A stretch of DNA of 36,048 nt from an uncultured Pelagibacteraceae bacterium (GTDB taxonomy: Bacteria > Pseudomonadota > Alphaproteobacteria > Pelagibacterales > Pelagibacteraceae): the NCBI GenBank assembly GCA_902629215.1, contig CACOQC010000010.1, positions 1 through 36,048 on the forward strand, given 5' to 3'. Position numbers and translations under genes: made by a program. The notes beneath the pieces were generated by a model. That model made no database searches and was not told where the DNA came from. It worked only from the letters and a program-made list of their open reading frames with translations. Positions 1 through 36,048 of the stretch are shown here, piece by piece (within the stretch, counting starts at the first letter, position 1; each line of letters opens with the position of its first letter).

Positions 1-1167
1 ACACAAGATATGGGGATAGACAAGGAAGGAAATAAAAAAGATAGCTTCGAACCAGGAATAAATCTTTTAGGAAAAGTTACAGTATTTGCAGAAGGTTGTA
101 GAGGACATCTTGGAAAACAACTAATTAAAAAATTTGAGCTAGATAAAGATAAAGATCCTCAGCAATATGGTATTGGCTTTAAAGAAATTTGGGAAATAGA
201 TGAAACAAATCATACGGAGGGATTAGTAATGCATACTGCTGGTTGGCCCTTAGATAATAATACGTATGGTGGAAGTTTTATGTATCATGCAGAAAATAAA
301 CAAATCTTTCTTGGTTATGTAATTGGGCTTGATTATAAAAATCCTCATTTATCTCCTTTTGATGAGTTTCAAAGATTTAAAACTCATCCAGCAATTAAAA
401 AAATTATTGAGGGAGGAAAAAGGATTTCTTATGGGGCAAGAGCTCTAATAGAAGGTGGATTTCAAAGTTTACCAAAAATGTTCATGCCCGGAGCATTGTT
501 AATTGGATGTGATGCAGGCACATTAAATATGCCTAAAATTAAAGGATCACATACAGCCATGAAGAGTGGGATCATTGCTGCAGAAGCAATAAATGAACAT
601 ATAAAAGAAAACAAGGATTTATCAGTTTTTGAAGAAAAATTAAAAAAAAGTTGGTTATATAAAGAGCTTTATGAAGCAAGAAATGTTAAACCCAGTTTTA
701 GTTGGGGATTAATTTTAGGCATTATATTTACAGGAATAGATCAGATTTTATTTAGAGGGAAACTACCTTTTACTCTAAAACATAAGCATGCTGATCATGA
801 AACATTAAAATTAGCAAGTGAAATGCCAAAAATAGATTACCCAAAACCCGATAATATAATTACATTCGATAAAACCAGCTCAGTTTATCTCACGGGCACT
901 AATCATGCTGATAATCAACCAGTGCACCTAAAACTTAAAGATGCATCATTACCGATAAGTTATACACTAGAAAAATTTGATGAACCTGCCCAACGATATT
1001 GCCCTGCAGGTGTATATGAAGTTCAACAAGAAAATGGTTTGAACAAATTTGTTATAAATTCTCAAAATTGTATTCATTGTAAAACTTGTGATATTAAAGA
1101 ACCATCACAAAATATTACTTGGGTTACTCCTGAGGGTGGTGGTGGTCCAAAATATGGTAATATGTAA
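1..1167 (+). CDS. Electron transfer flavoprotein-ubiquinone oxidoreductase, 3' part
   Basis: The reading frame is open from the first base of the window, so the gene is cut at its 5' end; about 388 residues are visible of a family usually near 540-560, so the N-terminal FAD-binding part is missing here. The enzyme passes electrons from reduced ETF to ubiquinone at the inner membrane during amino-acid and fatty-acid oxidation. The C-terminus carries the diagnostic 4Fe-4S site: Cys in CPAGVYEV (about residue 331 counting from the Met at base 10) and the three Cys of CIHCKTC (about 354-360), followed by a WVTPEGGGGP tail typical of the family. The stop at 1165-1167 directly abuts the stop of the convergent DUF2237 gene, leaving no room for a terminator. 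Recognition is firm. Confidence 0.95.
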   Translation, partial: TQDMGIDKEGNKKDSFEPGINLLGKVTVFAEGCRGHLGKQLIKKFELDKDKDPQQYGIGFKEIWEIDETNHTEGLVMHTAGWPLDNNTYGGSFMYHAENKQIFLGYVIGLDYKNPHLSPFDEFQRFKTHPAIKKIIEGGKRISYGARALIEGGFQSLPKMFMPGALLIGCDAGTLNMPKIKGSHTAMKSGIIAAEAINEHIKENKDLSVFEEKLKKSWLYKELYEARNVKPSFSWGLILGIIFTGIDQILFRGKLPFTLKHKHADHETLKLASEMPKIDYPKPDNIITFDKTSSVYLTGTNHADNQPVHLKLKDASLPISYTLEKFDEPAQRYCPAGVYEVQQENGLNKFVINSQNCIHCKTCDIKEPSQNITWVTPEGGGGPKYGNM

Positions 1168-1551
1168 TTAGGATAAATCTATTGCAAATTTCTTGAGTGT
1201 TTCTATTGGAAGAATTTTAAGAGTGTTTTCGTGAGTACTTTTCAAATATATTGGACAACCTTTGCCTGCTTCAACTGCTTTTGCATACCAGCTTGCACAT
1301 ACACACCATCCATCTCCATCTTTCAATCCTGGAAAACCAAATTCAGGGTGTGGCGTTATCAAATCATTTCCAGCTTCTTTGCACCATTCTAAAAATTCTG
1401 TTGTAACCTTAGCACAAACAGTATGAACTCCATGATCATTATCGTCTGTATTACAACATCCATCTCTATACCAACCTGTCATAGGATCGATTGAGCAACT
1501 TTCTAAATTTTCACCTAAAACATTTTTCTGTTTCTTATTATTCGTAGACAT
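1168..1551 (-). CDS. DUF2237 family protein
   Basis: The product is about 127 residues and matches the DUF2237 family throughout: an NVLGENL opening, SIDPMTGWYRDGCC, HTVCAKVT, TEFLEW, and the GDGWCVCASWY segment. The family is cytoplasmic, Cys-rich and of unknown function; DUF2237 genes are common in bacteria. I prefer the ATG at 1551 (MSTNNKK) over a TTG at 1569 that would add six residues. The start overlaps the 3' end of the 2OG-Fe(II) oxygenase gene by 14 nt, so the two are probably translationally coupled in a hisI-oxygenase-DUF2237 transcript. No function is proposed. Confidence 0.85.
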   Translation of the reverse strand: MSTNNKKQKNVLGENLESCSIDPMTGWYRDGCCNTDDNDHGVHTVCAKVTTEFLEWCKEAGNDLITPHPEFGFPGLKDGDGWCVCASWYAKAVEAGKGCPIYLKSTHENTLKILPIETLKKFAIDLS

Positions 1552-2173
1552 TATATATATTTTCGTCAATATTTGCGTTGAATGAAATAGATCTTCTTTC
1601 TTCTTTTGTGTCTTTAAAAGGAAAAACTGTATGCATCAGATAATGAGGAAAAAAATAAAAATCACCTACTTTTGGTTTTATTGTTACAACAGAAGGAGAT
1701 AAAAACATTCTTGATCCACTAATCAATTGAAGTGATCCTCCATAATATTCTTTATTTTTTTTCTGAGTGTGTTTTCCAAAGGTACTTGGCACTTTTAAAA
1801 AACCAGCACCTGATATATGTCCACTATGCCAGTGAGTTGGATTATATTCATGTTCAAACTGTCTAACAACCCAAGTATCTATGACATTTAATTTTGTTAT
1901 TTTTTTTTTTAGCTCTATATCTATCCATTTTTGAATACAAACACCTAGAAAATTTAACCATCCACTTTTTTCAGCTATTTCTTTTTCAAGCAAAAATTCT
2001 TCGGTAACATCTCCAACGAGACTCTCACCAAAATTAAGTGTATCTTTTTTATTTTTATCTTTAACAATTTTATCAATATAATTATTTAATGTTTCAACTA
2101 TATTGTTCGGAATTTTTGCATAAGCATATGTTGGACCAAATGGTCTTACAATTTTTAGATCAATTTTATCCAT
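1538..2173 (-). CDS. 2OG-Fe(II) oxygenase superfamily protein
   Basis: This 211-residue protein resembles the small double-stranded beta-helix 2-oxoglutarate/Fe(II) oxygenases found widely in marine bacteria and their phages. Visible marks are NPTHWHSGHISGAGFLKVP (about 111-129), which should carry the first metal ligands, and a downstream FPHYLMHTVFPF (about 175-186) followed by EERRSISFN (about 191-199), which supply the distal His (H181) and the 2-oxoglutarate-binding Arg. A clean HxD/HxE pair is not evident: the first site reads H114-W-H116-S-G-H119, so the exact ligand set is uncertain. The gene starts 6 nt after the hisI stop and overlaps the DUF2237 start. The substrate is unknown. Confidence 0.75.
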   Translation of the reverse strand: MDKIDLKIVRPFGPTYAYAKIPNNIVETLNNYIDKIVKDKNKKDTLNFGESLVGDVTEEFLLEKEIAEKSGWLNFLGVCIQKWIDIELKKKITKLNVIDTWVVRQFEHEYNPTHWHSGHISGAGFLKVPSTFGKHTQKKNKEYYGGSLQLISGSRMFLSPSVVTIKPKVGDFYFFPHYLMHTVFPFKDTKEERRSISFNANIDENIYNVYE

Positions 2174-2179
2174 AGATTG

Positions 2180-2647
2180 TTAAATTTTAGTTGGATTAGG
2201 CTTTCCCTTATACACTTCTTCAGGATCAAATTTTTTTTCTTTTTCTAAAAATTTCATTTCTACTTTTCTTCCATTATCGATTGGTCCTAGAGGCACTGAT
2301 CTATAAAAGCAAGATCGATAACCGACATGGCAACTTGCTCCATCTCCTATATCAACAGTCAACCATATAGAATCTTGATCATCATCTATTCTAATCTCAG
2401 TTACTTTTTGAACAAATCCACTTGTTTTACCTTTGTGCCAAATAGCTTTACGCGATCTACTAAAATAATGAGCTTCTTTAGTTTCTATAGTTTTTTTTAA
2501 TGCTTCCACATTCATATAGCCATGCATAAGAATATCTTTTGTTTTAGAACACATAGTTATGACAGGAATTAAACCATCGTTATCAAATTTTGGCGAAAGA
2601 AGACTTCCTTCTTCTATTTCAGCTACATTTTCTCTTTTTTTGAACAT
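2180..2647 (-). CDS. hisI: Phosphoribosyl-AMP cyclohydrolase HisI
   Basis: HisI opens the purine ring of phosphoribosyl-AMP in histidine biosynthesis. The 155-residue protein has only the cyclohydrolase domain, without the HisE pyrophosphatase fused to it in enterics. Family motifs are clear: MHGYMN (41-46), YFSRSRKAIWHKG (61-73), the acidic DDDQD metal site (88-92) and SCHVGYRSCFYR (105-116) with zinc-type Cys106 and Cys113. In structurally studied members the acidic site contains a zinc-ligand Cys (DCDxD); here that position is Asp89. It heads a leftward operon and is divergent from folE, with 76 nt between the two starts. The other his genes are not in the window. Confidence 0.95.
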   Translation of the reverse strand: MFKKRENVAEIEEGSLLSPKFDNDGLIPVITMCSKTKDILMHGYMNVEALKKTIETKEAHYFSRSRKAIWHKGKTSGFVQKVTEIRIDDDQDSIWLTVDIGDGASCHVGYRSCFYRSVPLGPIDNGRKVEMKFLEKEKKFDPEEVYKGKPNPTKI

Positions 2648-2723
2648 ATTCGGTGATTATGTAGCACATATATAGATATATTAAATATTTTAAAAATAAG
2701 TATTTATAGGTATAAAACGTCCA

Positions 2724-3338
2724 ATGAAACTTGTTAAAAATACGGAAGATAATAAACAGCTAAAAAAAGTCTCTGATAAAGAAGCAGAAGATGCATTTAG
2801 AACTATCTTATCCTGGATGGGTGAAGATCCGTCAAGAGAAGGTTTGTTAGAAACTCCTAAAAGAGTAGTAAAAGCTTTTAAGGAATATTTCAAAGGTTAT
2901 AAAGAAGATCCTAACCAAATTTTAGACAAAACCTTTGGAGATGTAGATGGATATGACGACATGGTAATCCAAAAAAATATCTCAGTTCAAAGTCATTGTG
3001 AGCATCATATGGCTCCAATCATAGGAAAAGCTCACGTAGCATATATTCCAAAAGATAGAGTTGTTGGATTAAGCAAATTAGCTAGAGTAGTTGAAGTTTT
3101 CTCAAAAAGACTTCAAACTCAAGAGAGATTAACTATGCAAATTGCGAATACACTAATGGAGTCATTAGAAGCAAAAGGTGTAGCAGTAACTATAGACTCA
3201 ACTCATCAATGTATGACTATGAGAGGTATCAAAAAAGAGCAAGCTACGACCGTAACAAATTATTACTTAGGTCAATTTAAAGAAGATCTAAGTTATCAAA
3301 ATAGATATTTAAGATTCATTAGCATAGCAAAAGAATAA
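2724..3338 (+). CDS. folE: GTP cyclohydrolase I
   Basis: FolE converts GTP to 7,8-dihydroneopterin triphosphate, the entry step of folate (and possibly queuosine-type) synthesis. The 204-residue protein is full length for the family. The zinc site is complete: Cys92 and His95 in SHCEHHMAP and Cys163 in THQCMTMRG. Other family segments include GLLETPKRV (40-48) and the VVGLSKLARVVEVF substrate/tetramer segment (about 113-126). The start is an ATG 76 nt from the divergent hisI. The GTG start of the next gene follows its stop by 8 nt, suggesting co-transcription with the AcuI-type reductase although the functions are unrelated. Confidence 0.97.
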   Translation: MKLVKNTEDNKQLKKVSDKEAEDAFRTILSWMGEDPSREGLLETPKRVVKAFKEYFKGYKEDPNQILDKTFGDVDGYDDMVIQKNISVQSHCEHHMAPIIGKAHVAYIPKDRVVGLSKLARVVEVFSKRLQTQERLTMQIANTLMESLEAKGVAVTIDSTHQCMTMRGIKKEQATTVTNYYLGQFKEDLSYQNRYLRFISIAKE

Positions 3339-3346
3339 CAAATAAA

Positions 3347-4348
3347 GTGTCTGATCAATTTAAAGCCTTAATTCTTAATCAAAAAGGTGAGGACTTTACT
3401 AGAGAAGTTAAGTCCATAGATAAAAGTTTTTTAAAGCATGGTGATGTAACTGTTAAAGTTGATTATTCAGATTTAAATTTTAAAGATGGAATGATTTTAA
3501 AAAATGGTGGAAGGTTAGTAAAAGAATTTCCGCATATTCCAGGTATAGATTTTTCAGGAACTGTTTTAGAAAGTGAAAATTCAAAGTTTAAATCAGGAGA
3601 TGAGGTAATATTGACTGGTTTTAGAGTCGGAGAAATTTTTTATGGGGGATATTCACAAATTGCAAAAGTTAATGGTGATTTTTTAGTTAAGAAGCCAAAA
3701 AATTTAACATCCAAACAAGCAATGATACTCGGAACTGCTGGTTTTACATCTTTAATGGCTGCATTTGCAATTAAAGCAAGAGAGGAAATATTACTTGGTG
3801 AAAAAATAAATAGTGTTTTAGTTACAGGTGCTACTGGTGGTGTAGGAAGTATAGCTGTTATTGCATTGAGTAAACTTGGATATAATGTAACTGCTGTAAC
3901 TGGAAAGGACTCTAAAGCTGATTATTTAAAATCACTAGGTGCAAAAAGTGTTATAAATAGAGCTGAATTTGATAAAGATCCAAGACTTATTGATAAAGGA
4001 TTATGGGATGGTGTTGTAGATACTGTTGGGGGAAAAATATTGGCTAACGCAATTGTTCAAACTAATCCAAATGGAATTATAGCAGTTTGTGGAAATGCAA
4101 ATACTAATGAACTAAACACCAGTGTAATCCCTTTTATGTTAAGAGGAATTAAGTTATGGGGTATGGACTCTGCTAATTGCAGCATTAAACGAAGAGAGTT
4201 TATTTGGAGTGAGGCAGCTAATTTAGTTGATTTTAGTTTACTTGAAGGATCTGTTCAAACCGTAAGTTTAGAGGAATTAATTGAAACTTATCCTAAAATT
4301 TTAAAAGGTGAAATTTCAGGAAGAGTTTTGGTTGATTTAAACAAATAA
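3347..4348 (+). CDS. acuI: AcuI/YhdH-type zinc-independent MDR oxidoreductase (acryloyl-CoA reductase)
   Basis: A 333-residue medium-chain dehydrogenase/reductase of the YhdH/AcuI group. These use NADPH to reduce acryloyl-CoA to propionyl-CoA, detoxifying the acrylate arising from DMSP breakdown in marine bacteria. Seen in the sequence: an N-terminal GroES-like domain with HIPGIDFSGTV (63-73), a GFRVGE segment, and the Rossmann motif VTGATGGVGS (159-168). The catalytic-zinc Cys/His set of true alcohol dehydrogenases is absent, as expected. The start is GTG at 3347, 8 nt after folE; the stop overlaps the ATG of the LysR gene by 1 nt (TAATG). The acryloyl-CoA role is inferred from family; a general quinone-reductase-like role is the alternative. 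Confidence 0.85.
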   Translation: MSDQFKALILNQKGEDFTREVKSIDKSFLKHGDVTVKVDYSDLNFKDGMILKNGGRLVKEFPHIPGIDFSGTVLESENSKFKSGDEVILTGFRVGEIFYGGYSQIAKVNGDFLVKKPKNLTSKQAMILGTAGFTSLMAAFAIKAREEILLGEKINSVLVTGATGGVGSIAVIALSKLGYNVTAVTGKDSKADYLKSLGAKSVINRAEFDKDPRLIDKGLWDGVVDTVGGKILANAIVQTNPNGIIAVCGNANTNELNTSVIPFMLRGIKLWGMDSANCSIKRREFIWSEAANLVDFSLLEGSVQTVSLEELIETYPKILKGEISGRVLVDLNK

Positions 4349-5238
4349 TGGATTGGGATAAATTAAAGATTTTTCATGCAGTTGCTGAGGCCGGAAGTTT
4401 TACAAATGCAACAGTAAACTTAAATTTAAGTCAATCAGCAATTAGTCGACAGATTCAATCATTAGAGCAAGAGTTAAAAGTTCAATTATTTGAAAGACAT
4501 GCTAGAGGCCTTACCTTAACAGAAAATGGTGAGTATGTTTTTAAAACTGCACACGAAGTTATAAGTAAATTAAAAGAGGTAGAAACCTCTTTAGGTGATC
4601 AAAAAAATAAACCAACTGGAAAACTAACAATTACAACAGTTAGAAGTTTTGGAACACACTGGTTAACGCCTAGAATTCAAGAATTTATGAGATTAAACCC
4701 TGAAATTGAGATAGAACTAATTTTTGAGGATAAAGAACTAGATTTAAGCACCAGACAAGCTGACATTGGTATTTTTATGAGAAGACCTAAACAACTAAAC
4801 TATATCCAAAAAAAGTTAGTTGATTTGAAGTACTATATATATGGATCAAACAAATACCTTGAAAAGCATGGTATGCCAAAAACAATTAATGACCTAAATA
4901 AACACAAATTTATTTCTTTTGGCAAAGGAGCACCTTCACCAGTTTATAATCCTGATTGGGCCCTAAAATTAGGTATGCCTGATGGAAAAAAAAGAAAAAC
5001 CATAATGAAGGTAAACAGTGTTAGTGGATTGCTTCTTGCGGTGGAATCTGGAGTTGGGTTGGCTGCTCTACCTGAATATTTGGTAAGTAACTCAAACAAT
5101 GTCATTAAAGTATTGCCTAAATCCGAGGGCCCAATTACAGAGGCTCATTTTGTTTACCCTCAATCTTTAAAGAACACAGCTAGAGTTCAGGCTTTTAGAA
5201 ATTTTCTATTTAGTAAAATAGGCGATTGGAAATCATAA
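4348..5238 (+). CDS. LysR family transcriptional regulator
   Basis: A 296-residue LysR-type regulator. The N-terminus opens MDWDKLKIFHAVAEAGSF and continues through a winged helix-turn-helix with the typical LSQSAISRQI recognition helix (about 29-38) and LFERHARGLTLTENG (48-62). Residues about 90-290 form the periplasmic-binding-protein-like effector domain. It overlaps the acuI stop by 1 nt, so the two are translationally coupled. A regulator encoded in the same operon as its probable target is common, and control of acuI by acrylate or another effector is a reasonable inference. The effector cannot be read from the sequence. Confidence 0.93.
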   Translation: MDWDKLKIFHAVAEAGSFTNATVNLNLSQSAISRQIQSLEQELKVQLFERHARGLTLTENGEYVFKTAHEVISKLKEVETSLGDQKNKPTGKLTITTVRSFGTHWLTPRIQEFMRLNPEIEIELIFEDKELDLSTRQADIGIFMRRPKQLNYIQKKLVDLKYYIYGSNKYLEKHGMPKTINDLNKHKFISFGKGAPSPVYNPDWALKLGMPDGKKRKTIMKVNSVSGLLLAVESGVGLAALPEYLVSNSNNVIKVLPKSEGPITEAHFVYPQSLKNTARVQAFRNFLFSKIGDWKS

Positions 5239-5284
5239 TTTTCGCCTAAATCGACCACAACTAGAGGGTGCGACATAGTTGCGA

Positions 5285-5313
5285 TTGATAATCATTATCA
5301 TTGCGAATAATTA
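5285..5313 (+). promoter_or_regulatory. Probable promoter of the ferric-binding-protein gene
   Basis: A TTGATA hexamer (5285-5290) is followed after 17 nt by TAATTA (5308-5313), a fair sigma-70-like arrangement 40-70 nt upstream of the ATG at 5354. Both elements are overlapped by Fur-type boxes. A second possible pair, TTGCGA (5301-5306) and TAATTA (5325-5330) with an 18-nt spacer, is also present, so the exact start site is open. Confidence 0.5.
5286..5300. promoter_or_regulatory. Fur-type box 1 (perfect 7-1-7 palindrome)
   Basis: The 15 bases TGATAATCATTATCA form a perfect 7-1-7 inverted repeat, identical to the classical Fur core (TGATAATnATTATCA). It lies over the putative -35 element upstream of the ferric-binding-protein gene, where a bound iron-loaded repressor would block transcription. 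Iron-responsive control follows from the motif and the downstream gene. Confidence 0.85.
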
Positions 5314-5322
5314 TCATTATCA
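5308..5322. promoter_or_regulatory. Fur-type box 2 (degenerate left half)
   Basis: TAATTATCATTATCA keeps the right half-site of box 1 exactly (ATTATCA) while the left half matches at 5 of 7 positions. Its centre (5315) is 22 bp from that of box 1 (5293), about two helical turns, so two dimers could bind on the same face. It covers the putative -10 element. Confidence 0.65.
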
Positions 5323-5353
5323 AATAATTATGCGGAAGAACACGGAGAAATAA

Positions 5354-6382
5354 ATGAGAAAAATATCAATTTTGACATTAATCGTGTCTTTATTTGTTTC
5401 AGCTTTTGCTGTTGCAGATGAAGTTAACGTTTTTAATGCAAGACACTATAAAGCAGATTCTGAGCTTTATTCTAAGTTTACAAATATGACTGGTATTAAA
5501 GTTAATTTGATAAATGGAAAATCAGGTGCTTTAGAGAAAAGAATTCTTAGCGAAGGCGCAGATTCTTCAGCTGACCTATATATAACTGCGGACGCTGGAA
5601 GATGTGGTGCTATGGATTCTAAAGGTGCGCTTCAAGGTGGTTTATCATCTAAAGCTATCAAAGAAGCTGTTCCTGCAAGTTTTAGAACAAGCAAATGGGT
5701 TGGAATAGCAAAAAGAGCAAGAATAATTTATTATTCACCTGAAAGAGTTACAGGTGCTGAATTATCTGGAATGACTTATGAAGGTCTAGCTGATCCTAAA
5801 TGGAAAGGTAGATTAGTAATTAGAAAATCTAGTAACATTTATAATAAGTCTCTTGTAGCATCATTAATTAAAAATAATGGAAAAGCTGCAACAGCTGCAT
5901 GGGCTGAAGGGGTTGTTGCTAACATGGCAAGAACACCAACAGGTAATGATAGAGCTCAAATCATGGCGGTAGCAGCTGGCGAAGCTGATATTGCTGTTGC
6001 TAACACTTATTACTTAGCACTTATGTTGTCTGGTAAAAAAGGTGCAGAACAGCAAGAAGCTGCTAAAAAAGTTAAAGCTTTTTTCCCTAATCAAAATGAT
6101 AGAGGAACGCATATGAATGTTAGTTGTGCAGCTTTAGTAAAAGGAGCACCTAATAAAGCTAATGCTATCAAACTTGTTGAGTTTTTATTAACTCCAAGTT
6201 CTCAAGAGCATTTTACAAATAATACTTTTGAGTTTCCAATGATTGATGGTGTTTCGCCAAGTCCATTAGTTGTAAATAATTTAGGATTAGATTTCAAACA
6301 AGATATGAAAACTAAACTAGCTTCTTATGGAAAAAATCAAGCTGCTGCAGTAGAGGTAATGACAGCCGCAGGTTGGAAATAA
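5354..6382 (+). CDS. fbpA: Ferric iron ABC transporter substrate-binding protein
   Basis: A 342-residue periplasmic iron-binding protein of the FbpA/SfuA/FutA class. It has a signal peptide (MRKISILTLIVSLFVSAFAVA, cleavage near residues 20-22) and the family opening EVNVFNARHY (24-33). The tyrosine pair characteristic of ferric ligands is visible in ANTYYLALM (about 215-223). It would capture Fe(III) in the periplasm and deliver it to the permease/ATPase encoded at 7303-9982. The gene stands apart from those partners and has its own promoter with two Fur boxes, consistent with the binding protein being made in excess under iron limitation. In cultured Pelagibacter the homologous gene is annotated sfuC and is known to respond to iron starvation. 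Confidence 0.93.
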   Translation: MRKISILTLIVSLFVSAFAVADEVNVFNARHYKADSELYSKFTNMTGIKVNLINGKSGALEKRILSEGADSSADLYITADAGRCGAMDSKGALQGGLSSKAIKEAVPASFRTSKWVGIAKRARIIYYSPERVTGAELSGMTYEGLADPKWKGRLVIRKSSNIYNKSLVASLIKNNGKAATAAWAEGVVANMARTPTGNDRAQIMAVAAGEADIAVANTYYLALMLSGKKGAEQQEAAKKVKAFFPNQNDRGTHMNVSCAALVKGAPNKANAIKLVEFLLTPSSQEHFTNNTFEFPMIDGVSPSPLVVNNLGLDFKQDMKTKLASYGKNQAAAVEVMTAAGWK

Positions 6383-6408
6383 GTAAAGTGAAAGAAAAAA
6401 GGAAATTT

Positions 6409-6558
6409 ATGTCTAATATTGATTTGAATAAATCTTCTAAAGCATGTTCCCCATGTAATTTGGAGTGTAAAAAAATCAATAAAAGAATAAATGACAGAAA
6501 AATTTCAGAAATTAAAACTAAGGAACTTCCGCATATCCTAAAAGTATTTAATTTCTGA
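6409..6558 (+). CDS. Small Cys-containing ORF downstream of the ferric-binding protein
   Basis: A 49-codon ORF starting at an ATG preceded by AAAAAAGGAAA at good Shine-Dalgarno distance; a TTG at 6373 would extend it backward into the preceding gene and is less likely. The product is basic and hydrophilic, with three cysteines spaced CxxCxxxC near residues 12-19 (CSPCNLEC). It begins 26 nt after the binding-protein stop and ends 15 nt before the first of two hairpins, so it would be co-transcribed with the Fur-controlled gene. No family is recognised. A small metal-binding or iron-responsive role is only a guess, and it could be a chance ORF. Confidence 0.4.
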   Translation: MSNIDLNKSSKACSPCNLECKKINKRINDRKISEIKTKELPHILKVFNF

Positions 6559-6572
6559 TTTTCTCTGGCAGT

Positions 6573-6612
6573 GTCCATGCTTTGGTAGGTGTCTCCTTCC
6601 TGAAGCATGGAC
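6573..6612 (+). ncRNA. Hairpin 1 of a twin stem-loop element
   Basis: GTCCATGCTT (6573-6582) pairs perfectly with AAGCATGGAC (6603-6612), enclosing a 20-nt loop that contains TGTCTCCTT (6590-6598). No T-run follows, so it is not a standard intrinsic terminator. It may be part of a small RNA, a 3' end stabiliser for the iron-binding-protein transcript, or a leader structure of the peroxiredoxin mRNA. The strand is inferred from the surrounding genes. Confidence 0.55.
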
Positions 6613-6640
6613 ATTAAAGAATTTCGTTTCTCTTCTGTTG

Positions 6641-6693
6641 AAAGAGTGTTCACTGTGATCAAGATGTCTCCTTAATTATAATGAACACTCTTT
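6641..6693 (+). ncRNA. Hairpin 2 of a twin stem-loop element
   Basis: AAAGAGTGTTCA (6641-6652) pairs perfectly over 12 bp with TGAACACTCTTT (6682-6693). The 29-nt loop again contains TGTCTCCTT (6665-6673), the same nine bases as the loop of hairpin 1, although the stems are unrelated. The CUCCUU core resembles the anti-Shine-Dalgarno end of 16S rRNA. The peroxiredoxin ATG is at 6714, 20 nt downstream. Confidence 0.55.
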
Positions 6694-6713
6694 GAACAGA
6701 AAAAACAACGATT

Positions 6714-7262
6714 ATGAAAACTGGTTATAAATTAAATAAGGTTATTTTTAAATTAAGAGAAGGTGATAAAGCCAGTAATCATAATGAATGCCCCATCGGT
6801 GGAAAATGGGTTGAAAAGACTACTGATGATTTTTTTAAGAATAAGAGAGTAGTTTTATTTAGTTTACCTGGTGCTTTCACACCAACATGTTCTTCATTAC
6901 AACTACCAGGATTTGAGAATAGTTGTGATCGTTTTAAAAAATTAGGTATAGACGAAATTTATTGTTGTTCAGTAAATGATGCATACACGATGAATGCTTG
7001 GTCTGAAAAAATGAAGATTAAAAATGTAAAATTTATTCCTGATGGTAATGGATATTTTACAAAACAAATGGGGATGTTAATTTCAAAAGATCATTTGGGC
7101 TTTGGTAATAGGAGCTGGAGATACATGGCGGTTATTACTGATGGAATAGTTGAAAAATGGTGGGAGGAGCCTGGAATAAACAATGATGGATCTGATGATG
7201 ATCCATACACTGAAACAATGCCCGAGAAATGCTTGGAATATCTTGCATCGGGTAGTGAGTAA
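6714..7262 (+). CDS. Peroxiredoxin (Prx5-like, AhpC/TSA superfamily)
   Basis: A 182-residue thiol peroxidase reducing hydrogen peroxide and organic peroxides. The peroxidatic Cys59 lies in LPGAFTPTCSSLQLPGF, the Prx5-type active site, and the conserved ITDGIVEKWWEEPG segment follows near 140-155. Further Cys at CCSVND (about 88-93) and near the C-terminus could act in resolution. It sits between the genes for the iron-binding protein and the iron permease. That fits a need to control peroxide when ferrous iron enters, but the link is inferred from context. Its upstream region contains the twin hairpins rather than a readable promoter. Confidence 0.9.
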   Translation: MKTGYKLNKVIFKLREGDKASNHNECPIGGKWVEKTTDDFFKNKRVVLFSLPGAFTPTCSSLQLPGFENSCDRFKKLGIDEIYCCSVNDAYTMNAWSEKMKIKNVKFIPDGNGYFTKQMGMLISKDHLGFGNRSWRYMAVITDGIVEKWWEEPGINNDGSDDDPYTETMPEKCLEYLASGSE

Positions 7263-7302
7263 ATCTATTCTTAAAACATAAATTAATATATAAGACCCAA
7301 AA

Positions 7303-8928
7303 ATGTCTAAAAATTTAAATGTTTGGTTTTTTCTGTCATTAATAATTTCTTTATTTGTTTTAATTCCTATTATTACAGTTTTTAGTAGTTTTTTTGATGA
7401 CACATCTAATTATTATGTGATTTTAAAAGAGACTTTCTTAATTGAATACATCATTAATTCATCAATTTTATTATTTTTTGTATTACTTTTAACATTCTTA
7501 CTAGGAACAGGTACTGCGTATTTAGTTTCATTTTATAATTTTCCGTTAAGTAATTTTTTTAAATGGGCGCTTATATTATCTTTTGCCGTGCCACCATATA
7601 TTTACGCATATTCATTAACAGCGTTTTTTGAAAATTACGGTACAGCATATTCTATTTTAAAAAGTTTATTTGGTGATAATAACTACAATCAAAATATTCC
7701 AAAATTTGACGGTATGTTTGGTGCTATTTTATCAATCACTTTTTCTTTATATGCATATGTATATATACTTGCCAGAGCTTCTTTTTTGTATCAATCACAA
7801 AATTTAATAGAACTTGGAAAAAATTTAGGATTTACAAAATTTAAATCTTTTTACAAAATAATTCTACCAGCATCACGTCCAGCAATAGTTGCAGGTTTAT
7901 CATTGGTAGCAATGGAAACTTTAGCTGAATTTGGAGCTGTTGACTTCTTTTCTATAAATACATTAACAACAGGTATTTATAACTCCTGGATAGCTTTTGA
8001 TGATTTAGCCTTTGCTAATAGATTATCTTTTTTTCTTTTAATATTTATTTTTGCACTTTTTATAATAGAAAATTTTTCAAGAAAAAACGCAAAATATCAT
8101 TTTAATAGTAAAGGAGGTTTTAAACAAAAAGAAAAATTTCAACTTACAGGAAGTAATTCTTTTTTTGCATTTATATTTTGTTTCTTTGTATTCTTTATGA
8201 GTTTTTTATTTCCATTAAGTCAGATGTTGTATTGGACAATAAAATTTCCTGAAAATTTTTTTGATTTACAAATATTTGATCTCTTAATGAATACTATTTA
8301 TTTAGTAGTATTATCAAGTTTTATTTTGATAATATTTTCACTAGTATCTAATTATGGAAATAGAGTTTCTAATAATAAGATATTGAACATTTTTTCTACT
8401 TTATCTATTTCAGGTTATGCAATTCCGGGAGTAATTTTAGCAATTGCATTTATATCTTTCATAGCTTGGTTTGATGAAAGTGTAGTGAAATCTTTAGGTT
8501 TGTATTCTATAAAGAAAATATTTATAGGTTCAATTTTGGGATTAGTTATGGTTTATTTCATAAGATTTTATTCATTAGCATTTAATGGAATAAAATCAGG
8601 TTATGAAAAAATTAATATATCGGTTGATGAAAGCTCATATTTACTTGGTTATTCTAAAAGAAAAACGTTCATGAATATTCATGTTCCCTTTTTAAGAAAT
8701 TCACTTTTATTTATTGCAATACTGATTTCTTTAGAAATAATTAGGGAATTACCAATTACCTTAATTTTAAGACCTTTTAATTTTGAAACCTTTGCAACTA
8801 CAGCTTATATTTCTGCCTCAGAAGATTTGTTAGAAGCTGCAGCAGTTCCTTCATTATTTTTAATTTTAATTGCTGCATCATTCATTATAATAACTTCCAA
8901 ATATATATTAAGAGATAATGACAAATAA
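7303..8928 (+). CDS. fbpB: Ferric iron ABC transporter permease (fused double domain)
   Basis: A 541-residue inner-membrane protein with roughly twelve hydrophobic segments in two homologous halves, as in FbpB/SfuB. Each half carries a BPD-type EAA loop that contacts the ATPase: ELGKNLGFTKFKSFYKIILP near 170-190 and SSYLLGYSKRKTFMNIHVPF near 445-465. It forms the channel for iron released by the binding protein. The stop overlaps the ATPase gene start by 11 nt, showing close coupling. It starts 40 nt after the peroxiredoxin gene and has no obvious promoter of its own. Confidence 0.93.
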   Translation: MSKNLNVWFFLSLIISLFVLIPIITVFSSFFDDTSNYYVILKETFLIEYIINSSILLFFVLLLTFLLGTGTAYLVSFYNFPLSNFFKWALILSFAVPPYIYAYSLTAFFENYGTAYSILKSLFGDNNYNQNIPKFDGMFGAILSITFSLYAYVYILARASFLYQSQNLIELGKNLGFTKFKSFYKIILPASRPAIVAGLSLVAMETLAEFGAVDFFSINTLTTGIYNSWIAFDDLAFANRLSFFLLIFIFALFIIENFSRKNAKYHFNSKGGFKQKEKFQLTGSNSFFAFIFCFFVFFMSFLFPLSQMLYWTIKFPENFFDLQIFDLLMNTIYLVVLSSFILIIFSLVSNYGNRVSNNKILNIFSTLSISGYAIPGVILAIAFISFIAWFDESVVKSLGLYSIKKIFIGSILGLVMVYFIRFYSLAFNGIKSGYEKINISVDESSYLLGYSKRKTFMNIHVPFLRNSLLFIAILISLEIIRELPITLILRPFNFETFATTAYISASEDLLEAAAVPSLFLILIAASFIIITSKYILRDNDK

Positions 8929-9982
8929 AAATTTTTTTGAAATTGAAAATGTTGATTTTTATGTTGGTGGAAAAGCTAAGGTAAAAGATGTATCTTTTAA
9001 AATTGAAAATGAAGGTGATATAATTTGTCTTTTAGGGCCTTCTGGGATAGGAAAAACTACCATTTTAAGAACAATTGCTGGTTTGGAAAAAATTGATAAA
9101 GGATCAATAACACTTAATGGGAGAATCATTTCATCAAATGAGATTAATATAGAACCAGAAGATAGAAATATTTCTCTTGCCTTCCAAGATAATAGTTTAT
9201 TTCCACATTATACTGTTGAAAAAAATATATTGTTAGGTGCGGAGAGAAATAAAGAGAAAAAAGATAAAAAGATAAGTTTAAAACAAATAGTTGATTTACT
9301 TGATATATTTCACATACTTAATAAATATCCACATCAAATTAGCGCTGGTGAAGCCCAAAGAGCTTCATTAGCAAGATCTTTAATTACTCAGCCGGATCTT
9401 TTATTGCTTGATGAGCCTTTATCAAACGTTGATCAGAGTTTTAAAGAAGAAATTCAAGTTAGACTTAAAAAAATTTTAAACCAATTAAAAATTACAACAA
9501 TCATAGTCACTCATGATTCATATGAGGCATTTTACTTGGGAACTAAATGTGGGATTATTTTAGATCAACAACTTAAACAGTTTGATGATCCTTATAAAGT
9601 CTATCATTTTCCAAATTCAGTTGAAGTAGTTAATTTTTTAAATAGAGGTATTTTGATACCTGCTAAAGTTACAGGTAAGAATACTTTAGAAAATTGGGAT
9701 TTAGGAACGATTGAGGGTAATTTTATTAAAGAATATCCAACAGGCTCTAACGTACAATTATTACTTCAACCTGAAGATTTAGAGCACGATGATACTAGTA
9801 ACTTAAAACTCGAAGTAGTTGATAGAAAATTTAGGGGCACTAATTTTATATATACTTTAAAAACACCAAGTAATACTTTTATACCTGTATTTGTACATTC
9901 ACATCATATTCATCAACATGAAGTAGATGAAAAATTTGGAATCAAAAGACCGATTCATATTGATCATATAGTTTGCTTTTAA
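8918..9982 (+). CDS. fbpC: Ferric iron ABC transporter ATP-binding protein
   Basis: A 354-residue ABC ATPase. Walker A is GPSGIGKTT (40-48), the signature is ISAGEAQRASLARS (141-154), and Walker B is LLLLDEPLSNVD (161-172); the H-loop is in VTHDSYEAF. Residues after about 235 form a TOBE-like regulatory domain as in FbpC/PotA-type subunits. It powers the double-domain permease whose gene it overlaps by 11 nt. The order permease-ATPase with the binding protein upstream is the usual iron system, here interrupted by the peroxiredoxin. The substrate is inferred from the binding protein and promoter. Confidence 0.93.
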   Translation: MTNKNFFEIENVDFYVGGKAKVKDVSFKIENEGDIICLLGPSGIGKTTILRTIAGLEKIDKGSITLNGRIISSNEINIEPEDRNISLAFQDNSLFPHYTVEKNILLGAERNKEKKDKKISLKQIVDLLDIFHILNKYPHQISAGEAQRASLARSLITQPDLLLLDEPLSNVDQSFKEEIQVRLKKILNQLKITTIIVTHDSYEAFYLGTKCGIILDQQLKQFDDPYKVYHFPNSVEVVNFLNRGILIPAKVTGKNTLENWDLGTIEGNFIKEYPTGSNVQLLLQPEDLEHDDTSNLKLEVVDRKFRGTNFIYTLKTPSNTFIPVFVHSHHIHQHEVDEKFGIKRPIHIDHIVCF

Positions 9983-9998
9983 TAAAACCTTTTTGAAA

Positions 9999-10694
9999 AT
10001 GAATAATAATCTCAATGTTTTTTTGAAAGGTATCGTTGATGTAAGTCCATTAATGATACCAGTAGTTCCATTTGGTTTAATATTTGGAGTACTAGCAATT
10101 GATGTTGGATTTAGTCCATTAGAAACAATGGGAATGTCATTAATAGTTTTTGGTGGAGCCTCTCAGATAGTTCTTTTACAATTATTTTCTGGAGGAGCGT
10201 CATCTTTAGTAATCATTAGTTCGGTTGGTGCTGTTAACTCACGTCATTTACTTTATGGGGCCGTTGTATCCGAACATTTGTCGGATTTAAGATTAATTTG
10301 GAAAATTATTATTTCATATTTTTTAGTAGATCAAGCATTTGCAAGATCAAGTGAATACTTAAAAAATAACAAAGATAAAAATAGATATTTTCATTTAATT
10401 GGTGGAGGTTTTACTGTTTGGATAATATGGCAAACAACTACATTTTTAGGAATCATTTTAGGTGCAGCAATACCAGAAAAACTTGGTTTAAGTTTTGCTG
10501 TTCCTTTAACATTTTTAGCACTTTTAGTTAATGATTTTAGAAGATTTATAAATGTTATTGTAATAATTGTTTCAGGGTTGGCAGCTACACTTGGTTATAA
10601 TTATATTCCTTACAAAGCTTATGCAATAGTAGCTGGTTTAACAGGTTTAATTGCTGCTATGATATTAACGAAAATGGTTAAAACAAATGAGTAA
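9999..10694 (+). CDS. azlC: AzlC family branched-chain amino acid exporter, large subunit
   Basis: A membrane protein of about 231 residues with 5-6 hydrophobic segments and the AzlC signature region near the N-terminus (PVVPFGLIFGVLAIDVGFSP and GGASQIVLLQLF). AzlC and AzlD together export branched-chain amino acids or analogues. I use the ATG at 9999 rather than the in-frame TTG two codons earlier. It begins 16 nt after the iron ATPase gene, so it is probably on the same transcript, which is an unusual companionship. Its stop overlaps the azlD start by 8 nt. Confidence 0.9.
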   Translation: MNNNLNVFLKGIVDVSPLMIPVVPFGLIFGVLAIDVGFSPLETMGMSLIVFGGASQIVLLQLFSGGASSLVIISSVGAVNSRHLLYGAVVSEHLSDLRLIWKIIISYFLVDQAFARSSEYLKNNKDKNRYFHLIGGGFTVWIIWQTTTFLGIILGAAIPEKLGLSFAVPLTFLALLVNDFRRFINVIVIIVSGLAATLGYNYIPYKAYAIVAGLTGLIAAMILTKMVKTNE

Positions 10695-11001
10695 TTGGGC
10701 TTTAATAATATATTGTGGGTTAATTACTTATCTCACAAGATTTTCAATGATAGCATTGATAAAAAAAGAAATGTTTAATGATAGGATAAGGGAGGTTTTA
10801 TCTTATGTACCCTCTGCAATATTTCCAGCAATAATATTTCCAGCAATTTTTTTAGACAACTCAGGTTCAATTTTAATTGAGGATAATCCAAAAATTATGG
10901 CAGCATTAATTGCTACACTAATTGGAATTTTCTCAAGAAGTATAATTGCGACAATATTTTCAGGATTAGCTTCTTATTGGTTTTTAATTTTTGTAGTATA
11001 A
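10687..11001 (+). CDS. azlD: AzlD family small subunit
   Basis: A 104-residue very hydrophobic protein with three to four membrane segments. It carries the AzlD pattern: LITYLTRFSMIAL near the N-terminus, then the SYVPSAIFPAIIFPA segment. It overlaps azlC by 8 nt and is the expected partner in a two-component exporter of branched-chain amino acids. The thioredoxin-like gene starts 6 nt after its stop. Confidence 0.88.
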   Translation: MSNWALIIYCGLITYLTRFSMIALIKKEMFNDRIREVLSYVPSAIFPAIIFPAIFLDNSGSILIEDNPKIMAALIATLIGIFSRSIIATIFSGLASYWFLIFVV

Positions 11002-11007
11002 AAAATT

Positions 11008-11376
11008 ATGAAAAAAATTTTTATATATATATTTTTTGTTTTATCATTTAGTTTAAATGGGTTTGCAAAAGAAACAACTTTCAAAAAAGAATTATTCGAT
11101 AAAGCCCAAGCAGAAGGTAAAGTTGTTATAGTTAGTTCTTGGATAAAGTATTGTTCATCTTGTGCCAGTCAAATGAAAGTATTAAATAAAGCTAAAAATG
11201 ATTTTGATAATATAGAATATTTTGTGTTTGATGTTACGAATAAAGAGATAGCAGAATTATTTGATGTACAGTATCAAACTACACTTTTAATTTTTAAAGA
11301 CAAAAAGTTAATTTACAGAAGTATTGGTGAGACAACTAAAGATCTGATTTATAAAGCTATAAAATCTTCAATTTAA
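11008..11376 (+). CDS. Secreted thioredoxin-like protein
   Basis: A 122-residue protein with a signal peptide (hydrophobic to about residue 20, ending GFAKE) and a thioredoxin fold. The redox motif is CSSC (49-52) in SWIKYCSSCASQM, followed by a core similar to the C-terminal (gamma) domain of DsbD: VFDVTNKEIAELFDVQ and a TTLLIF strand with Thr replacing the usual cis-Pro neighbourhood. It probably works in the periplasm as a thiol-disulfide protein. It is the last gene of the rightward iron/azl run and ends 2 nt before the stop of the convergent metallo-hydrolase. Confidence 0.8.
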   Translation: MKKIFIYIFFVLSFSLNGFAKETTFKKELFDKAQAEGKVVIVSSWIKYCSSCASQMKVLNKAKNDFDNIEYFVFDVTNKEIAELFDVQYQTTLLIFKDKKLIYRSIGETTKDLIYKAIKSSI

Positions 11377-11378
11377 AT

Positions 11379-12059
11379 TTAAGCACCCAATTTAATATTT
11401 TTAGCAATATTTGTTTCGATTTCAGCAGGTTTTTTTAAATTCAAATTGTTCATGATTTCAACATATTCATCAACATTATTAACTTGTAATCTTGGATTTT
11501 GTTTCTTTTCTTTTCCAATGGTACTCACTTTTTCACCTTTATAATCATGTGCAGGATATAAAAGGGTTTCCTCAGGTAATTTTAAAAGTTTATTAAATAT
11601 TGAATTATAAGCATCTTTAGCATTTCCATTTTGAAAATCAGTTCTACCAGTCCCATTAATTAATAAAGTGTCTCCTGAAAAAAGATAGTTATCCATTAAA
11701 AAACTATAACTATCGGAAGTGTGTCCAGGAGTATACATAGCTCTAATTTTGAGATTATCTAATTTTATATACTCATCATCTTTTACTTTTATTTCCACAG
11801 ACTCTGCTGGAGTATTATCACCCATGATTGTTGAGCATTTTGTAATATTTTTAAGTTTAGAGGCACCAGTCACATGATCAGCATGGATATGAGTATCTAT
11901 TACTTTTACCAATTTTAAATCTAATTCTTTTAGAATATTAATATATTCATTAACATTTTCCAAAACAGGATCAATTATTAAAGCTTCTCTTCCATTACCA
12001 GACGAAATTAAATAAGTATAGGTTGAGGATTTAGAGTCAAATAATTGTTTAAAAATCAT
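11379..12059 (-). CDS. MBL-fold hydrolase, persulfide dioxygenase (ETHE1)-like
   Basis: A 226-residue metallo-beta-lactamase-fold protein. THIHADHVTGA (56-66) gives the HxHxDH metal motif, with further metal His in PGHTSDSY (about 112) and YPAHDYKG (about 172), and SGDTLL supplying the bridging Asp. The GTGRTDFQNG segment after SGDTLLI is characteristic of the ETHE1 persulfide dioxygenase / sulfur-transfer branch rather than classical glyoxalase II. It would oxidise glutathione persulfide to sulfite. A rhodanese is encoded at 31184 but is not adjacent. It is convergent with the thioredoxin-like gene and divergent from the cupredoxin gene. Confidence 0.85.
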   Translation of the reverse strand: MIFKQLFDSKSSTYTYLISSGNGREALIIDPVLENVNEYINILKELDLKLVKVIDTHIHADHVTGASKLKNITKCSTIMGDNTPAESVEIKVKDDEYIKLDNLKIRAMYTPGHTSDSYSFLMDNYLFSGDTLLINGTGRTDFQNGNAKDAYNSIFNKLLKLPEETLLYPAHDYKGEKVSTIGKEKKQNPRLQVNNVDEYVEIMNNLNLKKPAEIETNIAKNIKLGA

Positions 12060-12129
12060 AGCTTTATATTAACACATAAGTACAAATTGACCCATTGTTA
12101 AAACTTAATGAAATATTATTTTTTAAAAT

Positions 12130-12633
12130 ATGAAAATAATCAAAATTATATTCACTCTTTTACTTTTAAATTCACTAGCTTATGCAGATAAGAATATGAA
12201 AATTGGTTCAAAAGGTAATGAAACTGATGTTACAAGGGTTATAAAAGTTGTTATGTATGATAATTATTATGAACCAAGTTCATTTCAGATTAAAAAAGGT
12301 GAAACAGTTAAGTTTGAAGTTGAAAACGCAGGCATGCTTGTTCATGAATTCAATATTGCAAATAAAATGATGCATATGAAACACCAGCCAGAGATGGTAA
12401 AAATGGTTGAGAATGGAATTCTTCTTGCTTTCTCTATTGATAAAGAAAAAATGAAGAAGATGGCAAAAATGGATAAGTCAATGGGTCATTCACACAGCAA
12501 CAGTGTTTTGTTAGAGCCGAAACAAAAAGGAGACATCATTTGGAAATTTGATAATGCGATCAACATTGAAGTAGCTTGTAATGTTCCTGGTCATTATCAA
12601 GCTGGAATGATTGCTAAAGTTAATATAAAATAA
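12130..12633 (+). CDS. Periplasmic cupredoxin-domain protein
   Basis: A 167-residue exported protein (signal peptide to about residue 19, LNSLAYA). The cupredoxin core begins at VIKVVMYDNYYEPSSFQI. All four type 1 copper ligands can be placed: His72 in MLVHEFNI, then Cys150, His155 and Met160 in ACNVPGHYQAGM. Between them lies a Met/His-rich insert (about 80-123: MMHMKHQPEM, MKKMAKMDKSMGHSH) that could bind additional copper. Such plastocyanin-like proteins act in copper handling or electron transfer. The next gene, a DUF4396 membrane protein, starts 4 nt after its stop, suggesting a joint copper-related function. Confidence 0.85.
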   Translation: MKIIKIIFTLLLLNSLAYADKNMKIGSKGNETDVTRVIKVVMYDNYYEPSSFQIKKGETVKFEVENAGMLVHEFNIANKMMHMKHQPEMVKMVENGILLAFSIDKEKMKKMAKMDKSMGHSHSNSVLLEPKQKGDIIWKFDNAINIEVACNVPGHYQAGMIAKVNIK

Positions 12634-12637
12634 TCTG

Positions 12638-13084
12638 ATGGATAATACCGCTGAAGCCAATTTTAATTGGTCATGTAAACACACCTGGAAAATAAGTGCT
12701 AAAAATACTGGGTGGTGTTTATTTGGATGTGCTATCGGCGATTTTGGAACAATTTTATTTTTTCAATTAACTCAAATTCCATTTCCAGTTTTAGCAATTA
12801 TGACATTAGCAATAATTAATGGTTTAATTACTAGTATCATTTTGGAAACAATAGTTTTAATGAAACAAAATTTTAATTTTTCAAAAGCTTTTAAAACAGC
12901 AATGGGTATGAGCTTTATATCAATGATAAGTATGGAAGTTACTATGAACTTGACTGATTACTTTTTAACTGGTGGTGCTATTTTAACGTGGTGGGTAATT
13001 CCTATTATGCTGTTAGTTGGGTTTTTAACACCTTGGCCTTATAATTATTGGAGGCTTAAAAAATTTGGTATTGCGTGTCATTAA
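12638..13084 (+). CDS. DUF4396 family membrane protein
   Basis: A 148-residue protein with about four membrane segments and a Cys/Trp-rich N-terminus (FNWSCKHTW, then GWCLFGCAIGDFGTI). The AMGMSFISMISMEVTMNLTDYF segment (about 88-109) is Met-rich and lies in a predicted helix, as in DUF4396 proteins. The family often occurs beside multicopper oxidases or cupredoxins. Here it follows a cupredoxin gene by 4 nt, so a role in copper or periplasmic redox handling is likely but not shown. The GTG start of the methyltransferase gene lies inside its last codons. Confidence 0.75.
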   Translation: MDNTAEANFNWSCKHTWKISAKNTGWCLFGCAIGDFGTILFFQLTQIPFPVLAIMTLAIINGLITSIILETIVLMKQNFNFSKAFKTAMGMSFISMISMEVTMNLTDYFLTGGAILTWWVIPIMLLVGFLTPWPYNYWRLKKFGIACH

Positions 13085-13782
13085 AGAATTGGGACAATAA
13101 AACTTGGCTTTCATCAAAAGATTATATTCAGTCATTTAATATATTTTTATTAAAGCAAATCAAATTAAATTCTAATTCTCATATTTTAGATATTGGTTGT
13201 GGAAGAGGTAAAATATTAGGATCTTTGTCTTCAAGATTAAAATTAAAAGATAAACCAATTGGGATAGATATAGAAATTCATAGAGACAGAGATAAAAGAG
13301 TCGATTTTAAAAAAATTGATGCAATTAGATATCTTAAAAATAATAATAGAAAATTTGATTTAATTTTAATTAAACAAACTATTCATTTCTTTAATTTTAG
13401 GGAAATTAAGAAGCTAATTTCCTTATGTAAAACTAAGCTTAAAAAAGAGGGAAAAATTTTGATATTTACTCTGGAGATTTTAAAAAATGAGATACCAACT
13501 TTTTTATTAATGAAAAAAAGGCTTAAAATCTCACTTATTCGGGATAGGAGGATAATTACATTTTTATCAAAACTTTATCCGAGTATAAAAAAAAAGAAAT
13601 TTTCTTTTAAAGTAAAAATATCAATCACAAAATATATAGAAATGATCAGTAATAGATATATTTCAACATTGTTAAATATGAATAAAAATCAAATTTTAAA
13701 AGGCATTGATGAAATCAACTATAAATACCGAAAAGTTTTAATATTTAATGACAAATTAATTTGTCTAATTTTGAATAAGTGA
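13075..13782 (+). CDS. Class I SAM-dependent methyltransferase
   Basis: A 235-residue protein starting at GTG, overlapping the DUF4396 gene by 10 nt. The SAM-binding motif I is LDIGCGRGKI (about 40-49), with the acidic end of strand 2 at GIDIE (about 63-67) and motif IV-like DLILIKQTIHFF (about 101-112). The C-terminal half is very Lys/Ile-rich. It belongs to the broad methyltransferase 11/25 type; the substrate is unknown. Translational coupling suggests it is expressed with the cupredoxin pair, but no shared chemistry is evident. Confidence 0.75.
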   Translation: MSLKNWDNKTWLSSKDYIQSFNIFLLKQIKLNSNSHILDIGCGRGKILGSLSSRLKLKDKPIGIDIEIHRDRDKRVDFKKIDAIRYLKNNNRKFDLILIKQTIHFFNFREIKKLISLCKTKLKKEGKILIFTLEILKNEIPTFLLMKKRLKISLIRDRRIITFLSKLYPSIKKKKFSFKVKISITKYIEMISNRYISTLLNMNKNQILKGIDEINYKYRKVLIFNDKLICLILNK

Positions 13783-13789
13783 ACTATTT

Positions 13790-13838
13790 ACTTAAGGGTT
13801 CGCTCTTTCGTTTTATAACCAAAAGAGCTCCCTTAAGT
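13790..13838 (+). ncRNA. Long two-part hairpin, candidate structured RNA
   Basis: ACTTAAGGG (13790-13798) pairs with CCCTTAAGT (13830-13838). Inside it GCTCTTT (13802-13808) pairs with AAAGAGC (13822-13828). The two helices (9 + 7 bp) are separated by a 3/1-nt internal loop and capped by a 13-nt loop. It begins 7 nt after the methyltransferase stop and lacks a T-run, so it is not a simple terminator. Confidence 0.5.
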
Positions 13839-13854
13839 CGCCTTCTTGGCATTT

Positions 13855-13880
13855 AAGTCCAAATGGACTTTAAGTTTTTC
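13855..13880 (+). terminator. Short hairpin with T-run, possible terminator
   Basis: AAGTCC (13855-13860) pairs with GGACTT (13865-13870) around a 4-nt loop, and TTTTT follows at 13875-13879 after a short TAAG gap. It could end the methyltransferase transcript or the 3' end of an RNA that includes the preceding long hairpin. The stem is short, so this is tentative. Confidence 0.4.
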
Positions 13881-13978
13881 GTTTACGTTTTTATGAAATA
13901 TAAAGCTACCCAGCTAAGTGTCAGGTGGCATTTGATTCATTAAAACTACCTCCTTAATTAAAAGAATAAATATTAAAA

Positions 13979-14037
13979 AGGTTGTATTCAACTTGTTTAT
14001 TTTAATTGTATTAAAATATCTTTCTTGAATACAACCT
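13979..14037. repeat. 13-bp perfect inverted repeat
   Basis: AGGTTGTATTCAA (13979-13991) and TTGAATACAACCT (14025-14037) are exact reverse complements separated by 33 nt of AT-rich DNA. As RNA this would be a stable long-loop hairpin; as DNA it could be a pair of binding sites. It is not flanked by a direct repeat and encloses no gene. Confidence 0.6.
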
Positions 14038-14130
14038 GACTATTTTGTAATATCCAGCCATCAAAAAAAACTTCCCTTATAAATAGAAATTTTAATTTGC
14101 ATTAAACAGAATTATAGATAAGGTTTAAAT

Positions 14131-14310
14131 ATGAAATATATTAGTGGTCTAATTAATCTAATCGTTAGTTTAGTTGTTTCTACAATTATAATTTATGCAA
14201 TAAATTTTGTTGCTGGTTTTGCTGGTGCAGATTACTCTTTTACCAACGGTGAGGTATTTGTAATTTGGATTTTGATGGCAATCTTGGTTAATAATTGTTT
14301 TAAAAAATAA
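14131..14310 (+). CDS. Small two-helix membrane protein (59 residues)
   Basis: An ATG preceded by ATAAGGTTTAA (AAGG at workable distance) opens a 59-codon frame. The N-terminal helix covers residues about 5-28 (LINLIVSLVVSTIIIYAINF) and a second covers about 41-55 (EVFVIWILMAILV), with a polar loop (GADYSFTNGE) between. The composition is that of a real membrane protein and not of random AT-rich sequence. No family is recognised. It lies 9 nt upstream of another small ORF with the same orientation. Confidence 0.55.
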   Translation: MKYISGLINLIVSLVVSTIIIYAINFVAGFAGADYSFTNGEVFVIWILMAILVNNCFKK

Positions 14311-14319
14311 TTTTCTTAT

Positions 14320-14607
14320 ATGAATAATTCAGTCAAGACTGATGATGTAATATTTAACTTTTTCAAACAAATTTGTGATGAAAAAGATGATAAAAAATGT
14401 GTTGAACTAGGAAACAACTGGATAAATGCTATGGAGACAAATCTTACTAAAATGGAAGCTAATTTAGAGGAAAAAGATAAGATTAAACATAAGGATGACA
14501 TTCAAAATAACCGAGATCATCTTAATAGTTTGAAGGGAAAAAATTCATCTGAATGGAGAGAGTACGCAACTAAATGTATGATTGAAATTTTAGACAATAA
14601 AGTGTAA
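14320..14607 (+). CDS. Small hydrophilic hypothetical protein
   Basis: A 95-residue, strongly charged protein rich in Lys, Glu, Asp and Asn, predicted mostly helical with possible coiled-coil character (about 35-75). Three Cys are present (ICDEK, KKCVEL, TKCMIE). No signal peptide or known domain is evident. It starts 9 nt after the small membrane protein gene and its stop lies a few bases before the TPP aptamer, so it is not under that switch. The antisense frame here is a shadow. Function unknown. Confidence 0.6.
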   Translation: MNNSVKTDDVIFNFFKQICDEKDDKKCVELGNNWINAMETNLTKMEANLEEKDKIKHKDDIQNNRDHLNSLKGKNSSEWREYATKCMIEILDNKV

Positions 14608-14611
14608 AAAA

Positions 14612-14682
14612 TTTTTAAGGGGTGTCTTTACAGACTGAGATTAAACCCTAAGAACCTGTCCGGTAATTCAGAAAGGGAAAAT
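14612..14682 (+). promoter_or_regulatory. TPP riboswitch (THI box)
   Basis: The conserved TPP aptamer pieces appear in order: AAGGGGTG (14617-14624), CTGAGA (14635-14640), ACCC (14645-14648), GAACCTG (14652-14658), CCGGTAAT (14660-14667) and GAAAGGGAA (14671-14679). It sits directly before a sodium symporter gene. The ATG follows the last conserved base by only 4 nt, and the likely Shine-Dalgarno AAAGGG is itself part of the 3' aptamer strand. Control is therefore probably translational: TPP binding would hide the ribosome site. The outer P1 helix is AT-rich and weak, so its exact edges are uncertain. Confidence 0.93.
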
Positions 14683-14683
14683 A

Positions 14684-16126
14684 ATGGATAAATCATATTT
14701 AATAAGTCAATCAACATCACTAACATTAGTTATAATTATTAGTTTAATATTTGTATTTTTAGGGATTAGTCATTCTAAAAAGCACCAAGGATTAAATAAT
14801 TATTTAACTGCCAACAGGAATATTGGATTATTTTCATTAACAACAAGTTTAACTGCGTCTGCTTTGGGGGCCTGGATTTTATTTGGACCAGCATCAGCCT
14901 CAACATGGGGAGGGGTAGGTGCAATTATTGGTTATTCTTTAGGAACAGCATTTCCAATGTTTTTTTTAATTTACTTGGGAAAAAAAATTAGAAAAGAATT
15001 TCCAAACGGATTTTCTTTAATTGAGTTTATGAGAAAGAAATTTGGAAAAAGTTTATTTAAACTTATTTTATTGATGACTATTTTTTATATGTTTATTTTT
15101 TTATGTGCTGAAGTTACTGCTGTTGCAATTTTAATTAATTATATATCAGGTACTGAACTTTGGATAACTGCGTTAATAGTATTACTATCTACACTAGCTT
15201 ATACTTTATATGGGGGTCTAAAAGCATCAATATTTACAGACAATATTCAAATGATTGTTATTGGTATTTTGTTATTAATTTCATTTATATACATTTACTC
15301 ATTTACAGGACCTCAATTTTCTTTAGATTTTATTAGAGAAAAAAACCCTCACTTGCTGAGTAGTTCTTACATACAAGGTTACACTGCAGGTATAACTTTT
15401 TTTATTGCAGTTGCAGCCACTAATTTATTTCATCAAGGGAATTGGCAACGTGTTTATGCTGCTAAAAATTATGAAACGTTAAGAAAAAGTTTAATCATTT
15501 CATTTTTTATAATTATTCCAATTGTCTTTTATATGGGTTTTTCCGGTATGGTTGCTTTTTCAATTGACTCTAATATCAGACCTGATCTTGGTTTTTTTTC
15601 ATTATTACTCAAAGAACAAACAACTTTCTTATCTTTATTTATTGTTATTCTTGGTTTGTCTTTGACTATCTCAACTGTCGATACATTAATTAATGCTATA
15701 TCAAGTTTAATTTTAGTAGATGGTAAAGCCACATTTAATTTTAACAAAAAAATGAATTATCTAAGATTATCTAAAATTTTTATCTTATTTTTGTCTTTGA
15801 TTTCTTTCATTGTTGCTTCAAGAGGTTTTGATATTTTATATTTATTTTTATTAGCAGATTTGTTTTGTTGTGCATTTGTATTGACTGTTTTTTATAGTTT
15901 TTATAATAAAAATATTTCTGAAAAAACAGCCTATACTTCAATAGTTATAGGCTTAATAGGTGGTTTTTTAATTTTTCCTGCTCCAGATTTTTCAAAAAGT
16001 TTACTTTTTGGTATAATGATACCTGTGGAATCTTTATCACCATTCATATCTCAATCGTTGTTATTTTTATCTTTTGTTGTAGCAACTTTTTTACCTTTTT
16101 TCTTTATTAAGGCTAAAAAGATATAA
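14684..16126 (+). CDS. thiV: Sodium:solute symporter, predicted thiamin-precursor (HMP) transporter ThiV
   Basis: A 480-residue inner-membrane protein with about 13 hydrophobic segments. It has the SSS-family pattern: [22 protein letters not shown] (about 55-76) around the sodium/substrate site, ALYGGLKAS-type [16 protein letters not shown] (about 173-188), and [13 protein letters not shown] (about 249-261). The TPP riboswitch immediately upstream marks it as a vitamin B1-related importer. In Pelagibacter the SSS transporter under a TPP switch (ThiV) is proposed to import the pyrimidine precursor HMP, which these cells cannot make. The family is certain and the substrate inferred. Confidence 0.9.
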
Positions 16127-16173
16127 TATTAGTCGATTGTATTCAGAGAATAAATAACTATATATCTGTCTCA

Positions 16174-17109
16174 ATGACAACTAATCAAATAACAATAAGC
16201 AATCTATCAAAAGTTTATGATAATGGTTTTAATGCTTTAAAAAATATAAATTTAGATATTAAAAAAGGTGAAATTTTTGCAATGCTTGGTCCTAATGGAG
16301 CTGGCAAAACAACTTTAATAAGTATTATTTGTGGAATTGTTAATCCAACCTCGGGAAAAGTTAGTGTAGATAATTATGACATAATTAATGAGTATAGAGA
16401 AACTAGATCAATAATTGGTTTAGTCCCACAGGAATTAACATTAGAACAATTTGAAACAGTTTTTAATAATGTTTCATATTCTAGGGGGCTTTATGGAAAA
16501 AAACCTAACCCCAACCATATAGAAAAAGTTTTAAAACAATTAAGTTTATGGGACAAAAAAGATCTTAAACTTCGTCAATTATCTGGCGGAATGAAACGAA
16601 GAGTATTAATTGCAAAAGCTTTATCTCATGAGCCCTCAATTTTATTTTTAGATGAACCTACAGCAGGTGTAGATGTCGAACTAAGAAAAGAAATGTGGAA
16701 AGTTGTAGAGAATTTAAGAAAAACTGGTGTAACAATAATTTTAACTACGCACTACATTGAAGAAGCAGAGGCTATAGCTGATCGAGTAGGAGTAATAAAT
16801 CAAGGAGAGATAATAGTTGTTGAAGATACAAAAGAATTATTAAAAAAAATGGGATATAAAAAATTAACAGTAGATTTACAGGAAAAAGTTAATGAAATTC
16901 CTTCTTCACTAAAAAAATATGATCTATCAATAGGTTCAAACAAGATGAGTTTAAATTATACTTACAATGTTCAAGCTAAACAAACAGGGATCACAAATTT
17001 GTTACAAGATTTAAAGGATGCAGGTTTAAAATTAAAAGATTTAAAGACTGAACAAAGTACTTTAGAAAAAATTTTTGTGAGTTTAGTAAAGGATAAAAAT
17101 GAAAATTAA
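16174..17109 (+). CDS. ABC transporter ATP-binding protein (YadG type)
   Basis: A 311-residue ABC-2 class ATPase. Walker A is GPNGAGKTT (39-47), the signature LSGGMKRR (136-143), and Walker [13 protein letters not shown] (156-167); the H-loop His is in TTHYIEEAE. Residues beyond about 225 form the C-terminal extension seen in YadG/CcmA-like exporters. Its gene overlaps the following permease gene by 11 nt, so the pair forms an exporter. The substrate is unknown; YadGH-type systems have been linked to lipid, polysaccharide or drug export in different bacteria. Confidence 0.9.
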
Positions 17110-17866
17110 TTTTTATGCTTTAAAAGCTATCTATCTCCATGAGATGGACCGCTTTAGAAGAACTTTAACTCAATCTTTGTTATCCCCAGTTTTGACTACA
17201 TCATTATATTTTATAGTTTTTGGCTCAGTTATTGGGGGTTATGTTGATAAAATAGACGGAGTAAGTTATGGGTCTTATATCGTTCCAGGCTTATTAATGT
17301 TAACTTTATTAACACAATCAATAAGTAATACATCTTTTGGAATTTTCTTTCCAAAATTTAATGGAACGATTTATGAGATATTAGCAGCTCCAATCTCAAC
17401 ATTTGAAGTTGTTCTTGCTTTTGTTGGAGCAGGTGCAACAAAAACATTAATTGTAAGCATTGTTATATTTATAACTTCATTATTTTTTGTAGATGTACAA
17501 GTTAAATATCCATTATTGATGATTTTTTTACTTATCTTAGTAGCTTTTACCTTTGCACTTTTTGGATTTTTAATTGGATTGATGAGCTCTGATTTCGAGC
17601 AGATGTCAATAATTCCAACATTATTTATTACTCCAATGGTATTTCTAGGTGGGAGTTTATACTCCTTAGATATGTTACCTCCATTTTGGCAAACCATTAC
17701 TTATTTTAATCCAGTAGTTTATTTAATTAATGGTTTAAGATTTTCTTTTTATGGAGTTTCAGATTTTAATATATGGATTAGCATTGGTACGATGTTCTCT
17801 TTTTTAATAGTATGCGTATCTCTAGTTATAATACTTCTTAAAAAAGGTTATAAAATAAAATCTTAA
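17099..17866 (+). CDS. ABC-2 type transporter permease (YadH type)
   Basis: A 255-residue membrane protein with six hydrophobic segments and the ABC-2 pattern. [19 protein letters not shown] lies at the N-terminus, [15 protein letters not shown] at about 59-73, and the family signature [20 protein letters not shown] at about 180-199 before the last pair of helices. It pairs with the overlapping YadG-type ATPase. The operon ends at a strong hairpin just after the stop codon (17862-17891). The exported substrate cannot be inferred from the sequence. Confidence 0.9.
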
Positions 17867-17891
17867 CTGACCCATTTCTGGGCCAGTTAAG
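17862..17891. terminator. Bidirectional hairpin between convergent genes
   Basis: CTTAACTG (17862-17869) pairs with CAGTTAAG (17884-17891), and CCC with GGG inside, one mismatch and a 6-nt loop. It overlaps the permease stop codon and lies 27 nt from the aceA stop on the other strand, so it could end both transcripts. No strong T-run is present on either side. Confidence 0.6.
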
Positions 17892-17918
17892 CACTAATAT
17901 ACAAGAGGAATTGTTTTA

Positions 17919-19193
17919 TTAGAATTGTTCGGACTCTGTTGAGCCATCCATTGCTGTCGTTGAGCTTTTTCCACTACTTATTGTATTAGAAACAGCATCA
18001 AAATAAGAAGTACCAACTTCTCTTTGATGTTTAACACTTGTGTAACCATCCTTTTCACGAGCAAATTCTTGTTGTTGAATTTTTGAATAAGCAGTCATTC
18101 CTTCTTTTTTATATTTTTCTGCTAATTCAAAAATTGCAATATTTTGAGTATGAAACCCTGCTAAAGTTATAAATTGAAACTTATAACCCATTTTACTTAT
18201 TTCTTTTTGAAAAGAGGCAATCTCATCATCTGACAGATGTTTTTTCCAATTAAATGATGGAGAGCAATTATAAGCTAAAAGTTTTCCAGGAAATTTTTTA
18301 TGTATTGCATCAGCAAATTTTTTTGCTTCTTCTAAGTTAGGTGTTGCAGTTTCACACCAAATTAAATCTGAATACGGCGCATAAGCTAGACCTCTAGATA
18401 TTGCTTGATCAATACCTGCTTTAACGTAATAAAATCCCTCTGGTGATCTTTCGCCAGTTAAAAATTGTTTATCATTTTCATCATGGTCATTAGTAATTAG
18501 TTTAGCAGCATTAGCATCAGTTCTTGCTAATATGATTAATGGAACATCAGCTATGTCAGCAGCTAATCTCGCTGCTTTTAAATTTTTTATCATTGTTCCT
18601 GTTGGAACAAGAACTTTACCACCCATATGACCACATTTTTTTTCACTAGCTAACTGATCTTCAAAATGAACTCCTGCTGCACCTGCTTTAATAAATTTTT
18701 TTGCAAGTTCGAATACATTTAAGGGTCCTCCAAAACCAGCTTCACCATCAGCTATAATAGGTAGCATGTAATCCACTTTTTTTTCTTCCTTCATATCACC
18801 ATCTTTTATTTCCATATGTTGAATTTGATCAGCCCTAATTAGTGCATTATTCATTGTTTCAACTAATTTAGGGGCACTATCATAAGGATATAAAGATTGA
18901 TCTGGATACATTTCTCCTGCACTATTTGCGTCAGCAGCTACTTGCCATCCACTTAAGTAAATAGCTTTTAAACCAGCTTTTGCATGTTGCACTGCATGAT
19001 TTCCTGATAATGAACCTAGAGTATTTACATAAGATTCTGTGTTTAACAAATTCCATAATTTCTGTGATTGATGTTTGCACAAAGAATATTCAATTTTGAT
19101 TGAACCTCTTAATCTTTCAACATCTTCAGGAGTATAATCTCTTTTTATTCCAGCAAATCTTTTTAAGTCGTATGAGATATTTTCTGCACTCAT
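17919..19193 (-). CDS. aceA: Isocitrate lyase
   Basis: AceA splits isocitrate to succinate and glyoxylate, the first step of the glyoxylate shunt. The 424-residue protein is full length for the bacterial type. The catalytic signature KKCGHMGGK is at 185-193 with Cys187, and [10 protein letters not shown] (147-156) and FEDQ (177-180) supply metal and substrate residues; [11 protein letters not shown] is also typical. A good AAGGTAAG site precedes the ATG. Upstream on the same strand lies a 53-codon ORF, then a region full of TTTACAA repeats and a divergent RamB/ScfR-type regulator, which probably controls this gene. Malate synthase is not in the window. Confidence 0.97.
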
Positions 19194-19245
19194 TTCTTAC
19201 CTTTTTAAATTATTTTGAAAACGAATTAAGTTGAACAAAGAATAA

Positions 19246-19407
19246 CTAGTTAGAGTCGTTTAGGGTCTCAACTAGATCTTTCATTCCACTTGAACCCCAA
19301 TCACAATGATCATCTCTCATGTAAATCCCTCTATTATTATGCTTAGCTAGATCCTCATGTTTTATGATTTGAGCCTCATTTTCGTTATTTTTTAATTTTT
19401 CGTCCAT
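19246..19407 (-). CDS. Small ORF upstream of aceA (53 residues)
   Basis: A 53-codon frame from ATG at 19407 to TAG, ending 52 nt before the aceA start on the same strand. The product is hydrophilic with a conserved-looking C-terminal half (GIYMRDDHCDWGSSGMKDLVE). No Shine-Dalgarno precedes the ATG; the DNA there is a TGTAAATT/AATTTACA palindrome, so the gene may be leaderless. Alternatively, translation may begin at the internal Met25, which has GAGGG seven bases before it. It would be the first gene of the aceA transcript. Not recognised; it could be a small regulator or a leader ORF. Confidence 0.45.
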   Translation of the reverse strand: MDEKLKNNENEAQIIKHEDLAKHNNRGIYMRDDHCDWGSSGMKDLVETLNDSN

Positions 19408-19510
19408 GTAAATTTTATAATTTACAAGATTTACAAAATCTATAAAAAACTTTAAAAAGCTTGTAAATTAAGGAAAAAAAATGTAAAAATTAATTTACAA
19501 AATTTACAAA
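19407..19510. promoter_or_regulatory. Cluster of TTTACAA operator half-sites between aceA unit and regulator
   Basis: The region has a 20-bp palindrome TGTAAATT-TTAT-AATTTACA (19407-19426) and two direct-repeat pairs of TTTACAA with a 9-bp period (19421/19430 and 19494/19503). Inverted copies are TTGTAAA (19461-19467) and TGTAAAA (19482-19488). Actinobacterial RamB binds AT-rich sites ending in TTTGCAAA, similar in form. The sites probably bind the XRE/DUF2083 protein encoded 9 nt downstream, controlling both itself and aceA. Confidence 0.65.
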
Positions 19511-19518
19511 TAGAAAAT

Positions 19519-20952
19519 ATGAGTCAATTAGATTTAAAAATAGGGCCAAAAATCAAAGCTTTTAGAAGACAAATGGGTCTTCAAGCTAATAAATTAGCTG
19601 ATGATCTAGGCATTTCTCCTAGTTATTTAAATTTAATAGAAGGAGGAAAGAGAAAAATAGATGGTGATTTACTCCTTAAGATTTGTGAAAAATTAAATAT
19701 TGAACTTTCACAACTAACATCAAAAACAGACATAAATTTAGAGAATACTTTATCTGAAATTTTAGATGATCAATTATTTGAGGATTTAGATATTTTAAGT
19801 CCAGAGGTAAAAGATTTAGTTAGCACTAATCCAAAAATTGGTAAAGCAATTGTAAGATTGGGCGATATTTTAAAAAAAAAAGATCACGAATTAGTAAACA
19901 AAATTGAGAAAATATCTGGTAGAATTGTAGATAATAGGAAAAATTCTTTTCCTGGTGAGGTTATTTCAGATTTTCTTCAAGAAAATAAAAATTATTTCCC
20001 AAAATTAGAGGAATTCGCAAATAAAGTTTTCGAAAAAGTTCAAAAAAATAATCGAACTAGATATATTGCTTTATGTGATTATCTATTTTCAGAATATTCA
20101 ATTACTGTAAAAGATGTGATACCAGATGAAGATAAACCATTTTCAAAAATTTTTAACAAAAATAAGAAAGAACTTTTATTAAGTGATTATAGTTCTCTCG
20201 AAACAAAAAAACTTCATGCAGCAGCTCAAATAGCACAAGAGGGTGCAAATAAGGAAATAGAGGAATATTTAACTAAATTTTCATTTCCAACAGAAGAGTC
20301 GAAAAAATTAACAAAAGTAGCATTATTAAATTATTGCGGAGCTGCAATCTTAATGCCTTACAAACTTTTTCATTTTGAATGTAAAAAACTAAAATATGAT
20401 CTTGAGTTATTACAAAATACTTTTGCGACATCATTTGAACAAGTAGCCCACAGGGTAACATGTTTACAAGATCCAAAATTACCAGGAATTCCATTTCATT
20501 TTTTGAGGGTAGATATGGCTGGAAATATATCTAAAAGATTTTCTTTATCTGGAATTGAAATTCCAAGATATGGTGGTGCATGTCCAAGATGGAATGTTTA
20601 TTCAGCATTTACAAGACCTGGAGTTATTCAGGCAGCAGTTAGTAAAATGACTAACGGAGAAAAATATGTTTGTATTGCTAGAACAGTTGAAAAAGGAATA
20701 GGTAGATTTGGTCAATCAAAAAGTATTTTATCAATTGGCTTGGGTTGCGAAGCAAAATTTGCAAAAGACTTTGTTTATACAGAAAATGTAAGTCTTAATG
20801 ACAAATCAACAGAAATTCCAATTGGTGTGTCATGTAGAACCTGTGATAGATTAGACTGTTCACAGAGAGCTTTTCCTCCATTACATAAAAAATTTGATGT
20901 CGATATAAATACACGAGGCGTTTCTGTTTATGTCGGAGATAAGAATAATTAA
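19519..20952 (+). CDS. XRE family regulator with DUF2083 domain (RamB/ScfR type)
   Basis: A 477-residue regulator. Residues about 8-63 form a Cro/CI helix-turn-helix (KIKAFRRQMGLQANKLADDLGISPSYLNLIE is the motif region). A central IrrE-like domain follows, and then a C-terminal DUF2083 region containing the conserved Cys cluster SCRTCDRLDCSQR (about 445-457) and PRYGGACPRWN (about 351-361). This architecture is that of RamB, which represses or activates acetate and glyoxylate-shunt genes in Corynebacterium, and of the ScfR short-chain fatty acid regulators. Its position opposite aceA with shared repeats at the promoter supports a role in acetate/propionate response. It starts 9 nt from the last repeat, suggesting autoregulation. 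Confidence 0.88.
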   Translation: MSQLDLKIGPKIKAFRRQMGLQANKLADDLGISPSYLNLIEGGKRKIDGDLLLKICEKLNIELSQLTSKTDINLENTLSEILDDQLFEDLDILSPEVKDLVSTNPKIGKAIVRLGDILKKKDHELVNKIEKISGRIVDNRKNSFPGEVISDFLQENKNYFPKLEEFANKVFEKVQKNNRTRYIALCDYLFSEYSITVKDVIPDEDKPFSKIFNKNKKELLLSDYSSLETKKLHAAAQIAQEGANKEIEEYLTKFSFPTEESKKLTKVALLNYCGAAILMPYKLFHFECKKLKYDLELLQNTFATSFEQVAHRVTCLQDPKLPGIPFHFLRVDMAGNISKRFSLSGIEIPRYGGACPRWNVYSAFTRPGVIQAAVSKMTNGEKYVCIARTVEKGIGRFGQSKSILSIGLGCEAKFAKDFVYTENVSLNDKSTEIPIGVSCRTCDRLDCSQRAFPPLHKKFDVDINTRGVSVYVGDKNN

Positions 20953-20961
20953 ATTAAATTT

Positions 20962-21126
20962 ATGATAAAGTTCATTTTACCAGCAATAATTATTTTCTTA
21001 GTTGTTTTGTTTTGGGAAAAAATTAATGAATTTATTTATAAAAAATTACGTATTAAAATAAATTATATTGCTGCAATTATATTTTTTTTAATAATAGTAA
21101 CAATTTTAGTACTTTTATACTTTTGA
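20962..21126 (+). CDS. Small two-helix membrane protein (54 residues)
   Basis: A 54-codon ORF beginning 10 nt after the regulator stop. It has hydrophobic helices at about residues 3-18 (KFILPAIIIFLVVLFW) and 34-53, with a basic linker (YKKLRIKIN) that would sit in the cytoplasm. No strong ribosome site is visible. The layout is plausible for a tiny membrane protein translated with the regulator, but a chance hydrophobic frame in AT-rich DNA cannot be excluded. No family is recognised. Confidence 0.4.
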   Translation: MIKFILPAIIIFLVVLFWEKINEFIYKKLRIKINYIAAIIFFLIIVTILVLLYF

Positions 21127-21128
21127 TC

Positions 21129-21413
21129 ATGACTAAAGAAATTGATTATAAAAATTGTAAGTTAGTTCAATCGGATGGCGTTTTTATATTTAAAAATATT
21201 AACACAACAATCGGATTTGTTAGATTTAATAATCTTGGAGAAATTGAATATATTTTTGTTAATCCAATTTTTAGAAAAAAAGGTGTAGCAAAAAGATTAC
21301 TAAGACTAGTTAAAGAAAATACTGGTAGAGAAATAGTATTTCAAAAACCAATTAGTCCTTTAGGATCAAAACTTCAAAAATCATTAGAAAATGAAATTAC
21401 AAAAGAAATTTAA
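21129..21413 (+). CDS. GNAT-like N-acetyltransferase domain protein (short)
   Basis: A 94-residue protein starting at ATG 21129; an upstream TTG would add two residues. It matches the core of a GNAT fold: strand 4 in EIEYIFVNPIFR, then the acetyl-CoA P-loop pattern RKKGVAKRLL (Q/RxxGxA type), followed by helix 3. It lacks the longer N- and C-terminal parts of typical 140-160-residue GNATs, so it is a minimal domain. Its last 23 nt overlap the next gene, also GNAT-like, and the two may act together. Substrate unknown. Confidence 0.65.
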   Translation: MTKEIDYKNCKLVQSDGVFIFKNINTTIGFVRFNNLGEIEYIFVNPIFRKKGVAKRLLRLVKENTGREIVFQKPISPLGSKLQKSLENEITKEI

Positions 21414-21960
21414 ACCTCGTATTAAGGCCCGAATTAGAAAAAATAAGCAAATTTTAAATAAAAATATTGATAATTTTTTTGAGTGGGTAAAAGGAGCCGA
21501 ATTGGTTGAACTTAAAGAGTGTAATATAGATGAGGATCCTGTAAGGCCAGAATTGGATATTGTTTTTAGAAGGAGTTATGGAAGAAAAATCTATGGAGTT
21601 AAGTATATGGGAGAAATTCACGCTGTTATGTGTTTCGCTTATACAAATGAAATACCAAAAAATGTAGAGGAATTAGATAAGTTTAGTCATGATGCATTTT
21701 TACAAAGTGCGCAAAGAGATCAAAATGTTGGAAAAATTGCTATTGCTTATACCGTTTGGTCTAAAAAAAAAGGTGGTGGTAAATTGATTGTAAAAGAAGT
21801 TTTTAAAAAAATCAAAAAATCAAATCATCTTAATAGATTAGTAACTCTCTCACCATTAACTGAAATGGCTTCAAAATTTCATTCAAGAAATGGTGCAAAA
21901 CTTTTACAAGTAAATGAGACTACTCAAAATTTTGAATATCAAGTAGAAAAAAAGAATTAA
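21391..21960 (+). CDS. GNAT-like hypothetical protein
   Basis: A 189-residue basic protein. The first ~30 residues are a Lys/Arg-rich stretch; the rest resembles the loosely conserved acetyltransferase-fold proteins seen in marine bacteria and phages. It has a beta-strand region (GVKYMGEIHAVMCFAYT), a KIAIAYTVWSKKKGGGKLIVKEVFKKI segment in the place of the cofactor-binding loop, and a terminal RLVTLSPLTEMASKFHSRNGAKLL typical of the GNAT C-terminus. It overlaps the short GNAT gene by 23 nt. The family assignment is tentative and the substrate unknown. Confidence 0.55.
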   Translation: MKLQKKFKPRIKARIRKNKQILNKNIDNFFEWVKGAELVELKECNIDEDPVRPELDIVFRRSYGRKIYGVKYMGEIHAVMCFAYTNEIPKNVEELDKFSHDAFLQSAQRDQNVGKIAIAYTVWSKKKGGGKLIVKEVFKKIKKSNHLNRLVTLSPLTEMASKFHSRNGAKLLQVNETTQNFEYQVEKKN

Positions 21961-21996
21961 CTAAATTTAAATTTCAAATAATGATATAAAATATAA

Positions 21997-22896
21997 ATGT
22001 CGAAAAAAAATATTAGAAATTTTATTGGCTATGGTTCTAACGGTAAAAAAATTAGCTGGCCGAATAATGCAAAACTAGCACTTCAAATAGTTCTTAACTA
22101 CGAGGAAGGTGGAGAAAATTGTATATTAAATGGAGACAAATATTCTGAAACATTTTTATCAGAAATAATTGGTGCAAAGCCAATCAAAGGAAGACATATT
22201 AGCATGGAGTCTATTTATGAATATGGTTCAAGAATTGGTTTTTGGAGATTAGATAAACTTTTTAAAGAAAAAAAAATTCCTGTTACTATTTTTGGAGTAG
22301 GTTTGGCATTAAAAAATAATCCTGAAGTTTGTGAGGCAATCAAAAAAGGTAACTACGAAATTGCTGCCCATGGTTATAGATGGATTGATTATCAAGATGT
22401 AAAAAAATCTATAGAAAAAAAACATATGCAGCAAGCCGTTAAAACAATTAAAGAAATTTTTGGTTCAAGACCATTGGGTTGGTATACGGGTCGATGTAGC
22501 CCTAATACAAGAGATTTAGTTTTCGATGATGGTGGTTTTTTATATGACAGTGATAGCTATAGTGATGATTTACCATATTGGGAATTCAGAGGTAGAAAAA
22601 AACAACTTATAATTCCTTATACTTTAGATAACAATGATATGAGATTTGCAACTAATCAAGGATTTAATACAGGTGACCATTTTTATAATTATTTAAAAGA
22701 TAGTTTCGATACTTTATATGAAGAAGGTAAAACAAATCCTAAAATGATGTCAGTAGGATTACATTGTAGACTAATTGGTAGACCTGGTAGAATTCAATCA
22801 TTAAAAAAGTTTTTGGATTATGTTTTGAAATTTGACGATATTTGGATTTGTAAAAGAATTGATATAGCTAATCATTGGATAAAAAATTATTCATAA
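21997..22896 (+). CDS. puuE: Allantoinase, polysaccharide-deacetylase type (PuuE)
   Basis: A 299-residue protein of the PuuE family, the cofactor-distinct allantoinase with a polysaccharide-deacetylase fold that hydrolyses allantoin to allantoate. Family features: FIGYGSNGKKISWPNNAKLALQI at the N-terminus, NYEEGGENC (about 34-42), GAHGYRW-like AAHGYRWIDY (about 124-133), and GWYTGRCSPNTRDLV (about 160-174). The NodB-type metal Asp is replaced as usual in PuuE. It is the first of three rightward genes for allantoin breakdown; the allantoicase gene begins 1 nt after its stop. Confidence 0.92.
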   Translation: MSKKNIRNFIGYGSNGKKISWPNNAKLALQIVLNYEEGGENCILNGDKYSETFLSEIIGAKPIKGRHISMESIYEYGSRIGFWRLDKLFKEKKIPVTIFGVGLALKNNPEVCEAIKKGNYEIAAHGYRWIDYQDVKKSIEKKHMQQAVKTIKEIFGSRPLGWYTGRCSPNTRDLVFDDGGFLYDSDSYSDDLPYWEFRGRKKQLIIPYTLDNNDMRFATNQGFNTGDHFYNYLKDSFDTLYEEGKTNPKMMSVGLHCRLIGRPGRIQSLKKFLDYVLKFDDIWICKRIDIANHWIKNYS

Positions 22897-22897
22897 T

Positions 22898-23881
22898 ATG
22901 AAAGAAAAAATAATATTTACTAACGGTTTGATAGATTTAGCTCAACCAAGATTGGGTACGAAAGTAATTTATAAGACTGATGATTTTTTTGCATCTGCTA
23001 ATAGAATTATAAGCCCGACTATTCCAGTATTTAAAGATGGTGTATTTGATAAGCATGGTAAATGGATGGATGGATGGGAATCTAGGAGAAAAAGAACTAT
23101 TGGACATGATTATATTATCTTAAAACTTGGCAAACCAGGAAAAATTTCTAAGATTGATGTAGACACATCTCATTTCATTGGTAATCAGCCAGCGATGATT
23201 TCAATTGAAGGTGCATTCTCTAAATTGAATAAAATTAATAAATTAAAATGGAATTCAATTCTTTCAAAAAAAAAGGTTAAAGCAAATTCTCATCATTTTT
23301 TTTCAATTAAAAATAAAAAAATATTTAGCCATATTAAATTTAATATTTTCCCTGATGGTGGTGTTGCTAGATTGAGATTATATGGATCTATTGCAAAATC
23401 AAAAATATTTAAAAATAAGAAGATGAATCTTGCTTCATTGTTAGATGGAGCCTCAGTTATTGCCTGTAATAATGAACATTTTGGGAAAGCTGAAAACATT
23501 TTAGCTCCAGGTAAAGCAAAAAATATGGGAGACGGCTGGGAAACTAGAAGGCGAAGAGATAAAGGGAATGATTGGTTAATTATGAATTCTATTGATGGAA
23601 ATTTTATTGATAAAATTGAAATTTCAACTCATCATTTTAAGGGAAATTTTCCAAGTCATTGTTCTCTGCAAGCAGCTTATTTATCATCAAAAAGTTCTAA
23701 ACAAATTGTGAATTCTTCCAAGAAATGGAAATATTTATTAAAAAATACAAAACTTTCAGCTAACAAAACTCATATATTTAAGAATTCTCTGATGAAAAAA
23801 GAGAAAATTAATCATATAAAAATTAACATATTTCCTGATGGTGGTATCTCAAGGTTTAGAATTTTTGGAAAAAAGATATGA
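22898..23881 (+). CDS. alc: Allantoicase
   Basis: A 327-residue protein that hydrolyses allantoate to ureidoglycolate and urea. It shows the internal duplication of the family. The first copy has DGWESRRKRTIGHDYIILKLG (about 59-79) and SHFIGNQP; the second has DGWETRRRRDKGNDWLIM (about 211-228) and HHFKGNFPSHCSLQ. Each copy ends with an IFPDGG-R-R-hG motif (FNIFPDGGVARLRLYG; INIFPDGGISRFRIFG). Its last 4 nt (ATGA) overlap the start of the ureidoglycolate lyase gene, so the pathway genes are translationally coupled. Confidence 0.95.
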   Translation: MKEKIIFTNGLIDLAQPRLGTKVIYKTDDFFASANRIISPTIPVFKDGVFDKHGKWMDGWESRRKRTIGHDYIILKLGKPGKISKIDVDTSHFIGNQPAMISIEGAFSKLNKINKLKWNSILSKKKVKANSHHFFSIKNKKIFSHIKFNIFPDGGVARLRLYGSIAKSKIFKNKKMNLASLLDGASVIACNNEHFGKAENILAPGKAKNMGDGWETRRRRDKGNDWLIMNSIDGNFIDKIEISTHHFKGNFPSHCSLQAAYLSSKSSKQIVNSSKKWKYLLKNTKLSANKTHIFKNSLMKKEKINHIKINIFPDGGISRFRIFGKKI

Positions 23882-24381
23882 CAGATTTAATTATTAAACC
23901 TAATCTTATCACGAAAGAAAATTTCAAAAAATTTGGTGACATGATAACCACGGCAGATATCAAACCAATCGAAATTAATAACGGATATGCAAAGAGATAT
24001 GATGGAATTGCAAATCTAAATACTAAAAAAGATAATGGTGAGTCTATTATCAGTATTTTTTCTGCTCTTAAAAGATCTTTTCCGATGAAGGTTGATATGA
24101 TGGAAAAACATCCATTAGGAAGCCAAGCTTTTATACCAATGAAAGAAACTATTTTTTTATCATTTGTTGCACCTGAAGGTGACAAACCAGATTTATCTAA
24201 AGTAGAGGCATTCATAATTCCAAAAGGAATAGGAGTAAATTATAATCCAGGAATATGGCATTTCCCTTTAATATCTACAGAAGATATGAATTTTTTAGTT
24301 GTTGATAGAAAAGGAGAGGGAGATAATTTAGTAATTCACAACTTAGAAAAAGAAAATATTACAATAAATTTTCAATTATAA
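23878..24381 (+). CDS. allA: Ureidoglycolate lyase
   Basis: A 167-residue cupin-fold enzyme releasing urea and glyoxylate from ureidoglycolate, completing allantoin use. Family motifs include NGYAKRYDGIA (about 38-48), MEKHPLGSQAFIPM (about 75-88), EAFIIPKGIGVNYNPGIWHFPL (about 115-136) and VVDRKGEGDN near the C-terminus. It overlaps allantoicase by 4 nt. The operon ends at the hairpin 24386-24415, shared with the convergent NCS1 permease gene. The product glyoxylate could feed malate synthase, and the two urea molecules could provide nitrogen if urease is present elsewhere. Confidence 0.93.
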   Translation: MTDLIIKPNLITKENFKKFGDMITTADIKPIEINNGYAKRYDGIANLNTKKDNGESIISIFSALKRSFPMKVDMMEKHPLGSQAFIPMKETIFLSFVAPEGDKPDLSKVEAFIIPKGIGVNYNPGIWHFPLISTEDMNFLVVDRKGEGDNLVIHNLEKENITINFQL

Positions 24382-24385
24382 AAAA

Positions 24386-24415
24386 AGCCCGGTGAACTTA
24401 ATCACCGGACTTTTT
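24386..24415. terminator. Bidirectional Rho-independent terminator
   Basis: CCGGTGA (24389-24395) pairs with TCACCGG (24402-24408) around a 6-nt loop, with A-run on the left (24381-24386) and T-run on the right (24411-24415). It can therefore terminate both the allantoin operon and the convergent permease gene, whose stop is at 24426. Confidence 0.88.
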
Positions 24416-24425
24416 AGTTTTTAAC

Positions 24426-25877
24426 TTATCTTTTTGAAGAGATAGCCAAATGAATTAAAGCACCTAAAGATGCTCCAATTATCCAAGCATAACCTCCACC
24501 ACCTCCAAGGTTAGCGAAGAATTCATCTAATCCTAAAAATAAAATATTTGGCCATACTGTACCAACAGCTATGTAACCTGATAAAACCCAAGCTAACATT
24601 CCTTTGCCATTGAAACCACCATTATAATGATATTTTCCATTAGCTGAGTCATTAAATAAATCATCAACATCTATTTTTTGTTTTTTGATTATATAGTAAT
24701 CAGTAATCATTATACCAAATACAGGTGCTAAAATTGCGCCAAGTGTATTTACAAAAGGAAATAATCCCATTTGAGTGATTACTGCAACCCACATACCACC
24801 AATAACAAAACCAAAACCAGCAGTAATTAAACCACCAATTCTGAAATTGATCTTACTAGGTATTAAGTTTGCTAAATCGTAAGCAGGTGGAATAAAGTTA
24901 GCAACCATATTAATTCCAACTGTTGCTGCAAAAAAAGCAAATGCTGCAACAATAGTTAAAACTATATTGTCAACTTTCGCAACCATATCTGTAGGACTTG
25001 CAACATACTCACCAAAGATCGCAATTGTTCCGCCTGTAATCATTAAAGTTATGAATGAGAAGAAAATAACGTTGCCTACTAAACCCCATAGGTTTCCTTT
25101 TTTCATTTCATCTTCATTTTTAACAAATCTAGCAAAGTCACCAAAATTGATAACTACAGCTGCAAAATACCCAACCATAATAGAAAATACTGCTAAGAAA
25201 GCTCCGAATGAACCTAAACCTTCAAATCCACCTGAACGCTCTCCACCAGAAAATATATTTCCAACTTCTGATAAAAGACTTCCACCAGCTTTAAACCAAA
25301 TTACTATCATTAAAAGAACCATTACCACATATACAGCTGGTCCAGCGAAGTTTAGAAATCTTTTTACTAGATCTACACCTTGCCAAAATAGATAAACTTG
25401 GAATGCTGATACAAATATAAAAGACACCCACATTACTCCTGTCATTCCTAAAAACATTTCAGTTCCTGGATTTCCAGTGATACCAGTAATTAGAAGTGCT
25501 ACAGCAGTTGATGCAGCATATGTTTGTGCTCCATACCAAAACATTGCAACAAGCCCTCTTGCCATAGCAGGAAAGTTTGCACCAAATACACCCATACTAA
25601 CTCGAGCGAATACCGGATATGGAATTCCATGTTTAACACTTGGTTTACCTGATAAATTTACTAACCACATTATAAAAAAGCCAGCGAGTATTAATGCTAA
25701 AAATACTGCCCAACCATTTAAACCTGAGGCTAGGAATAATGATGCAGCCAAAGTATATCCAAATAAACTTTGTACATCGTTAGCCCATACGTTGAAGATT
25801 TCAAACCATCCCCAATTCTTTTTATTAGATGGAGTTGGTGCTAAATCTGCATTGTAGAGCGATTTTGATCTACTCAT
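24426..25877 (-). CDS. NCS1 family nucleobase/allantoin permease
   Basis: A 483-residue inner-membrane protein with about twelve hydrophobic segments. It belongs to the NCS1 group that imports cytosine, uracil, allantoin, hydantoins or thiamin: NADLAPTPSNKKNWGWFEIFNVWANDVQ at the N-terminus (residues 8-35), GKPSVKHGIPYPVFARVSMGVFG (about 76-98) and FNFxPPAYDLANL-type NFIPPAYDLANLIPSK (about 329-344). It faces the allantoin operon, sharing a terminator, which makes allantoin or a related ureide its most likely substrate. A good GGGAG site precedes the ATG. Uracil or another nucleobase is the alternative. Confidence 0.85.
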   Translation of the reverse strand: MSRSKSLYNADLAPTPSNKKNWGWFEIFNVWANDVQSLFGYTLAASLFLASGLNGWAVFLALILAGFFIMWLVNLSGKPSVKHGIPYPVFARVSMGVFGANFPAMARGLVAMFWYGAQTYAASTAVALLITGITGNPGTEMFLGMTGVMWVSFIFVSAFQVYLFWQGVDLVKRFLNFAGPAVYVVMVLLMIVIWFKAGGSLLSEVGNIFSGGERSGGFEGLGSFGAFLAVFSIMVGYFAAVVINFGDFARFVKNEDEMKKGNLWGLVGNVIFFSFITLMITGGTIAIFGEYVASPTDMVAKVDNIVLTIVAAFAFFAATVGINMVANFIPPAYDLANLIPSKINFRIGGLITAGFGFVIGGMWVAVITQMGLFPFVNTLGAILAPVFGIMITDYYIIKKQKIDVDDLFNDSANGKYHYNGGFNGKGMLAWVLSGYIAVGTVWPNILFLGLDEFFANLGGGGGYAWIIGASLGALIHLAISSKR

Positions 25878-26017
25878 TTTTCTCCCTATGTTGATTCAAC
25901 TTAAACACGCTATTTCTATTGAAGAGCTAAGTATAGCTACAATATGTCCAATTTAGTTCCTTATTTTACTAAAAAACTACAAAAGACATGGCTTATTTAC
26001 TCTGATAAAATAAAGTA

Positions 26018-26566
26018 ATGAAGCAACATATAATTATTCTAATCTTTAGTTTATTTTTAATTTTTTCCGTAAATGCTAATGAACAGCAAAAACAATTAGA
26101 AAAATTATTTAACGATTTAAAAATGAATAATTTTTCATTGGCAAACGGTATAGAACAAAAAATTTGGAAAATTTGGAGTACCCACCCTAACAGTAAAGAT
26201 CTTACAATGATGTTAACCATTGGATCAGATTATGTAAATAATCAAAAATTGGAAAAAGCGATTGAAACTTTTTCTAATGTAATTGATTTAGACCCAAGTT
26301 GGGCAGAAGCGTGGAATAAAAGAGCAACTGTGTATTATATGATAGGTGAGTTTGAAAAATCACAAGCAGATATAAATAAAGTTTTAGAACTCGAAAGCAG
26401 ACATTTTGGTGCTCTTGCAGGACAGGGGCTTGTAAACATTGAATTAAAAAATTATGAAAAAGCAATTAAAAGCTATCAACAAGCTCAAGAAATTTATCCA
26501 TCAATGCAGTCGCCGAAAATAATGATAGAAAAAATTAAAAAATTAATTAAAAAGCAATCAGTTTAA
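26018..26566 (+). CDS. Exported tetratricopeptide repeat protein
   Basis: A 182-residue protein with a signal peptide (MKQHIIILIFSLFLIFSVNA) and at least two clear TPR units in its second half: NQKLEKAIETFSNVIDLDPSWAEAW region (about 75-100), IGEFEKSQADINKVLELESRHFGAL (about 109-133) and a further one at LKNYEKAIKSYQQAQEIYPS (about 143-162). TPRs mediate protein-protein contacts; the partner is unknown. The rseP gene starts 1 nt after its stop, so the two are co-expressed. An envelope role is likely from the signal peptide. Confidence 0.85.
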   Translation: MKQHIIILIFSLFLIFSVNANEQQKQLEKLFNDLKMNNFSLANGIEQKIWKIWSTHPNSKDLTMMLTIGSDYVNNQKLEKAIETFSNVIDLDPSWAEAWNKRATVYYMIGEFEKSQADINKVLELESRHFGALAGQGLVNIELKNYEKAIKSYQQAQEIYPSMQSPKIMIEKIKKLIKKQSV

Positions 26567-26567
26567 A

Positions 26568-27680
26568 ATGTTATCCTATATATTACCATTTATTGTATTA
26601 ATTCTAGTAGTAGTATTTATCCACGAATATGGACATTACTATTTTGCAAAAAGATATGGCGTTGCAGTAACTGATTTTTCTATTGGTTTTGGAAAAGAGA
26701 TCTTTGGATGGAATGATAAATCAGGAACTAGGTGGAAGATATGTTGGATACCGTTAGGCGGTTATGTAAAATTCTTTGGTGATAGAAATGTTTTTTCTCA
26801 AGCAGATCAGGAAAAGATTATCCAAAAATATAATGAAAAAGATAGAGAAAAATTATTTGTACTTAAACCTTTATATCAAAGAGCACTTATTGTTTTTGGA
26901 GGACCACTTGCAAACTTTTTACTAGCATTGGTAATATTTTTCTCAATTTATACTTTTGTTGGTAAAGATTTTACCCCTGCTGTAATTAATGAAGTTCAAA
27001 AGGATAGTCCAGCAATGATTGGTGGGCTTAAACAAAATGATATCATTTTAGAGATAGATGGAAATAAAGTTAAAAGTATTATGGAAGTTTCTAAATTTAT
27101 TATGATGTCGACTGATGAAATAATAGATTTTAAAGTTAAACGTTCTTACGATGAATTAATATTCAAAATAAAACCTGATACTGTTTTAGGTGAGGATAAT
27201 CTAGGAAACAAAATAAATAAACGAATTGTAGGTATTAAATTGGGTGCCTATAACGATCAAATTAATCATGTAAAACTAGGTCCCGTTAAAGCAATCTACC
27301 ATGCTGTAAATGAAGTTTATTTTGTGAGTATTTCATCCCTGAAATACATCGGTGCTATGATTTTTGGTAAAGCTGATACATCTCAACTTGGTGGACCAAT
27401 AAGAATAGCAAAAATCTCAGGCCAAGTTGCAGAATTTGGTGTTCTAGCCTTTGTCAGTATGATGGCTTATATTTCAATAAGTTTAGGATTAATTAATCTA
27501 TTTCCAATTCCAATGTTAGATGGTGGACATTTAATGTTTTATGCTTTCGAAAAAGTTTTAGGTCGACCATTATCTCAAAAAACTCAAGAAGGTTTTTTTC
27601 GAATCGGTATGTTTTTATTGTTATCATTAATGTTTTTTACAACATTTAATGATCTTAAAGACCTTGGTTTATTTAGATAA
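26568..27680 (+). CDS. rseP: Site-2 intramembrane protease RseP
   Basis: A 370-residue membrane metalloprotease. The zinc motif HEYGH is at 19-23 within the first helix, a PDZ domain covers about 125-200 (SPAMIGGLKQNDIILEIDG), and the third zinc ligand Asp lies in NLFPIPMLDGGHL (about 310-320). RseP cleaves anti-sigma factors and clears signal-peptide remnants from the inner membrane. Only one PDZ domain is evident, against two in E. coli RseP. In many proteobacteria rseP sits in a cdsA-dxr-rseP-bamA cluster; here it follows a TPR gene and no such neighbours are present. Identity is firm. Confidence 0.93.
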   Translation: MLSYILPFIVLILVVVFIHEYGHYYFAKRYGVAVTDFSIGFGKEIFGWNDKSGTRWKICWIPLGGYVKFFGDRNVFSQADQEKIIQKYNEKDREKLFVLKPLYQRALIVFGGPLANFLLALVIFFSIYTFVGKDFTPAVINEVQKDSPAMIGGLKQNDIILEIDGNKVKSIMEVSKFIMMSTDEIIDFKVKRSYDELIFKIKPDTVLGEDNLGNKINKRIVGIKLGAYNDQINHVKLGPVKAIYHAVNEVYFVSISSLKYIGAMIFGKADTSQLGGPIRIAKISGQVAEFGVLAFVSMMAYISISLGLINLFPIPMLDGGHLMFYAFEKVLGRPLSQKTQEGFFRIGMFLLLSLMFFTTFNDLKDLGLFR

Positions 27681-27732
27681 TTTTATTATCCAAAAATTAA
27701 AAAAGTCAGTAAAATCAACATAAATTTAAGAT

Positions 27733-27750
27733 TACACAATATGTTGTGTA
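27733..27750. promoter_or_regulatory. 7-4-7 inverted repeat upstream of the HU gene
   Basis: TACACAA (27733-27739) and TTGTGTA (27744-27750) are exact reverse complements around TATG. It lies in the 156-nt gap before the HU gene, where a TTGACA hexamer also occurs at 27797-27802 without a well-placed -10 element. It could be an operator or a transcribed hairpin. Confidence 0.4.
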
Positions 27751-27836
27751 TAACTTTTGTTGAGCAACTAAAAAAAGTCTTGATTTATCAGTGCTTTTGA
27801 CAAAGATGTAATTAACCTAATAAAACCGGAGCTAAA

Positions 27837-28112
27837 ATGAACAAGAAACAATTAGTGGTCAAACTTTCAGGGGCTTTGAACTTAAGTAAAGCTGATGCTG
27901 AAAGAACTTTTGATACAATTACCAACACTATTTTAGACGCTTTAAAAGCTGATGACTCAGTAAAAATTGCTGGATTTGGTACATATAAAGTGGCTAAGAG
28001 AAAAGCTAGAGTTGGAAGAAATCCTAGAACTGGTGAGCAAATTCAAATTGCTGCATCTCAAAAGGTTAAATTCTTACCTGCAAAAGCTTTAAAAGAAGTA
28101 TTTAATAAATAA
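27837..28112 (+). CDS. HU family DNA-binding protein
   Basis: A 91-residue nucleoid protein, standard HU length. The family core is unmistakable: MNKKQLVVKLSGALNLSKADAERTF at the N-terminus, VKIAGFGTYKVAKRKARVGRNPRTGE (about 42-67) with the beta-ribbon arm RNPRTGE and intercalating Pro, and IQIAASQKVKFLPAKALKEVF at the C-terminus. It binds and bends DNA without strong sequence preference, as a dimer. A CCGGAG ribosome site is 5 nt from the ATG, and a strong hairpin terminator follows the stop. HU versus IHF: the sequence fits HU better. Confidence 0.95.
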   Translation: MNKKQLVVKLSGALNLSKADAERTFDTITNTILDALKADDSVKIAGFGTYKVAKRKARVGRNPRTGEQIQIAASQKVKFLPAKALKEVFNK

Positions 28113-28121
28113 CAAACTTTT

Positions 28122-28156
28122 ACAGCCTTAACGCAATTAGTGTTAAGGCTGTTTCT
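28122..28156 (+). terminator. Rho-independent terminator after the HU gene
   Basis: ACAGCCTTAAC (28122-28132) pairs with GTTAAGGCTGT (28142-28152) through 11 perfect base pairs and a 9-nt loop, followed by TTTCT. It begins 9 nt after the HU stop codon. Confidence 0.88.
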
Positions 28157-28247
28157 ATATGCAAAAACTGCATACCCAGTTTTCCTAATCAACGTTAGTT
28201 TTTAGAAATTTAAAAAAATATAAGAGCTTTCTTAACAGGGAGGTCTT

Positions 28248-29549
28248 ATGACTAAATTATTAAAAAAAATAAGTGCGCCGCTTATAAGTTTAGTATTTTT
28301 ATTAAACATGAGTAGTGCAGGTATGGCGGAAACAACAGTTTCTGCAGAAGTAGGGTTTATATTTAACACTCTACTTTTTCTAATTTGTGGATTCTTGGTC
28401 ATGTTTATGGCTGCAGGATTTGCAATGTTAGAGTCAGGTATGGTTACATCAAAAAGTGTATCCGTAATCTGTGCAAAAAATATAGGTTTATTTTCAATTG
28501 CAGGTATAATGTTTTGGCTTGTGGGTTATAATTTAGCTTACGGTATTGATCCAGGTGGATATATTGGTAAGTTTATCCCATGGGCAGACGGTAGTAAGAT
28601 AGATACTGGCTATGCTGATGGTTCAGATTGGTATTTCCAAATGGTATTCTGTGCAACTACAGTATCAATCGTTTCTGGTACAATGGCTGAAAGAATTAAA
28701 TTATGGCCATTCTTTACATTTGCTGCAATACTTTCAGGTATTATTTATCCAATTGTCATGGGTTGGCAGTGGGGTGGTGGTTGGTTAGCTACGATGGGCT
28801 TTTCTGACTTTGCTGGTTCAACACTTGTACACTCAACAGGTGGGGCAGCTGCTTTAGCTGGAGCAATGATAATTGGTCCAAGATTAGGTAGATTTACCAA
28901 ATCAGGATCACCAGCTCCGATTAAACCATTTGCCGCTTCGTCAATTCCATTAGTAACGATTGGTGTATTTATTTTATGGTTAGGTTGGTTTGGTTTTAAT
29001 GGTGGTTCACAACTAGCTATAGGAACTGCTACAGATGCAATCGCTGTATCAAAAATATTTATCAACACATTCCTTGCTGGTGCTGGTGGTGTAATGGGCG
29101 CAGCAATAATAACAAGATTACATTTTGGTAAAACAGATGTAGTTCAAATGTTAAATGGATGTATTGGTGGTTTAGTTGCAATTACTGCTGAACCGTTATT
29201 ACCATCACCATTCGCAGCAATTTTAATTGGTGCTGTTGGTGGTTTAATAGTGGTATATGGTACGAAACTATTATTTTCATTAAAAATTGACGATGTAGTT
29301 GGTGCTATACCTGCTCACTTATTTGCTGGTATTTGGGGTACGTTAATTGTCCCTGCAACAAATAGTGGTGCAAATTTTAGTACTCAATTAATTGGAGTAT
29401 TAGCAGTAAACATTTTTGTATTCATAGTCGCTTACATAGTATTTAGCCTTATAAAAGCAACAATTGGCTTAAGGTTAAGTAAAGAAGGTGAAACTAAAGG
29501 TACAGATGTAACTGAAACAGGCGTTATTGCGTATGCGATAAGAGACTAG
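28248..29549 (+). CDS. amtB: Ammonium transporter
   Basis: A 433-residue Amt channel protein. It has a cleavable N-terminal segment (to about residue 28, SSAGMAE) and about eleven helices. Family motifs are AAGFAMLESGMV (about 59-70), FQMVFCATTVSIVSGTMAER (about 128-147), HSTGGAAALAGA near residue 195 and HLFAGIWGTL (about 365-374), with the twin pore histidines in these last two motifs. It imports ammonium/methylammonium. A GGGAGG site precedes the ATG. The usual partner glnK (PII) is not adjacent. The unit stands alone between two terminators. Confidence 0.97.
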   Translation: MTKLLKKISAPLISLVFLLNMSSAGMAETTVSAEVGFIFNTLLFLICGFLVMFMAAGFAMLESGMVTSKSVSVICAKNIGLFSIAGIMFWLVGYNLAYGIDPGGYIGKFIPWADGSKIDTGYADGSDWYFQMVFCATTVSIVSGTMAERIKLWPFFTFAAILSGIIYPIVMGWQWGGGWLATMGFSDFAGSTLVHSTGGAAALAGAMIIGPRLGRFTKSGSPAPIKPFAASSIPLVTIGVFILWLGWFGFNGGSQLAIGTATDAIAVSKIFINTFLAGAGGVMGAAIITRLHFGKTDVVQMLNGCIGGLVAITAEPLLPSPFAAILIGAVGGLIVVYGTKLLFSLKIDDVVGAIPAHLFAGIWGTLIVPATNSGANFSTQLIGVLAVNIFVFIVAYIVFSLIKATIGLRLSKEGETKGTDVTETGVIAYAIRD

Positions 29550-29563
29550 TTGCATGCAATAAA

Positions 29564-29613
29564 GGGGTTCTTTGCTCTCTGTGTGATTCAACAATTACTC
29601 ATCAAAGAGCCCC
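29564..29613 (+). terminator. Hairpin after the ammonium transporter gene
   Basis: GGGGTTCTTTG (29564-29574) pairs with CAAAGAGCCCC (29603-29613), 11 pairs including one G-U, around a 28-nt loop. Only a mixed TCTAATTTT run follows, so termination may be assisted by the next hairpin. Confidence 0.6.
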
Positions 29614-29644
29614 TCTAATTTTACTTCCTCTATAGTTAACAAAT

Positions 29645-29671
29645 AAAAGCCCCTTTCCCAGGGGCTTTTTT
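29645..29671. terminator. Bidirectional Rho-independent terminator
   Basis: AAAAGCCCCT (29645-29654) pairs with AGGGGCTTTT (29660-29669) around TTCCC, with a T-run on the right and an A-run on the left. It terminates the leftward bcp transcript just beyond its stop and backs up the ammonium-transporter terminator. Confidence 0.88.
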
Positions 29672-30140
29672 ATTTTGTGATATTTTGAACAGTTTTTAAA
29701 ACTTCTTTAGCGTGGTCTTTTACACGAACATTTTTCCAAATCTTTATAATTTTTCCTTTTTTATCAATTAAAAAAGTTGTTCTTAAAATACCCATGAATT
29801 CTTTACCCATAAATTTTTTCTTTCCCCAAACTTTATATTTCTTTAATACTTTTAAATCTTCATCAGCTAATAGATTAAATTTAATCTTAAATTTATCCCT
29901 AAATTTGTTATGACTATTTATGCTGTCTTTAGAAATACCAAATATTTCACAATTAAGTTTTTTGAATTTTGGTAATAATTTATTAAAATCATTTGTCTCA
30001 ATTGTGCAACCTGGAGTATCATCTTTAGGATAAAAATAAATTACAATATATTTTCCAAGAGAATCCTTTAAAGAGTAATTATTTTTGGCTGTTGATGGTA
30101 TTGAAAAAATAGGAGCTTTAGTTTTTTCTTTTAAAGTCAT
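29670..30140 (-). CDS. bcp: Thioredoxin-dependent thiol peroxidase Bcp
   Basis: A 156-residue peroxiredoxin of the Bcp/PrxQ group. The peroxidatic Cys45 is in YPKDDTPGCTIETNDFN; the usual resolving Cys five residues later is absent (Asn50 there), leaving Cys64 in LNCEIFGIS as the only other cysteine. It is therefore a one-Cys or atypical member. GISKDSINSHNKF and LLADEDLKV are typical of the family. Its ATG overlaps the stop of the upstream glycosyltransferase-like gene by 4 nt, and its transcript ends at the terminator at 29645-29671. Confidence 0.93.
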   Translation of the reverse strand: MTLKEKTKAPIFSIPSTAKNNYSLKDSLGKYIVIYFYPKDDTPGCTIETNDFNKLLPKFKKLNCEIFGISKDSINSHNKFRDKFKIKFNLLADEDLKVLKKYKVWGKKKFMGKEFMGILRTTFLIDKKGKIIKIWKNVRVKDHAKEVLKTVQNITK

Positions 30141-31165
30141 TTTTCATTTTTTTCCCAAATTTTTCTATAATCAATTAAAGGTGAAAGTCCATAAGCTGAA
30201 TTAATATTTGTAAAATGAACAGCTAAAGAGGGTAAAGGGCTTATGCATAACTCTTTTTTGTATATTTCATGGAAAGGTTTTTCAAATGGGTAATGTTCAA
30301 ATTTACAAGCACTGGTAAATTTTTCCCAATGATCATTGATCAATTTTTTACTAGTTAAAAAAGTACATAACGTTTCTTCAACAGATCTCCAATGATATTT
30401 ATTACCAAGAAAAATATTTGTTTTTTGTAAATTACTATAAAGATAAGGATAATCGGCTGGACATAATATTAATTCCTTATTTAGTTGAGATGAAATTCTC
30501 TCATATGAATAAATCATTTCTTTGATTGCATCTAAATTATGTAAATAATCATCCTCAACCAAATAAACTAAATCTTCACAATCTTTAGCTAAGTACATTG
30601 ATTGATGAATATTGCACATATTTGAAATTTGATTTTTTGATACTTCTTTACCTTCTTCATTAGTTCTATTTATATCTTTTTGAAAAGTTTCTAAATCAAG
30701 CTTTAATATTTCACTTTTAAAAAACTGTTTATCTAAAAGCTCTCTAAAACTAAATAAAATTTTTTCTTCTGTGTTGTGATCAATTATTGTCAGTTTTAAT
30801 TTAATTTTTTCAAATAATTCTTTACTATGATTAATTGAGTTAACAATAGAATTTAAAGTTCTAGTGGTATATTCGCTTTTATTTTTTTCAAATATTCTTT
30901 GTTTAGTTTGAGTTAACATATTTACCGATCCACAGCTTCTCAAAATAATATCAAGGGATTTTACTGGCCTAGTTATCTCAGTTCTACCTAATGGCATGAC
31001 TAAAGACTCTTTTCCAATCTGATGCAGATTTTCTTCCGCCAATCTTTCTGTTGTTGGTAAATAAAAATTACCTTGATCAATAATTTCAAAACCAAGTAAT
31101 CTTGATATCTTAATGAATATTTTTTTGAAGAAATTAGATTTTGTAGTTTTATTTTTAATTTTCAT
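30137..31165 (-). CDS. Glycosyltransferase-like protein
   Basis: A 342-residue soluble protein without signal peptide. The segment DCEDLVYLVEDDYLHN (about 203-218) fits the acidic metal-binding motif (EDD/DxD) of family 2-like glycosyltransferases, followed by ELILCPADYPYLY and a C-terminal HWRSVEETLCTFLTSKKL. Residues about 67-160 would be the nucleotide-sugar-binding half (LDIILRSCGSVN; LTIIDHNTEEKI). It may decorate a surface glycan. It overlaps bcp by 4 nt although no shared role is obvious. I recognise the fold type only, not a named family. Confidence 0.6.
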   Translation of the reverse strand: MKIKNKTTKSNFFKKIFIKISRLLGFEIIDQGNFYLPTTERLAEENLHQIGKESLVMPLGRTEITRPVKSLDIILRSCGSVNMLTQTKQRIFEKNKSEYTTRTLNSIVNSINHSKELFEKIKLKLTIIDHNTEEKILFSFRELLDKQFFKSEILKLDLETFQKDINRTNEEGKEVSKNQISNMCNIHQSMYLAKDCEDLVYLVEDDYLHNLDAIKEMIYSYERISSQLNKELILCPADYPYLYSNLQKTNIFLGNKYHWRSVEETLCTFLTSKKLINDHWEKFTSACKFEHYPFEKPFHEIYKKELCISPLPSLAVHFTNINSAYGLSPLIDYRKIWEKNEK

Positions 31166-31183
31166 AAGTTATAAATTCACAAT

Positions 31184-31567
31184 ATGACAATACTATCATC
31201 TAAAACTCTAGTTGATAATGCCTTAAAAGAGATAAAAACAATAACTAGTGAAGAGGCATTTGAAATGGTTAACAAAAATCAATGTAATTTAATTGATATA
31301 AGAGATATTCGTGAACTTGAAAATGAAGGAAGAATAGAGAATTCAAACCATATACCAAGAGGAATGCTTGAATTTTGGCTTGATCCACAAAGTCCTTATT
31401 TTAAAGAGGGTAAATTAGATTTAGATAAAGAAATGGTTTTGTTTTGTGCAGGTGGATTAAGATCAGCATTGGCAGCAAAAACTTTAAAAGATATGGGTTT
31501 TCAAAAAGTTTCACATATTGACGGTGGATTTGCTGCATTAAAACAAAGTAAATTTAAAAAATTTTAA
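31184..31567 (+). CDS. Rhodanese-like domain protein
   Basis: A 127-residue single-domain rhodanese. The active-site loop is CAGGLRSA starting at Cys88, preceded by the family strand MVLFC and an NLIDIRDIRELENEGRI segment (about 35-51) that is the CDC25/rhodanese homology region. These carry persulfide sulfur on the cysteine and hand it to acceptors. The loop has six residues (C-A-G-G-L-R), the size of classical sulfurtransferases. It is divergent from the glycosyltransferase-like gene with 18 nt between starts. Confidence 0.9.
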   Translation: MTILSSKTLVDNALKEIKTITSEEAFEMVNKNQCNLIDIRDIRELENEGRIENSNHIPRGMLEFWLDPQSPYFKEGKLDLDKEMVLFCAGGLRSALAAKTLKDMGFQKVSHIDGGFAALKQSKFKKF

Positions 31568-31600
31568 TTATACAAAGTAAGATTTAATTAATTTGCCAAA

Positions 31601-31631
31601 ACAAGAGCAAGACAAGAGTATAAAAAGATAA
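31601..31631. repeat. 31-nt motif, copy 1
   Basis: The stretch starting ACAAGAGCAAGACAAGAG and ending AGATAA matches a second copy at 32286-32316 at about 26 of 31 positions. It is internally near-repetitive (AAGAG, CAAGAC, AAGAG). This copy lies 18 nt before the ATG of the secreted protein gene. Confidence 0.6.
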
Positions 31632-31648
31632 TAAAGTTACCAGAAATT

Positions 31649-32233
31649 ATGAAAAAAATTCTAAGTATTCTCATTTTTATATTAGTGACAAATATTGCCT
31701 ATGCAGCCTCTGAAAAAATTTATTTGAAATGTAATGAGTTCGTTACAGAAAACCAAGTAACTGCAGAAAGTGGAGAAGATATTTATGCCTTAAATAAAGG
31801 GATGTATTCAAAAGGCACTTTTTTGACAATTAGTTTTGCAGAATTAGTTATAAAAGAATCAGGCACTAAAATTATGGTCTATAGATCCCCTTTTGATGGT
31901 GAAGGAAGAGTAGAAAATTATAATAAAATAATTCCATCAGTAACTATGGAGGGCAAACACGGTAAGAAAAAAAAAGCTATTGTTAAAAATAATACTTACA
32001 CATACGAAAATTCTGGAACTTTTGATCCATTCGAGTGGAATGATATATATAAATATATCAAAATAGATAATATTTGGACTGTTGAGATTAAGAAATTATT
32101 CAAAGTAACTAATAACAATGTAATTGAAGCTCATATGGAATGGTTAGCTGAAGGTAAATGTGTTTTATTAGATAAGAAAACTTTTAAAATTAAGATCAAA
32201 AAAGGCATTAATGAAGAAGATGAAACTCTTTAA
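31649..32233 (+). CDS. Secreted hypothetical protein
   Basis: A 194-residue protein with a clear signal peptide (MKKILSILIFILVTNIAYA, cleavage before AS). The mature part has only two cysteines (KCNEF near 27-31 and GKCVLL near 170-175), which could form a disulfide. It is rich in beta-strand patterns (TFLTISFAELVI, TKIMVYRSPF). It resembles small periplasmic or outer-membrane-associated proteins, but no family is recognised. It has its own upstream region containing a 31-nt motif that recurs before tRNA-Leu. No function is proposed. Confidence 0.65.
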   Translation: MKKILSILIFILVTNIAYAASEKIYLKCNEFVTENQVTAESGEDIYALNKGMYSKGTFLTISFAELVIKESGTKIMVYRSPFDGEGRVENYNKIIPSVTMEGKHGKKKKAIVKNNTYTYENSGTFDPFEWNDIYKYIKIDNIWTVEIKKLFKVTNNNVIEAHMEWLAEGKCVLLDKKTFKIKIKKGINEEDETL

Positions 32234-32285
32234 TTTATATTAGATAATTAAAAACCACTAATTTAATTATAGGATTTTATAGGAC

Positions 32286-32316
32286 AACTAGAGCAAGACC
32301 AGAGCATAGAGAGATA
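32286..32316. repeat. 31-nt motif, copy 2
   Basis: The stretch beginning ACTAGAGCAAGACCAGAG and ending AGATAA aligns to 31601-31631 without gaps. Both copies are preceded at short distance by TTTAATTA. This copy is 74 nt before tRNA-Leu. Confidence 0.6.
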
Positions 32317-32342
32317 AAATAAAAAAATTTTACTTATTCCTC

Positions 32343-32371
32343 TTGTTCAATTATAAATATTGGCATACACA
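32343..32371 (+). promoter_or_regulatory. Possible promoter of tRNA-Leu/nadK
   Basis: TTGTTC (32343-32348) is followed by TACACA (32366-32371) after 17 nt, or CATACA after 15 nt, about 20-25 nt upstream of the tRNA 5' end. The hexamers are weak matches but the position suits a tRNA promoter. Confidence 0.35.
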
Positions 32372-32389
32372 CTCATGAAATTCATTAAT

Positions 32390-32475
32390 GCCCTCGTGGT
32401 GAAATTGGTAGACACAAAGGACTTAAAATCCTTGCCGCTTGCGGAGTGCCAGTTCGAGTCTGGCCGAGGGCACCA
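32390..32475 (+). tRNA. tRNA-Leu (anticodon UAA)
   Basis: An 86-nt tRNA with encoded CCA (32473-32475). The acceptor stem GCCCTCG (32390-32396) pairs with CGAGGGC (32465-32471). The anticodon stem AAGGA/TCCTT encloses the loop CTTAAAA, giving anticodon TAA, read as leucine UUA/UUG. The long variable arm (GCCGCTTGCGG) is typical of class II tRNAs, and the T-arm has GTTCGAGTC. The nadK start codon follows its 3' end by only 5 nt. Confidence 0.97.
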
Positions 32476-32480
32476 TTAAG

Positions 32481-33251
32481 ATGAGTAAGATCCAAATTAT
32501 CTCTGATAAGAACAGTAGATCATTAAATATAAAAAAATCATTAATTAAAATATTAAAAAGAAATGAAATAAAAAAACCTAATCTAATAATTGTTATTGGT
32601 GGCGATGGTTTTATGCTTCAAACATTAAAAAAGAACAGAAATTCAAAAAAATCTTTTTATGGAATAAATTCAGGAAACTACGGTTTTTTAATGAATAAAT
32701 ACTCATCAAAAAATTTAATTAAAAATTTATCGAAAGCTAAAATGATTTCTATTTCACCATTAGAAATGACTGTTAGTAACAAAAGTAATCAAAGCAAAAA
32801 ACATATTGCTATTAATGAAGTATCAATTTTACGACAAAGCCGTCAAGCAGCTTCGTTATCAATAGATTATGGATCTAAAAAAATAATTAAAAATTTAGTT
32901 TCTGATGGTGTTTTAGTTTCTACACCTGCTGGCAGTACTGCTTATAATTTATCTGTGCATGGACCAATTTTGGGTCTCAATTCAAAAAAGTTGTCAATTT
33001 CACCAATCAGTGCTTTTAGGCCACGAAGATGGAAAGGCAAAATAATAAGCGATAAATCTAAAATAACTATTAAAAATCTAAATACTAAAAAAAGACCTAT
33101 AAGTGCAGTGGCTGATAATATTGAAGTGAGAAATGCAAAAAAAATAATAATTAAAACAAATAAGAATATTAAATTTAACCTTTTGTATGACAAAAATAGA
33201 AGTTTACAAAAAAAAATTAAATTAGAACAAATAAGAAAAGAAATAAATTAA
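32481..33251 (+). CDS. nadK: NAD kinase
   Basis: A 256-residue enzyme that phosphorylates NAD to NADP. The diagnostic GGDGFML is at 40-46, with INEVSILR (about 111-118) and the substrate-binding SDGVLVSTPAGSTAYNLS region (about 144-161) typical of the family. I place the start at the ATG 32481; a longer frame would begin inside tRNA-Leu at 32439 and is rejected. The best Shine-Dalgarno-like sequence, GAGGG at 32466-32470, is part of the tRNA acceptor stem, so tRNA processing and nadK translation may interfere. Confidence 0.95.
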   Translation: MSKIQIISDKNSRSLNIKKSLIKILKRNEIKKPNLIIVIGGDGFMLQTLKKNRNSKKSFYGINSGNYGFLMNKYSSKNLIKNLSKAKMISISPLEMTVSNKSNQSKKHIAINEVSILRQSRQAASLSIDYGSKKIIKNLVSDGVLVSTPAGSTAYNLSVHGPILGLNSKKLSISPISAFRPRRWKGKIISDKSKITIKNLNTKKRPISAVADNIEVRNAKKIIIKTNKNIKFNLLYDKNRSLQKKIKLEQIRKEIN

Positions 33252-33259
33252 AAGAAAAA

Positions 33260-34012
33260 TTAAATTGGTTTAAATATAAAATTATTAAACTGTTTTATAT
33301 TTTCTATATTTTCCAAAGGTGTTAATTCTTTATTTTTCAAACAAAATACACGATAACCCAAAGAACAGATATACGAGATAGAATTATTTAAATCATTTTT
33401 TGAATGTTTCTCTTCTATTTCAATCATCAAATTAGGTTTGAAGTTTTTTATCAATTTTTTTGAACCATTTACAACTTCTATTTCGTGACCTTCAACATCA
33501 ATCTTTATAAAAGATATCTTGTTTTTAAAATTAAATTCATCTAGTTTTTTACAACAAATTTCAAATTCATCATAATTATCAAAAATATTTTTTTCATGAA
33601 TTGTAGCTAAACCCATTTTATAATATTCTTCATAATTAGATTTATCTAAATTAGAGTCTCTTATTGGAATTCTTAGTAATTTTTTTTCTTCTTTTTCAGA
33701 AATAGCATAATTATAAAGATTAATATTATTTATAATTTTTGGTAAATATTTTTGTAATTCATTAAAGATTACGGGGTTAGGTTCGAAAGAGTGCACTGTC
33801 TTGCTGTGTTTTGACATTTCATAAGAATGCACTCCTCTATAAACTCCAATATCAATGCTATCTGTGTCATTATCAATTAGCTGATTTATAATAAATATTT
33901 CAGGTTCATCTAACTTTTTAATAGCTCTTTCTATTCTTTTTTTGAATTGATATTTTTTAGGTATCAAACTTTTTAAATAGTATTCTATCTTTTTATTAAA
34001 TTTTATTCTCAA
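33260..34012 (-). CDS. FkbM family methyltransferase
   Basis: A 250-residue class I methyltransferase of the FkbM type. DSIDIGVYRGVHSYEM (about 50-65) is the SAM-binding motif I and HSFEPNPVIFNELQKYL (about 74-90) follows. The family signature SFIKIDVEGHEIEVVNGSKKLI is at about 163-184, and IEIEEKHSKND precedes the C-terminus. FkbM enzymes O-methylate sugars or small molecules. Starting at a TTG immediately after the stop of the upstream peptidase gene, it lies in the same frame, separated from it by one TAA codon. The substrate is unknown; a surface-glycan role is possible. Confidence 0.85.
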   Translation of the reverse strand: MRIKFNKKIEYYLKSLIPKKYQFKKRIERAIKKLDEPEIFIINQLIDNDTDSIDIGVYRGVHSYEMSKHSKTVHSFEPNPVIFNELQKYLPKIINNINLYNYAISEKEEKKLLRIPIRDSNLDKSNYEEYYKMGLATIHEKNIFDNYDEFEICCKKLDEFNFKNKISFIKIDVEGHEIEVVNGSKKLIKNFKPNLMIEIEEKHSKNDLNNSISYICSLGYRVFCLKNKELTPLENIENIKQFNNFIFKPI

Positions 34013-34819
34013 TTAATTTTCCAATACACTCATAGGATCAAGTCTTGTTTGGAACCAGTTAACTCTAAAATCTAAATGAGGTCCTGTCGATCTACCTGTT
34101 GATCCAACAGTTCCAATTATATCTCCTTGTAGAATTTCATCACCAACTTTGACATTTAAACTTTCTAAATGAGAATAAATAGTTGATATCCCATGACCAT
34201 GATCCATGATAACAGTCCCACCTGTATAATAAAGATCATCTTCAGCCATTGTAACGATACCAGTTGCTGATGATTTTATTTTGGTTCCTTTTTTAGCAGC
34301 AATATCAATTCCATAATGAGGCCATTTGGGTTTACCATTTAATATTCTTTGACTTCCATAAACACCACTTATGATACCCTCTACAGGCATAATGAACTGA
34401 TTTTTAAAAAAAGGTAAATCAGAGTTTATTGCTCTTGCTTCTCCAATTTTATTATTTTCTTCTCTAATTCTTTTGTAAACAGACTCTGGAGGAGTAACTT
34501 TACTTTCTTCTAAACCATCTATTCTTTGGATATTGTATTTTCTTTTAAGAACTTTCTTAATTATTTTTTCTTTTTTTTCATCTATAATTTTTGTGATTGT
34601 TACATCAAATTTTCGGTCTCGATCAATTCCAAAAACGAAATAACCATCTTTTGATACTTTAACATCTTTTTTATCTATAATAATTTTAGCTGAGGGATCA
34701 GTTATACCAATTATAAAATGTCCTTGTAAAAATTTGCCTTTAAATTCAATAGCATTAGATTGTGACGTTGCTAAAAGGATTATTAAAAAAAATAATCTAG
34801 TTATTATTTTGCAGTCCAT
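34013..34819 (-). CDS. M23 (LytM/VanZ-like) peptidase-family protein
   Basis: A 268-residue exported protein (signal peptide about 1-23) with the LytM fold at its C-terminus. Usual zinc ligands are HxxxD and the second His of HxH. Here H168-x-x-x-D172 is intact in PHYGIDIA. The second motif reads GPHLDF (H248-L-D250), so the third ligand His is replaced by Asp. The catalytic-type His in YSHLE (about 216-218) remains. It may be an active cell-wall endopeptidase with an altered site or an amidase activator. Its start overlaps the SDR gene end by 16 nt. Confidence 0.85.
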   Translation of the reverse strand: MDCKIITRLFFLIILLATSQSNAIEFKGKFLQGHFIIGITDPSAKIIIDKKDVKVSKDGYFVFGIDRDRKFDVTITKIIDEKKEKIIKKVLKRKYNIQRIDGLEESKVTPPESVYKRIREENNKIGEARAINSDLPFFKNQFIMPVEGIISGVYGSQRILNGKPKWPHYGIDIAAKKGTKIKSSATGIVTMAEDDLYYTGGTVIMDHGHGISTIYSHLESLNVKVGDEILQGDIIGTVGSTGRSTGPHLDFRVNWFQTRLDPMSVLEN

Positions 34820-35571
34820 CCACCATCAACCAATAATGAAGTTCCTGTAATCATAGATGCCGCATCAGATGCTAAAAATACGACTGCTGAAGATACTTCA
34901 GACAATTCAGCGAATCTTCCAAGAGGAATATTATTAAGTGTATCTTGCTTAAATTTTTTATTTTTTAAAAACTTTTTAGTCATTGGTGTTACTACAAAAG
35001 TAGGGCAGACAGTATTTACTCTAATGTTATATTTAGCTAAATCTAAAGACATACCTTTAGTTAATCCTTCTAATCCCCATTTAGTCATATTATAAACACT
35101 TCTAATGGGTCCACCTACATGCCCCATTTGTGAAGACATATTAACTATTGCTCCACCAATTTTTTTTCTATTTTTGGTTTTTATCATTTTAAGAGCACAC
35201 AATTGAGCAAGATTGAATGTAGCTATAGTGTTTATTTTAACTAAGTATTCCATATTTTTTGTTTTAACTTTTGTAAAATGTTCTGGGATATTGGTTCCTG
35301 CATTATTAACTAATATATCTATTTTAGGTTGTTTATTTATAATATCTTTTATTTCGTTATAATTCGTAATATCGCAGACATAAGATTTACATTTAGATTT
35401 AAGCTTTTTTATTTTTTTTGATACTTCATTCAAATCTTTTTGAGTTCTACTAATAATCACTAAATTAGCACCAGCTTCAGCTAGAGCAATCGCACAGGCT
35501 CTTCCAAGACCTTTTCCAGCACCTGTCACCACTGCTGTTTTATTTTTAAGATTATAATTTTTTAAATACAT
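34804..35571 (-). CDS. Short-chain dehydrogenase/reductase
   Basis: A 255-residue classical SDR. The dinucleotide-binding motif is TGAGKGLG (16-23), the structural motif NNAGT follows (about 88-92), and the catalytic triad is Ser in IVNMSSQMGH (about 143-152) with YNMTK (Tyr and Lys about 162-166). An ARTQ/SRTQ turn after strand 2 (IISRTQK) suggests NADP preference. The C-terminus FLASDAASMITGTSLLVDGGW is the usual family end. Substrate not deducible; FabG-like or sugar/alcohol oxidation are options. It overlaps TerC by 1 nt and the M23 gene by 16 nt. Confidence 0.92.
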   Translation of the reverse strand: MYLKNYNLKNKTAVVTGAGKGLGRACAIALAEAGANLVIISRTQKDLNEVSKKIKKLKSKCKSYVCDITNYNEIKDIINKQPKIDILVNNAGTNIPEHFTKVKTKNMEYLVKINTIATFNLAQLCALKMIKTKNRKKIGGAIVNMSSQMGHVGGPIRSVYNMTKWGLEGLTKGMSLDLAKYNIRVNTVCPTFVVTPMTKKFLKNKKFKQDTLNNIPLGRFAELSEVSSAVVFLASDAASMITGTSLLVDGGWTAK

Positions 35572-36048
35572 TATAAAAATAATATTTGAATATCTGTATA
35601 AATCAAATCAATAGCAACAACTAAAATTGCTAATAAACCAGCCCATGCAATCCATTTATATTTTTTTATCCAATTGGAAATTAAGGTTGCAGCAAAAGCC
35701 ATCAGCGCAATAGATAAAACTAGACCAAATATTAATAATCCATAATGATCACCAGCAGCCCCAGCTACACCTAAAACATTATCTAAACTCATTGTAAAGT
35801 CAGCTAATAAAATTGTCCAAATAGCTTTTAAAAAACTGGAATTATCTACTTTTATATCTTCTTGATTATCAGAACCTTTGATAACATCTGTGTAAAGTTT
35901 ATAAACAATATAAAGAAGAAGAATTCCTCCAAGTAGTCTTAGCCCAGTTATCTGAAGTAGATATGCTGTAAGTAAAGTCAAAATAATTCTTAAAACTACT
36001 GCTCCACCAATCCCAAAAAATATAATTTTTTTTCTTTGTTCTAAAGGG
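35571..36048 (-). CDS. TerC family integral membrane protein, 3' part
   Basis: The frame is open to the window edge, so the 5' end is missing; about 158 residues are visible. It matches TerC/YjbE-type proteins: an EQRKKIIFFGIGGAVVLRI segment at the edge, then LRLLGGILLLYIVYKLY, and the conserved ILLADFTMSLDNVLGVAGAAG core, where the Asp and Asn in a membrane helix are thought to bind metal. Four to five hydrophobic helices are visible. Members export manganese or protect against metals. The apparent Met at 35981 is an internal TTG (Leu), not the real start. The SDR gene starts in its last codon. Confidence 0.88.
   Translation of the reverse strand, partial: PLEQRKKIIFFGIGGAVVLRIILTLLTAYLLQITGLRLLGGILLLYIVYKLYTDVIKGSDNQEDIKVDNSSFLKAIWTILLADFTMSLDNVLGVAGAAGDHYGLLIFGLVLSIALMAFAATLISNWIKKYKWIAWAGLLAILVVAIDLIYTDIQILFL

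Follow-up and report, generated by a model that had tools for sequence, protein, structure and literature searches.

The sfu iron-transport locus and its twin hairpins

The analysed window, i.e. the whole stretch of 36,048 nt from contig CACOQC010000010.1 of an uncultured Pelagibacteraceae bacterium, carries an iron-transport gene cluster in the order sfuC/fbpA, a small ORF of 49 aa, two hairpins, a peroxiredoxin gene, sfuB, sfuA and azlC. The names sfuA, sfuB and sfuC follow their use in the available parts of PMC2864753. The features considered in this study are as follows.

5285..5323, plus strand: two Fur-box-like GATAAT/ATTATC repeats, resembling GATAATCATTATC, upstream of sfuC, with promoter-like hits in the same place
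5354..6382, plus strand: sfuC/fbpA, Fe(III)-type solute-binding protein of an ABC transporter (Pfam SBP_bac_8, E 9e-18; SBP_bac_6)
6409..6558, plus strand: small ORF of 49 aa with a CxPCxxEC motif, between sfuC and the hairpins
6570..6615, plus strand: hairpin 1 (hp1), from the predicted fold and orthologues
6633..6701, plus strand: hairpin 2 (hp2), from the predicted fold and covariance model R1
6714..7262, plus strand: peroxiredoxin (Redoxin/AhpC-TSA; Pfam Redoxin, E 1.1e-22), found at this place only in some relatives
7303..8928, plus strand: sfuB/fbpB, permease (Pfam BPD_transp_1)
8918..9982, plus strand: sfuA/fbpC, ATPase (Pfam ABC_tran)
Apex sequence: AAGAUGUCUCCUU

We take the repeats at 5285–5323 to be putative Fur boxes. 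GATAAT hexamers have also been described in PMC2864753, the available parts of which present sfuC as an iron-induced gene that dominates the iron response of Pelagibacter; under iron limitation the mRNAs of sfuC, sfuB and sfuA rose 16-, 10- and 5-fold, respectively, in a Pelagibacter strain. The proposal of the first-pass annotation that the hairpins lie 3' of a Fur-controlled gene is thus plausible.

The small ORF, which encodes a small cysteine protein within the iron operon, ends with a stop codon 11 nt before the first hairpin. It matched no Pfam family above the cut-off, and was detected in 203 of 300 genomes of the same genus. Across the order, 141 of 247 genomes had it (2 of 10 genera), and it also occurs in genus g4. 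The relatives that carry names belong to SAR11, some as uncultured Pelagibacteraceae and others as Ca. Pelagibacter ubique.

The segment 6550–6720 was predicted to fold at −64 kcal/mol (z −7.9); its 200 dinucleotide shuffles averaged −33 kcal/mol (sd 3.9), and not one of them folded as well. The fold consists of two separate hairpins 3' of sfuC/fbpA, both displaying TGTCTCCTT at the apex, which confirmed the earlier description of twin hairpins with a shared loop. The perfect stems of 10 and 12 bp given in that description required correction in their extents: hp1 has a perfect outer stem of 14 bp, and the stem of hp2 comprises 7 + 12 + 6 + 3 bp with single mismatches between the blocks. In hp1 the 9-mer occupies positions 6590–6598 and the predicted apical loop is UGUCU (6590–6594), closed by AGG/CCU, while in hp2 it occupies 6665–6673, with a predicted heptaloop AUGUCUC (6664–6670) closed by AAG/CUU. 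Since CCU or CUU pairs with the upstream AGG or AAG in the predicted fold, TGTCTCCTT is single-stranded only in part and half of the CUCCUU core lies in the closing helix. Gapped alignment of the arms of hp1 with those of hp2 was no better than that of shuffled arms (p 0.10 and 0.31). In a search of Rfam 15 no family exceeded the gathering cut-off in the hairpin region, and the only hit elsewhere in the window was a tRNA. Of the 20 sub-threshold matches within 6380–6760, 16 were to microRNA models, which score any long hairpin.

Hairpins and loop classes among relatives

The comparative set comprised 192 loci (the window included), oriented on sfuB or on the small ORF. Four loci in which the small ORF is absent (L132, L143, L147, L148) were dropped, and the remaining 188 yielded 150 distinct intergenic regions; a tree of sfuB was built from 147 of them, the sfuB of the other three being too short. 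The first 130 nt of the 150 regions had a mean fold z of −4.0, with z < −2 in 140, and for 120 regions none of 60 shuffles folded as well. The weakest region, L122 (z +0.4), has lost the strong hairpin, and the hairpin of L207 is weak.

When all stems were aligned together with MAFFT, the gaps were too many to allow a generic covariance model. Among nine single-hairpin orthologues, 4 of 20 pairs change on both sides with 98.3% of the cells paired, and the covariation score was equalled by none of 500 shuffles; the corresponding values for 12 rows of hp2 were 3 of 28 pairs and 95.8%. The 23 of 28 covarying pairs of alignment A4 are not evidence, as its 49 matches come from both strands with antisense copies mixed in. 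The first-pass annotation had named stem covariation and loop conservation in relatives as its check: covariation was found, at a modest level, and the loop is conserved in some clades and not in others.

The two strands were compared by counting G-T and A-C oppositions in the stems, scored alike. The 150 regions contained 281 G-U against 136 A-C oppositions (G-U prevailing in 90 loci, A-C in 25, with 35 equal). In 51 clade representatives, picked by ourselves, the counts were 110 and 66 (27 loci against 8, with 16 equal; sign test p 0.002). The extended hp2 helix of the window itself goes the other way (2 G-U, 4 A-C). Across the set, the excess of G-U favours an RNA read from the plus strand.

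The 147 rows of the sfuB tree fall into several loop classes: (i) TCTCC apices (59 rows), (ii) TTACCC apices (38 rows), (iii) GGGGAT or GGAGAT apices (21 rows), and (iv) the U-rich, GNRA-like or other loops of the remaining clades. Among the 147 first hairpins, TCTCC occurs in 52 and TGTCTCCTT in 22, where composition alone would give 1.25 and 0.009, respectively; as the rows are related, neither ratio is a probability. The 9-mer is mostly confined to one large part of the tree.

The apex of hp2 in the window was compared with those of 22 other rows, picked for TCTCC. Eight of these loci, which belong to other clades and have a single hairpin (L019, L025, L045, L046, L029, L053, L051, L052), keep the apex AG[A/T]TGTCTCCTT; their 12-nt apices are 92–100% identical to that of hp2, 9 of the 12 letters being given by the choice of the 9-mer. 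The same eight loci differ from the window at 0.55–0.64 of the 4-fold degenerate sites, saturation being 0.615. The apices of the hp2 relatives L188, L194 and L003 are 92, 92 and 75% identical, and clades further away retain the TCTCC core followed by CT or CTT (apex identity 50–83%).

The stems have diverged further than the apices, without becoming wholly unrelated between species. When the arms of the eight loci were aligned with those of hp2 with gaps allowed, shuffled arms were surpassed (p ≤ 0.05) by three of the eight 5' arms and by none of the 3' arms. The stems of the hp2 family (L188, L194, L003) are plainly related, that of L188 being offset by a shift of one base, and for hp1 of the window both arms are similar to their counterparts in L019, L053 and L074. 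A stem base of the form GTGYYC...GRRCAC is kept in 67 of the 150 regions (84 with a looser pattern). The notion of unrelated stems thus holds for hp1 and hp2 of the window, and between species it has to be tempered by the residual similarity of some arms. Because stems turn over while their pairing is kept, and the apex persists past a saturated synonymous distance, the comparison supports the earlier suggestion of selection on the loop in a large part of the genus.

The presence of the same loop in both hairpins is a feature of the window's own clade, since the loops of hp1 vary: among 14 distinct loci with a TCTCC second hairpin, the exact 9-mer is found in both loops in four (the window, L128, L002, L022), and the other hp1 loops carry another UCUCC (three loci), GGGGAT (six) or something else (one). 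The six twin loci that combine GGGGAU in hp1 with GUCUCC in hp2 might form a putative kissing pair, which is inapplicable to the window because its two loops are alike. The loop of L065 and L070 is ATGGAGAT, and its reverse complement is ATCTCCAT. It looks like a TCTCC apex that was flipped within the palindrome, and GGGGAT loops might have been derived from such an inversion.

The window contains three copies of TGTCTCCTT compared with 0.20 expected, the third lying at 12527 on the minus strand, and the whole of its own genome contains seven. Of the four sites outside the window, three showed no stem around the motif when folded; in the fourth (L017), which is antisense to an ORF, the motif tips a weak stem (−7.5 kcal/mol for a piece of 99 nt). 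With both strands read, covariance model R1 of hp2 matched the own genome at the sfu locus alone; the search, in which the filters were stricter and no more than 32 candidates were scored in each genome, gave matches in 5 of 151 genomes, always at the sfu locus.

Hairpins downstream of binding-protein genes are not restricted to sfuC. Among five binding-protein matches per genome in the own genome (G000) and one relative (G149), three kinds besides sfuC are followed by a clear hairpin (L235/236, L239/240, L241/242, the last two with T-runs); L237/238 has an AT-rich hairpin, and L245, a match below the family cut-off, has a downstream hairpin too. None of these other loci carries TCTCC at the hairpin tip. 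A hairpin in this position thus reflects a more general habit, and the loop is special to sfuC among the binding-protein genes sampled in G000 and G149. In the sister genus g4, a clear hairpin follows the small ORF in 6 of 12 fetched loci, as read by eye from the folds (L226, in which no frame was found, was left out), and a TCTCC apex was seen in none of them.

Candidate partners of the loop and rival explanations

The first-pass annotation had suggested an anti-Shine-Dalgarno action of the loops. In its fullest form this would be a small RNA derived from the 3' UTR of the iron-induced sfuC mRNA, its two CUCCUU loops blocking the Shine-Dalgarno (SD) sequences of other mRNAs. The loop does resemble an anti-SD, the apex is conserved on changing stems, and repeated anti-SD loops on variable stems have an alphaproteobacterial precedent in SmelA075/SmelA099 (PMC3927594, available parts). 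However, the complementary sites AAGGAGAC are not enriched in the own genome, where 18 were found compared with 33 for the reversed control. A single one of the 18 is a credible start site (ORFs below 60 aa not being counted), in front of a long ORF that we take to be gcvP-like; the other sites include the hairpins' own antisense and one position inside a presumably fusA-like gene. The search for complementary sites near start codons thus spoke against this action, as do the pairing of CCU/CUU in the predicted fold, the many clades whose loops have no anti-SD character, and a terminator scan that reported none at the hairpins. We consider such a small RNA unlikely. As for the anti-SD of 16S rRNA, GGATCACCTCCTT was absent from the own genome, the assembly of which is incomplete, and ATCACCTCCTT was present in one of four relatives, with flanks that do not identify 16S.

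A pseudoknot in cis, in which the loop would pair with the ribosome site of either sfuC or the following gene and so lower its translation, draws its support mainly from the TTACCC class. Loop and leader were regarded as matching when their pairing ranked at or below 0.05 among shuffled leaders. By this measure TTACCC loops beat the shuffles at 12 of 25 loci with the sfuB leader (AGGGTAAA) and at 13 of 31 with the 80 nt upstream of sfuC, where nine perfect pairs (TAGGGTAAA) are formed in many cases. The loop variant TATTACCC is accompanied by GGGTAATA, and GGGTAA or GGTAAT, a pattern picked post hoc, marks the sfuB leader at 24 of the 38 loci with a TTACCC loop and at none of 109 others. Against this, the co-change of loop and leader amounts to only 2–3 independent changes on the tree, which is not significant, and with peroxiredoxin as the next gene none of 13 TTACCC loops beat the shuffled leaders.

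For the TCTCC class, to which the window belongs, none of 50 loops matched the leader of the next gene where this is sfuB, and 1 of 16 did so where it is the peroxiredoxin; the one case is L198, in which the peroxiredoxin ribosome site AAGGAGACAA (~3390–3405) is fully complementary to the locus's own hp2 loop TTGTCTCCTT. With the 80 nt upstream of sfuC, 9 of 33 loops matched, or 7 of 33 in a repeat with 200 shuffles. Three of these seven pair well at the sfuC SD (L188, L171, L024; AGGAGATAA), three at 62–80 nt upstream (L173, L020, L022) and one elsewhere (L044); the site at 62–80 nt, which in the window precedes the Fur boxes, is probably outside the mRNA. When leaders were swapped, TCTCC loops showed little preference for their own sfuC leaders over foreign ones (−8.5 for own, group means −7.2 to −9.4). 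The two loops of the window did not rise above shuffles with its sfuC leader (ranks 0.24 and 0.37), and a pseudoknot in the window is already disfavoured. As an explanation of the element as a whole, we hold it to be quite improbable.

Partial termination or attenuation of transcription between sfuC and the genes that follow would agree with the strength of the hairpins, and with the declining mRNA induction along the operon in the Pelagibacter strain (PMC2864753, available parts). However, neither hairpin combines a GC-rich stem with a T run, hp2 is followed by an A-tract, and the scan mentioned above reported no terminator at either; we give this possibility little weight, about as much as the pseudoknot. 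Long palindromes whose arms change together could also belong to a mobile or DNA-level repeat with no RNA function. The fixed position after the small ORF and the excess of G-U over A-C in the stems argue against this very improbable alternative, and the mobile repeat was rejected on the ground that model R1, under the stricter filters, matched the sfu locus only (5 of 151 genomes). Least credible is a leader controlling the peroxiredoxin gene, another proposal of the first-pass annotation: in the window just 12 nt separate the end of hp2 from the peroxiredoxin start codon, but the gene that follows the hairpin region is sfuB in 126 and peroxiredoxin in only 24 of the 150 distinct intergenic regions.

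Several further observations concern the genes and leaders around the element. The peroxiredoxin gene is patchy between sfuC and sfuB; most loci have none, and L020 and L024 have a distant version (~35% identity). In the sfuB leader (7270–7302 in the window) many relatives share the palindromic TTATAAGGCGGATTATAAT, GGCGG being present in 60 of 147 rows, and the sfuC leader of the same relatives often holds TATGCGGAAGAA, so GCGGA is common to the leaders of both genes. In the peroxiredoxin clades the sfuB leader becomes TATATAAGACCC or similar, lacking a clear SD, and is perhaps a short-leader promoter. Loop and sfuB ribosome site match each other in L117, L114, L121, L153 and similar TTACCC loci (TTTACCCT/AGGGTAAA, TATTACCC/GGGTAATA), and in many cases the sfuC leader shares in the match. 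Finally, GGGTGCGACATNNTTGC, which precedes the Fur boxes (~5263–5281 in the window; 62–80 nt before sfuC in L173, L020, L022, L002 and L128) and probably lies outside the mRNA, is partly complementary to the apex of hp2 in close relatives of the window.

Proposed function and comparison with known systems

The twin hairpins form a genuine RNA element, and selection acts on its apex in part of the genus. The interpretation starts from what was computed here, i.e. the presence of the hairpins, stems that change with their pairing kept, a retained apex, a plus-strand bias and no terminator. The reading that we prefer, and to which we would give an even chance, combines an intercistronic barrier, proposed by analogy with other operons, that would protect sfuC mRNA with an apex that would serve as a docking site for a partner acting in trans. 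The hairpins would sit inside a single sfuC-(small ORF)-[peroxiredoxin]-sfuB-sfuA mRNA. Once the downstream part of this mRNA is cut or degraded, the stems would halt 3'-5' exonucleases where the sfuC segment ends; sfuC mRNA would then outlast that of sfuB and sfuA, and the binding protein would exceed the permease. The induction values of 16-, 10- and 5-fold for sfuC, sfuB and sfuA are consistent with such protection. A barrier alone would not call for a conserved apex, from which we infer a trans partner: AAG-(A/U)UGUCUC-CUU may have been kept as the docking site of a putative RNA-binding protein or RNA that modulates the protection. This partner cannot be needed throughout the genus, because the apices of several clades (GGGGAT, TTACCC, U-rich, GNRA-like) do not carry the motif.

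A bolder reading, which we advance tentatively and rate as possible rather than probable, sees in the iron operon a module for RNA recognition that is specific to SAR11, and in which apex class and partner switch together between clades. Its classes would be UGUCUCCUU, UUACCC and GGGGAU; the partner of UCUCC would be a putative protein or RNA, and that of the UUACCC class the operon's own sfuC and sfuB leaders. Such a module would couple iron status to how much binding protein is made relative to permease, in a bacterium that ranks among the most abundant of the ocean. The candidate RNA element, recognized by comparison, lies right at the iron-binding-protein gene that dominates the iron response, and an apex that stays fixed in a large part of the genus on a changing stem is a testable recognition signature in a streamlined bacterium.

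A search of the open-licence literature, by title and by passages of text, found no paper about this sfuC-sfuB element. Neither "hairpin" nor "intergenic" is used in the available parts of PMC2864753. The study of Pelagibacter RNA motifs by Meyer et al. 2009 (PMC2704228) is akin to ours in proposing structured RNAs in SAR11 by comparison; in its available parts the sfuC-sfuB interval was not found, and the interval on the other side of sfuC, towards its neighbour SAR11_1239, is listed with no named motif. The Rhizobiales small RNAs with anti-SD loops, SmelA075/SmelA099 (PMC3927594, available parts), resemble the present element in having several hairpins with near-identical CU-rich loops on variable stems, and a loop motif repeated on variable stems was also found here. 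They differ in the loop itself, which is CCUCCUCCC in these RNAs and UGUCUCCUU here, and in that the present element is embedded in an operon. No exact match to CCUCCUCCC occurs in either loop or elsewhere in the window; with one mismatch allowed, there is one site, outside the hairpins (7162–7170, minus strand).

Another alphaproteobacterial intercistronic hairpin, in a different operon, is the puf stem-loop of Rhodobacter capsulatus, which was reportedly described by Chen et al. in 1988 and is thought to set unequal mRNA stability. We know of no conservation of its loop.

The closest likeness is to the protective hairpins of the malE-malF type (PMC5927463, available parts). In the five E. 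coli ABC operons named there, the stabilized gene is always that of the binding protein, and stabilized first genes mostly end at a stable hairpin with no U-tract. The sfu element likewise is a strong hairpin without a U-tract, and in its ABC operon it follows closely on the segment for the binding protein, with the small ORF between them. Differential decay of the operon is known for malE-malF and is proposed here for sfu. The apex conserved on changing stems, the occasional presence of two hairpins and the small ORF in front of the hairpin are features of the element described here, which would thus be an intercistronic hairpin with a conserved recognition loop.
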